Shown here one piece after another: positions 1 through 64,000 of a stretch of 64,000 bases of DNA; positions within the stretch are counted from its first letter, which is position 1, and each line of letters starts with the position of its first letter. Both the position numbers and the translations under genes were made by a program. The DNA lies in the NCBI RefSeq assembly GCF_008365295.1, contig NZ_CP043505.1, positions 868,001-932,000 on the forward strand, read 5' to 3'. This stretch comes from Agromyces intestinalis. GTDB taxonomy: Bacteria; Actinomycetota; Actinomycetes; Actinomycetales; Microbacteriaceae. The notes beneath the pieces are model-generated. The model did not search any database. It was not told the DNA's origin and saw only the letters and a list, made by a program, of their open reading frames with translations.

Positions 1-139
1 GCGGTTCGCCGCCGATCGCGACGACGAGCCCGACCACTCCGGCGACCGCGACGCAGACGAGCGCCGCCGCGTGCCCGGCACGCGCGAAGGCACGGCTCAT
101 GACTCCCCGGGCGAGGTGATCGGGCAACCCCAACGCCAT
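1..139 (-). CDS. N-terminus of a membrane-anchored or secreted protein (partial)
   Basis: Only the first 46 residues are in the window; the rest lies to the left. After a short polar stretch the frame encodes a hydrophobic segment (Ala/Val/Leu/Gly, about residues 23-42), which is a membrane anchor or signal peptide. I chose the ATG at 139 because GGAGG sits four bases before it. A second in-frame ATG at 100 has GGGGAG only two bases upstream. The function cannot be told from this fragment. Confidence 0.55.
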   Translation of the reverse strand, partial: MALGLPDHLARGVMSRAFARAGHAAALVCVAVAGVVGLVVAIGGEP

Positions 140-175
140 GCCGCCTCCGTTCGGGTCCGACGCGTCGATGCGTTC

Positions 176-191
176 GGCCGGTGGACCGGCC
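176..191. terminator. Inverted repeat downstream of the radical SAM gene
   Basis: GGCCGGT-GG-ACCGGCC is a perfect 7-bp-arm dyad about 45 bases past the radical SAM stop codon. There is no T-run. It may stop transcription before the leftmost gene; this is inference from position only. Confidence 0.3.
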
Positions 192-234
192 TGTCCGGAT
201 TATCCCATCGAGCGGCCGAATACGGAGACTCCGG

Positions 235-1365
235 TCAGAAGAGGGTTGGTGCGGCGTCGTGCGCGGCCGGTCCCACGGCCGCGGCAGCGGATGCCTCGGC
301 GACGCGCGCGGCGGCCTGCGCAGCCGTTCGCGGCGGCGGTGAGCGCAACGCCGTCGCCGTCGACCGCACCCCGCCGGTGGCGGGATCTTCGCGCACGCGG
401 ACGAGCCCGTGCGCCCGGATGAGCGGCCGGATGCGCTCGGCGAGCCAGTCGCGGTACGCCTTCGGCGCATACGCCGCCGCACCCGGATACATGGCCCGGT
501 ACTTCGGCACCAGCTCGGGGTGCTCACGCTCGAGCCACTGCATGAACCAGGGCTTCACCGCACCCCGCAGGTGCAGCGCCGAGTGCATCACGCCGGTCGC
601 ACCGGCCGCCTTCGCCCGCCGCAGCGCATCGTCGAGATGCGCCCGGGTATCGGTGAGGTACGGCAGGATCGGCATCAGGAACACCGTGCAGTCGAATCCC
701 GCGTCGCGCGCTGCGGTGACGGTTTGCAGGCGTGCGTTCGTCGACGGCGTGCCGGGCTCGACCGACTGCTGCAGGTCGTCGTCGTACACCGCGATCGACA
801 TCGCGAGGTCGATCGGCACCTGCTGCGAGGCATCCGCCAGCAGCGACAGGTCGCGCCGCAGCAGCGTGCCCTTGGTGAGGATGCTGAACGGCGTGCCGCT
901 CGACGCGAGTGCATCGATGATGCCCGGCATGAGCCGGTACCGGCCCTCGGCCCGCTGGTACGGGTCGGTGTTCGTGCCCAGCGCGACCGGCTCGTGCTTC
1001 CACGACGGCCGGGCGAGCTCGGTACGCAGCACATCGGCCGCATTCACCTTCACCACGATCTGCCGGTCGAAGTCTTCGCCCGCGTCGAGGTCGAGGTACT
1101 GATGCGTGGGCCGAGCGAAGCAGTAGGCGCATGCATGGCTGCAGCCCCGGTAGGGGTTGATCGTCCAGCCGAAGGGCACGTACGACTGGCCCGGCACGCG
1201 GTTGAGCGCCGACTTCGCCAGCACCTCGTGGAACGTCATGCCGGCGAACTCGGGCGTCTGCACCGAGCGCACCAGGTTGTTGAGCCGCGCCAGCCCGGGC
1301 AGCGTGTCGACCTGCTCGACGCCCAGCTCTTGCCCGCTCCACCGCATTCCGACATTCGAACACAT
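235..1365 (-). CDS. Rv2578c-family radical SAM protein
   Basis: This 376-residue protein carries the radical SAM cluster motif CxxxCxYC (Cys75, Cys79, Cys82 in CSHACAYC), which binds a 4Fe-4S cluster and cleaves S-adenosylmethionine. The surrounding residues (FGWTINPYRGCSHACAYCFARP) fit the actinobacterial Rv2578c/SplB-like group, related to spore photoproduct lyase, whose substrate is not established. The C-terminal 50 residues are an Ala-rich tail. I chose the ATG at 1365 because GGGGAG lies seven bases upstream; an ATG at 1347 is also possible. The start codon sits inside a LexA-box match, so LexA binding would block initiation. As I recall, the mycobacterial homologue belongs to the SOS regulon, which fits a DNA-damage role. 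Confidence 0.88.
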   Translation of the reverse strand: MCSNVGMRWSGQELGVEQVDTLPGLARLNNLVRSVQTPEFAGMTFHEVLAKSALNRVPGQSYVPFGWTINPYRGCSHACAYCFARPTHQYLDLDAGEDFDRQIVVKVNAADVLRTELARPSWKHEPVALGTNTDPYQRAEGRYRLMPGIIDALASSGTPFSILTKGTLLRRDLSLLADASQQVPIDLAMSIAVYDDDLQQSVEPGTPSTNARLQTVTAARDAGFDCTVFLMPILPYLTDTRAHLDDALRRAKAAGATGVMHSALHLRGAVKPWFMQWLEREHPELVPKYRAMYPGAAAYAPKAYRDWLAERIRPLIRAHGLVRVREDPATGGVRSTATALRSPPPRTAAQAAARVAEASAAAAVGPAAHDAAPTLF

Positions 1366-1372
1366 GTTCGAA
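1355..1372 (-). promoter_or_regulatory. LexA (SOS) box over the radical SAM start codon
   Basis: TTCGAACACATGTTCGAA has 8-bp arms and a 2-bp centre. Its core CGAAC-ACAT-GTTCG matches the actinobacterial/Gram-positive LexA consensus CGAACRNRYGTTCG at every position. It overlaps the chosen start codon and lies just past the ribosome binding site, an ideal place for repression. Confidence 0.75.
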
Positions 1373-1384
1373 CTCCCCGCAACC

Positions 1385-1438
1385 CGGCACGCCCGGCGCG
1401 CCCGCCGCGCCCGACGCGCCCGGCACGCCCGGCACGCC
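1385..1438. repeat. 9-bp tandem array, six units of CGGCACGCC-like sequence
   Basis: Six consecutive 9-mers (CGGCACGCC and one- or two-base variants) fill the space between the LexA box and the nested palindrome at 1444. In this short form it resembles the C-rich array next to the palindrome at 45035. Confidence 0.7.
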
Positions 1439-1443
1439 CGCCC

Positions 1444-1515
1444 GCCGAGTGTTTCCGCCGCTGCCGAGTGTTTCCGCTGGATGGGAAACACTCGGCGCGA
1501 ACGGAAACCCTCGGC
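1444..1515. repeat. Nested double palindrome between ABC-F and radical SAM genes
   Basis: GCCGAGTGTTTCCG occurs at 1444 and 1463. It is then mirrored as GGAAACACTCGGC at 1484 and CGGAAACCCTCGGC at 1502 (one mismatch). Inner and outer pairs form two concentric stems. It follows the ABC-F stop codon and could terminate that transcript, but its two-tier design matches the palindromes at 13125, 26625, 45035, 46237 and 48918. Confidence 0.6.
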
Positions 1516-1535
1516 GAGGGGACGACGGCGGTCGG

Positions 1536-3296
1536 TCACGCGGCGACCGACGCGCCCGCCACGCGGCCCGCGTCGAGCCGCAGCTCCTCGCCCCGCCAGC
1601 GCCGGCGCAGCCACCGGTCGTGGCTCGCGATCACGACCGCACCGGGGTAGCCGCCCAGCGCCTCCTCGAGCTCGGTCGCGAGCCCGAGCGACAGGTGATT
1701 CGTCGGCTCGTCGAGCAGGAACACGTGCGGCGGACGCGCGATCACGAGCGCCAGCGCGATCCGGCGCTGCTGCCCGGTCGACAGCACTCCGACCGGCCGG
1801 TCGAGGTCGCGCGGCGCGAGCAGCCCGAGCCCCGAGAGCGGCACCTGTTCGGCACGCCGCTCCCCCACTGTGCGCGCGTACAGCGCGCGCGGCGAGGCAT
1901 CCGGATCGGCGAACCGCACATCCTGCTCGAGCAGGCCGACCCGCAGTCCCTTGCGCAGCGCGACCGTGCCCCGATCGGGCGCGACGCGCCCGGCGAGCAG
2001 GCCGAGCAGCGTCGACTTGCCGGCTCCGTTCGCGCCCGTCACGAGCAGTCGCGTCTCAGGAGCGATCGCCAGCGTGCCGATCGCGAGCCGGTCGCCCACC
2101 GAGGCATCCGTCACTTGGGCGAGCAGACCGGATGCCTCGCCGAGCGCGTGCGCACCCGACGGGATGCCCGCGAACTCGAGGGGCGCCGGCGGCTTGCGCA
2201 CCTGCTCGCGCTCGAGCGTCGCGAGCCGCACCTCGGCGTTGCGCACCCGGCGCGACACCGCCTGGTCGGTGCGCGAGTGCTTGAACTTGGCGATGAACTT
2301 GTCGTTGTCGGTCGGGCCACGACCGTGCGACACCTCGCGCGCAGTCTCGGCGACCGACGCCCGCAGCCGCACGAGCTCGTCTTGCTCTGCCTCGTACTGC
2401 CGCTGCCAGCGGTCGCGCTCGTCGGCCTTCACCCGGAGGAACTCCGAGAAGCTCCCGCCGAACACCTGGCCGCCCGCGGACGCGAGACCGTCGGACGGCG
2501 ACAGGCCGCCCGGCCCCTCGCCCGAGCCCGATCGCGCGAGCGCGAGCGCACCCGCCCGACCCGGGTCGAGGTCGACCAGGCCCGTCGCGACCCGGTCGAG
2601 GAACTCGCGGTCGTGGCTCGCGAACACCACCGGTCCGCGCCAGGCGCGCAGCCGGGTCTCGAGGAACGCGGCGGTCGCGTCGTCGAGGTGGTTCGTCGGC
2701 TCGTCGAGCAGCAGCGCGTCGGGTGCCGCCAGCAGCAGCGCCGCCAACGCGAACCGGCTGCGCTGGCCACCCGACACCTCGCCGACCGTGCGGTCGGGGT
2801 CGATGCCCGAGATGCCGAGCCCTTCGAGCAGTTCGTCGCGGCGCGCGGGCGCCGACCAGACCTCGGCGCGCTCGGCCGCGTCGAGCGCGGCCTGGTAGCG
2901 AGCGGATGCCGCAGCGCCCGCGGCGCCGTCGGCATTCGTCGGGTCGCCGAGTGCCGCCGCTGCCGCATCGAGTTCATGCTCGATCGCCCGCACCTCGGCG
3001 AGCGCCCGCTCGAGCACGTCCCCGATGCGGTCGCTCGGCCGGTAGGGCGGCTCCTGCAGCAGCAGCCCGGTGCGCTCGGGTCGCGCCAGACGGCCGTCGA
3101 CGACGGCCTGGTCGACCGAGGTACCGGCCAGCAGGGCCAGCAGGGTCGACTTGCCGACCCCGTTCTCGCCGATGAGGCCCAGGCGCTGCCCGGGCGAGAC
3201 GGTGAGGTCGAGGTCGGAGAACACGCGCCGGTCGCCGTAGGCGACGGACAGGCCGTCGGCGCGCAGATGATCGGAATGGGAAAGACGTACAGCCAT
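1536..3296 (-). CDS. ABC-F family ATP-binding protein (ribosome protection type)
   Basis: This 586-residue soluble protein has two ABC ATPase cassettes and no membrane segment. Walker A motifs are GENGVGKST (43-51) and GANGAGKST (about 400), the signatures are SGGQ and STGQ, and both Walker B sites read LLDEPTNHL. The linker (about 250-350) is long and charged. ABC-F proteins bind the ribosomal E site and either rescue stalled ribosomes or expel antibiotics. A gene standing alone behind a structured leader resembles the resistance-type members (OleB, TlrC, LmrC). I used the ATG at 3296; a frame extension upstream to 3335 would run through the leader hairpin. The drug, if any, cannot be inferred. 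Confidence 0.88.
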   Translation of the reverse strand: MAVRLSHSDHLRADGLSVAYGDRRVFSDLDLTVSPGQRLGLIGENGVGKSTLLALLAGTSVDQAVVDGRLARPERTGLLLQEPPYRPSDRIGDVLERALAEVRAIEHELDAAAAALGDPTNADGAAGAAASARYQAALDAAERAEVWSAPARRDELLEGLGISGIDPDRTVGEVSGGQRSRFALAALLLAAPDALLLDEPTNHLDDATAAFLETRLRAWRGPVVFASHDREFLDRVATGLVDLDPGRAGALALARSGSGEGPGGLSPSDGLASAGGQVFGGSFSEFLRVKADERDRWQRQYEAEQDELVRLRASVAETAREVSHGRGPTDNDKFIAKFKHSRTDQAVSRRVRNAEVRLATLEREQVRKPPAPLEFAGIPSGAHALGEASGLLAQVTDASVGDRLAIGTLAIAPETRLLVTGANGAGKSTLLGLLAGRVAPDRGTVALRKGLRVGLLEQDVRFADPDASPRALYARTVGERRAEQVPLSGLGLLAPRDLDRPVGVLSTGQQRRIALALVIARPPHVFLLDEPTNHLSLGLATELEEALGGYPGAVVIASHDRWLRRRWRGEELRLDAGRVAGASVAA

Positions 3297-3320
3297 GGGA
3301 TGCCCCGTTTCGCGAGCTGG

Positions 3321-3357
3321 CTCCCGGGCCGTCACGGCGCGCGCGACGGCCCGGGAG
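3321..3357 (-). promoter_or_regulatory. Leader hairpin 24 nt before the ABC-F start (attenuator candidate)
   Basis: CTCCCGGGCCGTC and GACGGCCCGGGAG form a perfect 13-bp stem around an 11-nt loop. A second CCCGGG at 3438-3443, inside the upstream small frame, could pair with either arm and offer an alternative fold. This is the layout of ribosome-mediated attenuators before ABC-F resistance genes; the mechanism here is inference. Confidence 0.5.
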
Positions 3358-3421
3358 CGGAAGGGTGGATCCCGCCGGGCATTCGCCGTCGACGAATCGG
3401 GTGCACGCGAGACTGTCGCGA

Positions 3422-3484
3422 TCAGTGGAAGAGCACACCCGGGGTCAACGGCGCCTCAGGCGCGGGACGATGGGATGTGCTCAC
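3422..3484 (-). CDS. Possible 20-residue leader peptide upstream of ABC-F
   Basis: A GTG-initiated frame of 20 codons, with four prolines (PAPEAP-TP), ends 64 bases before the leader hairpin. A candidate -10 (TACCGT, 3500-3505 on the minus strand) would start the RNA about nine bases before the GTG. An ATG-AAG-TGA minimal frame overlaps its start at 3481-3489. No clear ribosome binding site is present, as expected for near-leaderless RNA. It is supported only by position and by the hairpin that follows. Confidence 0.3.
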   Translation of the reverse strand: MSTSHRPAPEAPLTPGVLFH

Positions 3485-3566
3485 TTCATAGCGGGTACGA
3501 CGGTAGCACGCGGCATCCGCTCGCACCAGTGTGTCGGCTGGGAGAATACCCCGGCCGCTGCTCGGG

Positions 3567-4286
3567 TCAGTCCTTCGCAACCGCGGACACGTCGACGCAG
3601 ACGACTCCCTCGTTGCCGTCCTGGTCGGCGATGACGGTGAGCCCCGGCGCATCGCGGTCGTCCACGACGACGCCGCCAGCTGCGAGGGCGGCGGCGATCC
3701 GTTGCTCGGCGGCCTCGGGCGCGACGTAGACCTCGAGGTGGAAGCGCTGATGCGAGGTCTCGTGCTCGTCGGCGTCGGCGTCGGCGTCGCCGAACCACAG
3801 GTTCGGCACGCGAACCGTGGCATCGCGGATCTCATCGCTGGGCGACCCGCGGCCCTGCGACTCGGCGCTCCCGGTCAGCAGCGCCGCCCACACCGGGGCG
3901 ATGGTCGCTGAGCGTGCCGTGTCGACGCCGAGCTCGATCTCGCTGACCGAGGCCGGATCGGCCTCCAGGCCGTGCTCGGCGGCGATCTCGGTGATGCGTC
4001 GCGCGAGGTCGACGTCTTGTTGGGTCACCCATTCGACGACGTACTCGGTGCCATCGTCGTCGCGGTAGATCGCGTCGTCGCTGACCAGTTCGAGATCGAC
4101 GTATCCCGTGCCGATCGTCACGCGCGGGTGATGGCCGAGCGCGTCGCCCGCCTCGCCCACCGCGACGACGAACCGCGCCGCGGCGCCGAACTCGGCGACC
4201 AGGTACCTGGCGTGCAGCCCCTGAGCCAGCTTGCGCCAGTCGACCAGGCCGGCCGCGGCGATCCGATCGCCCTTCAGCATGTCCAT
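3567..4286 (-). CDS. Fusion of pterin-4a-carbinolamine dehydratase-like and glyoxalase (VOC) domains
   Basis: This protein has 239 residues. Residues 1-105 match 4a-hydroxytetrahydrobiopterin dehydratase (PhhB/PCD), including the catalytic GHHP motif (His52, His53) and the following TIGTGYVDLEL strand. Residues 120-239 look like a VOC/glyoxalase-like half with repeated beta-alpha-beta pattern (VRVPNLWFGDAD ... HQRFHLEVYV ... VVVDDRDAPGLTVIADQDGN). The pairing recurs in Actinobacteria, but the physiological substrate is unknown to me. No aromatic amino acid hydroxylase is nearby, so a classical pterin-recycling role is not supported by context. The start at 4286 lies eight bases from a TACACT -10 box. 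Confidence 0.75.
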   Translation of the reverse strand: MDMLKGDRIAAAGLVDWRKLAQGLHARYLVAEFGAAARFVVAVGEAGDALGHHPRVTIGTGYVDLELVSDDAIYRDDDGTEYVVEWVTQQDVDLARRITEIAAEHGLEADPASVSEIELGVDTARSATIAPVWAALLTGSAESQGRGSPSDEIRDATVRVPNLWFGDADADADEHETSHQRFHLEVYVAPEAAEQRIAAALAAGGVVVDDRDAPGLTVIADQDGNEGVVCVDVSAVAKD

Positions 4287-4294
4287 GGACGGGG

Positions 4295-4300
4295 AGTGTA
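4295..4300 (-). promoter_or_regulatory. -10 box of the pterin dehydratase-VOC gene
   Basis: TACACT on the minus strand, eight bases before the ATG, puts the transcription start at or next to the start codon (leaderless type). Confidence 0.5.
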
Positions 4301-4371
4301 ACCCTCGTACGGCGCAGCGGCATCAGGGAATCCGCTTGGGGCGAGGCTCGGTTCGGCGCTCGATACGCGCC

Positions 4372-5850
4372 CTACGCCTGCAGCTGCAGCACCCTCGCGG
4401 TCTCGGCGAGCGACGCCGCGGCGGCCTTCGGGTCGTCCGAGAGCTTCGTGCCGTACGAGGGGATCATCTCGCGCAGCTTCGGCTCCCACCCGGCGAATCG
4501 GTCGGGGAAGCAGCGCTGCAGCACGTCGAGCATGATGGGCGCCGCGGTCGACGCGCCCGGCGAGGCGCCCAGCAGGCCCGCGATGGTGCCGTCGGCGCCG
4601 GTGATGACCTCGGTGCCGAACTGCAGCACGCCGCCCTTGTCGCCGTCGCGCTTCATGACCTGCACGCGCTGGCCGGCGGTGATGAGCTCCCAGTCTTCAC
4701 GCTTGGCGGTGGGCATGAACTCGCGCAGCGCGTCGAGCTTCTTCTCGCGGGTCGCCATCAGCTCGCCGACGAGGTACTTCACGAGGTCGAAGTTGCGGAA
4801 CGCGACCTGCAGCATGACGCCGAGGTTGTGCGCGCGCACCGAGAACGGCAGGTCGAACCACGTGCTGCGCTTCAGGAACTTGGGCGTGAAGCCCGCGTAC
4901 GGGCCGAACAGCAGCGCCGTCTCGCCGTCGACGACGCGCGTGTCGAGGTGCGGCACCGACATCGGCGGCGCGCCGACGGCGGCCTTGCCGTACACCTTCG
5001 CCTGGTGCTGGGCGACGAGCTTCGGGTTCGTGGTGCGCAGGAACTGCCCCGAGATGGGGAACCCGCCGAAGCCCTTGATCTCGGGGATGCCCGAGTGCTG
5101 CAGCAGCGCGAGCGCGCCGCCGCCGGCGCCGACGAACACGAAGCGGGCGCGCACCTCGTCGGGGGTGTTGCCGACCAGGCGGCGCAGCTTCAGCTTCCAC
5201 GCGCCGTCGTTCTGGCGCTTCAGCCAGGTGACCTGCGTGTCGGTGACGACCTCGCCGCCGCGGCTCTTCAGATCGTCGAAGAGGAACCGGGTGAGGGCGC
5301 CGAAGTCGACGTCGGTGCCCGCGGCGATGCGGGTGGCGGCGACCTTCTGCTTGGGGTTGCGCTTCTTGGCGAGCAGCGGCGTCCACTCGGCGATCTGCTC
5401 GTGGCGCTCGGTGTACTCGAGGTCGGGGAACAGCGGCTGGCCGTCGAGGGCCGCGACCCGCTTGCGCAGGTACTCGATGTTCTTCGCGCCGTGCACGAAC
5501 GTCATGTGGGGCGTCGAGTTGATGAACCGGTTCGGCGACGGCAGCGCACCCGTCGACACGAGGTGAGCCCAGTACTGCCGGCTGATCTGGAACTGCTCGT
5601 TGATCGAGACGGCCTTCGCCGGGTCGACCGTGCCGTCCTTGCCCTCGGGCATGTAGTTGAGCTCGCAGAGCGCGGCGTGACCGGTGCCCGCGTTGTTCCA
5701 GGCGTTCGAGGATTCCTGCGCGACCTCGCCGAGTCGTTCGTAGACCCGGATGCTCCAATCGGGCTGCAACCGGGACAGCAGGGAGCCGAGCGTGGCGCTC
5801 ATGATGCCCCCGCCGATCAGCACGACATCGACGGTTTCCTCTGAATGCAC
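4372..5850 (-). CDS. mqo: Malate:quinone oxidoreductase
   Basis: This 492-residue FAD enzyme oxidises malate to oxaloacetate and passes electrons to (mena)quinone at the inner face of the membrane, in place of or beside NAD malate dehydrogenase. It opens with the dinucleotide-binding VDVVLIGGGIMSATLG. It then has the family-typical SSNAWNNAGTGHAALCELNY, GFGGFPISGQFLRT and PHLDTRVVDGETALLFGPYAGF segments, and ends with MIPSYGTKL. The length is normal for Mqo. I chose GTG at 5850, because the FAD motif begins within ten residues and a TAGACT -10 box lies seven bases upstream. The gene is divergent from the D-amino-acid genes. Confidence 0.96.
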   Translation of the reverse strand: MHSEETVDVVLIGGGIMSATLGSLLSRLQPDWSIRVYERLGEVAQESSNAWNNAGTGHAALCELNYMPEGKDGTVDPAKAVSINEQFQISRQYWAHLVSTGALPSPNRFINSTPHMTFVHGAKNIEYLRKRVAALDGQPLFPDLEYTERHEQIAEWTPLLAKKRNPKQKVAATRIAAGTDVDFGALTRFLFDDLKSRGGEVVTDTQVTWLKRQNDGAWKLKLRRLVGNTPDEVRARFVFVGAGGGALALLQHSGIPEIKGFGGFPISGQFLRTTNPKLVAQHQAKVYGKAAVGAPPMSVPHLDTRVVDGETALLFGPYAGFTPKFLKRSTWFDLPFSVRAHNLGVMLQVAFRNFDLVKYLVGELMATREKKLDALREFMPTAKREDWELITAGQRVQVMKRDGDKGGVLQFGTEVITGADGTIAGLLGASPGASTAAPIMLDVLQRCFPDRFAGWEPKLREMIPSYGTKLSDDPKAAAASLAETARVLQLQA

Positions 5851-5857
5851 GACTTCC

Positions 5858-5863
5858 AGTCTA
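5858..5863 (-). promoter_or_regulatory. -10 box of mqo
   Basis: TAGACT on the minus strand ends seven bases before the GTG start codon, a leaderless arrangement. No convincing -35 was seen. Confidence 0.5.
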
Positions 5864-5945
5864 TGTCGGCTCGGGCGACGCCCTTGACCGCGGGGCACCT
5901 CCTGCGGTACCGAGGCGACCGCATCGGCCCGGATGCTCCGCCGCG

Positions 5946-5951
5946 TACACT
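5946..5951 (+). promoter_or_regulatory. -10 box for the D-amino-acid operon
   Basis: TACACT lies 71 bases before the GTG at 6023, in the 172-bp gap shared with mqo. The start codon has its own strong ribosome binding site (GGAGGGAG), so this transcript should have a leader. Confidence 0.4.
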
Positions 5952-6022
5952 GACCGTGGCATCCGGTCGTGCGGATGCCGGACCGCCGCGATCGGCGCCC
6001 GTCGCGCCGGAGGGAGACCGCC

Positions 6023-7258
6023 GTGCCGCTATCCGTGGCCGACCTCGACGACATCCGCATCACCCCGTCCGATACCGGTCTTCCCGGCCGCGCCGCGGGC
6101 CTCACCGTCGGCGAGTTCCTCGCGACCGAGCCCCGGCTCGACGAGTTCTGGACCCCGCTGCTCGTGCTCGATGACGCCGCGCTGCGCGCGAACGCGCGAG
6201 CGATCCAGTCGTGGTGCGACGAACACGGGCTGGAGCTCATGCCGCACGGCAAGACGACGATGGCACCCGCCCTCTGGTGGCTGCAGCTCGACGGCGGCGC
6301 GACGGGGCTCACGCTCGCCACGCCAGGGCAGGTGCGAACCGCGCGGCGGTTCGGCGTGGCATCCGTCATGCTCGCGAACGCGCTGGTCGCACCGCCCGCA
6401 CTCGCGTGGGCGGCCGCCGAGCTGGCCGACCCCGCCTTCGCGCTGCGGGTCTGGGCCGACTCGGTCGCGACCGTCAACGCGATGGAGGCGGGGCTCGCGG
6501 GTCTCGACCTGCCGCGCCCGATCGACGTACTCGTCGAGCTCGGCGCGCCCGGCGGGCGCACCGGGGCCCGCACGCTCGACGACGCGCGCCGTGTCGCCGA
6601 CCGGGTGGCCGCGTCGCCCGTGCTGCGACTCGCGGGCACCGCCGGCTACGAGGGATCGCTCGGCCACGACCGCTCGTCGGGCGCGGCCGCCGCGGTGCGC
6701 GGCTACCTCGCCGACCTGGTGCGGCTGCACGAGACGGTCGCGGGCCTGGCCGGCGGGGAGCTGCTGCTCAGCGCGGGCGGCAGCGCGTACCTCGACCTGG
6801 TCGCCGAGGCGTTCGAGGCTCCCGCCGCTCGCGCCGCCGGCACGCGGCGCGTGCTGCGATCGGGTGCGTCGCTCGTGCACGACAACGGGTTCTACCGCGG
6901 CATCTCACCCATCGACGACCGGCTGACGCCCGCCATGCGCGGCCTCGCGCGGGTCGTCTCGCACCCCGAACCCGGCCTCGCACTGCTCGACGGCGGCAAG
7001 CGCGACTTCCCCTATGACGAGGGGCTGCCGGTGCCGCTCGCGCTCGACGGGGCATCCGTGACCGCGCTCAACGACCAGCACACGTACCTGCGGGCCGCGC
7101 CTTCCGGTGCGGTCGGCCCGGTCGACATCGCCATCGGCGACGTCGTCGAGCTCGGGCTCTCGCACCCGTGCACCGCGTTCGACAAGCGCCGGCTCATCCC
7201 CGTCGTCGAGCGGTTCGGCAGCGACCGGGTCGTCGCGCTCGTGCGGACGTTCTTCTGA
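6023..7258 (+). CDS. DSD1-family PLP enzyme (D-serine dehydratase / D-threonine aldolase-like)
   Basis: This 411-residue fold-type III PLP protein has an alanine-racemase-like barrel at residues 25-280. The PLP lysine is in PHGKTTMAP (about residue 76), and the C-terminal beta domain carries the metal motif SHPCTAFDK (His and Cys bind zinc in D-serine dehydratase Dsd1 and D-threonine aldolase). These enzymes turn D-serine into pyruvate and ammonia or split D-threonine. GTG at 6023 follows GGAGGGAG by six bases. The stop codon overlaps the next start (TGATG), so it is co-transcribed with the amidohydrolase. With RidA downstream, a dehydratase-type reaction producing an enamine is the better guess. 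Confidence 0.85.
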   Translation: MPLSVADLDDIRITPSDTGLPGRAAGLTVGEFLATEPRLDEFWTPLLVLDDAALRANARAIQSWCDEHGLELMPHGKTTMAPALWWLQLDGGATGLTLATPGQVRTARRFGVASVMLANALVAPPALAWAAAELADPAFALRVWADSVATVNAMEAGLAGLDLPRPIDVLVELGAPGGRTGARTLDDARRVADRVAASPVLRLAGTAGYEGSLGHDRSSGAAAAVRGYLADLVRLHETVAGLAGGELLLSAGGSAYLDLVAEAFEAPAARAAGTRRVLRSGASLVHDNGFYRGISPIDDRLTPAMRGLARVVSHPEPGLALLDGGKRDFPYDEGLPVPLALDGASVTALNDQHTYLRAAPSGAVGPVDIAIGDVVELGLSHPCTAFDKRRLIPVVERFGSDRVVALVRTFF

Positions 7259-8820
7259 TGCGCGTGCTCATCGCCGGGGTCGTGGCGGTCGACGGCGAGG
7301 CATCCGCATCCGACCCCGTCGACGTCGTCGTCGACGACGGGCGCATCGCGGCGGTCACGGCGCGCGGCGAGGCATCCGACCGGGCCGTCGACGTCCGCAT
7401 CGACGGCGGCGGGCGACTGCTCGTGCCCGGCTTCGTCGACGCGCACTCGCACGCGCTCGGCCGCCTCGGCGAACCCGACGTGCAGCTCGGGCTGCTGCGC
7501 CAGGGTGTGACCACCGTCATCGGCGGGCAGGACGGCGTCGGCGTCGCCCCCGGCGACGGCGCCTACGCGAACGAGTACTTCGCCGCGATCGACGGGCCGC
7601 ACCCCGACTACCCCGGCGGCGGCGTGGGCGAACTCCTCGCCGCGCTCGACGGTGCGTCGTCGGTGAACGGCGCGTACCTGGTTCCGGCGGGCACGGTGCG
7701 CCTCGAGGTGATGGGGCGATCGACGGATGCCGCGGGGCCGCGAGAGCTCGCCGCGATGCGCCGCCTCGTGGCCGATGGACTCGCCGACGGCGCGGTGGGG
7801 CTCTCGACCGGACTCGACTACGTGCCCGGGCGATTCGCCTCGACCGCCGAGATGAACGAACTGGCACGCGAGGTCGCCGCCGTCGGGGGCGTCGTGGCCT
7901 CGCACCTGCGCGGCGGCTACGAGTCGGGGTCCGCCGAAGGCGTCGCCGAGCTCGCGGCGATCGCACGCGGGTCGGGTGCCGCGGTGCACGTGTCGCACTT
8001 CCACGCCGAGCCCGACATCGTGATCGGCCTCATGGACGGGCTGCGCGACGACGGCGCGGATGCCACGTTCGACGCCTACCCGTACACGCGCGGCTGCTCG
8101 CTGCTGTCGATGCCGCTCCTGCCGCCCGAACTCTCGGTGCGCCCGACCGACGAGGTCGTCGCGGCGATCGCCGACCCCGTCGAACGTGCACGCCTGCTCG
8201 GAGAGTGGTTCCCGACTGTGGTCGACTATCCGAGCCTCGGACCCTCGTGGCCGTCGATGCTCACCTTCGGGCACATCGCGGCGCCCGACTTCGACTGGAT
8301 GCACGGGCTCACGATCGGCGCGGCCGCCGCGCGCGCCGGCACGACGCCGGCCGAACTCGTGCTCGACGTGCTCGCCGCCGCCCGCCTCGAGGTGAACGTC
8401 GTGATGGCGGTGCGCTCCACCCGCACCGACGCCGACCTCGCGCGGATCCTCGCGCACCCCGCGGCGATCGGCGGCTCCGACGGCATCTGGATCGGCCGGC
8501 ACCCGCATCCGCGCGCTCGCGGCACGTTCGCGCGGTACGCGGCCCTGCTCGTCGACGAGCTCGGCTGGGGCGGCGCCGCGGCGCTGTGCTCGACCCGCGC
8601 CGTCGACCGCTTCGGCCTCGGCGATCGCGGGCGCGTGCGCGTCGGCGCCGTCGCCGACCTCGCCCTCGTCGACCCCGACCGCATCGTCGACCGGGCCACG
8701 TATGAGCATCCGCTCGCGGTCGCCGACGGCATCGACGACGTGCTCGTGGCCGGTGTCCCCGTGCTGCGCCACGGCGCGCTGACCGGCGCAACGCCGGGCC
8801 GCGGCATTCGTCGCGCCTGA
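7258..8820 (+). CDS. D-aminoacylase-like amidohydrolase (amidohydrolase family 3)
   Basis: This 520-residue cytoplasmic protein has the composite-barrel amidohydrolase layout: small beta domain, DAHSH metal motif (about residue 62), ASHLRGGYESG, VSHFHAEPD, late GSDG and a C-terminal VGAVADLALVDPD return strand. N-acyl-D-amino-acid deacylases release free D-amino acids, which the preceding PLP enzyme could consume. One oddity: the GNCG loop that supplies a metal-ligand cysteine in D-aminoacylases reads GQDG here (Cys replaced by Asp). Metal binding or specificity may therefore differ, and a dihydroorotase-like or other imide/amide substrate is possible. The start overlaps the upstream stop by one base. 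Confidence 0.8.
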   Translation: MRVLIAGVVAVDGEASASDPVDVVVDDGRIAAVTARGEASDRAVDVRIDGGGRLLVPGFVDAHSHALGRLGEPDVQLGLLRQGVTTVIGGQDGVGVAPGDGAYANEYFAAIDGPHPDYPGGGVGELLAALDGASSVNGAYLVPAGTVRLEVMGRSTDAAGPRELAAMRRLVADGLADGAVGLSTGLDYVPGRFASTAEMNELAREVAAVGGVVASHLRGGYESGSAEGVAELAAIARGSGAAVHVSHFHAEPDIVIGLMDGLRDDGADATFDAYPYTRGCSLLSMPLLPPELSVRPTDEVVAAIADPVERARLLGEWFPTVVDYPSLGPSWPSMLTFGHIAAPDFDWMHGLTIGAAAARAGTTPAELVLDVLAAARLEVNVVMAVRSTRTDADLARILAHPAAIGGSDGIWIGRHPHPRARGTFARYAALLVDELGWGGAAALCSTRAVDRFGLGDRGRVRVGAVADLALVDPDRIVDRATYEHPLAVADGIDDVLVAGVPVLRHGALTGATPGRGIRRA

Positions 8821-8951
8821 TCGGCCGGCGCGGCATCCGTCGCACCGCGCCCCTGTTCGCCCGCGACATCCATCGCCCGTGTTCGCCGCACGCGACCCCG
8901 AGCCATCCGACCCCCTAGCCTTTTTCAGGAACCACCCGCCCGAACCGGGCC

Positions 8952-8965
8952 GTTCTCAGGAGAAC
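8952..8965. promoter_or_regulatory. Inverted repeat upstream of ridA
   Basis: GTTCTC-AG-GAGAAC is a perfect 14-bp dyad 72 bases before the ridA start, inside a 217-bp gap that otherwise holds no gene. It is a candidate operator or processing site; no regulator is encoded beside it. Confidence 0.35.
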
Positions 8966-9037
8966 ACGCCGATGCCGCCGCGCATCCGACCCATTACGCC
9001 TGAGAAACGCACAGTCACCCACGCAAGGAGTCGCGAA

Positions 9038-9421
9038 ATGCCGAAGACCGCCGTCACCCTCTCGAACGCACCGAAGCCCGCAGGGCCCTACAGCCACGGC
9101 GTCGTCGCCAACGGGTTCCTGTACACCGCCGGTTTCGGGCCGCAGGACCCGGCCACCGGCGAGGTCGTGGAGGGCGGCGTCGCCGAACAGACCCGGCAGG
9201 TGCTGCGCAACATCGGCGCCGTGCTCGCCGAGTACGACCTCACATTCGACGACGTCGTGAAGGTCACCGCGCACCTCGAGGATCTCGCCGACTTCGCCGA
9301 GTACAACACCGCCTACGCCGAGTTCTTCAGCGAGCCGTACCCCGTGCGCACGACCGTGGGGTCGCGACTCGCGAACATCCTCGTCGAGATCGACGTGGTG
9401 GCGGCGCTGCCCCAGGGCTGA
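9038..9421 (+). CDS. ridA: RidA family enamine/imine deaminase
   Basis: This 127-residue protein of the YjgF/YER057c/UK114 family forms homotrimers and hydrolyses reactive 2-aminoacrylate and 2-aminocrotonate released by PLP-dependent serine/threonine dehydratases. Visible hallmarks are the N-terminal NAPKPAGPYSHGV, the central VKVTAHLEDLADFAEYN, the catalytic arginine in YPVRTTVGS and the partner VEIDVVA near the C-terminus. AAGGAG sits seven bases before the ATG, which fixes the start. Its position after a D-serine dehydratase-like gene suggests it clears that enzyme's enamine product. Confidence 0.93.
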   Translation: MPKTAVTLSNAPKPAGPYSHGVVANGFLYTAGFGPQDPATGEVVEGGVAEQTRQVLRNIGAVLAEYDLTFDDVVKVTAHLEDLADFAEYNTAYAEFFSEPYPVRTTVGSRLANILVEIDVVAALPQG

Positions 9422-9483
9422 AGGCCGCCAAGGGGTTACCTCGGGCCCGCCCTCCCCTCACCGGTTTGTCGGACATTTGCGCC

Positions 9484-9519
9484 TTCGTAGGACGCGTGGC
9501 TGCCCACGCGTCCTACGAA
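9484..9519. terminator. Bidirectional terminator between ridA and asd
   Basis: TTCGTAGGACGCGTGG and its exact complement form a 16-bp stem with loop CTGC. It lies between convergent ridA and asd. There is no T-run, which is common for actinobacterial terminators. Confidence 0.65.
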
Positions 9520-9574
9520 CCGCGCTTTGCCGCACGAACCGCCGAGGGCGAACGTGAAGGGCGCGAGCGCCTGA

Positions 9575-12015
<2,441 letters not shown>

Positions 12016-12095
12016 GTGGTCTCCTGGGGACTGGATTCGCGGCGAGGGACGGATGCCACGGGCAATCGGATGCCACGGGGCGGCGCCGCGGCACC

Positions 12096-12101
12096 ATCTT
12101 A
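12096..12101 (-). promoter_or_regulatory. -10 box of lysC
   Basis: TAAGAT on the minus strand, 80 bases before the lysC start; no clear -35 was seen. Confidence 0.4.
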
Positions 12102-12124
12102 CGGCGGCACGGCATTCCCCCTCC

Positions 12125-12139
12125 GCCATGTGACATGGC
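12125..12139. promoter_or_regulatory. 15-bp palindrome between lysC and the membrane protein gene
   Basis: GCCATGT-G-ACATGGC is a perfect dyad lying between the two divergent promoters. It is a candidate operator for either gene. Confidence 0.35.
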
Positions 12140-12159
12140 CCGCCCGTGCACGACGCCGA

Positions 12160-12165
12160 TAGCAT
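12160..12165 (+). promoter_or_regulatory. -10 box of the small membrane protein gene
   Basis: TAGCAT lies exactly six bases before the ATG at 12172, so transcription should start at the start codon. Confidence 0.55.
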
Positions 12166-12171
12166 GCCCGC

Positions 12172-12663
12172 ATGGGGGAGCTCACCGACGCGTGGAGCGA
12201 GTTCAACGTCGCGATGCTGGGAGCGACGGCCGCCCTCGCGGGCCTGGTCATCGTCGCGATGTCGGTGAACCTCGCCGAGATCATGAAGACACCGTCGCTG
12301 CCCGGCCGTGCCGCGGCGGCACTCGCCGCGCTGATGGCCGCGATCATCGTCACCGCGGTCGGGCTCGTGCCCGATCAGCCGGTCGTGATCTACGGCGTCG
12401 AGGTGCTGTTCGCGGGTGTGCTGGCGGCGGCGTTCGAGTACCGGGCCACGCGGCTGATCTACTCGCAGGGCGAGGAATTCGGGCCGCGCTGGGTGAAGGC
12501 GGCCGCGGGGTGGTTGCCGGTGACGCTCTTCCTGTTGGGCGCGGTACTCGTGTTCGCGGGGTCTCCGGCAGCGGCACTCGGATGCCTCGCGGCCGCGTCG
12601 ATCCTCGCGATCGGTTCGGCGATCCTGCACGCGTGGATCGTGCTCGTCGAGGTGCTTCGCTAG
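12172..12663 (+). CDS. Small four-helix integral membrane protein
   Basis: This 163-residue protein has four predicted membrane spans (about residues 13-33, 45-65, 72-92 and 112-158 as two short spans) and a short polar loop with [19 protein letters not shown] recognise no catalytic motif. It is divergent from lysC and leaderless. Its role is unknown. Confidence 0.75.
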
Positions 12664-12689
12664 GCGGAGGTCTCGGCGCCCGCCGCCGG

Positions 12690-13049
12690 TCAGGCCCGGT
12701 GCGGCCTCGGCATGTACCACTCGGTGAACTCGCGCGCCCGGCCGTCGTCGCCGAACCGGATGATCCACAGGTTCAGATAGTCGCGATCGGCCGGATACTC
12801 GGTGCGCCCCTGGATGAGCGCGAGCTCGAGCGTCTCGTGCAGGATCTTCCAGTCGAACGCCCACGTGCCGGACTCGTCGCGATCCTCGAGCCATCCTGCG
12901 ACGATCGCATCGCGCCCTCGCCGCGGCGTGGCGTCGGGTGCGGTCAGGTACTCGGCATCGTCGCTGAAGAGCGCGGCGATGTCGGCCGGATCGTTCGTCT
13001 CCCATGCGCGGATGTACCCCGCGACCCATTCGGCGGCTCTGCTCGGCAT
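12690..13049 (-). CDS. SnoaL-like / NTF2-fold protein
   Basis: This 119-residue protein fits the cone-shaped NTF2/SnoaL fold: N-terminal helices ([31 protein letters not shown]), [11 protein letters not shown], and closing strands ([24 protein letters not shown] ... [23 protein letters not shown]). Members bind or convert small molecules, often as isomerases or cyclases; no substrate can be inferred. I used the ATG at 13049. A frame extension to 13163 would cross the palindrome at 13125 and is less likely. Confidence 0.75.
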
Positions 13050-13124
13050 GCGCCCAGTCCACCCGGGCGGAGCATCCGCGTCAAGGCCCGGCGGAGAAGC
13101 CGCGCGCGCAGCCCTCTCTCCGCC

Positions 13125-13181
13125 GTTCGGACGCGTTTCGGCGCCCGCGTGGCGGGTGGACACGCCGAAACGCGTCCGAAC
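13125..13181. terminator. Nested palindrome downstream of recR
   Basis: A 19-bp perfect stem begins GTTCGGACGCGTTTCGGCG, and its centre holds a second CCCGC-GTG-GCGGG stem. It lies 41 bases beyond the recR stop codon, so it probably ends the dnaX-recR transcript. Its two-tier form resembles the other nested palindromes here. Confidence 0.6.
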
Positions 13182-13221
13182 GAGGGGTTCGAGACGCGCC
13201 CAGCCGACTCGTAGGGACGGG

Positions 13222-13818
13222 TCAGCCGACGGCGCGGCGCCCCTCGAACGCGCGGCCGAGGGTCACCTCGTCGGCGTACTCGAGGTCGCCGCCGACGGGC
13301 AGGCCCGATGCGAGCCGGGTCACCGCGATCTCGAGCGTCGTGAGCATGCGGCTCAGGTAGGTCGCCGTGGCCTCGCCCTCGAGGTTCGGGTCGGTGGCGA
13401 TGATGACCTCGCGGACGGTGCCGTCGGCGAGTCGCTGCATGAGCTGGCGGATCCGCAACTGGTCGGGGCCGACGCCGTCGATCGGGCTGATCGCCCCGCC
13501 GAGCACGTGGTACAGCCCGCGGAACTCGCGCGTGCGCTCGATCGCCACGACGTCTTTGGCCTCTTCGACGACGCAGATGAGCGTGGGGTCGCGTCGCGGG
13601 TCGCGGCAGATCGAGCAGGTGACCTCTTGCGAGACGTTGCCGCAGATCTCGCAGAAGCGCACCTTGTCGCGCACCTCGAGCAGGATCTCGGCGAGCCGGG
13701 TCACATCGAAGTGCTCGGTCTGCACGATGTGGAACGCGATGCGCTGCGCCGACTTCGGCCCGATGCCCGGCAATCGGCCGAGTTCGTCGATCAGCTCTTG
13801 GACGATACCCTCGTACAC
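13222..13818 (-). CDS. recR: Recombination protein RecR
   Basis: This 198-residue protein works with RecF and RecO to load RecA at gaps. It shows the N-terminal helix-hairpin-helix ([19 protein letters not shown]), a Cys4 zinc finger ([16 protein letters not shown], about residues 57-72) and a Toprim domain ([17 protein letters not shown] ... [15 protein letters not shown]). GTG at 13818 is two bases after the dnaX stop codon, the usual dnaX-recR coupling. Confidence 0.97.
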
Positions 13819-13820
13819 GA

Positions 13821-16169
13821 TCAGCTCCGCTCGCCGAAGCCGGTGCCGGGCACCTCGACCTCTTCGAGGAACCGGGCGCCGAGCACCTCGCGCACGACCG
13901 CCTCGCCGTAGCGCTGCACACCCCGCGGCTCGGCGACGGGCGCCGGTGCCGCGTCGATCACGGCCTCGGGCGGGGGGCCCGGGTCGAACGGCGGCTCGTC
14001 GTCTTCGGGTGGCGCGTCGGCGTCGCTCGGCAGGTCGTGGGCGGGCGCGTCGCGCACGGCGGTTGCGATGGCGGTCGCGGCGCTGGCACGGCCGGCGGTC
14101 GCGTCGGGCGTCGAGGCGTCGGATGCCGCGTGGCCACCCCCTGCGGAAGCGTCAGCCGAGCCCGGCTGCTCGGGCGGATCGGCCGGGATCGCAACCGTCG
14201 CCCATGACGACACCGCGCCACCCGACACGGCGGCCGACGACGCGCGCCCCGACTTCGGAGCGGCGGCTCGCGTGGCGGCGCCACCACCGCCGGCGGGCGG
14301 CTCGGCGCGCGTCGATGGAGCCGGCTCGCTGCGGTTCGGCGGCGTCTGGGGCAGCGATGAGGACGCGGCGGGAGCCGTCGGGGACGCCCCGGACGGGCTC
14401 TGCGGCGCGTCGGGCGCGCCGCGATCGGGGGCACCGCCCTCGTCGGTCGGCGTCGGCGCAGGCGATGCGTCGGCGGGCGGCGCCTCGACGGTGCCCTCGG
14501 ACTTCGCGATGAACTTCACGCGCACACCGAGCACCTCGGCGATCGCGTTGCGCAACAGCTCGCTCACACTGTTGCCGGGCGAACCGCGGAAGCTCGCGAC
14601 ATCGGCCTCGCTCGGGAACGCGAGCACGAGCACGTCGCCGTCGCGGTACTCGCGCACCTGGGCGGTGAACGCCACCATCCACGCCGAGCGCTTGGTGCGC
14701 TGCAGGAGGGCGAGCACCTCGGGCCACGCGTCGCGGACCTGCTGCAGCGTGACGGGGCCGACCGGCGCGATGCGGGGCGCCGCGGCCGGCTCGGGCGCGG
14801 CCGGCACCGAGGTCGACGCCGACACCGACGCATCGGGCACGGATGCACCACGCGCCGACGCAGCCGGCGCCGCGGCAGCGGAGGCCTCCGCCGGCACCGC
14901 AGGAGCGGAGGCCGCAGCCGGCGCAGCAGGAGCGGATGCCGCCGATGCCGAACCCGCCACGGCCGGCTCGGCCGCGGGCGCCCCCGCGACCGTCGGAACG
15001 CCATCGACCCCGACCCGGCGCTCGAGCCGCTCGACGCGGGCGAGGGCCCCGCGGGCGCTGTCGTCGATCGCCGGCACGAGCACGCGCGCGAGCATGAGTT
15101 CGAGGTGCAGTCGCGGCGAGGTCGCACCCGTCATCTCGGTGAGGGTCTGGTTCACGAGATCGGCCACCCGCGAGAGCCCGGCTGCGCCGAACAGCGCAGC
15201 CTGCGACCCCATACGGGCGAGCTCGTCGTCGGGAACCCCGCGCAGCACCGCCTTGGCGGCCTCGGGCGACGAGGCGGCCACCACGATGAGGTCGCGCAGG
15301 CGCTCGAGCAGATCTTCGACGAAGCGTCGGGGGTCTTGCCCGGTCTGCACGACCCGGTCGGCGGCGGCGAAGGCGCCCGCGGCGTCGTTCGCGCCGATCG
15401 CGTCGACGACCTCGTCGAGCAGTGCACCGTGCGTGTAGCCGAGCAGCGCGACGGCCCGTTCGTAGTCGATGCTCGACCCTTCGGAGCCGGCGATGAGCTG
15501 GTCGAGCAGGCTCAGCGTGTCGCGCGGCGAGCCGCCCCCCGCTCGCACGACGAGCGCGAGCACGCCCGGGGCGACCGAGATGCCCTCGTCGTCGCAGAGC
15601 TGCTGCACGTATTCGAGCATCGGCGCGGGCGGTACCAGCCGGAACGGGTAGTGATGCGTGCGCGAGCGGATCGTGCCGAGCACCTTGTCGGGCTCGGTCG
15701 TCGCGAAGATGAACTTGACGTGCTCGGGCGGCTCTTCGACGAGCTTCAGCAGCGCGTTGAACCCCTGCGGCGTCACCATGTGCGCCTCGTCGAGGATGAA
15801 GATCTTGTAGCGGTCGCGTGCCGGCGCGAACACCGCGCGCTCGCGCAGGTCGCGGGCGTCATCGACGCCGTTGTGGCTCGCCGCGTCGATCTCGACCACG
15901 TCGAGCGACCCGCCCCCGCCCCGGGACAGCTCGATGCAGCTCGGGCAGGTGCCGCACGGGACATCCGTCGGGCCTTCGGCGCAGTTGAGGCAGCGCGCGA
16001 GGATGCGGGCAGAGGTCGTCTTGCCGCAGCCGCGCGGGCCGCTGAAGAGGTACGCGTGGTTCACGCGGTCGGTGCGGAGCGCGGTCATGAGCGGCTCGGT
16101 CACCTGGGACTGACCGATCATCTCGGCGAACGTCTCGGGCCGGTAGCGGCGATACAGGGCGGTGACCAC
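13821..16169 (-). CDS. dnaX: DNA polymerase III subunit gamma/tau
   Basis: This 782-residue clamp-loader subunit has Walker [10 protein letters not shown] (44-52), a zinc module CLNCAEGP...CGTCPSC (about 60-78), Walker B ILDEAH, the sensor [11 protein letters not shown] and [12 protein letters not shown]. From about residue 385 the sequence is Ala/Pro/Ser-rich linker interrupted by a folded domain ([23 protein letters not shown] ... VLGVRVKFI), the expected tau region in Actinobacteria. A TAGCAT -10 box lies six bases before the GTG, so the mRNA is probably leaderless. I saw no obvious frameshift slip site for a gamma form. Confidence 0.97.
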
Positions 16170-16175
16170 GGATCC

Positions 16176-16181
16176 ATGCTA
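16176..16181 (-). promoter_or_regulatory. -10 box of dnaX-recR
   Basis: TAGCAT on the minus strand ends six bases before the dnaX GTG start codon (leaderless type). Confidence 0.55.
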
Positions 16182-16219
16182 GTTGCCGCGTCCGACACCG
16201 CTTCCGGAACCCCAGGGGG

Positions 16220-16225
16220 TACTCT
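16220..16225 (+). promoter_or_regulatory. -10 box of the DksA-like gene
   Basis: TACTCT lies 71 bases before the ATG at 16297; that start has a GGAGGGAGGG ribosome binding site, so this RNA would carry a leader. Confidence 0.4.
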
Positions 16226-16296
16226 GCAAGGCACGCGGTGTCGCGCACGGCATCGCCGCCACGCCGCCCCTGCGCGGCTGGGAGGGAGGGCCCAGC

Positions 16297-16677
16297 ATGT
16301 CGATGACCCGCAGCTTCACGACGAGCCGCATCGAGAAGTTCGAGCGATTGCTGCTCGCCGAAGAGGCCGAGGCCGAATCGCGCCTGGCCGAGCACCGCGA
16401 AGGCATCAGCGAGGTGCGCGCGGCGAGATCGGATGCCTCGGCCGACGACGAGCACGACCCCGAGGGCCCGACCATGACCCAGGAGTGGTCGCAGCGCTCG
16501 GCGGTGCTCGCGGATGCCGAACACGAGCTCGCGGACGTACGGCGCGCACTCGCCCGCCTCGCCGAGGGCAGCTACGGCGTGTGCGAGCGCTGCGGCAAGG
16601 CCATCACGGTCGCCCGCCTCGAGGCTCGCCCCACCGCCACCCTCTGCATCGACTGCGCCCGCCTCATCACCCACTGA
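16297..16677 (+). CDS. DksA/TraR-type zinc finger protein
   Basis: This 126-residue protein has an acidic alpha-helical coiled-coil (residues 8-85, rich in Glu/Ala) followed by a Cys4 zinc finger CERCGK...CIDC (about 96-120), the DksA/TraR C-terminal domain. Such proteins reach into the RNA polymerase secondary channel. Actinobacterial members are poorly characterised and the group also includes RNA polymerase-independent proteins. Its 3' end overlaps the convergent MFS gene by 11 bases. Confidence 0.85.
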   Translation: MSMTRSFTTSRIEKFERLLLAEEAEAESRLAEHREGISEVRAARSDASADDEHDPEGPTMTQEWSQRSAVLADAEHELADVRRALARLAEGSYGVCERCGKAITVARLEARPTATLCIDCARLITH

Positions 16678-18052
16678 CCGCCGACGAGCGGTCGGGCGCC
16701 GACCCCTGCGCCGAGGGCGCCGAGGGCGCCGAGGCACCCGAGGGCGCCGAGGCGGCCCCCGCCAGCCCGCCGAACGCGCGAAGGAACAGCGGGCTCGCCC
16801 CGAGCACCGCGTAGAGCACACCGCACACCGCGAGCGTGGGCACGAGCCCGACGCCGGCTGCGGCGGCACCGCCCAGGAACGCCCCGAGCGGCATCGTCGC
16901 CGTCACGCCGGCGGTCGTGAGGCCGAACACCCGCGCCCGCATGCCGTCGGGGATGAGCCCGTACATCGCCGTCGAGATCATGGGGTTGAGCGCTCCGGCG
17001 GCCAGGCCCGACGCGGCCAGCAACGGCAGCAGCACGGGCGGCTGCGCGCCGAGCGCCATCGCGAGGTAGGGGGGCGCGCCCGCCAGCATGAAGCCGATCG
17101 CGAACAGCGTGCGCCCACTCCACCGGTGGCCGATGGCCCCGAACACCGCCGAGCCGACGAGTGCGCCGGCGGCGAAGCATCCGACCATGAACCCCAGCAT
17201 CGCCGGATCACCCAGGATGCGCGTCGCGTACAGCGGCTTCAGCACCGTGAGGCCGGCCGCGTCGATCGCATTCGTGAGCGTCACGAGCAGCACGATCGCG
17301 CGCAGCAGCGGCGAGCGCACCACGAACCGCAGACCGTCGCGGAACGCTGCGCGACCGCCCGCCGTTGCGGCACCCGACTCCGCGTCGCCCGCCGCGTCGC
17401 CCGCCGCGAGCCAGACTCGCCCGCGCGGCACGAACGCGAACACCAGCAGGGCGGCGACCACGAATCCCGCCGCATCGACGACGAGCGCGGGCATGGGGCC
17501 CGCGAATCCGATCACGACGCCCGCGGTGCCCGCGCCGACCATCGACGCGGTGCGCTGCACGGCCGATTGCGCGCCCGCGGCGCGCGCGATCGGCGTGCGA
17601 GCGAGCGCGGCGAGGTCGGGTGTGAGCGAGGTCTTCGCCGCGTCGCCGGGAGGGTCGAGCAGCCCGCCGACGAAGGTGAGCGCGAGCAGCGCGCCGAAGC
17701 TCAGGCCGACGGTCGCGTGCAGGATCGGGATGGCGAGCACGGCAGCCGCGCTCGCGAGATCGGCGACGACGCTGGACGCGCGGAATCCGAACCGGTCGAC
17801 GAGCACCCCGCCCAGCGCGCCCCCGATCACGAGCGGCACGGTCGCGAACACGCCCGCGACCCCGGCCGCGAGCGGCGACCCGGTGAGCTGGAGTGCGATG
17901 ATCGGCAGCGCCACGATCGCGATCGCGTTGCCGCCGAGGGAGAAGAACGCGGCGGCGAGGTTCGCGATGAGCGGTGTGCGGCGGCGCAGGGCGCGCGAGG
18001 CGACCAGGGCAGATGTCTCGGAGGTCTCGGATGTCTCGGATGTCTCGCTCAT
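16667..18052 (-). CDS. MFS transporter (drug-exporter type)
   Basis: This 461-residue protein has 12 hydrophobic spans and a central loop of about 30 residues. It resembles the EntS/MFS_3 branch of exporters (LGGVLVDRFGFRASSVVADLASA after span 2). The N-terminus starts with four SET tripeptides, encoded by a 9-bp repeat. The C-terminal tail is Ala/Pro/Ser repeats from another 9-bp unit. Its start overlaps the ArsR stop codon (ATGA), so it is under that regulator. The substrate is unknown. Confidence 0.87.
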   Translation of the reverse strand: MSETSETSETSETSALVASRALRRRTPLIANLAAAFFSLGGNAIAIVALPIIALQLTGSPLAAGVAGVFATVPLVIGGALGGVLVDRFGFRASSVVADLASAAAVLAIPILHATVGLSFGALLALTFVGGLLDPPGDAAKTSLTPDLAALARTPIARAAGAQSAVQRTASMVGAGTAGVVIGFAGPMPALVVDAAGFVVAALLVFAFVPRGRVWLAAGDAAGDAESGAATAGGRAAFRDGLRFVVRSPLLRAIVLLVTLTNAIDAAGLTVLKPLYATRILGDPAMLGFMVGCFAAGALVGSAVFGAIGHRWSGRTLFAIGFMLAGAPPYLAMALGAQPPVLLPLLAASGLAAGALNPMISTAMYGLIPDGMRARVFGLTTAGVTATMPLGAFLGGAAAAGVGLVPTLAVCGVLYAVLGASPLFLRAFGGLAGAASAPSGASAPSAPSAQGSAPDRSSAVSG

Positions 18053-18624
18053 GCGTTGCTCCGCGGGAAGACGTGCGTGATGAACCGCACCCGCCGGGCA
18101 CCCGGTCGCGGTTCGCGGCCGCGGGCGTACCACTTCTCGCGCACGGCGGCGAGATCGGCGGCGAGCTCGCGGAACTCGGCGAGGGTGAGGTGCGCGGCGC
18201 CGTCGCTCGAGTCGGATGCCGCGACCCACGCACGTTCGAGGTCGTGCTCGGCCTCGACGGCGGCGACGAGTTCGCGGTGGTAGGCCTCGAGCACCGCGAG
18301 GCGCATCGCGTCGGACGCGTCGCGGCGCTCGTCGTCGTCGAGAGCGTCGGACGCGTCGAACGCGGTGAACTCGTGCGCGGCGCGCCACCACCGCTCGCGG
18401 CGGTCGCGGGCGAGCTCGGGCGCCTCGACGACGAAGCCGTGCTTGGCGAGCGTGCCGAGGTGGTAGCTCACCGAGCCCGGAGCCTCGCCGGTGCGCTCGG
18501 CGAGCGCGCCCACCGTCGCCGGGCCGTCGACGCGCAGCATGCCGAGCAGTCGCAGCCGCACGGGGTGCGCGAGCGCACGCATGGGACCCGGGTCGCGAAC
18601 TTCGATGCGGGAGACGTCGTCCAT
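18049..18624 (-). CDS. ArsR-like winged-helix regulator of the MFS gene
   Basis: This 191-residue protein has a winged helix at residues 12-80 (RALAHPVRLRLLGMLRVDGPATVGALAERTGEAPGSVSYHLGTLAKHGFV) and a C-terminal helical region (HRELVAAVEAEHDLERAWV). It has no metal-binding cysteines, so it is not a metal sensor of the classic ArsR kind. It is leaderless (TACCCT six bases upstream). Two palindromes sit over its promoter, so it most likely represses itself and the MFS gene until a ligand binds. Confidence 0.87.
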   Translation of the reverse strand: MDDVSRIEVRDPGPMRALAHPVRLRLLGMLRVDGPATVGALAERTGEAPGSVSYHLGTLAKHGFVVEAPELARDRRERWWRAAHEFTAFDASDALDDDERRDASDAMRLAVLEAYHRELVAAVEAEHDLERAWVAASDSSDGAAHLTLAEFRELAADLAAVREKWYARGREPRPGARRVRFITHVFPRSNA

Positions 18625-18630
18625 GCCCCC

Positions 18631-18636
18631 AGGGTA
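18631..18636 (-). promoter_or_regulatory. Promoter of the ArsR-MFS operon
   Basis: The minus strand reads TTGTGC, 17 bases, then TACCCT, six bases before the ATG. The coordinates given are the -10 box. The spacer contains one operator palindrome and the -35 overlaps the second. Confidence 0.6.
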
Positions 18637-18642
18637 GTTCTA

Positions 18643-18670
18643 CAAGAACTCTTGCACAAGATTTCTTGTG
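18643..18670. promoter_or_regulatory. Tandem ArsR operators CAAGA-NN-TCTTG
   Basis: CAAGA-AC-TCTTG (18643-18654) and CAAGA-TT-TCTTG (18657-18668, extended to CACAAGATTTCTTGTG) are perfect palindromes spaced 14 bp centre to centre. They cover the spacer and -35 of the ArsR promoter. Confidence 0.65.
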
Positions 18671-18676
18671 GATTGT

Positions 18677-20854
18677 CTACGGCCGCATCGAGGCCCCGCG
18701 CCGCCGGACGACGACCGCCAGGAGAGCCCAGCCGAGCAGCAGCGCGATCCCGATCGCGAGCGTCGCCACCGGCGCATCGCGACCGGTCGGGGGCAGCGCC
18801 GCGGATGCCGCCGGCGCAGCGGGTGCCGGCGGCGCAGGGGGTGCCGGCGGAGCAGGCTCCTGGCACAGAGCGCCGACGAACCCATCGGCGTCGACGAGTC
18901 CTGCGCCGATGATGTGCCGCGGATCCACCTCTCGCGCGTTCACGATCAGGGGCTGCGCGGTCTGCTCGAGCGCTGTGCGCACATCGGCGACCGTCGCCTC
19001 GCGGCACCGCTGCATCCCGAGCGCAGCCACCGCTGCTGCGACCGGGGCCGCGGCCGATGTGCCGTTGAATGCGTAGACCCCCGGCTCGACGAGGTTTCCG
19101 AAGAAGTTCGTCCAGCCGCCGTCGACCGAGGTGACCAGCGGCGCATCGTTGACGAACGGCTCAGCCAGCGGGGTCGGCGCGCCGCCCGGCTCAGCGGGGA
19201 GGTCGAAATACCAGACCCCCGGCCCGACCGATGTGTACGCGCGCGGCGACACCGGGGCGTTCACGTCGGCCGCGGCGACGGCGAACACATCGCGCCCGCC
19301 CTGGTGCCCGCTCATGCTCATGCCGACGGAATCCACATCGGAGCGGGCGTACTCCACATCGGTGACGATGCGGCCGAGCACGATCCGCACCGCGGGTGTA
19401 CCGATCGCGACATCGGCCTCGGCCCGAACGATCAGGAGCTGCGCCGGCGTCTCGCCCGCGAGTTCGGAGATCCTGCCGAACGCGAACGGCAGATCGGGCC
19501 GCAGCGGGATGACGACGTCGCGGCCGAACCCCGGCGCGTCGAGGATCGCGACGAACTCGGTGGGCGGATCCCCGACCGGCTCGGCCCACTCCAACCGAAT
19601 CGGGGCCCCCGCTCCGGCGGCGATCATCACCTCGTTCGTGGCATCCTGCCCCGCACCGGGGTTGAAGTCCATGCAGTCGTAGGGGCCGCTCGCGGGTCCG
19701 AGCGTCTCGGCCACGACGTCGGGGCACGGCATCGGGCGGTACGCGTCGGTCGCCCAACCGCCGATCGGCAGCCCCACGTTCGGCCCGGCATCCGCGAACA
19801 TGCCGTCATTGCCCGCGGCCGCGAAGTACGCGACGCCCGCCTGGGTGACCTCGTGGACCGCCTCACCGACTTGGCCGGGTTGGAAGAAGAGGTCCCCCAG
19901 GTTCCAGATGTCATCGACGATGATGTCGGCGCCGGCCGCTGCGAGCTGCCGGATCGCCTGCGCGTACGTGAGCGAGGTGACTCCGGACGACGCGAACAGC
20001 AGGGTCGCCCCCGGCGCGACGCCGTGCACGAGCTGCAGCATCCCGCGCCCCTCGTCGCTGCTGATCTGCCCTGCCGATTCGGCGACCACCCCGACGGGTT
20101 GCACGCGCCCGCACGGGTTGGCCGGCCCCGGCAGCATGCCGGCGGCCACGTCGTCGGCCGCGCGGGTCACCGCATTCGGCGCCAGGTCGAACGAGTCCGA
20201 GATGACCCCGATCGTGATGCCCGTGCCATCCACGCCGAAGTGCGCGCGCGCGACATCGGCCCGCACCGGCACCGAGGCGTTCGACGGCACCGCCGCGCAC
20301 CCGGCCGGGGCTGCGACCGCCCCGACCGCGGTCGCCGCCGACATGCCCGACGACGACGACGACGACGTCGACGTCGTCACGCTCCCGAACGCGAAGTCGA
20401 CGAAGCGCAGGTTCGGCAGCTCCACCACCGCGTGGAGCCGGTCGGGCCGCACCATCGCGGTCACCTCGGCCCACGGCCGCGACGAGGCGAGCACGGTGCC
20501 GAGGTCGGCCACAGCCGAGAGATCGGCATCGTCGGGATGCCCCGCCTCGTAGAGCAGGGTCATCGCGATGCCGCCGTCGCGCCCGAACTGCAGGCTGCCC
20601 GGGCCATCGGCAGGCACCCCCTGCCGGGCCGCCGCGTCGACCAGCTCGCGAGGCGCGGCCGAAGCATCCTCAGAGACCTCGGGCAGCACCGCGGCCAGCC
20701 GCCCGGAGACCGGAGCGTCCGCGTCGGGCTCGGCAGCCGCGGCGTTCGGCACCGCCCCGAGCCCGAGTGCCCCGAGCGCCGGCGGGCCGAGCGCGAGTGC
20801 CCCGAGCGCCGCGATGAGCCCCAGCCATCGACCCGCACGCCCCCCAACCCGCAT
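18677..20854 (-). CDS. Secreted, wall-anchored subtilisin-like serine peptidase
   Basis: This 725-residue protein has a signal peptide (residues 1-41), a prodomain, a Ser-run (162-169), a peptidase domain and a sorting tail (LPPTG near residue 685, then hydrophobic span and RRR), so sortase should fix it to the cell wall. Catalytic-looking sites are Asp220 (GVISDSFD), Asn349 (AAAGNDG) and Ser600 (NGTSAAAP). The usual HGTHVA histidine block is replaced by SDEGRGMLQLVHGVAPGA, with Glu268 at the expected place, recalling the Ser-Glu-Asp triad of sedolisins. It is leaderless (TAGCCT six bases before the ATG). Confidence 0.83.
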   Translation of the reverse strand: MRVGGRAGRWLGLIAALGALALGPPALGALGLGAVPNAAAAEPDADAPVSGRLAAVLPEVSEDASAAPRELVDAAARQGVPADGPGSLQFGRDGGIAMTLLYEAGHPDDADLSAVADLGTVLASSRPWAEVTAMVRPDRLHAVVELPNLRFVDFAFGSVTTSTSSSSSSGMSAATAVGAVAAPAGCAAVPSNASVPVRADVARAHFGVDGTGITIGVISDSFDLAPNAVTRAADDVAAGMLPGPANPCGRVQPVGVVAESAGQISSDEGRGMLQLVHGVAPGATLLFASSGVTSLTYAQAIRQLAAAGADIIVDDIWNLGDLFFQPGQVGEAVHEVTQAGVAYFAAAGNDGMFADAGPNVGLPIGGWATDAYRPMPCPDVVAETLGPASGPYDCMDFNPGAGQDATNEVMIAAGAGAPIRLEWAEPVGDPPTEFVAILDAPGFGRDVVIPLRPDLPFAFGRISELAGETPAQLLIVRAEADVAIGTPAVRIVLGRIVTDVEYARSDVDSVGMSMSGHQGGRDVFAVAAADVNAPVSPRAYTSVGPGVWYFDLPAEPGGAPTPLAEPFVNDAPLVTSVDGGWTNFFGNLVEPGVYAFNGTSAAAPVAAAVAALGMQRCREATVADVRTALEQTAQPLIVNAREVDPRHIIGAGLVDADGFVGALCQEPAPPAPPAPPAPAAPAASAALPPTGRDAPVATLAIGIALLLGWALLAVVVRRRGASMRP

Positions 20855-20860
20855 GGGGGC

Positions 20861-20866
20861 AGGCTA
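20861..20866 (-). promoter_or_regulatory. -10 box of the peptidase gene
   Basis: TAGCCT on the minus strand ends six bases before the ATG (leaderless type). Confidence 0.5.
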
Positions 20867-20930
20867 CATCGGCCGCCCCGCCAGGGGAACGACCGCCCCA
20901 GGCGAACCGCTCAGGCGCCGACGGCAGGCG

Positions 20931-22571
20931 CTACTCGAGCAGCGACGCCTTCGGGCGCTCCTCGGCCGAAGGAGCGGGCTCCGGCCGCACGGCGAGCCGG
21001 TCCTCGAAGAACAGGCCGAAGAGTGCACGACGGATCCCCGAGCGCGGCGGAGGCACGCTCGCCGTGCCGCGATCGATGAGCCGCCACCGCTCGTACTCGG
21101 TCAGCGGCGCATGCACCTCCACGTACTCTCCCCCGGGAAGCCGCACGATGCGCCCGGTCTCGTAGCCGTGCAGCAGCAGCTCCTCGTCCTTCCGCTGCAG
21201 CGCGATGCAGACCCGTCTCGCCACCTCGAAGCCGACCAGGGGGCCCGCAACGACCAGCACCCGAAACATCCAGATCGTCGCCTCGAGCCCGACGTGGAAG
21301 TGCGTCGCGATCAAGTCGGCGCTCGCCGCACCCCACAGTGCACCGTAGAAGACGATCGCGGCCACGCCGATGCCCGTACGACCGGGGGCGCTCCTGGGCC
21401 GGTCGAGCAGGTGGTGTTCGCGTCGGTCGCCCGTGATCCAGGCCTCGAGGAACGGATACACCGCGGCGAGCACCAGGAACCCGCCGACCACCAGCAGCGG
21501 CGCGATGACCGCGAGGGTCCACGTGCGCCCGAACCACTCGACCTCCCACCCCGGAGGCACGAGACGCAGCGCACCGTCGAGGAACCCCGTGTACCAATCG
21601 GGCTGGCTCCCGGCCGAGGCATCGCCCGGCGACGAGGGCCCGAACAGCCAGACCGGCGCGATCGTGACGGTCGCCGCGATCCCGAGGATGAGCCCGATGA
21701 CGATGAGCAAGAGCGCCCCGGCGCGCACCGCCAGCTGCGGCAGCACGGGGACGCCCACGACGTTCCGCTCGGTGCGGCCGGGCCCGGCGAACTGCGCGGG
21801 CCCCAGCCGGAATGCGAGGCGGATACGCAGCGCCAGGAAGATGACGAGCGCCGCCGGCGCGATGAGCACGTGCACGAGGTAGAGGTGCTCGATGACCTGC
21901 CCCGGGAACTCGCCGCCGAACAGCAGTGCCGACACCCAGGTGCCCACGACGGGGATGCCGAGCACGATGCCCTCGACGATGCGCAGGCCGGTTCCAGAGA
22001 GCAGGTCGTCGGGCAGCGCGTACCCGCTCCATCCGGCGACGAGCGCCATCACGAACACCAGGAACAGCAGCACCCAGCTCCACTGCCGCGGGCGGCGGAA
22101 CGCACCGGTGAAGAAGCTCACCAGCAGCTGCATGATGAGCGCCGCCGGCAGCAGCAGGCCCGCCCAATGATGCGCCTGACGCATGAGGAGGCCGCCGGGC
22201 ACCTCGAACGACACCGCGAGCGTGGACTCGAGGGCCTTCGACATCTCGACGCCGCGCAGCGGCGCGTAGCCGCCGGCGTAGATCACCGATTCGCTCGAGG
22301 GCGAGTAGACGAACATCAGGAAGATCCCGGTGACGAACAGCACGACCAGGCACGCCATCGACACGACGCCGAAGAGGTTCGACCAGTGCAGCGGCACGGT
22401 GCGGCCGCGGAGCGTCGCGGTCACCGATCGGATGCGGCCGGCCGTGGCGGTGGACCGCACCGCCGTCGACAGACGATCGGTGAGCGAGGTCCGAGTAGTG
22501 CGGGCCGCGCGGGCCGCGCGGGTGGTGCGGGATGTGCGGCGTTCCCGGGTGCTGGGCGATTCGACGGGCAT
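20931..22571 (-). CDS. Solitary QcrB-like cytochrome b lacking the bH heme ligands
   Basis: This 546-residue protein is colinear with actinobacterial QcrB, the menaquinol-oxidising subunit of cytochrome bc1. It keeps PLRGVEMS, QAHHWAG, FFTGAFRRPR, GYALPDDLLSGTGLR, the Qo motif PDWY (324-327) and SAGSQPD. Compared with M. tuberculosis QcrB from memory, His134 and His234 (low-potential heme bL) are kept. The partner pair for heme bH is Gln148 and Arg249. The nearby arginine of the HLARIFF segment is also lost. No Rieske or cytochrome c gene is adjacent. It therefore looks like a paralog with one b heme and a different electron route. It is three bases behind a SnoaL-like gene. Confidence 0.85.
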   Translation of the reverse strand: MPVESPSTRERRTSRTTRAARAARTTRTSLTDRLSTAVRSTATAGRIRSVTATLRGRTVPLHWSNLFGVVSMACLVVLFVTGIFLMFVYSPSSESVIYAGGYAPLRGVEMSKALESTLAVSFEVPGGLLMRQAHHWAGLLLPAALIMQLLVSFFTGAFRRPRQWSWVLLFLVFVMALVAGWSGYALPDDLLSGTGLRIVEGIVLGIPVVGTWVSALLFGGEFPGQVIEHLYLVHVLIAPAALVIFLALRIRLAFRLGPAQFAGPGRTERNVVGVPVLPQLAVRAGALLLIVIGLILGIAATVTIAPVWLFGPSSPGDASAGSQPDWYTGFLDGALRLVPPGWEVEWFGRTWTLAVIAPLLVVGGFLVLAAVYPFLEAWITGDRREHHLLDRPRSAPGRTGIGVAAIVFYGALWGAASADLIATHFHVGLEATIWMFRVLVVAGPLVGFEVARRVCIALQRKDEELLLHGYETGRIVRLPGGEYVEVHAPLTEYERWRLIDRGTASVPPPRSGIRRALFGLFFEDRLAVRPEPAPSAEERPKASLLE

Positions 22572-22574
22572 CGG

Positions 22575-23036
22575 TCACACCCGGTTCCAGTGCCGCAGCA
22601 AGTCTGGGCGCACTCGGATCCAGACCACGCTGACCCGGCTCCCCGTGAAGTCCACGTTGACGAGGGCGGTCGCCTCGCCGTCCTGAGTGACGAGCAGCCC
22701 GGCCTGGCCGTTGACCGAGCGCTCCACGATGCGCCGTCCGGCCCGGGCCGCCATGCCGTGCACGAGCACCGTGATCGCATCGCGGACGCCTTTCACCACG
22801 CGCGCCCGCGAACGGCCGGGCTCGCGGGATTCGACCACCACCGCGACCTCGGGATCCAGCGCCGCCTCGAGCCGCCCTACGTCGCCGTGCTCGGCGGCCA
22901 CCCGGAACTCGTGCACCGCGTGGTAGCGCATGGGGCGGGCCGCCCACTCCCAGGCCGCCCCCCACGGTGTCCGAGCACGCGGCGTCCGTCCCCCCGACCG
23001 CGCCGCTCGATCTTTCGCCTTCGTCGTCATCGTCAT
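22575..23036 (-). CDS. SnoaL-like domain protein similar to the SigJ (ECF41) C-terminus
   Basis: This 153-residue protein has a basic N-terminal 35 residues and then one NTF2/SnoaL fold: YHAVHEFRVAAEHGDVGRLEAALDPEVAVVVES, followed by VNGQAGLLVTQDGEATALVNVDFTGSRVSVVWIRVRPDLLRHW. The second part closely resembles the C-terminal domain of ECF41 sigma factors (SigJ), but no sigma domain is present. ATG at 23036 has GGAGG eight bases upstream. The three-base gap to the cytochrome b gene implies co-transcription and a shared role, which is undefined. Confidence 0.7.
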   Translation of the reverse strand: MTMTTKAKDRAARSGGRTPRARTPWGAAWEWAARPMRYHAVHEFRVAAEHGDVGRLEAALDPEVAVVVESREPGRSRARVVKGVRDAITVLVHGMAARAGRRIVERSVNGQAGLLVTQDGEATALVNVDFTGSRVSVVWIRVRPDLLRHWNRV

Positions 23037-23219
23037 GTCCAAGCCCTCCACACACTGAGACACGGCGGACGCGAGCGATGTGACACCCGCGCGGACGGGC
23101 GCGATCAGGCGAGGTTGCGGATACCCCGAACATCGAGTGGGCGAAGCACGCGCCACACGCCCCGTCTGGAGCGTCTCTTGCCCACCCGAGGCGCAACGCC
23201 GGGCGGGGCGCCGACGAGA

Positions 23220-24434
23220 TCAGGGCACGACGACGGCCTGCGTCTGGCGCGCGATCTCGAGCTCTTCGTCGGTCGGCACGACGAGCACTTCGACCTTCGA
23301 TGCGTCGGTCGAGATGCGGCGCGCACCGCGCGAGCGCGACCTGTTGCGCTCGGGGTCGAGTTCGACGCCGAACCCCTCGAGGCCGCCGACCGCCCATTCG
23401 CGCACGCGCGCCGAGTTCTCACCCACGCCCGCGGTGAACGCGATCGCGTCGACCCGGCCGAGCTGCGCGGCGTACGCCCCGATGTACGAGCGGATCCGGT
23501 GCGTGTACACCTCGAACGCGAGCGCCGCGTGCTCGTCGCCGGCGTCGACCGCCGCCTCGAGGTCGCGCATGTCGGCGTGACCGCCGAGCCCCAGCACCCC
23601 GCTGCGCTTGTTCAGCAGGTCGTCGATGCCGTTCGCGTCGAGGTGCGCGCGTCGCTGCAGGTGCAGCAGCACCGCCGGGTCGATGTCGCCCGAACGGGTG
23701 CCCATCACGAGGCCCTCGAGCGGGGTCATGCCCATGCTCGTCTCGACCGAGCGCCCGCCCGACACCGCGCAGACGGATGCCCCGTTGCCGAGGTGCAGCA
23801 CGATGATGCGCAGCTCGTCGATCGGCCGCCCGAGGAACTCGGCCGTCGCCCGCGACACGAACCGGTGCGACGTGCCGTGGAACCCGTACCGGCGCACCCG
23901 GTGCTTCGCCGCCAGTTCGCGGTCGATCGCGTAGGTGTAGGCCGCCGGCGGCATGGTCTGATGGAACGCTGTGTCGAACACCGCCACGTGCGGCACGTCG
24001 GGAAACGCGCGCTGCGCCGCCTCGATGCCCTGCAGGTTCGCCGGGTTGTGCAACGGCGCCAGCGCCGACAGCTCGTCGATGTTGATCTTCACCAGGTCGG
24101 TGATGACGGTGGGCTCGAAGAACCGCGCACCGCCCTGCACCACGCGGTGGCCCACCGCGATCGGCGGGAACTCGTCGAGCGACGGCCCGTGCTGCCCGAA
24201 CGCGTCGAGCATCACCGCGAACCCGGCGGTGTGGTCGGGGATGGGCAGCTCGCGCACCCATTCGGATGCCTCGGACGGGTCGGATGCCTCGGACGGCACC
24301 TTGTGCACCGCGCGCCCCTCGCCCTCGCCGATGCGCTCGACCAGGCCGCTCGCGAGCGTGCGCGAGGCATCCACGTCGATGAGCTGGTACTTGAACGAGC
24401 TCGAGCCCGAGTTCACGACCAGGACGATGCCCAT
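23220..24434 (-). CDS. ackA: Acetate kinase
   Basis: This 404-residue enzyme makes ATP and acetate from acetyl phosphate and ADP. It has the ASKHA motifs VLVVNSGSSSFKYQLID (N-terminus), AVFDTAFHQTMP, YGFHGTSHRFV, VLHLGNGASVCAV and FTAGVGENSARVRE. The start is one base after the pta stop codon, so the two are translated as a pair. A small insert (SEASDPSEASE, about residues 48-58) reflects a repeated GCATCCG-type sequence. Confidence 0.97.
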   Translation of the reverse strand: MGIVLVVNSGSSSFKYQLIDVDASRTLASGLVERIGEGEGRAVHKVPSEASDPSEASEWVRELPIPDHTAGFAVMLDAFGQHGPSLDEFPPIAVGHRVVQGGARFFEPTVITDLVKINIDELSALAPLHNPANLQGIEAAQRAFPDVPHVAVFDTAFHQTMPPAAYTYAIDRELAAKHRVRRYGFHGTSHRFVSRATAEFLGRPIDELRIIVLHLGNGASVCAVSGGRSVETSMGMTPLEGLVMGTRSGDIDPAVLLHLQRRAHLDANGIDDLLNKRSGVLGLGGHADMRDLEAAVDAGDEHAALAFEVYTHRIRSYIGAYAAQLGRVDAIAFTAGVGENSARVREWAVGGLEGFGVELDPERNRSRSRGARRISTDASKVEVLVVPTDEELEIARQTQAVVVP

Positions 24435-24435
24435 C

Positions 24436-26595
24436 TCACGCCTCCGCGGCCTGGATCGCGGTGATCGCGACCGTGTTCACGATGTCTTGGACCAGCGCGC
24501 CGCGCGACAGGTCGTTGACCGGCTTGCGCAGCCCCTGCAGCACCGGCCCGATCGCGACCGCTCCGGCCGAGCGCTGCACCGCCTTGTAGGTGTTGTTGCC
24601 CGTGTTGAGGTCGGGGAAGATGAACACCGTCGCGCGCCCCGCGACATCCGAACCCGGAAGCTTCGTGCGCGCGACCGCAGCATCCACCGCCGCGTCGTAC
24701 TGGATCGGGCCCTCGACCGCGAGCTCGGGCGCGCGTTCGCGCACGAGCGCCGTGGCCTGGCGCACCTTGTCGACATCGACGCCCGACCCCGACTCCCCCG
24801 TCGAATACGACAGCATCGCGATGCGCGGCTCGATGCCGAACTGCGCCGCGGTGCGCGCCGACGACACCGCGATGTCGGCCAGCTGCTCGGCCGTCGGGTC
24901 GGGCACCACCGCGCAGTCGCCGTAGACGAGCACCCGATCGGCGAGCGCCATGAGGAACACGCTCGACACCACGCCCACGTCGGGCCGGGTCTTGATCACC
25001 TCGAACGCCGGGCGGATCGTGTGCGCCGTCGTGTGCGCGGCCCCCGACACCATGCCGTCGGCCAGGCCCAGCTCGACCATCATCGTGCCGAAGTACGAGA
25101 CATCCGTCACCTTCTCGCGCGCCTGCTCGAGCGTGACGCCCTTGTGGGCGCGCCGCTCGCGGTACGCCTCGGCGAACTTCGTCACGTACACCGCGTCGTG
25201 GCTCGACACGACCTTCGCCCGCGAGATGTCGAGGCCGAGGCCGATCGCACGCGCGCGCACCTCGATCTCTTCGCCGAGGATCGTGAGGTCGGCCACCTCG
25301 CGCTTCAGCAGCGTCGCGGCCGCCCGCAGAATGCGGTCGTCGTCGCCCTCGGGCAGCACGATGTGCTTGCGCGCCTGGCGGGCACGCTCGAGCAGCTGGT
25401 ACTCGAACATGATCGGCGTGACCACGTCGGTCGTGGCGACGTCGAGCAGCTCGAGCAGCGCCGCGGCGTCGACGTGCTGCTCGAAGAGCGCGAGCGCGGT
25501 GTCGCGCTTGCGCTGCGATTCGGCGGCGAGCTTGCCTCGCGCCTGCGTGATGGCGATCGCCGTGGCGTAGCTGCCGAGCTGGGTGCGGATGATCGGCAGC
25601 TTCGCGCGCAGCCCCTCGATGAGCCGCTCGATCGTCTCGGAGAGCGGGAACCCGCCGTTCAGCACGATGCCCGAGATCGAGGGGAACGTCGCCGAAGCGT
25701 GCGCGGTGAGCACGCCCAGCAGCGCCTCGCTGCGGTCGCCGGGGATCACCACGACCGAGCCCTCGATGAGCCGGGTCAGGATGTTCTCCATCGACATCGC
25801 CGCGATCACCACCCCGAGCGCTTCACGGTTGAGCAGCTCGTCGTCGCCCGAGAGCAGCTCGCCGTCGACGGCGCGCATGATGGTGCGCATCGACGGGGCG
25901 ACGAGGTAGCGGTCTTCGGGGATCGCCCACACGTGCACGACCCGCGACGGGTCGGCCGTTTCGGCGCCGGTGGCGCCGGCCTCGATGCGGGCCGCGGTGC
26001 GCACCGAGCCGACGATCTCGTCGAGCCGGTCGGGGTCGGCTCGGTTGGCGACGATGCCGAGCAGCGTCGCGTGCTCGCGAGCCAGCTCGCCGACGGCGAG
26101 CTCGGTGAGCTGGGCGAGCTCGTCGGGCGTGCGCGGCTCGGCGAAGCCGAGCTGTTCGCTGCGGCCGCGCCCCTCGGGCACCCGGCCGCCGATCACGAGC
26201 AGCACCGGGGTGCCGAGGTTCGCCGCGATGCGCGCGTTGAACCACAGCTCGGTGGGGCTGCCGACGTCGGTGTAGTCGGTGCCGACGATGACGACCGCGT
26301 CGCACTTCGCCTCGACGGCCTTGAAGCGCTGCACGATCGTCGCGAGCGCGGCCTCGGGGTCGGCGTGCACAGTCTCGTAGTCGACGCCGATGGCCTCGTC
26401 GTACTCGATCGGCACGACGCCGTCGTGCGCGAGCAGCAGGTCGAGCACGTAATCGCGCTCGTCGGTCGACCGGGCGACCGGCCGGAAGACGCCGACACGG
26501 GTCGCGCGCCGGGCCAGCGTGTCGAGGGTGCCGAGCGCGACGGTCGACTTGCCCGTGTTCCCCTCGGCGGAGCAGATGTAGATGCTGTGCGCCAC
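24436..26595 (-). CDS. pta: Phosphate acetyltransferase, long form
   Basis: This 719-residue enzyme interconverts acetyl-CoA and acetyl phosphate. The N-terminal half is a BioD-like P-loop region (YICSAEGNTGKSTVALG, residues 4-20), then a DRTGG-type domain (about 220-330). The catalytic PTA_PTB domain (about 395-719) contains LPEGDDDRILRAA, SYSTGESGSGVDVDKV and FIFPDLNTGNNTYKAVQ. It precedes ackA in one operon. A TAGGGT -10 box lies six bases before the GTG start. Confidence 0.96.
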   Translation of the reverse strand: MAHSIYICSAEGNTGKSTVALGTLDTLARRATRVGVFRPVARSTDERDYVLDLLLAHDGVVPIEYDEAIGVDYETVHADPEAALATIVQRFKAVEAKCDAVVIVGTDYTDVGSPTELWFNARIAANLGTPVLLVIGGRVPEGRGRSEQLGFAEPRTPDELAQLTELAVGELAREHATLLGIVANRADPDRLDEIVGSVRTAARIEAGATGAETADPSRVVHVWAIPEDRYLVAPSMRTIMRAVDGELLSGDDELLNREALGVVIAAMSMENILTRLIEGSVVVIPGDRSEALLGVLTAHASATFPSISGIVLNGGFPLSETIERLIEGLRAKLPIIRTQLGSYATAIAITQARGKLAAESQRKRDTALALFEQHVDAAALLELLDVATTDVVTPIMFEYQLLERARQARKHIVLPEGDDDRILRAAATLLKREVADLTILGEEIEVRARAIGLGLDISRAKVVSSHDAVYVTKFAEAYRERRAHKGVTLEQAREKVTDVSYFGTMMVELGLADGMVSGAAHTTAHTIRPAFEVIKTRPDVGVVSSVFLMALADRVLVYGDCAVVPDPTAEQLADIAVSSARTAAQFGIEPRIAMLSYSTGESGSGVDVDKVRQATALVRERAPELAVEGPIQYDAAVDAAVARTKLPGSDVAGRATVFIFPDLNTGNNTYKAVQRSAGAVAIGPVLQGLRKPVNDLSRGALVQDIVNTVAITAIQAAEA

Positions 26596-26601
26596 GCATC
26601 C

Positions 26602-26607
26602 ACCCTA
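26602..26607 (-). promoter_or_regulatory. -10 box of pta-ackA
   Basis: TAGGGT on the minus strand ends six bases before the GTG (leaderless type). Confidence 0.5.
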
Positions 26608-26624
26608 TTGGCCTCCCCGTGCCT

Positions 26625-26714
26625 CGCGACGAGATGTCGGAGATCTCCGCCGACACGCCGCCCCGAGCCATCCGTCAGCGGCGTGTCGCCGGCGCGATCC
26701 TACGTTTCGTCGCG
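26625..26714. repeat. Nested palindrome between the divergent pta and SRP RNA promoters
   Basis: Imperfect outer arms (CGCGACGAGATG... and ...TACGTTTCGTCGCG) enclose a perfect inner pair CGACACGCCGC (26651-26661) and GCGGCGTGTCG (26678-26688). The 9-mer GGCGTGTCG is shared with the inner stems at 46.2 and 48.9 kb. Because it lies between two outward promoters it cannot be a terminator for either adjacent gene. Confidence 0.6.
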
Positions 26715-26770
26715 GCGGGCGGCCCGACGCGACGGAGCCGCACGTGTTCGGCCGGAGCATCCGGCTCGGG

Positions 26771-26776
26771 TAGACT
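26771..26776 (+). promoter_or_regulatory. -10 box of the SRP RNA-tRNA transcript
   Basis: TAGACT ends six bases before the presumed 5' end of the SRP RNA at about 26782-26783. Confidence 0.6.
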
Positions 26777-26781
26777 TGCGG

Positions 26782-26872
26782 AGGCTCCTCACGTGGCGCC
26801 ATCCAGGCCAACTCCCCCAGGGCGGAGACGCAGCAAGGGTAACCGGGCTCTGGCGGGTGCGTGAGGGGTCCC
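26782..26872 (+). ncRNA. ffs: Signal recognition particle RNA (4.5S type)
   Basis: The conserved core GGCGGAGACGCAGCAAGGG at the tip is the bacterial SRP RNA domain IV with its GGAG tetraloop and the asymmetric loop that binds Ffh. The 5' GGCTCCTCACG pairs fully (with G-U pairs) with the 3' CGTGAGGGGTC, closing a single long hairpin of about 90 bases. The RNA binds Ffh to target membrane proteins. Ends are estimated from pairing. It runs directly into a tRNA. Confidence 0.9.
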
Positions 26873-26873
26873 T

Positions 26874-26961
26874 GGAGGATTCGCCTAGTGGCCTATGGCG
26901 CACGCTTGGAAAGCGTGTTGGGTGAAAGCCCTCGGGGGTTCGAATCCCCCATCCTCCGCCA
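26874..26961 (+). tRNA. tRNA-Ser(GGA)
   Basis: The acceptor GGAGGAT/ATCCTCC, D-arm, anticodon stem CACGC/GCGTG with loop TTGGAAA (anticodon GGA, reads UCC/UCU), a long class II variable arm, T-arm GGGGG-TTCGAAT-CCCCC, discriminator G and encoded CCA are all present. It starts one to three bases after the SRP RNA 3' end, so RNase P cleavage at its 5' end may also mature the SRP RNA. Confidence 0.97.
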
Positions 26962-26969
26962 TGCACGTG

Positions 26970-26998
26970 AGCGCCGCGCCCCGAGGGCGCGGCGCTTT
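26970..26998 (+). terminator. Intrinsic terminator after tRNA-Ser
   Basis: AGCGCCGCGCCC and GGGCGCGGCGCT form a 12-bp stem with a 3-base loop followed by TTT, eight bases past the tRNA. Confidence 0.8.
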
Positions 26999-27148
26999 CG
27001 CGTTCGTTCCGCGCCGCAGCGCGCAGAGAACAGGATGAGACGCCTGGGGCTCAGGCGACGGGGATGACCCGGCTCACCGTGTTCTCACTGCACGCCGCCC
27101 CACCGTCTTGCGGCGCAACCCCGCGTCGACGCGACGGCGTGGCGGCGT

Positions 27149-27154
27149 TAGCGT
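27149..27154 (+). promoter_or_regulatory. -10 box of the molybdenum cofactor operon
   Basis: TAGCGT ends seven bases before the ATG of the moeB-like gene, a leaderless layout. It would drive the six overlapping genes up to moaD. Confidence 0.5.
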
Positions 27155-27161
27155 GGTCGGC

Positions 27162-28313
27162 ATGCCGCTGCCTCCGCTCGTCGACCCGGTCGACGCCCTC
27201 GATCCCGACGAGCTGCGCCGCACCGCACGCCAGGTGCGTCTGCCCGAACTCGGCGAGGTCGGGCAGCGTCGGCTCGCGGCCGCCCGCGTCGCGGTAGTGG
27301 GCGCCGGCGGCCTCGGCTCCCCCGCGCTGCTCGCGCTCGCGGCGGCCGGGGTCGGCACGATCGGCATCATCGACGACGACGTGGTGGACGTGACGAACCT
27401 GCACCGTCAGGTCGTGCACGGCACGGGCGATGTGGGCCGGCCGAAGGTCGACAGCGCCGCCGAGCGGCTCGCCGCCCTGGCGCCCCGGCTCGTCGTGCAG
27501 CGGCATCCGGTGCACCTGACCGACGCGAACGCCCGCGACGTGCTCGACGGCTACGACCTCGTGCTCGACGGCAGCGACCGGTTCGAGACGCGGTACATCG
27601 TGTCGGATGCGTGCGCCGACCTCGGCATCCCGGTGGTGTGGGCGGCGGTGCTCGGCTTCGACGCGCAGGTGTCGGTGTTCTGGTCGCGGCCGCCGGTCGG
27701 CGATGGCCGCGTCGGCGCCGTCGAGGGCGTGACCCTGCGCGACCTGTACCCCGTCGAACCCGAGGGAGGCGTGCCGACGTGCGCCGACGTCGGCGTGCTC
27801 GGTTCGCTCTGCATGCAGGCGGGGGCGCTCATGGCGACCGAGGCGATCAAGCTCATCACGGGCGTCGGCGAGCCGCTGCTCGGCCGGGTGCTGGTCATCG
27901 ACGGGCTGCGCGCGCGGCAGCGCGAGGTCGGGTTGCGTCCGGCGGCGGCTCCGCAGCGATCGGATGTCTCGCAGAGCTCGACGAGCATGACGGATGCCGC
28001 GCCGGCACCGCCCCCGATCGGCCACGTCTCGGCAGGCGAACTCAGGCAGCGCCTCGACGAGGTCACGGTGCTCGACGTGCGCGAGCCGTCCGAGCGCGCG
28101 GAGCGCGCGATCGCGGGGTCGCTGCACACCCCGCTCGGCACGGTGCTCGCGGGCGACCGCACCGGGCTCGACCGCGATCGCGCGATCGTCGTGCACTGCG
28201 CGATCGGGCCGCGCGCCGAGCGCGCTGCGGCGGTGCTCGCCGCCGAGGGGTACCGGGTCTCGGTGCTCGACGGCGGCATGCGGGCGTGGGCGGTCGTCGA
28301 GGCGACGTCGTGA
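27162..28313 (+). CDS. moeZ: MoeB/MoeZ-type adenylyltransferase-rhodanese fusion
   Basis: This 383-residue protein activates the C-terminal Gly-Gly of MoaD by adenylation and can supply sulfur. Residues 20-255 form the ThiF/E1 domain: RQVRLPELGEVGQRRL, ATP loop VVGAGGLGSPAL, DDDVVDVTNLHRQ, and a late cysteine in VPTCADVGVLGSLC. Residues 290-383 form a rhodanese domain with VLDVREPSE and the sulfur-carrying cysteine in VVHCAIGPRAER. The paired CxxC zinc motifs of E. coli MoeB are not visible. It overlaps moeA (GTGA). A ThiF-type role for another sulfur carrier is possible but the neighbours favour Moco. Confidence 0.87.
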   Translation: MPLPPLVDPVDALDPDELRRTARQVRLPELGEVGQRRLAAARVAVVGAGGLGSPALLALAAAGVGTIGIIDDDVVDVTNLHRQVVHGTGDVGRPKVDSAAERLAALAPRLVVQRHPVHLTDANARDVLDGYDLVLDGSDRFETRYIVSDACADLGIPVVWAAVLGFDAQVSVFWSRPPVGDGRVGAVEGVTLRDLYPVEPEGGVPTCADVGVLGSLCMQAGALMATEAIKLITGVGEPLLGRVLVIDGLRARQREVGLRPAAAPQRSDVSQSSTSMTDAAPAPPPIGHVSAGELRQRLDEVTVLDVREPSERAERAIAGSLHTPLGTVLAGDRTGLDRDRAIVVHCAIGPRAERAAAVLAAEGYRVSVLDGGMRAWAVVEATS

Positions 28314-29518
28314 TCTCGGTCGAAGAGCAGCTCGCGCGTGTGCTCGCCGGCGCGGCCGAGCTGCCGCACGAGACGGTGCCGGTCGACGCCGCCCACGGCC
28401 GCGTGCTGGCGGTCGACCTGCGCAGTGCGATCGAATCGCCACGCGACGCCAATTCCGCGATGGACGGCTACGCCGTGCGTCGTGCCGACGTGCGGGGCGC
28501 GAGCCCCGACGCCCCGGTCGCGCTGCGCGTCGTCGGCGAGGTCGCCGCGGGCTCGGGGCACGACCCGGTGATCGGCCCGGGCGAAGCGGTGCGGATCATG
28601 ACCGGTGCGCCCGTGCCGGCCGACGCCGACGCGGTCGTGCCGATCGAGCGCACCGCCGATGCCGACTGGGCGGCCGACCCCGTGCGCATCGCCGAGGAGC
28701 CCGCGCCCGCCGCCCACATCCGCCCGGCCGGCGACGACCTCGGGGCGGGCGAGCTCGTGCTGCCCCGTGGCATCCGGCTCACCGCGCGAGCGCTCGCGAG
28801 CGCCGTCGGCGCGGGCGTCGGCGAGCTCGACGTCGTGGCCCGCCCGCGGGTCGCGATCATCGCGACCGGTGACGAGCTGGCTGAGCCGGGGGCCCCGCTC
28901 GCCCGCGGGCAGGTGCACGACTCGAACAGCCTGCTCGTCGCGGCGCTCGCGGTCGAGCAGGGGGCGGTCGTGGTGCACCGCGGTCGCGCGGGCGATGCGC
29001 CGGGCGCACTCGACGCCGAGGTGCGGCGTGTGCTCGAGGCATCCGTTCGGCCCGACCTCATCGTGCTCACCGGCGGCGTCAGCGCCGGCGCCCACGACCC
29101 GGTCACCCGCCTCGCGCTGGAGTTCGCGAAGGTGGCGATGCAACCCGGCAAGCCGCAGGCGTTCGGCCGCATCGACGGCGTGCCCGTGTTCGGGCTGCCG
29201 GGCAACCCGGTGAGCGTCGCGGTGTCGTTCGAGGTGTTCGTGCGGCCGTTCCTCGCGGTGCTGCAGGGGCTCGACCCGACACGGCCGACCGAGCGCGCGA
29301 TCGCCGACGAGGCGTGGCGCACCCCGGTCGGTCGGCGGCAGTACCAGCCGATCGTCGCGCAGCGCGTCGACGGTGTGCTGCACGTGCGCCCCGCGTCGGA
29401 TCGGGGCAGCGGGTCGCACCTGGTGGGCCGGCTGGCGCGCGCCGAGGGGTTCGCGGTCGTGCCCGCGGAGGTCGCAGCGATTCGCGTCGGCGACGAGGTG
29501 GAGGTCATGCTGGGGTGA
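28310..29518 (+). CDS. moeA: Molybdopterin molybdenumtransferase
   Basis: This 402-residue enzyme inserts molybdate into adenylated molybdopterin. It shows SAMDGYAVR (about residues 50-58), IMTGAPVPADADAVVPIE, the MoCF domain VAIIATGDELAEPG with GQVHDSN, TGGVSAGAHDPV, and FGLPGNPVSVAVSFEVFV. It starts with GTG overlapping the upstream stop codon and ends one base into moaC. Confidence 0.96.
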   Translation: MISVEEQLARVLAGAAELPHETVPVDAAHGRVLAVDLRSAIESPRDANSAMDGYAVRRADVRGASPDAPVALRVVGEVAAGSGHDPVIGPGEAVRIMTGAPVPADADAVVPIERTADADWAADPVRIAEEPAPAAHIRPAGDDLGAGELVLPRGIRLTARALASAVGAGVGELDVVARPRVAIIATGDELAEPGAPLARGQVHDSNSLLVAALAVEQGAVVVHRGRAGDAPGALDAEVRRVLEASVRPDLIVLTGGVSAGAHDPVTRLALEFAKVAMQPGKPQAFGRIDGVPVFGLPGNPVSVAVSFEVFVRPFLAVLQGLDPTRPTERAIADEAWRTPVGRRQYQPIVAQRVDGVLHVRPASDRGSGSHLVGRLARAEGFAVVPAEVAAIRVGDEVEVMLG

Positions 29519-29988
29519 TGAGCTTCACGCATCTGGATTCGGCGGGCCGTGCCCGCATGGTCGACGTCACCGAGAAGGCCCCGACCGTGCGCAGCGCCAC
29601 CGCGCGCGGGCTCGTGCGGTGCAGCGCCGAGATCGTGCGGATGCTGCGCGACGGCGCCGTGCCGAAGGGCGACGTGCTGGCGGTGGCGCGCATCGCGGGC
29701 ATCGCGGGGGCGAAGCGCACCGCCGAGCTGCTGCCGCTCGCGCACGTGATCGGCGTGCACGGCGCGGTGGTCGACCTCGAGGTCGTCGACGAGGGCGTCG
29801 AGGTGGCGGCGACGGTGCGCACCGCCGACCGCACTGGCGTCGAGATGGAGGCGCTCACCGCCGTGTCGATCGCCGCGCTCGCGATCGTCGACATGGTGAA
29901 GGGCGTCGACAAGTCGGTCACCATCGAGCAGATCCGCCTCGTCGCGAAGACCGGCGGCAAGTCCGGCGACTGGCACCGGCCCGCATGA
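29518..29988 (+). CDS. moaC: Cyclic pyranopterin monophosphate synthase accessory protein MoaC
   Basis: This 156-residue protein, with MoaA, converts GTP-derived 3',8-cyclo-GTP to cyclic pyranopterin monophosphate. The motifs FTHLDSAGRARMVDVTEK, LLPLAHVIGVHG, GVEMEALTAVSIAALAIVDMVK and KSGDWHRPA are family hallmarks. The usual LCH substrate motif reads LAH (cysteine to alanine), a change worth noting. The gene overlaps both neighbours. Confidence 0.95.
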   Translation: MSFTHLDSAGRARMVDVTEKAPTVRSATARGLVRCSAEIVRMLRDGAVPKGDVLAVARIAGIAGAKRTAELLPLAHVIGVHGAVVDLEVVDEGVEVAATVRTADRTGVEMEALTAVSIAALAIVDMVKGVDKSVTIEQIRLVAKTGGKSGDWHRPA

Positions 29989-30674
29989 CCCACGCGCCCG
30001 GCCCCTCGCTCGCCGCGCTCGTCCTCGCGGGCGGGCGGGCGCGCCGCCTCGACGGCGCCGACAAGCCCGGGCTGCGGGTAGGCAGCGCCCGGCTCGTCGA
30101 CCACGCGGTCGCGGCGGCCCGCGCGCTCGGCGCGGATCCGATCGTGGTCGTCGGCCCGCCCGGCATCGTCGACCCGGATGCCACGGTGCGCGTCGTCCGC
30201 GAGGATCCGCCGTTCGGCGGCCCCGTCGCGGCGATCGCGGCGGGGTTGCGCGAGCTCGAGGCATCCGAACCCGACCTGACCGTGCTGCTGGCCGCCGACC
30301 TGCCGCGCGCGCAGGCGGCCGCCGCCCTGCTGCGCCCGTGGATCGACGCAGCCGACCGCACCCCCGACCCGAAGGAGGCGGGCGCCGTGCTCGTCGACGC
30401 CGGCGGTCGCGACCAGTGGCTGGCGGGCGTCTACCGCACGGCCGGCCTGCGCGAGCGGCTCGCCACGCTCAGCGAGGCAGGTGCTTCGCCGCACGGTGCC
30501 GCGCTCGGCGCGCTGGTCGGCGCGCTCGCGCTCGCCCGCATCCCCGACGAGGGCGAGTCGGCCGATATCGACACCTGGGACGATCTCGACTCGTGGCGGG
30601 CCCGGCTCGGTACCCTCGAAGCATCCGCCGACCCCGCCGGCCACGACCCCGCCCGCCCCGAGGAGGACGCATGA
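29985..30674 (+). CDS. mobA: MobA-like molybdenum cofactor guanylyltransferase
   Basis: This 229-residue nucleotidyltransferase begins LAALVLAGGRARRLDGADKP, the MobA nucleotide-binding loop with the conserved lysine, and continues with VVREDPPFGGPVAAIAAGL and VLLAADLPRAQ (DxP metal site variant). It adds GMP to Mo-molybdopterin for the bis-MGD enzymes of the DMSO reductase family, suggesting the organism has such an enzyme elsewhere. ATGA overlaps join it to moaC and to the small protein that follows. Confidence 0.88.
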   Translation: MTHAPGPSLAALVLAGGRARRLDGADKPGLRVGSARLVDHAVAAARALGADPIVVVGPPGIVDPDATVRVVREDPPFGGPVAAIAAGLRELEASEPDLTVLLAADLPRAQAAAALLRPWIDAADRTPDPKEAGAVLVDAGGRDQWLAGVYRTAGLRERLATLSEAGASPHGAALGALVGALALARIPDEGESADIDTWDDLDSWRARLGTLEASADPAGHDPARPEEDA

Positions 30675-30922
30675 CCACGGATGCCCCCACCCCCGCCGAG
30701 CTCGACGAATGGGTCGCTCGACTCGCACCCGAACTCGGGCTCGACGCCGCCGACGTGCCGACCGGCCGCGTGCTCGACCTCGCCCGCGACGTCGCGCACG
30801 GGGTCGCCCGGCCCGGCGCACCCGTGTCGGCGTTCGTCGTCGGGCTGGCCGTCGGCCGCGGGCTCGACCTCGACGAGGCGCTCGCCCGCGTCGACGCGCT
30901 GCTCGCCGAACGGCGGGACTGA
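30671..30922 (+). CDS. Small DUF6457-like protein in the Moco operon
   Basis: This 83-residue acidic, helical protein (ELDEWVARLAPELGLDAADVP ... VLDLARDVAHGVARPGAPVSAFVVGLAVGRGLDLDEAL) is often found next to or fused to MobA in Actinobacteria. I believe it belongs to DUF6457, from memory. AGGAGG lies four bases before its ATG, which overlaps the mobA stop codon. The biochemical role is unknown; a MobA partner is likely. Confidence 0.75.
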   Translation: MTTDAPTPAELDEWVARLAPELGLDAADVPTGRVLDLARDVAHGVARPGAPVSAFVVGLAVGRGLDLDEALARVDALLAERRD

Positions 30923-31161
30923 TGGCGCGGGTGCGTCTGTTCGCCGCCGCGGCCGACGCGGCCGGCACCGAGGAGCTCTCGCTCGAGGCATCCGATCTCG
31001 GCTCGCTGCTCGCTGCGCTCCGCGCCCGGGGCGACGACCGGCTCGCGCACGTGCTCGACCGCTCGAGCTTCCTCGTCGACGGGTCGCGCACCAGCGAGCC
31101 CGCGACGCCGCTCGCAGCCGACGCGCTCGTCGACGTGATGCCGCCGTTCGCAGGCGGCTGA
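30922..31161 (+). CDS. moaD: Molybdopterin synthase sulfur carrier subunit
   Basis: This 79-residue beta-grasp protein ends in the required Gly-Gly (VMPPFAGG), which is adenylated and thiocarboxylated to donate sulfur to cyclic pyranopterin monophosphate with MoaE. It overlaps the preceding gene by one base and closes the plus-strand operon. Confidence 0.92.
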   Translation: MARVRLFAAAADAAGTEELSLEASDLGSLLAALRARGDDRLAHVLDRSSFLVDGSRTSEPATPLAADALVDVMPPFAGG

Positions 31162-31180
31162 ACCTCGCGGCTCGGATGCT

Positions 31181-31194
31181 GCGGCCGGGGCCGC
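31181..31194. terminator. Dyad between convergent moaD and moaA
   Basis: GCGGCC-GG-GGCCGC is a perfect 14-bp dyad in the 36-bp gap between two converging operons. There is no T-run, so termination is only likely from position. Confidence 0.4.
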
Positions 31195-31197
31195 GGC

Positions 31198-32193
31198 CTA
31201 CCCGCCGATCGCGCTCATGGGGCGGTCGGGCTGCAGGAACCCCGGGTCGTCGATGCCGTGCCCGGCGAGCTTGCCGCCGATCGAACGGCGCATGATGGCC
31301 GCGAGCACCTCGTCGCCCGCGCCCGAGCGCAGCGGTGACAGCAGGTCGTCTTCGGTGCGTGCGAACAGGCAGTTGCGGAACTGCCCGTCGGCCGTGATGC
31401 GCACCCGGTCGCACGCGCCGCAGAACGGGCGCGTCACCGACGCGATCACACCGACCGTCGCGGGGCCGCCGTCGACGAGCCAGCGCTCGGCCGGTGCCGC
31501 ACCGCGCTCGCCGACCGGAGTCAGTTCGAACCGTTCGCCGAGCGCGGCGAGGATCTCATCGGCCTCGACCATCTGCACGCGCGACCAGACGTGCCCGGCA
31601 TCGAGCGGCATCTGCTCGATGAACCGCAGTTCGGCGCCGATCGACACGGCGTAGGCGAGCAGGTCGGCGAGCTCGTCGTCGTTCTCGCCGCGCATGGCCA
31701 CGGCGTTCAGCTTCACGGGTGCGAAGCCCGCGTCGATCGCCGCGCGGATGCCGGCGAGGACGTCGTCGAGCCGGTCGCGGCGTGTGAGGCGCAGGAATCG
31801 CTCGGGTCGCAGCGTGTCGATCGAGATGTTCATGCGCGCGAGCCCGGCCTCGCGCAGCGGCACGGCGAGCTCGGGCAGCCGCAGCCCGTTCGTGGTGAGC
31901 GACACCTCGAGCGGGCCGTCCTCGCCCTCGATCGCGGCCATCCGCCGCACCACGTCCACGACGTCGCGGCGCAGCAGCGGCTCGCCACCCGTGAGTCGCA
32001 CCTCGGTCACGCCGAGCCCGGCGGCGACCCGCGCGAGCCGCTCGAGCTCGTCGGTCGTCAGGATGTTGTCCTTCGCGAGCCACGGCACGCCGTCTTCGGG
32101 CATGCAGTACGTGCAGCGCAGCGAGCAGCGGTCGGTCAGCGAGATCCGCAGGTCGCGGTGCACGCGCCCGTAACGGTCGACGAGGCCCGTCAC
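31198..32193 (-). CDS. moaA: GTP 3',8-cyclase MoaA
   Basis: This 331-residue radical SAM enzyme performs the first step of Moco synthesis. The N-terminal cluster is CSLRCTYC (Cys23, Cys27, Cys30) after DLRISLTDR. The second 4Fe-4S cluster that binds GTP is FCGACDRVRITADGQFRNCLF. The protein ends in Gly-Gly, required for activity in known MoaA. GTG at 32193 overlaps the moaE stop codon. Confidence 0.97.
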   Translation of the reverse strand: MTGLVDRYGRVHRDLRISLTDRCSLRCTYCMPEDGVPWLAKDNILTTDELERLARVAAGLGVTEVRLTGGEPLLRRDVVDVVRRMAAIEGEDGPLEVSLTTNGLRLPELAVPLREAGLARMNISIDTLRPERFLRLTRRDRLDDVLAGIRAAIDAGFAPVKLNAVAMRGENDDELADLLAYAVSIGAELRFIEQMPLDAGHVWSRVQMVEADEILAALGERFELTPVGERGAAPAERWLVDGGPATVGVIASVTRPFCGACDRVRITADGQFRNCLFARTEDDLLSPLRSGAGDEVLAAIMRRSIGGKLAGHGIDDPGFLQPDRPMSAIGG

Positions 32194-32615
32194 AGCCCCA
32201 CCCAGGCGGATGCTCCGTCGTGCTGCCACTGGCGCTTCCACACCGGCAGGTCGGTCTTGATGCGCTCGACGATCTCGCGGCACGCGGCGAACGCTTCGGC
32301 CCGGTGGGCGGAGGCGACGGCGACCACGAGCGCGTCGTCGCCGACGTCGAGATTGCCGATGCGATGGCTCACCGCGATCTCGAGAGTGTCGCCGTCTGCG
32401 GCTTCGGCGAGCCGGACCAGGATGCCGCGGAGCATCGTCTCGGCGTCGGGATGGGCCGTGTAGTCGAGCCCGACGACGCGGCCGTCGACCTCGGGGTCAT
32501 GGTCGCGCACCTGGCCGATGAAGAGCGCGACGGCACCGGTGCGCGAACTGCGCACGGCGGCGAGGTGCGCGCCGACGTCGAGCACGTCGGCAGTGACCCT
32601 GGCGATGCGGATCAT
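32190..32615 (-). CDS. moaE: Molybdopterin synthase catalytic subunit
   Basis: This 141-residue protein has VALFIGQVRDHDPEVDGR, LDYTAHPDAETML, the conserved VSHRIGNLDVGDDALVVAVASAHRAEAF and catalytic lysines in IKTDLPVWKRQW. With MoaD it makes the dithiolene of molybdopterin. ATG at 32615 overlaps the mogA stop (ATGA). Confidence 0.95.
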   Translation of the reverse strand: MIRIARVTADVLDVGAHLAAVRSSRTGAVALFIGQVRDHDPEVDGRVVGLDYTAHPDAETMLRGILVRLAEAADGDTLEIAVSHRIGNLDVGDDALVVAVASAHRAEAFAACREIVERIKTDLPVWKRQWQHDGASAWVGL

Positions 32616-33115
32616 GCGTGGTCTCCCCCGTCGAGCTGCGCGATCGCGTGCGAGAGCACTCCCGCGATCAGGGTGACCCCGTCGCGCACGCCGCCGGTCG
32701 AGCCGGGCAGGTTCACCACGAGCGCCGGGCCTGCGGCACCGAGTGCCACGCCCGCGAGTCCGCGCGACAGCAGCGCCCCAGGGGCGGGCGCGCGTCGAAG
32801 CTGCTCGCCGATGCCGGGCAGTTCGCGTTCGAGCAGCGGGCGGGTGCCCTCGGGGGTGCGGTCGCGCGGGCCGATGCCCGTGCCGCCCGTCGTCACGACC
32901 AGACGCGCCCCGGCGGCGAGCGCCGATGAGATCGCGCCCTGCACCGAGTCGGCGCCGTCGGGAACGACGGCCGGCTCGCCGACGAGACATCCGGCTTCGC
33001 GAAGCATCCGTACCGCCAGCGGACCCGACGCGTCTTCGCGCACCCCCGCCGCCGCCCGGTCGCTGACCGTGACGACCGCTGCCGGAACTCCCGACGTGCC
33101 CGTGACCGACTCCAT
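32612..33115 (-). CDS. mogA: MogA/MoaB-type molybdopterin adenylyltransferase
   Basis: This 167-residue single-domain protein has AAVVTVSDRAAAG, the signature VVTTGGTGIGPRDRTPEG and the late VVNLPGSTGGVRDG. It adenylates molybdopterin before MoeA adds molybdenum. It leads the mogA-moaE-moaA operon. TAGCCT lies six bases before the ATG. Confidence 0.93.
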   Translation of the reverse strand: MESVTGTSGVPAAVVTVSDRAAAGVREDASGPLAVRMLREAGCLVGEPAVVPDGADSVQGAISSALAAGARLVVTTGGTGIGPRDRTPEGTRPLLERELPGIGEQLRRAPAPGALLSRGLAGVALGAAGPALVVNLPGSTGGVRDGVTLIAGVLSHAIAQLDGGDHA

Positions 33116-33121
33116 CCCGTC

Positions 33122-33127
33122 AGGCTA
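33122..33127 (-). promoter_or_regulatory. -10 box of mogA-moaE-moaA
   Basis: TAGCCT on the minus strand ends six bases before the ATG (leaderless type). Confidence 0.55.
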
Positions 33128-33380
33128 GTCGAGCCACGGCACGCCGGCGTTGCTCAGGCGTAATGGGTCGGAACTCCGACGCAGGTCGGCGCGTCTTCCT
33201 GAGAACGGTGCGTTCGCGCCGGCCCCCGAGAGCGGCGGTGAGGCGGTGTCCTCATTAATGCCGAATAGCGCTCGCACCGTGCGAACGCGGATGATGTCAG
33301 AGATGTCAGCGGCGCCGATTCGAGCGAGGAGTGGGGACGCAGGGGGCTCCTTCTCAGCGTCGCCGGCAGTAGGGGGCGAC
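33128..33380. other. Gene-free stretch with small dyads
   Basis: I see no convincing gene in these 253 bases. They hold GTCGGA-AC-TCCGAC (about 33167-33180), a GGTCGGCGCG/CGCGCCGGCC pair (about 33188-33230), the AT-richer TCATTAATG and a doubled GATGTCA (33290-33310). None of these is clearly a promoter. Confidence 0.4.
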
Positions 33381-33406
33381 GGCCTCAGGGTGACCACCCT
33401 GAGGCC
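33381..33406. promoter_or_regulatory. Palindrome spanning the start of the two-span membrane protein
   Basis: GGCCTCAGGGT-GACC-ACCCTGAGGCC has perfect 11-bp arms and covers the GTG at 33390. It may be an operator or an RNA hairpin that hides the start codon. If so, the downstream ATG at 33423 would be the alternative start. Confidence 0.45.
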
Positions 33407-33935
33407 TCGTCGCTCGCTTTCGATGAGCATCGGTCTGCAGGTGGGCCTGCTCACCGTGCCATTCCTGCTGCTGGCTGCGTGGGTCCTCCCCGATCCGATC
33501 TCCCGAGCCGTCATCGTGGGATTCACGGTGGCGCTGATCGTCGCGGTCTCGTGGGTCTGGTTCCGCTATCGGCGCACCGAGGTGACCGCGAGCCGGTACG
33601 GCATCGTCGAGACCGGGTTCCTCGGCGGGGTGCACGTGGTACCCGCCCGCAGCATCGCCCGGATCATCCGGCTGCAGCTCTACCGGGGCACGAGCCTCGA
33701 GACCTCGAATCAGCTGTTCGCCGTCGACCGTGACGGCCACTGCCTGCTGCGGTTGCGCGGAGCGTTCTGGGACTGCGAGGCGATGGACGAGGTCTCCGCC
33801 GCCCTCGGCGTCGAGGAAGAGGTGCGACCCGAGCCCGTGACGACCGCCGAGCTGCGCCGCACCGACGCGCGGATGCTCTACTGGTGGGAGCGCGGGCTGC
33901 ACGCTCGCACCGATGGCCAGCGCGGCGAGCGCTAG
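33390..33935 (+). CDS. Membrane protein with two spans and a PH-like cytosolic domain
   Basis: This protein of about 181 residues has two hydrophobic spans (roughly residues 15-55 together: IGLQVGLLTVPFLLLAAWVLPD and AVIVGFTVALIVAVSWVWF). A beta-rich domain follows (TEVTASRYGIVETGFLGGVHVVPARSIARIIRLQLYRG), resembling bacterial PH-like (DUF304-type) domains. The GTG at 33390 lies in a palindrome and lacks a good ribosome binding site; ATG at 33423 gives 170 residues. The function is unknown. Its TAG stop overlaps the convergent GNAT stop within CTAG. Confidence 0.65.
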   Translation: MTTLRPRRSLSMSIGLQVGLLTVPFLLLAAWVLPDPISRAVIVGFTVALIVAVSWVWFRYRRTEVTASRYGIVETGFLGGVHVVPARSIARIIRLQLYRGTSLETSNQLFAVDRDGHCLLRLRGAFWDCEAMDEVSAALGVEEEVRPEPVTTAELRRTDARMLYWWERGLHARTDGQRGER

Positions 33936-34606
33936 CTGGTCGCGATACCGAGCAGCGGCAGGTCGGCGCGATGCGTCGGCAGTTCGACGAAGCCGAGCCG
34001 GTCGTAGAACGCGCGGGCGTTCGTGTTCGCGGGGTCCATGCCGAGGTGCACCCCGGGCACCCCGCGGACGGCGAGCGCGGCCCGGAGCGTGTCGATGAGC
34101 GTGCGGCCGAGGCCGCGCCCCTGTGCCTCGGGCAGCAGGTCGATGTGCAGGTGCGCGGGGTGCGTCGCGAGGTCGGCGTTGCGCATGCGCTCGGGGTCGG
34201 CGCCGTCGCGCAGCAGGCTCGCCTCGGTGTACTTGGCGCCGGGGCGGGGAGCCGTGCCGGGGGCGGGATGGCGGGCGACGAAGCCCGGCGTCCACTCCCG
34301 CTGCCACCAGTCGATGAACGCCGCGGTGTCGGCTACGCCGATCACGTAGCCCACGACCGCCTCGTCGCCCGAGCGCAGCGGCGCGTCGGGGTCGTCCTCC
34401 GCGGCGTCGGGCTCGGCGGCCGGGCGCACGACAACCCACGCCAGTTCGGGCTGGGAGTCGACGTACGGCCACGCGAACACCTCGGCCATCAGCGTCTCGT
34501 CGGAGTACAGACCTCGCGCGTCGTCGCCGCCGGCAGCGGTGCGCACGCACACCTCACCGACCGCGGCGCGGTCGGCGGGCCGATAGGGACGGATCTCGTA
34601 GGTCAC
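33932..34606 (-). CDS. GNAT family N-acetyltransferase
   Basis: This 224-residue protein carries the acetyl-CoA loop LPEAQGRGLGRTLIDTLRAAL (about 152-172) and the late NARAFYDRLGFVELP. The N-terminal half (YRPADRAAVGEVCVRTAAGGDDARGLY) resembles the GNATs linked to O-GlcNAcase-type enzymes; the substrate is unknown. GTG at 34606 follows TAGGCT by six bases. Confidence 0.85.
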   Translation of the reverse strand: MTYEIRPYRPADRAAVGEVCVRTAAGGDDARGLYSDETLMAEVFAWPYVDSQPELAWVVVRPAAEPDAAEDDPDAPLRSGDEAVVGYVIGVADTAAFIDWWQREWTPGFVARHPAPGTAPRPGAKYTEASLLRDGADPERMRNADLATHPAHLHIDLLPEAQGRGLGRTLIDTLRAALAVRGVPGVHLGMDPANTNARAFYDRLGFVELPTHRADLPLLGIATS

Positions 34607-34612
34607 CGCGCG

Positions 34613-34618
34613 AGCCTA
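34613..34618 (-). promoter_or_regulatory. -10 box of the GNAT gene at 33932
   Basis: TAGGCT on the minus strand ends six bases before the GTG (leaderless type). Confidence 0.5.
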
Positions 34619-34644
34619 CTCCGGACCCCGCGCGCGAGGCTGCT

Positions 34645-36594
34645 TCACCGGCGTCGCCGCGTGCCGAAGATGCCCTCGACGACGCTGGTGAGCACATCAC
34701 GGGTCGCCTTCGATCCGAGCACCTGCTCGAGCATCGAGCCGGCCCCGCCCGAGCCCGACCTGGACGTCGACCGCGTCGTCGACCGCGACCGGTTCTTCGA
34801 TGCGGTCTCACGCATGATGCGGTCGTACTCGGCCTGCGCGGCCTTCTGCTCCTTCGCCCGCTGCTTCTCGATCGCCGCCTGCTGCTTGGCGTACTCGGCG
34901 TCGGCGGCCGCCTTCGCCTTCGCGTCCTCGGCCGCCTTCGCCGCGGCGGCCGCGGCGTTCAGCTTCGCGGTGAGGATCTCGCCGGCCGACTCGCGGTCGA
35001 CCGGGGTGCCGTACTTCGCCTGCAGCGGCGAGGCGGCGACGGCGGAGTCGATCTGCGCGTCGGGCGTGGGCGACATGAGGGCCTGCGGGGCGCGCAGGCG
35101 GGTCCACGCGACGGGGCTCGGCGCGCCGTTCTCGTTCATGACGGTGACGACCGCCTCACCGGTGCCGAGGCTCGTGAGCACGCTCTCGAGGTCGTACGCC
35201 GACTTCGGGTATGTCGAGACGGTGGCGCGCAGCGCCTTCGCGTCGTCGGGCGTGAACGCGCGCAGCTGGTGCTGGATGCGCGATCCGAGCTGGGCGAGCA
35301 CGTCGGCCGGCACGTCCTTCGGGGTCTGCGTGACGAAGAACACGCCGACGCCCTTCGAGCGGATGAGCCGCACCGTCCGCACGATCTGCGCCTGGAAGTC
35401 CTTCGAGGCATCCGCGAACAGGAGGTGGGCTTCGTCGAAGAAGAACACCAGTTTCGGCTGGTCGAGGTCGCCGACCTCGGGCAGGTCGTTGAACAGGTCG
35501 GCGAGCAGCCACATCAGGAACGTCGAGTAGAGCGCGGGTCGGTCGGCCACGCCGGGTACCTCGAGCAGACTGATGATGCCGCGACCGTCGGATGCCACGC
35601 GCAGGAACTCGGCGGTGTCGATCTCGGGTTCGCCGAAGAACACGTCGGCGCCGGCCTCGGCGAACGCGACGAGCTCGCGCAGGATCACGCCGACCGTGGC
35701 TTTGGACAGGCCGCCGAGCGCGTCGAGCTCGCCCTTGCCTTCGTCGGAGACGAGGTACTGCAGCACGGCCCGCAGGTCGGCGAGGTCGAGCAACGCGAGC
35801 CCCTGGTCTTCGGCGTAGTGGAAGACGAGGCCGAGGCTCGACTCCTGGGTGTCGTTGAGGCCCAGCACCTTCGACAGCAGCAGCGGGCCGAACCCCGCGA
35901 CGGTAGCCCGGATCGGGACGCCCCTGCCGATGCCGCCGAGCGAGAAGAACTCGACCGGGAAGCTCGCGGGCGTCCAGTCCTGCCCGATGCCCCGCGTGCG
36001 GGCGAGCAGCTTCTCGCTGCCCTCGCCCGAGGTCGCGAGCCCCGACAGGTCGCCCTTGATGTCGGCGGCGAACACGGCGACCCCGGCCGCGGAGAGCTGC
36101 TCGGCGAGCACCTGCAGCGTGCGGGTCTTGCCGGTGCCGGTCGCGCCCGCGACGAGCCCGTGCCGGTTCGTCATCGCGATCGGGATGCGCACCTGCACCG
36201 CGGGGTCGGCCTCGCCGTTCACGAGTGCGCCGAGCTCGAGCGCGGTGCCGTCGAACGCGTACCCGGCGGCGACCGCGCCCGCCTCCGCTGCGGTGAGCGG
36301 AGCATTCGGTCCCGGCGACTCCGGCACTGATGCGCCAGTGGCATCAGTGCCGGAGTCGCCGGCGGCGGATGCGGTGTCGGGTGCCGGCGCGGCCGACTCG
36401 CGAGCCGCGTCAGCGGCCACGTCAGCGGCGGCCTGCGCGGCGGCGGCCTGCGCATCGGCGGCGGCCTGCGCGGCGGCGGCGGCCTCCTCGGCCTTGCGGA
36501 TCGCCTCCTGCGCCTGGCGCTGCAGTTCCTGTGCCGCTTCGGCCGCCGCCTGGGCGGCAGCCTGCGCCTTCGCGACCGCGTCGTCATCCCCCAT
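34645..36594 (-). CDS. HerA/YjgR-like (DUF853) P-loop ATPase
   Basis: This 649-residue protein has three parts. Residues 5-70 form an Ala/Gln/Glu-rich coiled coil. A HerA-like ATPase core follows (Walker A VAGATGTGKTRTL, about 150; ADIKGDLSGLA; Walker B KLVFFFDEAHLLF, about 385; VTQTPKDVPADVLAQLGSRIQHQLRA). The C-terminus is a second charged coiled coil with a Ser/Arg tail. E. coli YjgR is the closest named relative; its role in DNA handling is unproven. The linker near residue 80 is encoded by a perfect 22-bp inverted repeat. The -10 box (TAGGAT) overlaps the modC stop codon. Confidence 0.85.
   Translation of the reverse strand: MGDDDAVAKAQAAAQAAAEAAQELQRQAQEAIRKAEEAAAAAQAAADAQAAAAQAAADVAADAARESAAPAPDTASAAGDSGTDATGASVPESPGPNAPLTAAEAGAVAAGYAFDGTALELGALVNGEADPAVQVRIPIAMTNRHGLVAGATGTGKTRTLQVLAEQLSAAGVAVFAADIKGDLSGLATSGEGSEKLLARTRGIGQDWTPASFPVEFFSLGGIGRGVPIRATVAGFGPLLLSKVLGLNDTQESSLGLVFHYAEDQGLALLDLADLRAVLQYLVSDEGKGELDALGGLSKATVGVILRELVAFAEAGADVFFGEPEIDTAEFLRVASDGRGIISLLEVPGVADRPALYSTFLMWLLADLFNDLPEVGDLDQPKLVFFFDEAHLLFADASKDFQAQIVRTVRLIRSKGVGVFFVTQTPKDVPADVLAQLGSRIQHQLRAFTPDDAKALRATVSTYPKSAYDLESVLTSLGTGEAVVTVMNENGAPSPVAWTRLRAPQALMSPTPDAQIDSAVAASPLQAKYGTPVDRESAGEILTAKLNAAAAAAKAAEDAKAKAAADAEYAKQQAAIEKQRAKEQKAAQAEYDRIMRETASKNRSRSTTRSTSRSGSGGAGSMLEQVLGSKATRDVLTSVVEGIFGTRRRR
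36312..36362. repeat. Perfect 22-bp inverted repeat inside the HerA-like gene
   Basis: Arms at 36312-36333 (starting CCGGCGACTCCGGCACTGAT) and 36341-36362 are exact complements around a 7-bp centre GCCAGTG. The insert encodes the polar linker GDSGTDATGASVPESPG between the coiled coil and the ATPase domain. Confidence 0.8.
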
Positions 36595-36600
36595 GGGGCG

Positions 36601-36606
36601 ATCCTA
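36601..36606 (-). promoter_or_regulatory. -10 box of the HerA-like gene
   Basis: TAGGAT on the minus strand ends six bases before the ATG; its TAG is also the modC stop codon. Confidence 0.5.
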
Positions 36607-37725
36607 GCGACGGGGTGCGAGCGGGTGCAGGCTCGTCTCGGCGGCCTTCACGGCGAGCCACACCTCGCTGCCCGGCGCGAGCTCGAGCTCGGCGACGGCG
36701 GCGGCCGTCACGTCGGCGTGCACGGGCGGGGCGCCGAATCGCAGTCGCACCCCGCCGCCCGGCGACGGCTCGATCGCCGTGACGCGGTCGTGCCACACGT
36801 TGCGCAGGCTCGTCCGCTCGGGCCGCCGGGTCGCGACCACGACCGACGACGGACGGAAGACGGCGGCCGCCGACGCCCCCTCGACCAGCGGTTCGGCAGC
36901 GTCGCCGGTGAAGGTCGCCTCGCCCGCCACGACGATGCCATCGGCGGCGGCGCCGACGACGAGGTTCACGCCGGCGAGCGCGGCCGTGAACGGGCTGCGC
37001 GGCGCAGCCAGCACCTCGCGGGTGGGCCCGGTGTCGACGATGCGGCCGCGCTCGAGCACGGCGGTGCGGTCGGCGAGCACGACCGCGTCGATGACGTCGT
37101 GGCTCACGACGACGGCCGACGTGCCCGATGCGGCCAGCTGCTCGCGGAGCATCCAGCGCAGCTCGGGCACCACCTCCACGTCCAGCGACGCGAACGGCTC
37201 GTCCAGCAGCAGCAGCGCCGGGCGCGCCGCAAGGGCGCGTGCGATCGCAACCCGCTGCCGCTGCCCGCCGGACAGCTCGGCCGGGCGGCGGTGCGCCAGG
37301 CCGTCGAGCCCGACCCGGGCCAGCCAGGATGCGGCGAGCGCGGTCGCGTCGCGTCGGGGCATCCCGGCCGCGCGGGGACCGAACGCGACGTTCTCGAGGG
37401 CGGTCAGGTGCGGGAACAGGGTCGGATCCTGCCCGAGCAGCCCGATCCGGCGCCGCTCGGGGCGCACGAACGTCGACGACCGGTCGGATGCCTCGGCGAG
37501 CGTGCGACCGTCGAGCTCGATGCGGCCCGCGGCGGGGCGCAGCACGCCCGCGAGCAGCGCGAGCACGGTCGACTTCCCGGCGCCGTTCGGGCCGAGCAGG
37601 GCGAGCACCTCGCCCGCGCCGACCGCGAACGCCACCTCGAGGTCGAACCCGTCGCGCACGAGCCGCAGTCGCGCGTCGAGCGCACCGCCCGCCGCCGCGG
37701 TCGAGGCCGCCGGTTCGCGCGTCAT
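36604..37725 (-). CDS. modC: Molybdate ABC transporter ATP-binding protein
   Basis: This 373-residue protein has Walker A GPNGAGKST (45-53), signature LSGGQRQRVAIARAL, Walker B LLLLDEPFASLDVEV and the switch VVVSHDVIDAVVLAD. A C-terminal TOBE/Mop-type domain (about 300-365: LRNVWHDRVTAIEPSPGGGVRLRFGAPPVHADVT) typically binds oxyanion. It energises ModB. It overlaps modB by ATGA. Confidence 0.95.
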   Translation of the reverse strand: MTREPAASTAAAGGALDARLRLVRDGFDLEVAFAVGAGEVLALLGPNGAGKSTVLALLAGVLRPAAGRIELDGRTLAEASDRSSTFVRPERRRIGLLGQDPTLFPHLTALENVAFGPRAAGMPRRDATALAASWLARVGLDGLAHRRPAELSGGQRQRVAIARALAARPALLLLDEPFASLDVEVVPELRWMLREQLAASGTSAVVVSHDVIDAVVLADRTAVLERGRIVDTGPTREVLAAPRSPFTAALAGVNLVVGAAADGIVVAGEATFTGDAAEPLVEGASAAAVFRPSSVVVATRRPERTSLRNVWHDRVTAIEPSPGGGVRLRFGAPPVHADVTAAAVAELELAPGSEVWLAVKAAETSLHPLAPRR

Positions 37726-38561
37726 CCGACGCTCCCGGGGCGCCAGCCGCGCACCAGCACGAGGATCACGATCGCCACGACCAGCAGGAGCAGCGACAGC
37801 GCCACGGCCGCCCCCTGCCCGACGCCCGAACCGTTGAACGCCGTGTAGATCGCGAGCGGCATGGTGCGGGTCGTGCCGGCGGCGTTGCCCGCGAACAGCG
37901 CGGTCGCACCGAACTCGCCGAGGGCGCGCGCGAAGCAGAGCACCGTGCCGGCGACCAGCCCCGGCGCGGCGAGCGGCAGCGTGACCCGGCGGAACGTCGT
38001 CCACCGGCCCGCGCCGAGCGTGGCGGCGGCCTGCTCGTACCGGGTGCCCGCGCTGCGCACCGTGCCCTCGACCGCCAGCACCAGGAACGGCAGCGCCACG
38101 AACGCCTGCGCGATCACCACCGCCGCGGTCGTGAACGGCAGCCGCAGCCCCAGCCCGGCGTCGAGCCACTGGCCGACGAGCCCCGTGCGCCCCAGCAGGA
38201 ACAGCAGCGCGATACCGCCCACCATCGGCGGCAGCACGAGCGGAATCGTGACGAGCGCCCGCAGCCAGCCCGCGACCCGCGGCGTCGCACGGGCGATCAC
38301 CAGCGCGAGGGGAACGCCGACCACGAGGCATCCGATCGTTGCGAGCGCACCCGTCACGAGCGAGAGCCGCAGCGCGTCGATCGCCTCGGGCGAGGTGACG
38401 TCGGCCGCGAGGGTCGACCAATCGACCCGCGCGACGAGCGCGGCCAGCGGCAGGACGAGGACGACGACCGCGAGCGCCGCGGGCACGAGCAGCAGCGGCG
38501 GGATCGCCCCGAGCGGCGACGGCTCGACGCGAGCACCCGCCCTGCCGCCGGCGCGGGTCAC
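37722..38561 (-). CDS. modB: Molybdate ABC transporter permease
   Basis: This 279-residue membrane protein has about six spans and the permease EAA loop YEQAAATLGAGRWTTFRRVTLPLAAPGLVAG, which docks ModC, followed by RALGEFGATALFAGN, typical of ModB. GTG at 38561 overlaps the modA stop (GTGA). Confidence 0.95.
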   Translation of the reverse strand: MTRAGGRAGARVEPSPLGAIPPLLLVPAALAVVVLVLPLAALVARVDWSTLAADVTSPEAIDALRLSLVTGALATIGCLVVGVPLALVIARATPRVAGWLRALVTIPLVLPPMVGGIALLFLLGRTGLVGQWLDAGLGLRLPFTTAAVVIAQAFVALPFLVLAVEGTVRSAGTRYEQAAATLGAGRWTTFRRVTLPLAAPGLVAGTVLCFARALGEFGATALFAGNAAGTTRTMPLAIYTAFNGSGVGQGAAVALSLLLLVVAIVILVLVRGWRPGSVG

Positions 38562-39376
38562 GGAGCGCCGAAACCGTACTCGGCGAGGAGCGCCTGCCCC
38601 TCGTCGCTCAGCACGAACGCGACGAACGCAGCGGCCACATCGGGGTTGCCCGCTGCGGCCAGCGCGGCGATCGGGTACCGGTTCACGACCTCGTCGGCGT
38701 TGGCCGGCACGATCGTCTCGACCTCGTCGCCCGCGGCGACCGCGTCGGTCGAGTACACCAGGCCCGCGTCGGCCTCGCCCGCACGCACCTTGGTGAGCAC
38801 GGCGGTCACGTTCTGCTCCTCGCTGACCGGGGTCAGCGTCACGCCGTCGAGGTCGAGCAGCTGGTGCGACGCCGCGCCGCAGGGCACCTCGGGCGCGCAC
38901 AGCACCACCTGCAGGTCGGGGTTCGCGAGGTCCTCGATCGCGGCCACGCCGCCCGGGTTGCCGGCGGGCACGACGATGCGCAGCGTGTTCGTCGCGAACA
39001 GCTCGGGGTCGGCCGCGAGCAGGCCCGCGTCGTCGACGGTCGCCATCGTGCGCTCGTCGGCCGAGGCGAACACGTCGGCCGGCGCCCCCTCGACGAGCTG
39101 GGTCGCGAGGGTCGACGAGCCGTCGTACACGATGGGCAGCACATCCACCCCGGGGTGCTCGGCCTCGAACTCGGCCGCGAGCTCGTCGAACGCGGCGGTG
39201 AGCGAGGCGGCCGCGTACACGGTCAGCTCGCCCTCGAGGGCGGGAGCATCGGATGTCTCCTCCGGCGCCGCGGACGTGGCGGTCGGGCTCGACGAGGCGC
39301 ATCCGGCGAGGGCAGCGAGCAGGGCGAGCGCGGCACCGGCGCCGGCGGCGCGGCGGACGAGGCGGTTCGGGTTCAC
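38558..39376 (-). CDS. modA: Molybdate-binding lipoprotein
   Basis: This 272-residue protein has a lipoprotein signal with lipobox LAALAGC (Cys about 26), then ELTVYAAASLTAAFDELAAEFE, VLPIVYDGSSTLATQLVEGAPADVFASAD and VRAGEADAGLVYSTDA, the ModA oxyanion site. GTG at 39376 follows GGAGGA by about seven bases and overlaps the regulator stop codon. Confidence 0.95.
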   Translation of the reverse strand: MNPNRLVRRAAGAGAALALLAALAGCASSSPTATSAAPEETSDAPALEGELTVYAAASLTAAFDELAAEFEAEHPGVDVLPIVYDGSSTLATQLVEGAPADVFASADERTMATVDDAGLLAADPELFATNTLRIVVPAGNPGGVAAIEDLANPDLQVVLCAPEVPCGAASHQLLDLDGVTLTPVSEEQNVTAVLTKVRAGEADAGLVYSTDAVAAGDEVETIVPANADEVVNRYPIAALAAAGNPDVAAAFVAFVLSDEGQALLAEYGFGAP

Positions 39377-39777
39377 GGGGTTCCTCCGGGGGTTTCGACG
39401 ATGACGGTGGTGGCTTTGACGACGGCGACCGCGAGCGACCCGACCTCCAGCGCGAGATCGTCGACGGCCTCGGCCGACATCAGCGACACGACCCGGTGCG
39501 GGCCGGCCTGGATGTCGACCTGGGCCATGACGCCGTCTCGCTGCACGCGAGTGACGAGCCCGACGAACCGGTTGCGGGCGCTGCGTGCGACGCCCGACGG
39601 GTCCTCGGCGGCGGACGCGAGGTCGACGGCACGGCGCGCGGCGTCCGCGCCGTCGACCACGAGGCGACCGTGTTCGTCGTGTTCGGCGGCGAGCACACCC
39701 TGGTCGACCCAGCGGCGCACGGTGTCGTCGCTCACGCCGAGCAGGCCGGCGACCTCGGAGATCCGGAATTGCGGCAT
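39373..39777 (-). CDS. HTH-Mop molybdate-responsive regulator of modABC
   Basis: This 134-residue protein joins a MerR/excisionase-like helix-turn-helix (FRISEVAGLLGVSDDTVRRWVDQGVL, residues 4-30) to a TOBE/Mop oxyanion-binding domain (SARNRFVGLVTRVQRDGVMAQVDIQAGPHRVVSLMSAEAVDDL, about 65-125). The design is ModE-like with a different DNA-binding half. It is the first gene of an operon with modABC, every junction overlapping. Two CCGNAATTGCGG palindromes flank its promoter and start, implying autoregulation by molybdate. Confidence 0.87.
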   Translation of the reverse strand: MPQFRISEVAGLLGVSDDTVRRWVDQGVLAAEHDEHGRLVVDGADAARRAVDLASAAEDPSGVARSARNRFVGLVTRVQRDGVMAQVDIQAGPHRVVSLMSAEAVDDLALEVGSLAVAVVKATTVIVETPGGTP

Positions 39778-39805
39778 GAATTGGAGGATAGTGCCGCAAT
39801 TGCGG
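39763..39805. promoter_or_regulatory. Paired CCGNAATTGCGG operators of the mod operon
   Basis: CCGCAATTGCGG (39794-39805, perfect) lies in the promoter spacer. CCGGAATTGCGG (39763-39774, one mismatch) covers codons 2-5. The centres are 31 bp apart, about three helical turns, so one regulator could hold both. Confidence 0.65.
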
Positions 39806-39814
39806 AGTTGTCGA
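39785..39814 (-). promoter_or_regulatory. Promoter of the HTH-Mop-modABC operon
   Basis: The minus strand reads TCGACA, 18 bases, then TATCCT, ending seven bases before the ATG. One operator palindrome fills the spacer. Confidence 0.65.
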
Positions 39815-39837
39815 GGCGGTCGAGCAGTGCGTCGCGC

Positions 39838-40344
39838 CTACGCCGACGCAGATTCCGGCACCGGCTCCGACTCCGGCGCCGGCAGCGCCCGCCCGGTCTC
39901 GAGGTACGACTTGAAGCTGGACAGCAGGTGCGGCCAGACCTCGCCGGCCTCGATCCGTGCCGGGTGCCCCTCGCTCCACTCGTCGCTCGTGAACGTCAGT
40001 TTCGTCAGCGCATCGCCCGCGGGCTCGATGCGCCACGTCATGCGGCTCACGAGGTCGGCGTGGTTCTCGCGGTACGTCGCCCCGGGGTGCTCGGTGAGCT
40101 GCAGCACGTGCGGCGCGTCGGCTTGGAGGACGTCGCCGTACACGTGCACGGTCTCGTCGCCGTCCTGACCGGGGCCGACATACTCGTACCGGGAGCCCGG
40201 AAGCAGGTCCCCGCGCAGCACACTGCCCCACATCACGGCGCGGTTGCCGGCGTCGCCGGTGATCGCCTCCCACACCTGCTCGGGCGTGGCGGCGACGTAC
40301 AGGGTCATCTCGAATTCCACGGTGTTCTCCGTCTCGGCGTTCAT
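39838..40344 (-). CDS. SRPBCC (AHSA1-like) domain protein
   Basis: This 168-residue protein has the START/Bet-v1-type pattern: VEFEMTLYVAATPEQVWEAITG at the N-terminus, GSVLRGDLLPGSRYEYVGP, and MTWRIEPAGDALTKLTFTSDEWSEG, then a long C-terminal helix SSFKSYLETG. Members bind hydrophobic ligands or act as polyketide or Hsp90-activating proteins; the ligand is unknown. It is divergent from an AraC-type gene. TAGCGT lies seven bases before the ATG. Confidence 0.83.
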   Translation of the reverse strand: MNAETENTVEFEMTLYVAATPEQVWEAITGDAGNRAVMWGSVLRGDLLPGSRYEYVGPGQDGDETVHVYGDVLQADAPHVLQLTEHPGATYRENHADLVSRMTWRIEPAGDALTKLTFTSDEWSEGHPARIEAGEVWPHLLSSFKSYLETGRALPAPESEPVPESASA

Positions 40345-40351
40345 GACCTCG

Positions 40352-40357
40352 ACGCTA
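40352..40357 (-). promoter_or_regulatory. -10 box of the SRPBCC gene
   Basis: TAGCGT on the minus strand ends seven bases before the ATG (leaderless type). Confidence 0.5.
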
Positions 40358-40424
40358 CGGACGCGGCGGCCGCGCGGATTGAACGAACGCGACACCGCGG
40401 GTCGACGGTGTCGGCGGCCGGCCG

Positions 40425-40430
40425 TAGGTT
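40425..40430 (+). promoter_or_regulatory. -10 box of the AraC-kinase operon
   Basis: TAGGTT ends exactly six bases before the GTG at 40437 (leaderless type). Confidence 0.5.
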
Positions 40431-40436
40431 GGCCGG

Positions 40437-41339
40437 GTGAGCACGCAGGGCGGCCAGTACTGGCGGGCGCGAGCGGGCGCGCCGCGCAGCCGCGGCGTCC
40501 TCGTGGCCGGGCAGGGCGCGCCCACCGTCGTCGAGGCCGCGCCCGGTGCGCCGCCCACGGCGGAGGAGCCGGTGCGGATGCCGCGGATCGCGCCGAACGA
40601 AGCGCTCGCCGGGCTCGTGCGGCACTACTGGATCCCCCGCTGGCGGTTGCCGCCCGGTCGGGCGGCGACGCAGCGCGTGCTCGAGTACCCCTCGGCGAAC
40701 CTCGTCGTCGAGCCCGGCACCACCGCCGCGGTGCACGGCCCGTCGATCGGCCTCGCTGAGCGCACGCTCGAGGGCGAGGGGTACGCCTTCGGCGTCGCGC
40801 TGCAACCCGGTGTCGCGCCGCTGCTGACGGGCCGACCGGCGCGCGAGATCGTCGGCGCCGCAGTGCCCGTGCCGGGCCTCGACGGCCTGTCGCGCACGGT
40901 GGCCGACGCGGTCGACGCCGGGCTCGACCACGCCGCGGTCGAGACCTTCGAACGCTGGTTCGCCGCACGCGATCTGCGCCCCTCCCCCGACGCGCGGCTG
41001 GTGCGAACGGTGATCGCGCAGGCCGAAGACGACCGGTCGATCGTGCGGGTCGAGCAGCTCGCCGCGTTCGCGGGGGTCGGTGTGCGCCGGCTCGAACGCC
41101 TGGTGCGCGAACAGCTCGGGCTGACGCCGCGGTGGCTCATCCGCCGGTATCGGTTGCAGGAGGCCGCGACGCGGCTCGCGGCATCCGACCCGCTCGACCG
41201 CGCGGGCACCCTCGCCGACCTGGCCGCCGAACTCGGCTACGCCGATCAGGCGCACTTCACGCGCGAGTTCCGCACCGTGATCGGCGTTCCGCCGGGTCGC
41301 TACCTGCGCGAGGCGACCGCGGGCAGGATGGACGCATGA
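40437..41339 (+). CDS. AraC family transcriptional regulator
   Basis: This 300-residue protein starts with a Gly/Ala-rich tail. A sensor domain follows (LVRHYWIPRWRLPPGRAATQRVLEYPSANLVVEPG ... FGVALQPGVAPLLTG), typical of the DUF6597-type AraC proteins. The C-terminus holds two helix-turn-helices (VEQLAAFAGVGVRRLERLVREQLGLTPRWLIRRYRLQEAA and LADLAAELGYADQAHFTREFRTVIGVPPGRYL). It overlaps the kinase gene by ATGA and is divergent from the SRPBCC gene; either could be its target. Confidence 0.9.
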   Translation: MSTQGGQYWRARAGAPRSRGVLVAGQGAPTVVEAAPGAPPTAEEPVRMPRIAPNEALAGLVRHYWIPRWRLPPGRAATQRVLEYPSANLVVEPGTTAAVHGPSIGLAERTLEGEGYAFGVALQPGVAPLLTGRPAREIVGAAVPVPGLDGLSRTVADAVDAGLDHAAVETFERWFAARDLRPSPDARLVRTVIAQAEDDRSIVRVEQLAAFAGVGVRRLERLVREQLGLTPRWLIRRYRLQEAATRLAASDPLDRAGTLADLAAELGYADQAHFTREFRTVIGVPPGRYLREATAGRMDA

Positions 41340-42199
41340 GCTCTGTCGGGCCGTCCTCGCCCGGGCGTCGCGCCGAGGGCGCGCTGCTGGCCAAATGGAT
41401 GCTTCGCCACGACGGCGAGCCGCTGACGACCGCGTCGAGCCGGCTCATCCCCGTGCGCACCGCCGACGGCGAGCCCGCCATGCTGAAGCTCGCGCACGTC
41501 GAGGAGGAGGAGCGCGGCGCCCACCTGCTCGCCGCGCTCGACGGGCACGGCGCCGCGCGCGTCCTGCGTCTCGAGGGCGCCGCGGCCCTGCTCGAGCGCG
41601 CCACCGGGCACGGCGACCTGGCGCGGCTGCCCGCGCAGGGGCGCGACGACAAGGCCACGAGGATCATGTCCCGCGCGGCGCAGCGGCTGCACGATGCATC
41701 CCGCCTCGTGTTCGACGCGTCCGACCCGCCCGAGCTCATCGACCTGCGCACCTGGTTCCGCGAGCTGTTCGCGCGGGCTGATGCGCAGAGCGCGCTGCAT
41801 CGGCGCGGCGCGGATCTCGCGAATGCGCTGCTCGACGACGGCCCCGAGCCGTCGGTGCTGCACGGCGACGTGCACCACGGCAACGTGCTCGACTTCGGCG
41901 CACGCGGTTGGCTGCTCATCGACCCCAAGGCGCTCGTCGGGGACGCGCTGTTCGACTTCTGCAATCTGCTCTGCAATCCGTCGCTCGAGTTCGCGCTCCG
42001 CCCCGGGCGGCTCGAGCGCCAGTTCGCGGTCGTCGTGCACTCGGCGCGGCTCACGGTCGACGATGCCGCACGGCTCGGGCACTGGCTCGTGGCGTGGTGC
42101 GCGCTGTCGTCGACGTGGTTCGAGATCGCCGACGACCCCGGGCGGGCCGCGCAGGTCGCCGCGATCGGCGAACGGGCAGTCGCCGCCGGGCTCGGCTGA
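41336..42199 (+). CDS. APH(6)/hydroxyurea phosphotransferase-like kinase
   Basis: This 287-residue protein has the kinase-like fold of aminoglycoside phosphotransferases: phosphate-binding lysine in PAMLKLAHVEEEERG, catalytic loop VLHGDVHHGNVLDFG (Asp178, Asn183) and metal Asp196 in LLIDPKALVGD. This variant is closest to the APH(6)/hydroxyurea phosphotransferase group (streptomycin 6-kinase StrA/AphD type). Many members act on other small alcohols, so resistance is not proven. It is translationally coupled to AraC. Confidence 0.83.
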   Translation: MSSVGPSSPGRRAEGALLAKWMLRHDGEPLTTASSRLIPVRTADGEPAMLKLAHVEEEERGAHLLAALDGHGAARVLRLEGAAALLERATGHGDLARLPAQGRDDKATRIMSRAAQRLHDASRLVFDASDPPELIDLRTWFRELFARADAQSALHRRGADLANALLDDGPEPSVLHGDVHHGNVLDFGARGWLLIDPKALVGDALFDFCNLLCNPSLEFALRPGRLERQFAVVVHSARLTVDDAARLGHWLVAWCALSSTWFEIADDPGRAAQVAAIGERAVAAGLG

Positions 42200-42272
42200 G
42201 CCGACCCGTTGCGCCCGAACCGGCCCGGAGGGTGATCGCGTCTTGAGTGCCGCCTATCCCGATGCCCGCGCG

Positions 42273-42378
42273 TAGGCCCACGACCAGTCCCTCGCGAACG
42301 TGCCGACCCTCGCACGGCTCGAAGCGTTCGCCTTCCAGGCGCACCCCGAGATCGTCGAGTCGTTCGGTGCCGAGGGGC
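42273..42378 (+). pseudogene. Coding-like remnant without start or stop context
   Basis: After an in-frame TAG at 42273, a frame reads AHDQSLANVPTLARLEAFAF and on to VESFG with strong third-position GC bias. It then dissolves into the 17-bp tandem array. The frame just before the TAG also looks coding (SAAYPDARA). I cannot name the parent gene. It may be an eroded gene, or chance in GC-rich DNA. Confidence 0.3.
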
Positions 42379-42383
42379 GGTCA

Positions 42384-42450
42384 GCGGTCAGCGCTGCTCA
42401 GCGGTCGGCGCTGCTCAGCGGTCGGCGCTGCTCAGCGGTCGGCGCTGCTG
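42384..42450. repeat. 17-bp tandem array
   Basis: Nearly four copies of GCGGTCGGCGCTGCTCA (first copy with one change, last partial) end at the C-terminus of the small membrane protein gene. The stop codon of that gene lies inside the third unit. Confidence 0.8.
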
Positions 42451-42596
42451 ATGCCGGCCGGCACGTCGGTCGCGGCGGGCTGCGCCGTCGCCGACCACAG
42501 GCCGCCGACCACGGCGGCCGCGGCGCACCAGACGGCCGCCCAGGCGACCACGGGCACGGGCCGCACACGGACCTGCATCGATGAGCGGGCAGACAT
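42432..42596 (-). CDS. Small single-span membrane protein (54 residues)
   Basis: The frame encodes a basic N-terminus (MSARSSMQVRVRP), one hydrophobic span (VPVVAWAAVWCAAAAVVGGL) and a short tail. TACCGT lies eight bases before the ATG, the leaderless layout seen for other genes here. No homology is evident. The supporting signals are the span, the start context and the space it fills. Confidence 0.45.
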   Translation of the reverse strand: MSARSSMQVRVRPVPVVAWAAVWCAAAAVVGGLWSATAQPAATDVPAGISSADR

Positions 42597-42669
42597 GGGA
42601 TCCGACGGTACGCGAGCCCGCCTGACCGAAAGCTGAGCACCGCTCACCTGCGCGACGTGCGCGATCCGG

Positions 42670-43554
42670 TCACCGCGCCTCGAGATCGGGGTCGTCGGCA
42701 GTGAACACGTAGTCGCCGCGCGCATCGAGCTCGGGTCGCAGCCCGCCGGCGGACGCCGCCGCGAACGCGACCCGGCTGCGCTCGCGCAACTCGCGCGCGA
42801 TGTCGGGCGCGCCCTCGCGCACCGCCTCGAAGTCGGCGACGAGCGCGAGTCCCTCACCGTCGGCATGCCACGCCGGCTGGGGCCGACGCTCGAGCGCCCG
42901 CCGCACGCGCGGCGAGTCGAGCCGCCAGCGCACCTCGAACCGATCGCTGCGGTCGTCGAGGTTGATCGCGTCGCGCAGCTCGCCGTAGAAGTCGGGCAGA
43001 TAGGCGCCGACCTCGGCCCCGAGCCGGACCAGGTTCATGCGGGCGTTGCGCCGGATGAGCGGATCGTACGTCCAACGGATCTCGTCGACGCCGTGCGCGA
43101 GGCACACCGCTCGCTGCCGCAGCTTCAGCGCGACGCCGACACCCCGGCCCCGGTGGGCCGGGTCGACGGCGTTCATGTGGGAGTGCAGGTGGATGCCTCC
43201 GGCCCAGCCGAGGAACCCGAACGCGGCCCCGACGATCGGCCCGGATGCGTCGGCCGACGCCGGCGGCGGTGCATCCCGCCCCGAAGCATCCGTGCCCGGT
43301 GCATCCCGCCCCGAAGCATCCGTGCCCGGCGTCGCCGGAACCGCGACCAGCACCGTCGCACCCGCGTATCCGGCCGCCCGCAGCAGCGACCGGTCGGGCC
43401 CGGTGCCCGCGCCCCAGGTGGCCTCGAACCGGGCGATCACCGCATCGAGCTCATCGGCGCGCGCGGCCCTGGTGACGACGCCCACGGTCGCGTCCTCGGC
43501 ATCCGCTGCCGCCGCAGCCGCGCCCGACGTCGAGGAGTCGGTCGGGTCGATCAT
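42670..43554 (-). CDS. GNAT family acetyltransferase
   Basis: This 294-residue protein has the acetyl-CoA motif AVDPAHRGRGVGVALKLRQRAVCLAHG (about 132-158) and IRWTYDPLIRRNARMNLVRLGAEVGAYLPDFYG. The latter is a signature of a GNAT subgroup often found beside amidohydrolases or saccharopine dehydrogenase-like genes. A duplicated GTDASGRDAP insert (about residues 76-95) comes from a 30-bp tandem repeat. Its ATG overlaps the upstream saccharopine dehydrogenase stop codon, so the two act together; the substrate is unknown. Confidence 0.85.
   Translation of the reverse strand: MIDPTDSSTSGAAAAAADAEDATVGVVTRAARADELDAVIARFEATWGAGTGPDRSLLRAAGYAGATVLVAVPATPGTDASGRDAPGTDASGRDAPPPASADASGPIVGAAFGFLGWAGGIHLHSHMNAVDPAHRGRGVGVALKLRQRAVCLAHGVDEIRWTYDPLIRRNARMNLVRLGAEVGAYLPDFYGELRDAINLDDRSDRFEVRWRLDSPRVRRALERRPQPAWHADGEGLALVADFEAVREGAPDIARELRERSRVAFAAASAGGLRPELDARGDYVFTADDPDLEAR
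43268..43327. repeat. 30-bp tandem duplication inside the GNAT gene
   Basis: Two identical 30-bp units, each with a GCATCCG element, add ten residues twice in a loop before the acetyl-CoA site. Confidence 0.8.
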
Positions 43555-44840
43555 GCGGCGAGACGATCCTGCATGCCCCAGGCCTGCCCGTAGCCGCCCT
43601 CGTCCTCAGGACGGGCCATCAGCTCGAGGAACGGCACCGCGTCGAACGCCTCGGGGCCGAGCACGCCGCTGCCCGCCCACGTGCCCGACGCGAGCAGCTC
43701 GAGCGCGATCACGGGGTTGAGGGCCGTCTGCCAGACGACGCACTGGGCCTCGTACTCGCGCATCGTCCACTCGTTGTCGCTCACGTGGTACAGGTACACC
43801 TCGCGCGGCGCGCCCTCGCGGCCGGTGCCGGTCACCCACAACCCCGCGCACGTCTTGCCGGTCATTCGAGGGCCGATCGTGGCCGGATCGGGCAGGGCTG
43901 CCGCGACCACATCGCGCGGCGCGACCTCGACCGGGCCGGACACGCCGGCTGCGGCGCCGCGCACCCGGATCGGGGTCGTCGAGTCGAGGCCCAGCAGGTG
44001 CAGCGTCCGCAGCACGCCGATGAACTCCTCGCCGAGGCCGTACTTGAACGTCACCCGCTTCGCGTCGACCCAGCGCGGCATGAGCAGCACCTCCTCGTGC
44101 TCGACGTTCACGCACTCGACCGGGCCGATGCCTTCGGGGAACTCGAACACCTCGGGCTCGCTGAACGGCGGCGTCGTATACCAACCCGTGTTCTCTTCCC
44201 AGATCACGGGTGGGTTCAGGCACTCCTCGATCGTCGTCCAGATGCTGAACGACGGCGCGAAGATCTCGTTGCCGGCCTCGTCGCGCACCACGAGGTTCGC
44301 GCCGTCACGGGTGCCGAGCTCGTCGATCTCGCTGAACAGACGGTCGGCGGCGTAGCGGGCGAACACGTCGCTGAGCCCCGGCTCCACCCCCATGCCGACG
44401 AGCGCGAGCCTGCCCGCCTGCTCCCAGTCGCTCGCCTGCGCGAACTGGTCGTCGCCGAGCTTCACACCCGTCTGCGCGTACGGGTCGGTCGGGTGCGGCT
44501 CGGACAGGCTCATCGCCATGTCGAGATAGTCGGCTCCGGCGGCGAGCGCGCCCGCGAACACGGATGGCACGAACTTCGGCTCGACCGCGTTCATCACGTG
44601 CGTGGTGTCGTGCGCGCGGGCGACCTCGGCGACGCGCTCGGGATCGCTCGCGTCGACCTGCGCCGTGGCGAACCGTGCGGCGAGGTCGTCACCGTGCTTC
44701 GCGCGGATCCACTCGACGGTGCGCTGTGCCCGTGCCTCGTCGTAGTCGCTCACGACGAGCAGTTCGAAGAAGTCGCGCCGCGCGGCGATCTTGGCGATGG
44801 CGTCGCCGACCCCTCCGGCGCCGATGAGGAGGATGCGCAT
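43551..44840 (-). CDS. Saccharopine dehydrogenase-family oxidoreductase
   Basis: This 429-residue protein begins with a Rossmann NAD(P) motif MRILLIGAGGVGDAIAKIAA and contains HVMNAVEPKFVPSVFAGALAAGADYLDMAMSL and GMGVEPGLSDVFARYAA, as in saccharopine dehydrogenase and carboxynorspermidine synthase relatives. Actinobacteria rarely use the saccharopine route, so another imine reduction is plausible. The gene is leaderless (TAGCGT, six bases) and overlaps the GNAT gene. The pair may modify an amino acid or polyamine; this is inference. Confidence 0.83.
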   Translation of the reverse strand: MRILLIGAGGVGDAIAKIAARRDFFELLVVSDYDEARAQRTVEWIRAKHGDDLAARFATAQVDASDPERVAEVARAHDTTHVMNAVEPKFVPSVFAGALAAGADYLDMAMSLSEPHPTDPYAQTGVKLGDDQFAQASDWEQAGRLALVGMGVEPGLSDVFARYAADRLFSEIDELGTRDGANLVVRDEAGNEIFAPSFSIWTTIEECLNPPVIWEENTGWYTTPPFSEPEVFEFPEGIGPVECVNVEHEEVLLMPRWVDAKRVTFKYGLGEEFIGVLRTLHLLGLDSTTPIRVRGAAAGVSGPVEVAPRDVVAAALPDPATIGPRMTGKTCAGLWVTGTGREGAPREVYLYHVSDNEWTMREYEAQCVVWQTALNPVIALELLASGTWAGSGVLGPEAFDAVPFLELMARPEDEGGYGQAWGMQDRLAA

Positions 44841-44846
44841 GCCTCG

Positions 44847-44852
44847 ACGCTA
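44847..44852 (-). promoter_or_regulatory. -10 box of the saccharopine dehydrogenase-like gene
   Basis: TAGCGT on the minus strand ends six bases before the ATG (leaderless type). Confidence 0.5.
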
Positions 44853-44886
44853 GCGCGCCCCACGGCATCCGTCATGCCCGCTCGTC

Positions 44887-45034
44887 CGCGCTCCCCCGTC
44901 CCCGTCCCGCGCTCCCCCGTCCCCTCCCGCGCTCCCCCGTCCCCTCCCGCGTTCCCCGTCCCCTCCCGCGTTCCCCGTCCCCTCCCGCGTTCCCCGTCCC
45001 CTCCCGCGCTCCCCGTCCCCTCCCGCGCTCCCCG
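44887..45034. repeat. C/T-rich 19-20-bp tandem array
   Basis: About seven and a half copies of CGCGCTCCCCGTCCCCTCC (variants with CGCGTT and an extra C) fill the DNA up to palindrome A. The plus strand is almost purely C and T apart from the CG steps. Confidence 0.9.
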
Positions 45035-45121
45035 TTCAGCGGATCAGGAATTCCTGCGGGGGTGGCGGCGTGTCGTGGCGTGACACACCGGCACCCCTCC
45101 CGTTTTTCCTGATCCGCTGAA
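45035..45121. repeat. Nested palindrome, copy A (GGATCAGGAATTCCTG family)
   Basis: The outer stem TTCAGCGGATCAGGAA (45035-45050) pairs perfectly with 45106-45121. Inside, CGGCGTGTCG and TGACACACCG pair around a 5-base loop. CAGGAATTCCTG is itself a palindrome at the left junction, and TTTTT precedes the right arm. It lies 47 bases past the DUF559 stop codon. Compare copies B (46237) and C (48918). Confidence 0.85.
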
Positions 45122-45168
45122 GGGGCGCAGCAGGGAAGGGTGCAGCAGGGATCTGGGCGCGGGAAGCG

Positions 45169-46143
45169 TCAGCGGGGGCGGCCGGCCTTGGCGTCGGCGA
45201 CGGTGCGCGCAACGGCGGCGGCGATCATGGGCCAGTCGTCGATGACGCGCACGGCCGCCACTCTGATCACCGGCATGCCGAATGCCTGCGCGATGAGGGT
45301 GCGATCGCGATCGGCGACGAACTGCTGCCGCGTGCGGTGGTGCGCCCACCCGTCGATCTCGTAGAGCACCACGCCGTCGATGATGCCGTCGAAACGGCCG
45401 TGGCCGGCGAGCTGGAACTGCGGCTGCACGTCGAACCCGCCCGCGCGGAGCCGTCGCACGAACAGCGTCTCGACCCCCGACTCGAGACGCCCGCAGAGCT
45501 CGTCGACCCGAACCCCCGTTCGTCGCGGAGCATCCGCGATGATGCGCTCGACCTCGCCGCGGCGGAGCATCCGCTCGTGGATCGCGGAGTCGACGACCGC
45601 CTGCGCGTGCTCGGAGTCGAGGCAGCGCACGGCCTCCGCGAGCGCGGTGCGCGGTGAGACGAGCCAGTCGAGCGACCCCGTGGCATCCGCCTCGAGCCCC
45701 CAGTGCACCGTTGCGGGCGCTGTCGGATCGCTCAGCCGGATCTCGCGTCGCTGCCGGTCGGGCAGACGCGGATGCCACACGGCCGGCGCCGGAACGAATG
45801 CGGTCGGGTTCAGCCCGTCGATCGCCCGCCGCGACGCGTTGCGGGCGAGATGCACGTGCAAGCCGTCGCCGATGCCTGCCCACACGCCGTAGCGGGCGAG
45901 CGCCGACGTGCATCCGAGGCGGCCGCCGATCGCGACGGCCCGCCGCTGCTCGGCGTCGGCGGCGGGCGTCGCGTACCAGCCCGGCTTGAGCCGGATCAGC
46001 GATCCGCCACGAACCTCGGCACGGAGGTCGGCATCACGGACGCCGTAACGCCGCAACCGGCTGATGTGCGCCACCTCGCCGAGACGGCCGAGGACGAAAT
46101 GCGGGTCGAGCATCCGATGAGCGTGCCAGCCGGTCATCGTCAT
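45169..46143 (-). CDS. DUF559 (Vsr-like PD-(D/E)XK) nuclease with AbiEi-like N-terminus
   Basis: This protein of about 324 residues has an N-terminal winged-helix-like region (GRLGEVAHISRLRRYGVRDADLRAEVRGGSLIRLKPGWYA, residues 18-57), as in the AbiEi_4 antitoxin-type domain. The C-terminus is a DUF559 nuclease fold: Glu221/Glu225 (ESGVE), Asp252 (GRFDGII), Glu262 and Asp264 (LYEIDGWAHH), then FVADRDRTLIAQAFGMPVIRV. All expected acidic residues are present, so it is probably active. Start choice is uncertain (ATG 46143, ATG 46113 or GTG 46218). It is bracketed by palindromes A and B and by mirrored C- and G-rich arrays, unlike its neighbours. Confidence 0.8.
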   Translation of the reverse strand: MTMTGWHAHRMLDPHFVLGRLGEVAHISRLRRYGVRDADLRAEVRGGSLIRLKPGWYATPAADAEQRRAVAIGGRLGCTSALARYGVWAGIGDGLHVHLARNASRRAIDGLNPTAFVPAPAVWHPRLPDRQRREIRLSDPTAPATVHWGLEADATGSLDWLVSPRTALAEAVRCLDSEHAQAVVDSAIHERMLRRGEVERIIADAPRRTGVRVDELCGRLESGVETLFVRRLRAGGFDVQPQFQLAGHGRFDGIIDGVVLYEIDGWAHHRTRQQFVADRDRTLIAQAFGMPVIRVAAVRVIDDWPMIAAAVARTVADAKAGRPR

Positions 46144-46236
46144 GCCCGGGCCGGCACGGGCGACCTGGGGCCGATCATGCCGCCGACGCGCCTGTGGAGG
46201 AGCGCTCAGGGTGGTCACCGCCCGCGCCGTACCTTC

Positions 46237-46317
46237 ACCGGATCAGGAATTCCTGCGGGGTTGTCGGTGTGTCGTGACCCGACACGCCGGCACCACCGCC
46301 GTTTTTCCTGATTCGCG
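46237..46317. repeat. Nested palindrome, copy B
   Basis: GGATCAGGAATTCCTGCGG starts the element and TTTTTCCTGATTC ends it; the outer arms have one mismatch. The inner stem CGGTGTGTCG/CGACACGCCG has a 5-base loop TGACC. It is in the same orientation as copy A and lies upstream of the DUF559 gene. Confidence 0.85.
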
Positions 46318-46450
46318 GAGGGGGGCGCGAGGCGGGGGGGGGCGGGGCGGGGGCGGGGGATGGGGAGCGGGGGGTGGGGTGCGTGGGGTAGGGAGCGTGG
46401 GGTGGGGAGCGCGGGATGGTGCGCGGGGGATGGTGCGCGCGGGATGGTGC
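46318..46450. repeat. G-rich array with quadruplex-forming runs
   Basis: The plus strand carries many runs of four to nine G (46319-46400), then units like GCGCGGGGGATGGT. Its complement (GCGCTCCCCACCCCAC-like) resembles the array at 44887, giving an inverted arrangement around the DUF559 gene. It begins three bases past the alditol oxidase stop codon. Confidence 0.85.
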
Positions 46451-46453
46451 GCG

Positions 46454-47833
46454 CTACAGGCCGACGCGCGCCAGGAAGGGGTTCGTGAATCGGCGGTCGG
46501 GGTCGAGGCGGGCGCGCAGCGCGCGGAAGTCGTGCCAGCGGGGGTAGCGTGCGGCGAGGTCGCCGGCCGACAGCGCGAACAGCTTGCCCCAGTGCGGGCG
46601 AGCCGTGGCGGGCAGCGCCGCCTCCAGATCGGGCAGCAGCGCCTCGACGGCCGGCTGGTCGGCGACCCACGTGAAGTGCAGCGCCACCACGTCGACGCCG
46701 TACGCCATGCTCAGCCACAGGTCGTCGGCGCGCACCGTGCGCACCTCGCAGACCTGCAGCAGCGGGGCGATGCGCGGCGCGAGCCGGCGCACCGCCTCGA
46801 TCGCGGCCACCGCGTCGGCGCGCGGCACCAGGTACTCGCTCTGCAGTTCGTCACCGGCCGACGGGGTGAACTCGAGCCGGAAGTGCGGCAGCCGCTCGAA
46901 CCACGGCCCCGGTACGCCGAGCTGGGTCGTGCAGGCCTCGGTTCCGGCGCCGGGAATCGGATGCCTCGGGCCGGCAGCGGCGGTCGCACCGAGTGCCTCG
47001 GCGCCCGCCGCGGCCGACGCGATCATTGCGACGAGCGTCTCGTCGACGGGAGCGTCCTCGTCGGCCGCGGGATCGGCGAGTGGGCGGGCGGCCGTGGCAC
47101 GAGGCATCCGCTGCTTGACCCAGAGCTGGTCGGCGACGTCGGCGTTCTGCCAGGTGGTGAAGATGCTGACGCTCGTGCCGAGCGCGGTGACCGCGTCGAG
47201 GTCGGCGAGGATCGCGTCCCAGCGGGGGCCGTCGAACACGGTCTGCGCCACCTCGTATGAGGGCTCGACGTCGAGTTCGAGCGAGACGACCACGCCGAGG
47301 GCGCCGAGCGAGACGACCGCGCCCGCGAAGTCGGCGTCGCCGCGACGCAGCGTGACGATCTCGCCGTCGGCCGTCACGAGCGTGAGCGCCCGCACGGCGC
47401 TCGCGAGCGAGCCGATACCGTCGCCCGAGCCGTGGGTGCCCGTCGCGACGGCGCCCGCCACCGAGATGTGCGGAAGCGACGCGAGGTTCGCGAGGGCGAG
47501 CCCGCGCTCGTGCAGCAGCGGCGCGAGTTCGCCGTACCGTACCCCGCCCGCGACGCGCACGGCGACCGTCGACCCATCGTCGCCCGCGACCTCGGCGAAC
47601 TCGACCGGCAGGCCGTCGGTCGCGATCAGCGTGCCGTCGGTGTCGGCGAGGTCGTTGAACGAGTGCCGGCTGCCGAGCGCGCGCACCGGGCCGGGTTCGC
47701 CGAGGATGCTCCGCAGCTCGTCGACGCTCGTCGGGCGCACCAGGCGGCGCGCCGAGTACGACAGGTTGCCGGCCCAGTTGCGGCCGGGGCCGCGCCCGGC
47801 GCCGGCGCGCTCCGTGGCATCCGTCTCGGTCAT
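46454..47833 (-). CDS. Alditol/xylitol oxidase-like FAD oxidase
   Basis: This 459-residue protein is in the VAO/PCMH flavoprotein family. It has the FAD loop VRALGSRHSFNDLADTDG with His57, the residue covalently bound to FAD in alditol and xylitol oxidases, then AGAVATGTHGSGDGIGSLASAVRAL and the C-terminal ALO domain (KLFALSAGDLAARYPRWHDFRALRARLDPDRRFTNPFLAR). Related enzymes oxidise polyols or aldonolactones using oxygen. As the last gene of an arabinan operon it may act on arabitol or a released sugar; this is inference. ATG at 47833 has AGAGG six bases upstream. Confidence 0.83.
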   Translation of the reverse strand: MTETDATERAGAGRGPGRNWAGNLSYSARRLVRPTSVDELRSILGEPGPVRALGSRHSFNDLADTDGTLIATDGLPVEFAEVAGDDGSTVAVRVAGGVRYGELAPLLHERGLALANLASLPHISVAGAVATGTHGSGDGIGSLASAVRALTLVTADGEIVTLRRGDADFAGAVVSLGALGVVVSLELDVEPSYEVAQTVFDGPRWDAILADLDAVTALGTSVSIFTTWQNADVADQLWVKQRMPRATAARPLADPAADEDAPVDETLVAMIASAAAGAEALGATAAAGPRHPIPGAGTEACTTQLGVPGPWFERLPHFRLEFTPSAGDELQSEYLVPRADAVAAIEAVRRLAPRIAPLLQVCEVRTVRADDLWLSMAYGVDVVALHFTWVADQPAVEALLPDLEAALPATARPHWGKLFALSAGDLAARYPRWHDFRALRARLDPDRRFTNPFLARVGL

Positions 47834-47858
47834 GCGCATCCTCTCGCGGTCGCTGCAC

Positions 47859-48866
47859 TCACCAGCGCAGCACGGGCCATCCGTCGGCGTCCCACTCGAG
47901 CGGCACGAGCGCGAGCTGGAACTGCCCGTTCAGGTCGCCGTCGTAGTAGTGCAGCGCCATCATGCCATCGGCGACCGACTGCCCGCCCGGGCCGATGCGC
48001 GATCCGTCGGTCTCGGCGAGGATCGTGCCGCCGTCCTCGAGCAGCGGCACGCCGTCGCGGTCGACGTACGGCCCGGTGATGTCCGACGCCCTGCCGACTG
48101 CGATCTTGTACGTGCTCTCCGCGGCCCGGCAGCAGGAGTCGCGCGAGACGAACAGGAACCAGTCGCCGTCGTGCTCGACGAGGTACGGTGCCTCGATCGC
48201 GTTCGGCGGGGCGCCGCGGTCGGCCAGGCGCAGCGGCTCGGCCAGGCGCAGCGGTTCGGCGTCGGGCTCCGAAGCATCCGGATGCCCCGCCGCGGTGCCG
48301 GCCCGCAGCCCGCTCGGCCACTCGAGCTCGACCATGCGGATGCCGCTCCAGAACGAGCCGAACGCCATCCAGGGCGTGCCGTCGTCGTCGGTCGCGACGC
48401 CGGGGTCGATCGCGTTGAAGTCGTCGGCCGGCGTCGATGCGATCACCGGACCCCGATCGACCCACTCGTAGGCCGGATCGTCGGGGTCGAGCGTCGTGTT
48501 CGTCGCGAGCGCGATGACCGACGTGTTCTTGCCGAACGTCGACGCCGAGTAGTACAGGTACCAGGTGCCGTCGTGTTCGACGAGCTCGGGTGCCCAGAGG
48601 TTCGTCACGCCCTTGACCTGCTCGCGCAGCCACTCGGGCTTGGTGTCCCACACCTCGCCGGCGTAGCGCCAGGTCGTTCCGTCGGTCGACGAGCGCACCT
48701 GGATGTTGCCGTTCGCCACGGTCTGGTTGCCGGTCGAGTACACGAACCAGGTGTCGCCCTGCTTCGCGAGCGCCGGGTCGTGGGTCATCAGGTCGCCGGT
48801 GAGCTCGGGCGCGCCGCCGCCCGCACACCCGGCGAGCGCGAGCGTCAGGACGCCGGCCGCGAGCAC
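47859..48866 (-). CDS. GH43 arabinan endo-1,5-alpha-L-arabinosidase-like lipoprotein
   Basis: This five-bladed propeller enzyme cuts arabinan outside the cell. The GH43 acids are Asp30 (THDPAL), the Asp in FNAIDPGV (about 150) and the Glu in NAIEAPYLVEHDGDWFLF; SRDSCCRAAESTYKIAVGR is typical of arabinanases. The lipobox LALAGC gives Cys14 from the GTG at 48866, leaving an unusually short, uncharged leader. An ATG at 48904 with GGGA seven bases upstream is in another frame. A one-base shift between 48870 and 48900 would give a normal basic signal peptide, so a frameshift or sequence error is possible. PALR-type duplication AEPLRLAEPLRLA is seen at about 225. Confidence 0.8.
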   Translation of the reverse strand: MLAAGVLTLALAGCAGGGAPELTGDLMTHDPALAKQGDTWFVYSTGNQTVANGNIQVRSSTDGTTWRYAGEVWDTKPEWLREQVKGVTNLWAPELVEHDGTWYLYYSASTFGKNTSVIALATNTTLDPDDPAYEWVDRGPVIASTPADDFNAIDPGVATDDDGTPWMAFGSFWSGIRMVELEWPSGLRAGTAAGHPDASEPDAEPLRLAEPLRLADRGAPPNAIEAPYLVEHDGDWFLFVSRDSCCRAAESTYKIAVGRASDITGPYVDRDGVPLLEDGGTILAETDGSRIGPGGQSVADGMMALHYYDGDLNGQFQLALVPLEWDADGWPVLRW

Positions 48867-48917
48867 GCCCGCGGCCCTCGCACGCCCGGCGGGCGCCGCG
48901 ACATCCGCGCGTCCCTT

Positions 48918-49000
48918 TCGCGGATCAGGAAGAACGCGGGTGATGCCGGCGTGTCGGGGCGCGACACGCCGAAACCACCGCAGGAATTCCTGATCCGCGA
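48918..49000. repeat. Nested palindrome, copy C (reverse orientation)
   Basis: Outer arms TCGCGGATCAGGAA (48918-48931) and its complement (48987-49000) pair perfectly. The inner stem CGGCGTGTCG/CGACACGCCG has loop GGGCG. Read on the minus strand it begins GGATCAGGAATTCCTGCGG as in copies A and B. It sits between the GH51 and GH43 genes, against a 21-bp direct repeat at 49016-49057. Confidence 0.85.
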
Positions 49001-49015
49001 TCGCGCGGGGGCCGG

Positions 49016-49057
49016 CGAGCGGCCGGCTCAGCCGCGCGAGCGGCCGGCTCAGCCGAG
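49016..49057. repeat. 21-bp direct repeat at the GH51 stop codon
   Basis: Two copies of CGAGCGGCCGGCTCAGCCGNG lie side by side, the second reaching into the last GH51 codons. Like the other palindromes, copy C therefore borders a tandem repeat. Confidence 0.75.
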
Positions 49058-50560
49058 CGAGAGCGCGGTCCACGAGACCGGGGGCAGGGTGATCGTGAGC
49101 TCGCCGCCGGCGATCGTCGCGGTGTCGTTCGTCTGCAGCGTCACGCGCTCGCGCTCGTCGAGCGTGTTCTTCGCGTACACGTCGTCGTCGGCGATCAGGT
49201 GCGACTCGAGCACCGAGATGTCGCCGAGCGAGGCGATGTCGATCGTGAGGGTCACGGGTTCGGTCTGCGAACGGTTCACCAGGAACACGGCGGATGCTCC
49301 GCTGTCGGCGTCGTGCGTCGCGACCGCGTCGACGAGCGGTACCTCGCCGTACTCGGCGGTCGAGTAGGTCGGAGCGTCGAGCTTCAGCTGCAGCGCCTCA
49401 CCCCGGGCGAGGCGCGACGTGATCGAGAACGGGAAGAAGGTGGTCTGCCGCCATGCCGGGCCGCCGGGCTCGGTCATGATCGGCGCGATGACGTTCACGA
49501 GCTGCGCGAGCGACGCGCTGCGCACCCGGTCGGCGTGGCGCAGCAGCGAGATCATCAGGTTGCCGAACACGACCGCGTCGGCGACCGAGTACACGTCTTC
49601 GAGTAGGCGCGGCGCGACCGGCCAGTTGTCGATGCCCTCGATCTTGTCGACGCCGTGGAATCGGTCGATGTACCAGACGTTCCACTCGTCGAACGAGATG
49701 TCGATGGTCTTGGCGCTGCCCACCACCGCCTTCACGTGGTCGGCCGTCGCGACGACCGTCTCGATGAACCGGTCCATGTCGACGGCCGATGCCAGGAACG
49801 AGCCGAGGTCGCCGTTCTTCTCCTCGTAGTAGGCGTGGCACGAGATGTAGTCGACGTCGTCGTAGGTGTGGGTGAGCACGACCCGTTCCCACTCGCCGAA
49901 CGTCGGCATGTGCGCGCTCGACGAGCCGCAGACCACGAGTTCGACCGACGGGTCGAGCTGGCGCATCGCCTTCGCGGTCTGCGAGGCGATCTTGCCGTAA
50001 TCGTCCGCCGACCGGTGCCCGAGCTGCCAGGGGCCGTCCATCTCGTTGCCGAGGCACCACATCTTCACGCCGAACGCGTCGGCCTTGCCGTTGTCGATGC
50101 GCTGCTGGGACAGCGTCGTGCCGCCCGAGATGTTCGTGTACTCGAGCAGGTCGAGCGCCTCGAGCGTGCCGCGCGTGCCGAGGTTGACCGCGAGCATGAG
50201 GTCGCTGCCGACCTTCGCGAGCCAGTCGTCGAACTCGTGCAGGCCGACCTCGTTCGTCTCGGTCGAGTGCCACGCCAGGTCGAGCCGGCGCGGGCGCTCA
50301 TCACGCGGGCCGACCGAGTCCTCCCAGCGGAACCCCGACACGAAGTTGCCGCCCGGGTAGCGGATCGTCGACACCCCGAGCTCCTTCACGAGGTCGATCA
50401 CGTCCTGTCGGAACCCGTCGGGGTCGGCGGTCGGGTGGCCGGGCTCGTAGATGCCGTCGTAGACGTGACGGCCGAGGTGCTCGACGAAACCGCCGAAGAC
50501 GCGGCGGTCGATGCGGCCGACCGAGAAGTGCGGGTCGATGGTGAGGCGAGCGGTGGGCAT
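49049..50560 (-). CDS. GH51 alpha-L-arabinofuranosidase
   Basis: This 503-residue cytoplasmic enzyme releases arabinose from arabino-oligosaccharides. It shows FGGFVEHLGRHVYDGIYEPGH, STIRYPGGNFVSGFRWEDSVGP, acid/base Glu173 in WCLGNEMDGPW and nucleophile Glu292 in ISFDEWNVWY. There is no signal peptide, so it acts on sugars brought in by the adjacent ABC transporter. ATG at 50560 has GGGAG seven bases upstream. Confidence 0.96.
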   Translation of the reverse strand: MPTARLTIDPHFSVGRIDRRVFGGFVEHLGRHVYDGIYEPGHPTADPDGFRQDVIDLVKELGVSTIRYPGGNFVSGFRWEDSVGPRDERPRRLDLAWHSTETNEVGLHEFDDWLAKVGSDLMLAVNLGTRGTLEALDLLEYTNISGGTTLSQQRIDNGKADAFGVKMWCLGNEMDGPWQLGHRSADDYGKIASQTAKAMRQLDPSVELVVCGSSSAHMPTFGEWERVVLTHTYDDVDYISCHAYYEEKNGDLGSFLASAVDMDRFIETVVATADHVKAVVGSAKTIDISFDEWNVWYIDRFHGVDKIEGIDNWPVAPRLLEDVYSVADAVVFGNLMISLLRHADRVRSASLAQLVNVIAPIMTEPGGPAWRQTTFFPFSITSRLARGEALQLKLDAPTYSTAEYGEVPLVDAVATHDADSGASAVFLVNRSQTEPVTLTIDIASLGDISVLESHLIADDDVYAKNTLDERERVTLQTNDTATIAGGELTITLPPVSWTALSLG

Positions 50561-50646
50561 GGTGGTTCTCCCGTTGGTCGAGTGGATCGGTCTGCGGGGA
50601 TGCCTCGTCGAGGCATCCGTGGATTCGGAGGAAACGAGGGCGAGCG

Positions 50647-51591
50647 CTACTTCACACTGCCGAGCGTGAGCCCGCCCTGCCAGTAGCGCTGCAGGAACAG
50701 GAACGACAGCAGCAGCGGCACCACCGAGATGAAGGCGCCCGAGGTGATGAGGTTCCACACCTGTTCGCCGCCGGCGCCGGCGTTCGACAGCGCGAGCCAG
50801 CGGTTGAGGCCGACGGTCACCGGCAGCAGGTCGGGGTTGGTGAGCACGGCGAGCGGGAGGAAGAAGTTGTTCCAGGTGCCGACGACGCTCAGCAGCAGCA
50901 CGGTCACGATCGCGGGCCGCAGCAGCGGCACGACGATGGTGCGGAAGGTGCGCCACTCCCCCGCGCCGTCGATGCGGGCGGCCTCGAGCAGTTCGTCGGG
51001 CACCGCGTCCTGCGTGTAGACGCGCATCAGGTAGACGCCGAAGGGGTTGAGCAGGCTCGGCAGGATGACGGCCCACGGGGTGTTGATGAGCCCGTACTGG
51101 CTGAGCAGCATGAAGGTGGGGATGACGAGCGCGGTGAGCGGCACCATGACCGACCCGAGAATCATGCCGAACACCGCGGTGCGGCCCCTGAACCGGTACT
51201 TCGCGAACCCGTACCCGGCGAGCACCGCGACGATCGTCGCCCCGAGTCCGGCCGAGAACGCGTACAGGAACGAGTTGCCGAGCCAGCGCCAGTAGATGCC
51301 GCCCTGGTGCTCGAACAGGCCGACCACGTTCGCGAAGAACGCGAGCGGGTCGTCGAACCAGAGCGCGGGGCTCGAGAACAGGCTGCCGGTGCTCTTGGTG
51401 GCGGCCACGAACAGCCACCAGATCGGCACGACGAAGTAGATCGCCATGATGATCAGCAGCACGTGCGAGCCGATGCGGCGGCCGCCGGCCGTGCCGGAGC
51501 GTCGGGCGCGTTCCTGGCGGCGCAGCGCGCGCGTGTCGGCGACGGTCATGGCCCGGGTGTTCGCGTCGGTCGCGGCGGGGAGGACGGCCAT
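50647..51591 (-). CDS. Sugar ABC transporter permease (MalG-like), arabinoside system
   Basis: This 314-residue membrane protein has six spans and the EAA loop ELLEAARIDGAGEWRTFRTIVVPLLRPA, followed by VGTWNNFFLPLAVL, as in the CUT1 family. It pairs with the preceding permease. The ATG overlaps that gene's stop codon by one base. No ATPase gene is in the operon, so a shared MsiK/MalK-type ATPase is expected. Confidence 0.93.
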   Translation of the reverse strand: MAVLPAATDANTRAMTVADTRALRRQERARRSGTAGGRRIGSHVLLIIMAIYFVVPIWWLFVAATKSTGSLFSSPALWFDDPLAFFANVVGLFEHQGGIYWRWLGNSFLYAFSAGLGATIVAVLAGYGFAKYRFRGRTAVFGMILGSVMVPLTALVIPTFMLLSQYGLINTPWAVILPSLLNPFGVYLMRVYTQDAVPDELLEAARIDGAGEWRTFRTIVVPLLRPAIVTVLLLSVVGTWNNFFLPLAVLTNPDLLPVTVGLNRWLALSNAGAGGEQVWNLITSGAFISVVPLLLSFLFLQRYWQGGLTLGSVK

Positions 51592-52541
51592 CACTTCAGT
51601 CCGTTCTGCTTGCGGGTGAGGAACAGGAACCCGAAGGATCCGAGGAAGACGAGGATGCCGAGCGAGAACGCGATGGTGGCCGCGTAGTTGAACTGGCTGT
51701 AGCTGAAGGCCAGCGCGAACGCGTACATGTTCGGCGTGTAGTCGGCGGGCAGGGCACCGGATGCCACGCTGCGCAGCACGGTCGGCTCGGTGAAGAACTG
51801 CAGCGTGCCGATCAGGGCGAAGGTGATGACCATGATCATCGACGACGAGATCATCGGCACCTTCACCCGGGTCGCGATCTGGAATCCGCTGGCGCCGTCG
51901 ATGCGCGCCGCCTCGTAGATCGCCGGGTCGATGGCGCGCAGTGCGGCGTAGATCACGATCATGTAGTAGCCCGACCACTGCCAGGTCACGATGTTGACGA
52001 GCGAGAAGAAGATGTTGTCGCTCGAGAGGAAGTTCGGCGCGTCGAGACCGAACAGGTCGAAGATCGTCGACGCCGGGCCGAACCTGGGGCTGTAGAGGAA
52101 GCTCCACATGAGCGCGCCGATGACGACCGGGATCGCGTACGGCGCGAAGATCAGCAGGCGCGAGGCCTTCGACAGCCAGGTCGCGAGGGTGTCGAGCAGC
52201 AGGGCGGCGACGCCCGCGACGATGAGCTGCGCCGGGATCATCACGATCGCGTAGAGCAGCACGCGGCCCATGCCCCCGAGGAACAGCGGGTCGGTGAAGG
52301 CCTTCAGGTAGTTGTCGATGCCGACGAACTTGGTGCCCGTCGCGAGCGTCGAGCTGAACAGGCTCATGCCGAACGCATACACGAGCGGGAAGACGAGGAA
52401 CGCGGCGAACACCACGAGGAACGGGGCGATGAACAGCCAGCCGACGTTCTGCCGGCGCTCGATGCCGCTGCGGCGACGGCGCTGGCCGCCCGCCGGGCGC
52501 TGGGGTGCCGACGCGGGCGCGTCGACGGCCTGGGTGGTCAT
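51591..52541 (-). CDS. Sugar ABC transporter permease (MalF-like), arabinoside system
   Basis: This 316-residue protein has six spans and the EAA motif IYEAARIDGASGFQIATRVKVPMIS. The basic N-terminal tail is cytoplasmic. ATG at 52541 follows GGAAGAG; a frame extension to 52568 is less likely. It is separated from the binding-protein gene by a strong hairpin. Confidence 0.93.
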   Translation of the reverse strand: MTTQAVDAPASAPQRPAGGQRRRRSGIERRQNVGWLFIAPFLVVFAAFLVFPLVYAFGMSLFSSTLATGTKFVGIDNYLKAFTDPLFLGGMGRVLLYAIVMIPAQLIVAGVAALLLDTLATWLSKASRLLIFAPYAIPVVIGALMWSFLYSPRFGPASTIFDLFGLDAPNFLSSDNIFFSLVNIVTWQWSGYYMIVIYAALRAIDPAIYEAARIDGASGFQIATRVKVPMISSSMIMVITFALIGTLQFFTEPTVLRSVASGALPADYTPNMYAFALAFSYSQFNYAATIAFSLGILVFLGSFGFLFLTRKQNGLK

Positions 52542-52622
52542 GGGATCTCTTCCTGGTGCGGATGTCACGAGCGGATGTCACGAGCGGATGCGCCGTGGCA
52601 TCCGCCTGGGAACGATGCGAGG

Positions 52623-52653
52623 TGGGCCGGCCCGACCTCGCCGGGCCGGCCCA
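52623..52653 (-). terminator. Hairpin between the binding protein and permease genes
   Basis: TGGGCCGGCCCG and its exact complement form a 12-bp stem with a 7-base loop just after the binding-protein stop codon. It probably causes partial termination or protects the upstream mRNA so that binding protein exceeds permease, as in malE-malF. Confidence 0.65.
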
Positions 52654-52658
52654 TCGGC

Positions 52659-53990
52659 CTACTTCAGTTCGAAGCCCTGCTCGGTGGCGTAGGTCTCGAG
52701 CGTCGCCTGCAGGTCGTCGAGTGCCGTCGAGGCATCCTTCGACCCGTCGACCACCACCGCCGTGACCTCCTGCTGGAGCTGGTCGTACGCGTAGTTCTGG
52801 AACGGGCTGAACGTGAAGCCCGCGTATCCGGCCGCGGCGTCGAGGAACACGTCCTTGTTGATCTGCTGTCCGCCGAAGAACGGGTACTCGAGGTCGCGGA
52901 AGTAGTCGGACTCGAGGATCGGCTTCCACAGCGGGAACAGCGCGGCCTGCTCGATGCCGATCTTCCACGCCTCCTCGGTGCCGAAGACCTCCTTGGCGAC
53001 GACCGCGGCCGCCTCCGGGTCCTTCGCCTGGCTGGTCACCGCGAACGTCGAGCCGCCCCAGTTGATCTGCACGGGGTTCGACGCGTCCCACTGGGGAACC
53101 GGCGCCGCCTGCCAGACCGCGTTCTCGTCGGTGCCCTCGAGGCCCTGCAGGTAGCCGGGGCCCCACGCCGCGGCGACGTAGATCGCGTAGGTGCCGTCGA
53201 CGAGCATGGTGTTGTAGTCGGCGGTGAACGCCTCGTCGACCGCGACGAGACCCTGGTCGGCCAGGTCGGCCCAGAAGCTCAGCGCGTCCTTCGAGCCCTG
53301 GTCGGCGACGTCGATGCCGATCTCGCCGGGCTTCGCGTTGTCGTAGTCGAAGGGCACCGAGCCCGCCTGGGCGAAGAGCGCCTGGGTGTAGGCGCGGCCG
53401 TTCGGCGGGAAGTCGGCGAGCACGCCGGGGGCGCCCGCATCCTTCAGCGTCTTGGCGGCGGCGGCGAACTCGTCCCACGTGGTGGGCACCGGGATGCCGT
53501 ACTGGTCGAGGATGTCCTTGCGGTAGAGCATGCCCATGGGGCCGCCGTCGACCGGGATCGCGTAGACCGCGTCTCCCGACGAGACGTCCTTCCAGGCGCC
53601 CTCGGTGTAGTCGTCTTTCACCTCGGCGGCGCCGTACTCGCTGAGATCCACGAGGGCGTCACGGATCGAGAAGCTCGAGAGCACCTCGGCCTCGAGCATG
53701 ATGACGTCGGGCGCGCCCGAGCCCGATTCGATGGCGGTCGAGAACTTGGTGTACTCGTCGTTGCCCTGGCCCGCGTTGGTCCAGCAGATCTGCACGTCGT
53801 CGTGGTTCTGGTTGAACAGGTCGACGACCTCTTCGAAGGCGGGGTACCAGGCCCACACGCTGACCTGGGTGGCGTCGGGGTTCACGATCTCGTTGGTGCA
53901 CGATTCGGCGGCGTCGCCGGCGCTGCACCCGGTGAGCGCGGCGGCCGCGACGGCGACGACGCCGGACGCGGCCAGGAGCTTCGACTTCAT
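52659..53990 (-). CDS. Sugar-binding lipoprotein, arabinoside ABC transporter
   Basis: This 443-residue lipoprotein (signal MKSKLLAASGVVAVAAAALTGC, lipobox LTGC) has the two-lobed CUT1 substrate-binding pattern (VSVWAWYPAFEEVVDLFNQNHDDVQI ... GAPDVIMLEAEVLSSF ... VYAIPVDGGPMGMLYRKDILDQYGI). Neighbouring GH51 and GH43 genes point to arabino-oligosaccharides. AGAGGA lies nine bases before the ATG, and two LacI operators lie further upstream. Confidence 0.93.
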   Translation of the reverse strand: MKSKLLAASGVVAVAAAALTGCSAGDAAESCTNEIVNPDATQVSVWAWYPAFEEVVDLFNQNHDDVQICWTNAGQGNDEYTKFSTAIESGSGAPDVIMLEAEVLSSFSIRDALVDLSEYGAAEVKDDYTEGAWKDVSSGDAVYAIPVDGGPMGMLYRKDILDQYGIPVPTTWDEFAAAAKTLKDAGAPGVLADFPPNGRAYTQALFAQAGSVPFDYDNAKPGEIGIDVADQGSKDALSFWADLADQGLVAVDEAFTADYNTMLVDGTYAIYVAAAWGPGYLQGLEGTDENAVWQAAPVPQWDASNPVQINWGGSTFAVTSQAKDPEAAAVVAKEVFGTEEAWKIGIEQAALFPLWKPILESDYFRDLEYPFFGGQQINKDVFLDAAAGYAGFTFSPFQNYAYDQLQQEVTAVVVDGSKDASTALDDLQATLETYATEQGFELK

Positions 53991-54084
53991 GGCTGTGATT
54001 CCTCTCGCGGTGTGTGGACACCGTTGTCGCTGGCGATGGGTTCGGACCGGCGAGGAGAGGAGGCTCCACGCTGAGTCCGACAAT

Positions 54085-54111
54085 CTACAACGTTGTAGGT
54101 AAACGTTGTAG
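54085..54111. promoter_or_regulatory. LacI operators upstream of the arabinoside operon
   Basis: CTACAACGTTGTAG (54085-54098) is a perfect 14-bp palindrome. A second half-conserved copy, GTAAACGTTGTAG, follows at 54099-54111. The same core recurs before lacI. Confidence 0.8.
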
Positions 54112-54199
54112 ATGACATCTTGGGGCGAGAAGGGCGACCCTGTCAAGCGCTGCCGACCCGGGTTCGAGCGCGCTCGCACGTGGGTGCCGCGCCCGCCGA

Positions 54200-55228
54200 T
54201 CAGGCCGCAGATATCTCGACGGCCGGCGCCGACTCGCGCACCTCGATGCGGTAGTCGGCCAGCAGCAGGCGCGGCGGCGTCGCCTCGCCCGCGCCCGCGA
54301 TGCGCTCGAGCAGGGTGGTCACCGCCGTGCGCGCGATCCAGTCCTGGCCGGGATGCACCGTGGTCAGCGACGGGATCGAGTACCTGGCTTCGTCGAGGTC
54401 GTCGAAGCCGATCACCGCCACATCGTCGGGCACCCGCCTGCCCGCCTCCTGCAGCACGCGCATCGCGCCGAGCGCGAGCGTGTCGTTGAGCCCGAACACC
54501 GCGTCGAACTCGACCCCGCGGGCGAGCAGCTCGCGCATCGCCGTGGCCCCGTTCGCGCGGTGCCACAGGGTCGTGAAGCCGACGATGTCGGCGTCGAACG
54601 GGATACCGGCCGCGGCGAGCGCCTCGCGGTAGCCCCGCAGGCGCAGCCCGGCCGACCCGATCACCTCGCCCTCGTGCGCACCGATCACGGCGATCCTGCG
54701 CCGGCCCGCGGCGATGAGGTGCTCGGTCGCGGCGCGCGCCGCCTCGATGTTGCGCATCGTGACGTGGTCGGCTGGGCCGTCGAAGATGCGCTCGCCCAGC
54801 ACCACCAGCGGGTACGGCACGTCGAGGAACGCGACATCCTCCTGCGACATGCCGAGCGGGCTGAAGATGAGCCCGTCGGTGAGCTTCAGCCGCTGGCTCT
54901 TCAGCAGCTCGATCTCGCGATCGCGGTCGCCGTCGGTCTGCTCGACGAGCACCACCGCGCCGGCATCCTCGGCGGCGGCGATGACCGCGGCGGCGAGCTC
55001 GGCGAAATAGCTGAGCGACAGGTCGGGGATGGCCAGCGCGATGGCCCCGGTGCGACCCGAGCGCAAGTTGCGCGCGGTGAGGTTCGGCGTGTAGCCGAGC
55101 TCGCCGATCGCGCGTTCGACGCGCTCACGTGTCTCGGGGCGCACGTGCGGGTAGTCGTTGATGACGTTCGAGACCGTCTTGATCGAGACGCCGGCGAGCC
55201 GGGCGACGTCGTGCAGAGTCGCAGCCAT
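54200..55228 (-). CDS. LacI family repressor of the arabinoside operon
   Basis: This 342-residue protein has the N-terminal DNA-binding TLHDVARLAGVSIKTVSNVINDYPHVRPETRERVERAIGELGYTPN with hinge helix, and a periplasmic-binding-protein-like sensor domain (FAELAAAVIAAAEDAGAVVLVEQTD ... AVFGLNDTLALGAMRVLQEAGRRVPDDVAVIGFDD). ATG at 55228 has AAAGG five bases upstream. TACAACGTTGTA lies before both this gene and the transporter operon, so it should repress both until an arabinose-type sugar binds. Confidence 0.94.
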   Translation of the reverse strand: MAATLHDVARLAGVSIKTVSNVINDYPHVRPETRERVERAIGELGYTPNLTARNLRSGRTGAIALAIPDLSLSYFAELAAAVIAAAEDAGAVVLVEQTDGDRDREIELLKSQRLKLTDGLIFSPLGMSQEDVAFLDVPYPLVVLGERIFDGPADHVTMRNIEAARAATEHLIAAGRRRIAVIGAHEGEVIGSAGLRLRGYREALAAAGIPFDADIVGFTTLWHRANGATAMRELLARGVEFDAVFGLNDTLALGAMRVLQEAGRRVPDDVAVIGFDDLDEARYSIPSLTTVHPGQDWIARTAVTTLLERIAGAGEATPPRLLLADYRIEVRESAPAVEISAA

Positions 55229-55253
55229 GGCCACCTTTCTGATCGATCAACCC

Positions 55254-55265
55254 TACAACGTTGTA
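55254..55265. promoter_or_regulatory. LacI operator upstream of lacI
   Basis: TACAACGTTGTA, a perfect 12-bp palindrome identical to the core at 54086-54097, lies 26 bases before the repressor start. Confidence 0.8.
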
Positions 55266-55286
55266 ACGCCCCGACCCGGGAGCAGG

Positions 55287-56015
55287 TCACGGGCGCGTTC
55301 GGCCCGTCGGCGGCGTCACGTTCGCCTGTGCGCGTTCGGCGTTGCGTCGCGACATCCGCTCGATCCGGCCCAGGCGCTCGCGCTCGAGCGGGCCGGCGAA
55401 CACCGCCCACACCAGCAGCGCCGCGCCGGCGCCGACCAGCGCACCGCCGATCGTGTCGGTGACCCAGTGGACGCCGAGGTAGGTTCGGCTCACCGCCATC
55501 AGCACCGTGTACGCGACCCCGGCCGCCCACACCCGGGCCCGAGGCATGATCACCCCGACGACGACCGCGATCGTCGCGGCGTTCGCCACGTGACCCGAAG
55601 GAAACGACCCGAAGTCGGAGGTGACCAGCATGTCCTCGGGGCGGTCGCGGCCGAACAGCTCCTTCAGCAGCTGCACGATCGCCGCACTCACGACCGATGC
55701 GAGCACGAAGTAGAGCGCCGCCCAGGGTCGTCCCAGCACCACGAGCAGAATCGCGCTGCCCGCCGGGATGAGGATCACCCCGACGATGCCGCCGCCCAGC
55801 CAGTTCATGAAGCCGGCCAGCACGTCGCCCACCGGGCCGCGGATCGTGAGCACCTCCTCGGCCCATTCCTCGTCGATCGGCATCGGAAGGCCACCGCCGC
55901 GCAGCATGATCAGTGCTCCCAGCCCGAACGCCAGCACGATCGCCGTGAGCCCGACCGCGATCGGCACGCGGCGCCGGAAGCGCCGCACCCGCGATTCGCG
56001 CATCTCCCGGCTCAT
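55287..56015 (-). CDS. PAP2-family membrane phosphatase
   Basis: This 242-residue protein has about six spans and the three phosphatase motifs KELFGRDRP (about 119), FPSGHVANA (about 138) and SRTYLGVHWVTD (about 177-188). Members dephosphorylate lipid phosphates such as undecaprenyl pyrophosphate or phosphatidate at the outer face of the membrane. TACGGT lies six bases before the ATG. Confidence 0.92.
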   Translation of the reverse strand: MSREMRESRVRRFRRRVPIAVGLTAIVLAFGLGALIMLRGGGLPMPIDEEWAEEVLTIRGPVGDVLAGFMNWLGGGIVGVILIPAGSAILLVVLGRPWAALYFVLASVVSAAIVQLLKELFGRDRPEDMLVTSDFGSFPSGHVANAATIAVVVGVIMPRARVWAAGVAYTVLMAVSRTYLGVHWVTDTIGGALVGAGAALLVWAVFAGPLERERLGRIERMSRRNAERAQANVTPPTGRTRP

Positions 56016-56021
56016 CTGCCC

Positions 56022-56027
56022 ACCGTA
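56022..56027 (-). promoter_or_regulatory. -10 box of the PAP2 gene
   Basis: TACGGT on the minus strand ends six bases before the ATG (leaderless type). Confidence 0.5.
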
Positions 56028-56103
56028 CCGACCCCGGCACCGTCGCGACCCGGTCGATGCAGTCGGCCCGGTCGGCCCGGTCGATGCAGTCGACTCAGTC
56101 GAC

Positions 56104-57375
56104 TCAGTCCGCGAGCGGGGGAACCGTACGCGGCCGCACGAGCGTCCACAGCGCGGTGATCGCGACCAGGCTGGCGAGCACCTGCACGAACGCCATCGGC
56201 ACCGCGCTGCCCACCCCGAGCATGCCGATGAACGGCGAGATGAGCCCGGCGAGCCCGAAGTTCAGCGCACCGAGCAGCGAGGCGGCGGTGCCGGCCTCGG
56301 CGCCGTGGTTCGCGAGCGCGAGGATCTGCACCGCCGGGAACGAGAACCCGCACGCCGTGATGTAGACGAACAGCGGCACGGCGGTGCCCCAGAACCCGAC
56401 GCCCGCCGTGTCGAGCGCCATGATCGTGAGCGCCATCGCGAGGTGCACGATCGTCGTGACCGCCAGGATCCACTGGGGTCCGACCCGGCCGCGCATGAGC
56501 CGAGAGCTCGTCTGCACGCCGATGATGATGCCGACCGAGTTGACGCCGAACAGCAGGCCGTACTGCTGCGGCGTGAAGGCGTACACCTCCTGGAAGAGGA
56601 ACGACGACGTCGAGAGGTAGCCGAACAGGCCGGTGAAGGTCATGCCGCCCGCGATCGCGGCGCCGAGATAGACCCGGTCGCGGAAGAGCACGCCGTAGCG
56701 CTGGCGCACCGTCGAGTGCCCCGCCACGTGCCGGCGCTCGGCGGGCAGCGTCTCGCGGATCGAGAACCCGACCGCCAGCACCACGAACAGGCCGTAGCAC
56801 GCGAGCACCCAGAAGACACCGCGCCAGTCCATGACCGCGAGCAACTGCGACCCGATCACGGGCGCGAGCACCGGCGCGAGGCCGTTCACGAGGGCGAGCC
56901 GCGAGAGCATTTTCACGAGCGGCTTGCCGCCGAACAGGTCGCGCACCATCGCCATCGCGACCACGCCGCCCGCCGCAGCGCCGAATCCCTGCAGCAGCCT
57001 GAACACGCTCAGCCACACGATGTCGGGCGCGAGCGCCGCGGCGATCGAGGCGGCGATGTGCAGGCCGGTCGCCAGCAGCAGCGGCAGGCGACGACCGACC
57101 TTGTCGCTCCACGGCCCGACGATGAGCTGCCCGAAGCCGAATCCGACCATGGTGCCGGTGAGGGTGATCTGCACAGCAGCCGGCCCGACCCCGAACTCGT
57201 CCTGCAGCACCGGGAACGCCGGCAGGTACAGGTCGACGGTGAATGGCCCGAGGGCGGTGAGCGCGCCGAGCACGAGCACGTAGACGAGTCGGCGCCGCGG
57301 CGAGAGCAGGTCGCCCGGGTGTGCGTGTGCGCGCAGGTCGTCGGGGCGGATGATCGGAATGGATGCGGTCGACAT
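56104..57375 (-). CDS. Bcr/CflA family multidrug exporter
   Basis: This 423-residue MFS protein has 12 spans with the family motifs LGPFTVDLYLPAFPVLQDEFGV, GQLIVGPWSDKVGRRLPLL (motif A), VFRLLQGFGAAAGGVVAMAMVRDLF and LVNGLAPVLAPVIGSQL. Bcr/CflA exporters expel bicyclomycin, chloramphenicol or peptides. ATG at 57375 has AGGA about six bases upstream. Confidence 0.93.
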   Translation of the reverse strand: MSTASIPIIRPDDLRAHAHPGDLLSPRRRLVYVLVLGALTALGPFTVDLYLPAFPVLQDEFGVGPAAVQITLTGTMVGFGFGQLIVGPWSDKVGRRLPLLLATGLHIAASIAAALAPDIVWLSVFRLLQGFGAAAGGVVAMAMVRDLFGGKPLVKMLSRLALVNGLAPVLAPVIGSQLLAVMDWRGVFWVLACYGLFVVLAVGFSIRETLPAERRHVAGHSTVRQRYGVLFRDRVYLGAAIAGGMTFTGLFGYLSTSSFLFQEVYAFTPQQYGLLFGVNSVGIIIGVQTSSRLMRGRVGPQWILAVTTIVHLAMALTIMALDTAGVGFWGTAVPLFVYITACGFSFPAVQILALANHGAEAGTAASLLGALNFGLAGLISPFIGMLGVGSAVPMAFVQVLASLVAITALWTLVRPRTVPPLAD

Positions 57376-57401
57376 GGGTTCCTGGGGCGTGGCGGGCGGC
57401 C

Positions 57402-57432
57402 TCGAATCGATTCGAATCGGTCGGCCGACCGA
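57402..57432. promoter_or_regulatory. Two adjacent palindromes between the Bcr and ROK genes
   Basis: TCGAATCGATTCGA (57402-57415) and TCGGTCGGCCGACCGA (57417-57432) are perfect palindromes in the 59-bp gap. They may be an operator for the exporter or the terminator of the ROK gene. Confidence 0.45.
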
Positions 57433-57434
57433 GT

Positions 57435-58598
57435 CTAGCGGATCGGGTCGCGCAGCAGGTCGGCGAACGCCGCTTCGGCCGCGCCGATGAGCAGGCGGTC
57501 CTCGCCGAGCGCCGCGACGCGGATCTCGAGCCCTTCTGCGGCGGCCGGCATCGCCTGCGCGACGACCGCGTCGTGCAGGGCGTCGGGGTCGCTCGCGGCG
57601 ACGGTGGCGAGGAACCCGCCGAGGATGACGAGCGACGGATTCAGCACGTTCACCGCGTTGGCGAGGGCGGTGGACAGGATGCGCCGCTGGCGCGCCAACT
57701 CGGCGGCGACCTCGACGTCGTCGCTCGCCGTGAGCGCGGCGGCCAGGGTCGGCTCGTCGGCGTGCGCGAGCCCGGCGACCGCGAGCAGTCGCGCGCGGCT
57801 CACCTCGGCCTCGAGCACGCCGGCCGGCGCGGTGCGGTCGTCGGGATCGGCGATGCCGGGACGGTTCCAGCCGAACTCCCCCGCGTAGCCGCCCGCGCCG
57901 CCCACCGGCAGTCCGTGCACGATCAGCCCGCCGCCGATGCCGCTGGCGCCGCCGTTCAGATACACGATGTGGTCGACGCCACGCCCGGCGCCGAACAGGT
58001 GCTCGGCGGTCACGCCGAACGTGGCGTCGTTGCCGACCACCGCGGGCAGCCCCGTCTCACCTTCGACGAGCGCCGGCAGCGGCACGTCGCGCCAGTCGAG
58101 GTGCGGCGCGAAGCGCACCAGCCCGTCGTCGGCGCGCACGAGCCCGGGAACCGCGAGGCCGACTGCGATGAGCCGCGAGCCCGCGAGTTCGGACGAACGC
58201 CACCGCGCGATCACTCCGGCCACGAGGGCGGCTGTCTCGGCCGGCGTGACGATGTGATCGACCTCCACCCGCTCGCGCACGGGGATGCGGCCGTCGAGCC
58301 CGACCGCGGCGATGGTGACCGCGTCGAGCTCGGGGTTCACCGCGATCGCGACGACGTCTGGAGAGGGCGCGACGACCGGCGACGGCCGGCCGACGCGATT
58401 CGTCGGGTCGGGGGCGCGTTCGACCGCGAGCCCGAGATCGACGAGTTCGGCGGCGAGCGCCGCGACGGTCGACCGATTGAGGCGCGTCACCGCGGTGAGA
58501 CGGGCGCGTGAGAGCGGCCCCTCGAGGTGCACGAGCGTGAGGAGTTTCGAGAGGTTTCGACGGTGCACGCCGTCGAAGGTGCCGCTCCGTTCGATCAC
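57435..58598 (-). CDS. ROK family transcriptional regulator
   Basis: This 387-residue protein has an N-terminal winged helix (RRNLSKLLTLVHLEGPLSRARLTAVTRLNRSTVAALAAELVDLGL) and a ROK sugar-kinase-like domain (LIAVGLAVPGLV, VVGNDATFGVTAEHLFG, VYLNGGASGIGGGLIVHG). The zinc motif CxCGxxGC is absent, and EFGWNRPG stands where the HxxE/Cys segment normally lies, so it is a regulator without kinase-type metal site. The second GTG (58598) is six bases after TAGAGT, so I chose it over GTG 58604. It is divergent from a sugar ABC operon whose promoter holds a palindrome. Confidence 0.88.
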   Translation of the reverse strand: MIERSGTFDGVHRRNLSKLLTLVHLEGPLSRARLTAVTRLNRSTVAALAAELVDLGLAVERAPDPTNRVGRPSPVVAPSPDVVAIAVNPELDAVTIAAVGLDGRIPVRERVEVDHIVTPAETAALVAGVIARWRSSELAGSRLIAVGLAVPGLVRADDGLVRFAPHLDWRDVPLPALVEGETGLPAVVGNDATFGVTAEHLFGAGRGVDHIVYLNGGASGIGGGLIVHGLPVGGAGGYAGEFGWNRPGIADPDDRTAPAGVLEAEVSRARLLAVAGLAHADEPTLAAALTASDDVEVAAELARQRRILSTALANAVNVLNPSLVILGGFLATVAASDPDALHDAVVAQAMPAAAEGLEIRVAALGEDRLLIGAAEAAFADLLRDPIR

Positions 58599-58604
58599 TC
58601 CCAC

Positions 58605-58610
58605 ACTCTA
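58605..58610 (-). promoter_or_regulatory. -10 box of the ROK gene
   Basis: TAGAGT on the minus strand ends six bases before the GTG at 58598 (leaderless type). Confidence 0.5.
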
Positions 58611-58658
58611 GGCAGCCCGGCGAGGACGCCGATACCGGACACGCCGAATTTGTTGCGC

Positions 58659-58688
58659 TTGACTCGATATCCGGCCTCGACGTATATT
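58659..58688 (+). promoter_or_regulatory. Promoter of the second sugar ABC operon
   Basis: TTGACT, 18 bases, TATATT: the closest match to a standard promoter in the window. It lies 56 bases before the binding-protein start. Confidence 0.8.
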
Positions 58689-58694
58689 CGAGGC
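58674..58694. promoter_or_regulatory. Operator over the -10 box of the second sugar operon
   Basis: GCCTCGA-N7-TCGAGGC is a perfect 7-bp-arm palindrome centred on the TATATT box. A second dyad, TTTCGG-N8-CCGAAA, lies at 58706-58725. The ROK protein is the obvious ligand for one of them. Confidence 0.65.
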
Positions 58695-58743
58695 GTCCAG
58701 ATCACTTTCGGTACATCAGCCGAAAATTTCGAGAGGTTCAAAG

Positions 58744-60066
58744 ATGAACAGACGCAGCACCAAGCTCGTCGCACTGGGGGCGACCGCCGGACTCGCGGCG
58801 CTCGCGCTCGCGGGCTGCGCGCCCGCGGGCGACGGCGCAGACGGCTCCGGCGACACCACCACCATCACCTGGTGGCACAACGGCACCGGCGAGCCGCTGA
58901 ACTCCTTCTGGGAGGACGTCGCGGGCGAGTTCGAGGCCGAGCACCCCGGCGTCAACGTCGAGGTCGAGGCATTCCAGAGCGAAGACCTCCAGCGCACCCT
59001 CATCCCGAACGCCCTGCAGGCGGGCGGCGACGCCGCACCCGACCTCTTCATGGTCTGGGCCGAGGGCGAGATCAAGGCGCAGGTCGAGGCGGGCTACCTC
59101 AAGGACCTGAGCAGCCTCACCGACGTCGTCGAGAGCGTCGGCGGCGCGGGCACCGGCTGGAACGTCGACGGCAAGCAGTACGGCATCCCCTTCCGCTACG
59201 GCATCGAGGGCATCTGGTACAACGCCGATCTGTTCGAGCAGGCGGGCATCACCGAGATCCCTGCCACGTTCAGCGAGTACAGCGACGCCATCAACAAGCT
59301 CGCCGCCTCGGGCGTCTCCCCGGTCGGCGTCGGTGCCGGCGACGGCTGGCCGGCGGCCCACTGGTGGTACCAGTTCGCCATCAAGACCTGCTCGCCCGAA
59401 TCCCTCACCAAGGCAGCCGACACCCTCGAGTTCGACGACCCGTGCTTCGTCGAGGCCGGCGAGAACCTGAAGGCGTGGATGGACGAGTTCGACGGCGACC
59501 TGCCCTTCCAGTCGAACCCGACCAGCACCCCGGCGCAGAGCGTGCCGAACAGCTCGGCGGGCCTGCTCGCGTCGCAGACCACGGCCATGGAGCTCATGGG
59601 CACCTGGCACCGCGGTGAGGTCGCGAAGCTGGTTCCCGGCGCACCGGCCGACAACCCGCCGGCGCCCGAGTGGCTCTCGTGGATGCCCGTTCCCGACATC
59701 GAGGGCGCTTCGGGCGCACCCGGCGCCGCACTCGGCTCGGGCGACGCTTGGGGCGTCTACGTCGACGCCCCCGACGAGACGCTCGAACTGCTCGAGTACG
59801 TCATGAGCGAAGACGTGCAGACCCGCTTCGCAGCGCTCGGTGAGATCCCGACGGTCGCGGGTGCCGAAGCCGGCATCACCGACCCGGTGCTCAAGCAGAT
59901 CGCCGAGGGTACCGTCAACGCCTCGCTCGTCGTGACCTGGCTGGACACCCAGTACGGTCCGGTGATCGGTCAGGCGATGAACGACGCCATCGTGAACCTC
60001 ATGTTCGGCGACGGAACGCCCGAGTCGGTCCCCGAAGCGATGAACGCAGCGGCGGCCACGCTCTAG
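58744..60066 (+). CDS. Sugar-binding lipoprotein of the second ABC transporter
   Basis: This 440-residue lipoprotein (lipobox LALAGC, Cys about 25) has the CUT1 binding fold: TITWWHNGTGEPLNSFWEDVAGEFEAEHPGVNVEVEAFQ, DAAPDLFMVWAEGEIKAQVEAGYLKDLS and YGIPFRYGIEGIWYNADLFEQAGI. The preference for beta-xylosides or beta-glucosides is guessed from the GH3 gene. AGAGG lies seven bases before the ATG. Confidence 0.94.
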   Translation: MNRRSTKLVALGATAGLAALALAGCAPAGDGADGSGDTTTITWWHNGTGEPLNSFWEDVAGEFEAEHPGVNVEVEAFQSEDLQRTLIPNALQAGGDAAPDLFMVWAEGEIKAQVEAGYLKDLSSLTDVVESVGGAGTGWNVDGKQYGIPFRYGIEGIWYNADLFEQAGITEIPATFSEYSDAINKLAASGVSPVGVGAGDGWPAAHWWYQFAIKTCSPESLTKAADTLEFDDPCFVEAGENLKAWMDEFDGDLPFQSNPTSTPAQSVPNSSAGLLASQTTAMELMGTWHRGEVAKLVPGAPADNPPAPEWLSWMPVPDIEGASGAPGAALGSGDAWGVYVDAPDETLELLEYVMSEDVQTRFAALGEIPTVAGAEAGITDPVLKQIAEGTVNASLVVTWLDTQYGPVIGQAMNDAIVNLMFGDGTPESVPEAMNAAAATL

Positions 60067-60067
60067 C

Positions 60068-61054
60068 ATGACCGCTCTCGACACGGCCGGGCCCGCGGTG
60101 ACCGCGGGCCCGGCCCCCTCACGCAACACGAAGCACTCCGCACGGCGCACGACGCGCAAGTGGGGCGAGATCTCGCTCTTCGCCGGTCCCGCCGTGCTGG
60201 TCTACCTGATCTTCGTCCTCCTCCCCGTCCTCCTGGCGGCGTTCTACAGCTTCTTCAACTGGAACGGCCTGGGCCCCCTCGACCGCTTCATCGGGCTCGA
60301 CAACTACACCCGGCTGCTCGCGGACCCCGTGTTCCACCGCTCGGTGTTCAACAACTTCTTCATCATCGTGATGTCCCTGCTCATCCAGGGGCCCCTCGCG
60401 ATCCTCGTCGCGCTGCTCATGAACCGGCCCCTGCGCTTCCGCGGGCTGCTGCGCGCGCTCATCTTCGTTCCGTACGTCCTCAGCGAGGTCACCGCGGGCC
60501 TGGCGTGGCAGATCCTGCTGCAGTCGGTTCCGCCCAACCGCTGGGGTCCGTTCGACACGCTGCTGCGGTCCATCGGCATCGAGAATCCGCCGGCGTGGCT
60601 GGCCGATCAGGACGTCGTGATGTGGACGATGTTCGGCATCCTCACGTGGAAGTACCTCGGTCTCGCGATCATCCTCATGCTCGCCGGCCTCTCTGGCGTG
60701 CCCGAGGAGCTCTACGAGGCTGCGGCCCTCGACGGCGCCGGCTGGTGGAAGACGCAGTGGTACATCACGGTGCCGCTGCTCGGGCCCACCATCCGCATCT
60801 GGGCGTTCCTGTCGATCATCGGCGCGTTGCAGCTCTTCGACATGGTCTGGATCGTGACCGGAGGCGGGCCACTCAACGCCTCGTCCACGATGGCGGTCTA
60901 CATGGTCAAGAACGGCCTCAACGTCAGCCAGATCGGCTTCGGCAGTGCCGTCGCCGTCGTCCTGTTCCTCATCTCGCTCGTCATCGCCCTCGTGTACCAG
61001 CGCTTCGCGCTGCGCCGCGATCTCGCTGGCGCCATCACCGGAGGGGTGCGCTGA
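60068..61054 (+). CDS. Sugar ABC transporter permease (MalF-like), second system
   Basis: This 328-residue protein has six spans and the EAA loop LYEAAALDGAGWWKTQWYITVPLLGPTIR. It begins one base after the binding-protein stop codon and overlaps the next permease (TGATG). Confidence 0.94.
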   Translation: MTALDTAGPAVTAGPAPSRNTKHSARRTTRKWGEISLFAGPAVLVYLIFVLLPVLLAAFYSFFNWNGLGPLDRFIGLDNYTRLLADPVFHRSVFNNFFIIVMSLLIQGPLAILVALLMNRPLRFRGLLRALIFVPYVLSEVTAGLAWQILLQSVPPNRWGPFDTLLRSIGIENPPAWLADQDVVMWTMFGILTWKYLGLAIILMLAGLSGVPEELYEAAALDGAGWWKTQWYITVPLLGPTIRIWAFLSIIGALQLFDMVWIVTGGGPLNASSTMAVYMVKNGLNVSQIGFGSAVAVVLFLISLVIALVYQRFALRRDLAGAITGGVR

Positions 61055-61953
61055 TGACCGCCACGACCGCCATCACCACCCGCGGAGCCAAGACGGCCGT
61101 GCCGCGGCGCCGCGCCGGCGAGGGCTTCGACTGGGGCCAGCCGATCGTCTACGTCGTCGCCCTGGCCGTCGCGGCCATCGCCGTGGGGCCCGTGCTCTAC
61201 GTCTTCATCTCGGGCTTCCGCACGAACCCCGACTTCTTCACGAACCCGGCGGGCATGCCCGACCCGTGGACGGCCGACAACTACCTGCGGGTCCTCAGCA
61301 ACCCCACGTTCTGGAACCAGGTGTTCGCGAGCACCGTGACGGCGCTCGGCACGACCCTCGGCGTCATGCTGTTCGGCGTCATGGCCGCGTTCGTGATCGC
61401 GCGGTACGACTTCAAGGGTCGCCAGCTCCTGTATGCCATGTTCACGACGGGGCTGCTGTTCCCGCTCACGATCTCGATCCTTCCGCTCACGGTGCTGCTG
61501 CGACAGCTGAACCTGTTCGGCAGCTGGTGGGGCCTCATCATCCCCCAGGTGGCGTTCGCACTTCCGACGACGATCATCATCCTCGTTCCCTTCCTGCGCG
61601 CCATCCCCGGCGAGCTCGAGGACGCGGCCATGGTCGACGGCACGAGCCGCATCGGGTTCTTCTGGCGCATCATGGTGCCGCTCTCGATGCCCGCCCTCAT
61701 GACCGTCGGCGTGCTCGCGTTCGTGGGCAGCTGGAACGCCTACCTCCTGCCGCTCTTCGTGCTGCAGGCGGGCGGCGCGGGATCCGACAGCTACACGCTG
61801 CCACTCGGCGTGCAGTTCTTCTCGACCGCCAACGGACAGGACACCACCGGCGTGCTCTCGTATACGGCGCTCGCGATGCTCCCCGCGATCCTGTTCTTCA
61901 CGCTGGCTGAGAAGCGCATCGTCGGCGGACTCCAGGGAGCGGTGAAGGGATGA
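61054..61953 (+). CDS. Sugar ABC transporter permease (MalG-like), second system
   Basis: This 299-residue protein has six spans, EAA loop ELEDAAMVDGTSRIGFFWRIMVPLSMPA and FVGSWNAYLLPLFVL. As in the arabinoside system, no ATPase is encoded here. It overlaps the GH3 start by one base. Confidence 0.94.
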   Translation: MTATTAITTRGAKTAVPRRRAGEGFDWGQPIVYVVALAVAAIAVGPVLYVFISGFRTNPDFFTNPAGMPDPWTADNYLRVLSNPTFWNQVFASTVTALGTTLGVMLFGVMAAFVIARYDFKGRQLLYAMFTTGLLFPLTISILPLTVLLRQLNLFGSWWGLIIPQVAFALPTTIIILVPFLRAIPGELEDAAMVDGTSRIGFFWRIMVPLSMPALMTVGVLAFVGSWNAYLLPLFVLQAGGAGSDSYTLPLGVQFFSTANGQDTTGVLSYTALAMLPAILFFTLAEKRIVGGLQGAVKG

Positions 61954-64000
61954 TGATGGACCACCCCCGCCCCTGGCAGGATGCATCGCTGCCCGCCGCC
62001 GAGCGGGTCGAGTCGCTCGTCGCGGCGCTGACCCTCGACGAGAAGATCGCCCAGCTCTACGGCGTCTGGGTCGGCGCGTCGGCGGACGGCGGCGACGTCG
62101 CCCCGAACCAGCACGAGATGATCGGCGACATCGACCTCGACGCACTGGTGCCGAAGGGCCTCGGCCAGCTCACCCGGCCGTTCGGCACCGCACCGGTCGA
62201 TCCGGGCGTCGGCGCGCTGTCGCTCGCCCGCACGCAGCGGCGCATCGTCGCCGAGAGCCGATTCGGCATTCCCGCGCTCGCCCATGAGGAGTGCCTCGCG
62301 GGCTTCGCCGCATGGGGTGCGACCGCGTATCCGGTTCCGTTGAGCTGGGGGGCGACCTTCGATCCGGGGCTCATCGAGCGGATGTCACGCCGAATCGGCG
62401 ACGACCTGCGACGCGTCGGCGTCCACCAGGGACTCGCCCCGGTGCTCGACGTCGTGCGCGACGCCCGCTGGGGCCGGGTCGAGGAGACCATGGGCGAAGA
62501 CCCGTACCTCATCGGCACCGTGGGCGCCGCCTACGTGCGCGGGCTCGAGTCGGCCGGCATCGTCGCGACGCTCAAGCACTTCGTGGGGTACTCCGCGTCG
62601 AAGGCCGGCCGCAACCTGGCGCCGGTCTCGGTCGGCCCGCGCGAGCTCGCCGACGTGCTGCTGCCCCCGTTCGAGATGGTGCTGCGCGAGGGACGCCCCC
62701 GCTCGGTGATGAACGCGTACACCGACATCGACGGTGTGCCGACGGCCGCCGACGCCGCGCTGCTGACCGACCTGCTCCGCGGCGTCTGGGGCTTCGAGGG
62801 CACCGTGGTCGCCGATTACTTCGCAATCGCGTTCCTGCAGACCCTGCACGGCACGGCGGGGTCGCTCGCCGATGCCGCGGCGGCCGCGCTCGAGGCCGGC
62901 ATCGACGTCGAACTGCCGACCGTGCACGCCTTCGGCGCGCCGCTCGTCGAGGCCGTCGCCGACGGACGCCTCGACGTCGCGGTGATCGACCGGGCGCTGC
63001 GCCGGGTGCTCGCGCAGAAGCTCGAGCTCGGACTGCTCGACGCCGACTGGGACGCCACGCCCCCGGCGCTGCGCGATCTCGCCGACGACATCGACGCGGT
63101 GCGCGGCACCATCGACCTCGATCCGCCCGCCAACCGGGCGCTGGCGGCCGAGATCGCCGAGCGGGCGATCGTGCTGCTGCACAACGACGGCACGCTTCCC
63201 CTGACCGGCCCGGGGCGCACCGCGCCCGCGCGGATCGCGGTCATCGGCCCCAACGCCGACGACCGGTTCGCGGTGCTCGGCTGCTACTCGTTCCCGGCGC
63301 ACGTCGGCGTGCACCACCCCGAGTCGGGCGACGGCATCGCCCTGCCGACGCTGGTCGAGTCGCTGCGGGCCGAGTTCCCGGATGCCTCGATCAGCCACGT
63401 GCACGGCACCTCCGTCGACGGCGGCGAGACCGACGGGTTCGCCGAGGCGGTGGCCGCGGCATCCGAAGCCGATGTCGTGGTGCTCGCCCTGGGCGACCGC
63501 GCCGGTCTGTTCGGCCGAGGCACGAGCGGTGAGGGGTGCGACGCCGAGTCGCTCGCGCTGCCCGGAGCCCAGGGCGCGCTGCTCGAGGCGGTGCTCGACG
63601 CGGGCACGCCGACCGTCGTGACGCTGCTGGCGGGGCGCCCGTACACGCTCGGCACCGCGCCCGAGCGCGCCGCAGGCATCCTCGAGGCCTTCTTCGCCGG
63701 CGAGGAGGGCACGCGCGCCCTCGCGGGCATCCTGAGCGGACGTGTCTCGCCCAGCGGGCGACTGCCCGTGTCGGTGCCGGCGTCGGCGGGCGTGCACCCG
63801 TCGACGTATCTCGCGTCGCCGCTCGCGCAGCGCAACGGCGTGTCGAGCATCGACCCGACCGCCCGCTACCCGTTCGGCCACGGCCTCACCTACACGAGCT
63901 TCGAGTGGGGCGACGTGTCGGGCGACGCCTCCGCGGTCCCGACCGACGGCGAGGTCGCCGTGCAGGTGCGGATCGCGAACGCGGGCGACCGCACCGGCGC
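61953..64000 (+). CDS. GH3 family beta-xylosidase/beta-glucosidase (C-terminus beyond window)
   Basis: The first 682 residues are present. The catalytic (alpha/beta)8 domain has SWGATFDPGLIERMSRRIGDDLRRVGVHQGLAPVLDVVRDARWGRVEETMGEDPYL, LKHFVGYSASKAGRNLAPVSVGPREL and nucleophile Asp in TVVADYFAIAFL (about 288). The second domain follows (RAIVLLHNDGTLPL ... VVVLALGDRAGLFGRGTSGEGCDAESLALPG). The PFGHGLTYTSFEW segment leads into the fibronectin III-like domain at the edge. No signal peptide is present, so it hydrolyses imported oligosaccharides. The pattern fits the xylosidase-like GH3 group best. Confidence 0.92.
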   Translation, partial: MMDHPRPWQDASLPAAERVESLVAALTLDEKIAQLYGVWVGASADGGDVAPNQHEMIGDIDLDALVPKGLGQLTRPFGTAPVDPGVGALSLARTQRRIVAESRFGIPALAHEECLAGFAAWGATAYPVPLSWGATFDPGLIERMSRRIGDDLRRVGVHQGLAPVLDVVRDARWGRVEETMGEDPYLIGTVGAAYVRGLESAGIVATLKHFVGYSASKAGRNLAPVSVGPRELADVLLPPFEMVLREGRPRSVMNAYTDIDGVPTAADAALLTDLLRGVWGFEGTVVADYFAIAFLQTLHGTAGSLADAAAAALEAGIDVELPTVHAFGAPLVEAVADGRLDVAVIDRALRRVLAQKLELGLLDADWDATPPALRDLADDIDAVRGTIDLDPPANRALAAEIAERAIVLLHNDGTLPLTGPGRTAPARIAVIGPNADDRFAVLGCYSFPAHVGVHHPESGDGIALPTLVESLRAEFPDASISHVHGTSVDGGETDGFAEAVAAASEADVVVLALGDRAGLFGRGTSGEGCDAESLALPGAQGALLEAVLDAGTPTVVTLLAGRPYTLGTAPERAAGILEAFFAGEEGTRALAGILSGRVSPSGRLPVSVPASAGVHPSTYLASPLAQRNGVSSIDPTARYPFGHGLTYTSFEWGDVSGDASAVPTDGEVAVQVRIANAGDRTG

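Follow-up and report, generated by a model that had tools for sequence, protein, structure and literature searches.

RAYT transposases are thought to cut and spread REP sequences, and it is an activity of this kind that we propose here for a nuclease gene of Agromyces intestinalis that has a copy of one palindromic element on either side. In the passages of PMC2817692 (Nunvar 2010) that deal with their surroundings, RAYT genes are described as always being located between two REPs, with cognate REPs abundant where the gene is present, while the passages of PMC3733652 that define REPs give them as units of 20-40 bp with a GTAG- or CGTC-type tag. The binding of inverted repeats has, moreover, been reported in part of PMC7319586 for AbiEi. 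Regarding Vsr-like endonucleases with a DUF559 domain, the string "palindrom" has 0 matches in the main text of PMC12907096, and in the PMC open-access full texts, in which few subscription journals are represented, we found no printed description of a system such as the one presented below.

The locus, its elements and the nuclease

The window, which is the whole stretch of 64,000 nucleotides that was analysed, corresponds to positions 868001-932000 of a single-contig genome of 3.80 Mb (Table 1). Between the SDH (saccharopine dehydrogenase) and ALO genes, the names of which are domain-based, a C/T array comes first, followed by palindrome A, the minus-strand ORF and palindrome B, with a G-rich array last; the names GNAT-like, phosphotransferase-like, glycosidase-like and acyl-CoA dehydrogenase used for other genes were read by eye. 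Element A is located 3' of the nuclease gene and is 3 bp away from the end of the C/T array; its arms are GCGGATCAGGAA, its inner motif CGGCGTGTCG lies at 45066-45075, and its core TCAGGAA...TTCCTGA spans 45044-45112. Elements A and B are direct copies with 85% identity over 91 nt (E 6.8e-23, genome search). The probable ATG of the nuclease gene at 46113 gives a protein of 314 aa with about the same start as its relatives.

Table 1. Features in and around the nuclease unit (positions in the window).
Feature	Position	Strand or orientation	Evidence and remarks
SDH (saccharopine dehydrogenase) gene	43551-44840	minus	domain search
C/T-rich tandem array	44886-45035		TRF: period 19, 7.7 copies, score 243
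Element A, 81-bp palindromic unit	45038-45118		76.9 bits, E 1.2e-16 (covariance model)
Short G-rich tandem array, 15 bp x 1.9	45123-45151		TRF; begins 5 bp from element A
Nuclease gene	45169-46218	minus	ORF, 349 aa from GTG
Element B, 5' of nuclease gene	46237-46317	same orientation as A	69.1 bits, E 1.1e-14
G-rich tandem arrays adjoining element B	46315-46447		TRF
ALO gene	46454-47839	minus	domain search
Element C, dispersed copy	48919-48999		80.6 bits; between two glycosidase-like genes
Tandem array, 21 bp x 2.5	49011-49061		TRF; 12 bp from element C

In the genome as a whole, the pattern TCAGGAA-N50..75-TTCCTGA occurred in 13 places and the reversed control pattern in 0. Twelve of these places are elements with a core of 69 bp (68 bp in one), which share the inner CGACACGCCG/CGGCGTGTCG motif in an exact or slightly altered form, and the thirteenth, of 83 bp and without the inner motif, is apparently unrelated. 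The parts described in the earlier note, namely the arrays, palindromes A and B in the same orientation and the minus-strand ORF, are all present, and the palindromes do bracket the gene as it had stated, but they do not belong to this gene alone, since there is a third copy, C, in the window and there are at least 12 in the genome. Chance palindromes in GC-rich DNA were rejected on the basis of control patterns, mismatched pairs and control genes.

As single-stranded DNA, elements A, B and C and two others fold well (z -4.6 to -7.8). A simple perfect hairpin was rejected as a description of the elements due to poor pairing and variable letters between arm and inner motif in 11 elements of the own genome. 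The register of the inner motif is fixed in 97 of 102 elements, in either orientation, and among the 90 elements with both halves scorable, the inner motifs are inverted in 57 (50 in-in, 7 out-out) and direct in 33. Since direct as well as inverted motifs occur, a hairpin substrate is not assured, and the pattern is no less compatible with a double-stranded binding site than with a hairpin. No known RNA family gave a match near a gathering score for the elements.

Tandem arrays adjoin nine of the 12 elements of the own genome versus 20 of 876 background positions (p 2e-12), and six of 34 nuclease-flanking elements in other Agromyces versus 54 of 3,050 (p 4e-5). In 103 Agromyces elements, furthermore, the sequence outside the left end is rich in pyrimidines and that outside the right end in purines. 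Because border arrays and flank composition are general to the elements, the arrays in the window look like by-products at element borders, and their mirrored composition, previously regarded as a special symmetry of this locus, lost that meaning.

The nuclease has an N-terminal AbiEi_4-like part and a C-terminal Vsr-like PD-(D/E)XK part (MTES_1575/DUF559), a layout judged mostly from relatives. When 17 members were compared with Pfam at E <= 1, AbiEi_4 was matched in 14 (best E 5.6e-11), MTES_1575 in 15 (best 3.9e-6) and DUF559 in four (best 4.9e-7); other matches were scattered over single members. No match to HUH/Y1 (Y1_Tnp) was obtained in Pfam for the window protein up to E 10 or for the 17 members up to E 1, and a weak profile match was obtained to PDB 3hrl, an endonuclease-like protein (E 0.005). 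Residues E215, D242, D254, H259, D268 and R271 (314-aa numbering) are invariant in the 17-row alignment and E252 is nearly so, all of which we take to be catalytic positions. The assignment to DUF559 with an intact acidic site is thus borne out as to the residues and less so as to the domain, for which the window protein scores below the Pfam cut-offs (DUF559 11.8 versus 20.6 bits; MTES_1575 16.9-19.2 versus 38.2) and some relatives score better. Protein identity in the ten genomes with both genes is 44-56% for the nuclease and 84-89% for SDH; ALO, at 53-69%, diverges too, but in each of the five genomes that have it together with the nuclease, the nuclease has diverged more.

Element pairs, arms and copies in other genomes

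An ortholog at E <= 1e-30 is present in 16 of 60 Agromyces genomes, the own one included, and a covariance model built from 28 elements flanking these orthologs and one paralog finds an element on both sides in all 16. Of the 36 elements beside orthologs, 10 were outside the training set; for training, elements had been required to show 10 or more of 14 arm pairs and 14 or more of 20 inner matches, so that the pairing percentage of the alignment is partly circular and the variety of pair types less so. The relative orientation of the flanking copies is inconsistent across the 16 pairs.

In Microbacteriaceae, the family of Agromyces, homologs at E <= 1e-30 were found in 169 of 299 genomes, and the arrangement was assessed by a pair test in which two palindromes of equal span (within 1 bp; spans of 54-97 bp were searched), one within 400 bp on each side of the gene, are compared in their four 12-nt arms. 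The 61 loci tested comprised 21 from Agromyces, including paralogs, and 40 among the Microbacteriaceae matches listed, of which 20 were the strongest outside Agromyces and 20 were weaker and hand-chosen, including one Agromyces paralog (L234). A pair score of at least 60 was obtained at 38 of the 61 homolog loci (nearly all Microbacteriaceae), against 1.24% of 3,222 mismatched pairs; the equal-span rule was introduced after the first run, and without it the count was likewise 38 of 61. With thresholds of 54, 57, 60 and 63, the homolog loci numbered 47, 42, 38 and 27 of 61, and the null stood at 7.5, 2.7, 1.2 and 0.4%. The 69 control genes, 39 from the window and 30 SDH genes (mutual orthologs, some adjoining the nuclease), gave one score of at least 60, at an SDH locus (L175, score 64; another, L167, has 58). 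The score of L175 arose because windows overlapped on a short contig and was rejected as an artefact, leaving 0 of 68.

Seven loci (L066, L067, L214, L217, L227, L236 and L238) have the same sequence in all four arms. Among the 23 loci that scored below 60, four (L062-L065) have model elements on both sides, and the others may have none. In G009, another species, a 67-bp palindrome pair that had been found blind by pattern has a homolog inside it (E 5.7e-44 when the ORFs of the locus were searched), with a pair score of 68. The test gave no pair at six further homologs, namely L199 from Microbacterium mitrae (Microbacteriaceae), which has a one-sided model match, and L200, L201, L292, L293 and L294 from other families. 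The association of palindromes with DUF559 genes elsewhere, which the earlier note had put forward as a check, accordingly holds in all 16 orthologs and well above the null in the wider sample.

The own genome has five homologs, the pairs of which have different arms and score 66, 60, 69, 63 and 58, the last being below 60. The model detects elements at two of them (L034 and L036) and none at L035, L038 and L039, the interiors of which differ; the pairs at these three loci were recognized by the arm test only, as sharpened by the equal-span rule after the first run.

Outer arms vary among genomes (TCAGGAA, GCAGGAA, GGATGAGGCAG, GGATGCTGCAG and others), with changes on both sides in 12 of 13 arm pairs among elements preselected on pairing. 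Dispersed elements were compared in 14 of the 16 ortholog genomes (G051 and G074 being left aside), using 57 elements from 13 genomes, up to five per genome, which were separated from the nuclease by more than 20 kb or by being on a different contig, together with nine from the own genome (G000). The 14-nt arms of these 66 elements, of which the nine from G000 had been found by exact TCAGGAA ends, agree with the nuclease-flanking arms in the genome that they come from at 11.6 of 14 positions versus 8.7 when permuted (sd 0.41; 0/20,000). In 10 of the 14 genomes, the best match is that with the genome itself, the exceptions being G047, G014, G004 and G067. One distant copy, L157 at 2541 kb, shares its arms with the 401-kb paralog in G000. 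Arm similarity and protein similarity are weakly correlated family-wide (rho 0.23, n=38) and more so in Agromyces (rho 0.50, n=12). Common ancestry adds to this correlation.

The number of model rows per genome has a median of 33.5 with an ortholog (n=16) versus 6 without (n=44; p 9e-8), counted on both strands with at most 77 scored, and training on ortholog genomes favours these in the comparison. Eight genomes without a close ortholog have at least 14 rows (G056 53, G016 34, G008 32, G018 30, G065 19, G013 18, G024 17 and G043 14). In 400-kb samples of G151 and G270, which represent two other genera, there were 0 model matches, an absence that is weak evidence because the model was built from Agromyces elements; by arms, one type in G151 has 2 extra copies in these samples and the other types are at chance level. 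G056 has 53 rows in 4.0 Mb, a density at which a 400-kb sample should contain two to three places, and chosen stretches of that genome gave nine places at E <= 0.05, these stretches having been picked near expected element sites and thus not being a random sample. The pair is general, and high-copy dispersal has been demonstrated for Agromyces only.

Most orthologs adjoin SDH or its neighbour GNAT; that of G040 adjoins ALO, with different genes on the far side, and the units of G064 and G014 have no such neighbour within 1.5 kb. Since most orthologs keep the same neighbours, the residence of the gene is mainly vertical. Carriage by plasmids or phages was rejected because only 3 of 72,556 plasmid records contained a close homolog and viral contigs gave no confirmed case. 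In G056, which has the most similar SDH, the unit and its elements are missing except for approximately 46 bp of coding sequence, a scrap indicating loss by deletion. Among the truncated elements of this genome, one keeps the left arm only and another is without its right half, and element C is absent there, a difference that may be a gain or a loss. We found no clean empty site for the gene, and 19 SDH loci without an adjoining nuclease gene gave one weak model match (L170, 20.6 bits) and no strong one, so that the search for empty sites between ALO and SDH in relatives, also suggested in the earlier note, yielded the deletion scar of G056 in their place.

An element is present in frame inside a coding sequence, by eye that of an acyl-CoA dehydrogenase, in G000 and G056. 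Its peptide is absent in the other 28 of 30 loci, and the interval measures 165 nt in G000 versus 75 nt in G058 and G060. The insertion is situated in a variable loop, which has received other insertions in some genomes, such as G046; its borders are inexact for this reason, and no target-site duplication was seen at it. These cases represent one lineage-specific insertion into a coding sequence and losses through the elements, in addition to the arrays at element ends.

A proposed mechanism and its alternatives

Considering the pairing of gene and palindromes, the arms specific to gene and genome, and the dispersed cognate copies in Agromyces, we infer that the nuclease binds, cuts and mobilises the elements. 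It is fairly probable, in our estimation, that this AbiEi-like and Vsr-like protein recognizes and cuts its own palindromes as one of a REP/RAYT-like family of single-gene units with an unrelated enzyme. The unit would consist of the nuclease gene between two palindrome copies with outer arms particular to that gene. The protein may recognize its own element by the arms, perhaps in multimeric form given the fixed register of the inner motif, and would nick or cut at or beside the palindrome, whether this is double-stranded, a cruciform or a hairpin. During the subsequent repair, the element may be copied to new places and the two flanking copies may be kept alike, and the same repair may give rise to tandem arrays and to deletions at element borders. 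The proposal of a discrete unit comparable to REP/RAYT, with a nuclease acting on or spread by the palindromes, gained support from the pairing and the cognate arms, cutting and spreading being the conjectural part of it. Weighing against it are the failure to find a clean empty site or a target-site duplication, the apparent scarcity of dispersed copies in the samples from outside Agromyces, the 23 loci below 60 and the six further homologs without a pair, the three paralogs of the own genome at which the model detects no element, the eight element-rich genomes that have no close ortholog, the four genomes whose arms do not rank first for themselves, and the direct orientation of many inner motifs.

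With slightly less assurance, but still as the probable case, we suggest a class independent of RAYT/REP in which each of several paralogous nucleases in a genome has a palindrome to itself, maintained or spread through its cutting, and many AbiEi/DUF559-type proteins of Microbacteriaceae would be the enzymes of this class.

The strongest rival is autoregulation and termination, in which the AbiEi-like domain represses its own gene via the upstream copy, the downstream copy acts as a terminator, and the dispersed copies are other targets. AbiEi antitoxins have been described in part of PMC7319586 as binding inverted repeats in their own promoters, the inner motif keeps its register in either orientation as a double-stranded binding site would, and several elements are located, by eye, 3' of genes. 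However, a terminator need not match at least 12 letters of the upstream copy, as in the seven loci with identical arms, and neither the copy inside a coding sequence nor the arrays and truncations at element borders are accounted for by regulation. Since the two-sided arm match, the coding-sequence insertion and the border arrays are left unexplained, we regard this possibility as unlikely, albeit the one that deserves the most attention.

The nuclease may instead be a homing enzyme that cuts lone elements, into which the gene is copied by recombination, the lone elements being empty targets or scars. The location of the gene between two like copies, the lone elements dispersed in Agromyces, and the units of G064 and G014 apart from their usual neighbours are in line with homing, which we nevertheless hold to be improbable because no genome pair was found with the unit in one and a lone element in the other at one site, and G056 lost the unit together with both elements.

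AbiEi and nuclease domains are known in defence proteins, and the unit may serve as a one-gene defence or self/non-self system in which the nuclease cuts DNA without, or with, the palindrome and the chromosomal copies mark self. Besides the kind of domains and a match to the AbiEi models of PADLOC (E 0.011), the five different homologs in one genome may be cited for such a role, whereas that PADLOC match is weak, the gene mostly keeps its neighbours, and homologs are rare on plasmids and without confirmation in viral contigs. The idea of a defence island of one gene, raised in the earlier note, gained no support, and we consider it a shade more doubtful than homing. The elements might also be miniature transposons that depend on an unrelated transposase, with the nuclease gene between two of them by accident, a reading that presence/absence differences among genomes and the many elements in some genomes without a close ortholog would suit. 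We consider it very improbable, since both sides are flanked in every ortholog, the five homologs of one genome each have different arms, no control gene has a pair once the artefact is removed, and the arms co-diverge with the protein.

Relation to known systems

The recognition and cutting of palindromes by their own nuclease, as favoured above, would provide a large protein family without an assigned function with a testable role, and would account, in Agromyces, for a class of intergenic repeats as well as for tandem arrays. The natural arm variants, five of them in one genome, would represent a specificity series for how the protein reads DNA. It would also be a second, independent origin of the arrangement of a nuclease gene between cognate palindromes plus dispersed copies, with a PD-(D/E)XK enzyme.

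Regarding the Vsr and Vsr-like endonucleases with a DUF559 domain, such as Caulobacter VsrA, the passages of PMC12907096 that concern them place these enzymes in the same nuclease superfamily, and the conserved acidic pattern in 17 rows suggests the likeness to Vsr/PD-(D/E)XK proteins; the nuclease of the present study differs in being fused to an AbiEi-like N-terminus and in being tied to flanking palindromes. The AbiEi antitoxins of type IV toxin-antitoxin systems resemble it in the N-terminal AbiEi_4 match of 14 of 17 members, whereas its neighbours in the window are SDH and ALO, there is no adjoining AbiEii nucleotidyltransferase/toxin, and its C-terminus is a nuclease domain. MITEs are similarly short and dispersed, with inverted ends and presence/absence differences; however, the gene linked to the present elements encodes a PD-(D/E)XK-type protein. 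A target-site duplication was not seen, as far as the inexact borders of the coding-sequence insertion would have let one be recognized.

The closest likeness is that to REP/RAYT systems (REPtrons), in which, according to the relevant parts of PMC2817692 and PMC8266576, a gene likewise lies between two palindrome copies, cognate copies are dispersed, the letters of the repeat are tied to the gene, and the gene outpaces its neighbours in evolution. Gene presence correlates with the abundance of cognate repeats in both, here in Agromyces and not in the two samples from other genera. The enzyme, in contrast, is an AbiEi-like and Vsr-like PD-(D/E)XK protein without an HUH/Y1 match in Pfam. The elements are longer than REPs (80 bp in Agromyces) and have other ends; their outer arms vary, and those of Agromyces share a fixed inner CGACACGCCG motif. 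The flanking copies have no fixed relative orientation, whereas the flanking repeats of RAYT genes are inverted. We conclude from this comparison that the nuclease unit would work like a REP/RAYT system without being a member of it.

Arms and possible ownership of the palindromic elements

In the Agromyces genome G004, the arms flanking the nuclease gene read GGATGCTGCAG, unlike the GGATAAGGAGA-like arms of four of the five dispersed elements fetched (loci L143-L146), and this difference suggests that the genome carries a second nuclease. The strong elements at L075 (G018), L082 (G045), and L083 (G057) had CCTTGTGTAGGAA or CGAGACGGAGGA as their arms and are perhaps owned by other paralogs; the search of 60 Agromyces genomes revealed no close ortholog of the nuclease (E <= 1e-30) in these three genomes or in G024 and G065. 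L026 and L029 (G024) and L048 (G065) contained TCAGGAA/TTCCTGA elements of 69-70 bp, which differed in their flanks (CACAACTCAGGAA) and also in their interior.

Copies in G064 and within a coding sequence

A pattern search identified 65 exact elements in G064, and several of these recurred at intervals of ~150-310 bp, resembling longer tandem duplications. The in-frame element of A. intestinalis (G000) was common only to this genome and G056 among the 30 loci compared; its host coding sequence was assigned by eye to an acyl-CoA dehydrogenase.

Other repeats and runs

The 17-bp repeat of the window is flanked by phosphotransferase-like and GNAT-like genes (named by eye), and the 30-bp copies encode the repeated peptide GTDASGRDAP.

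Coordinates of the in-frame element, tandem repeats, and homopolymer runs
Feature	Location	Detail
In-frame palindromic element within coding sequence	L019:1495-1575	G000, near 2568857
17-bp tandem repeat TCAGCGGTCGGCGCTGC	window 42381-42449	x 4.1, 98% matches (TRF)
Two perfect 30-bp copies	window 43267-43329	within GNAT-like ORF
Long G-run opposite long C-run, face to face	L065:1346-1402	G014, adjoining nuclease gene
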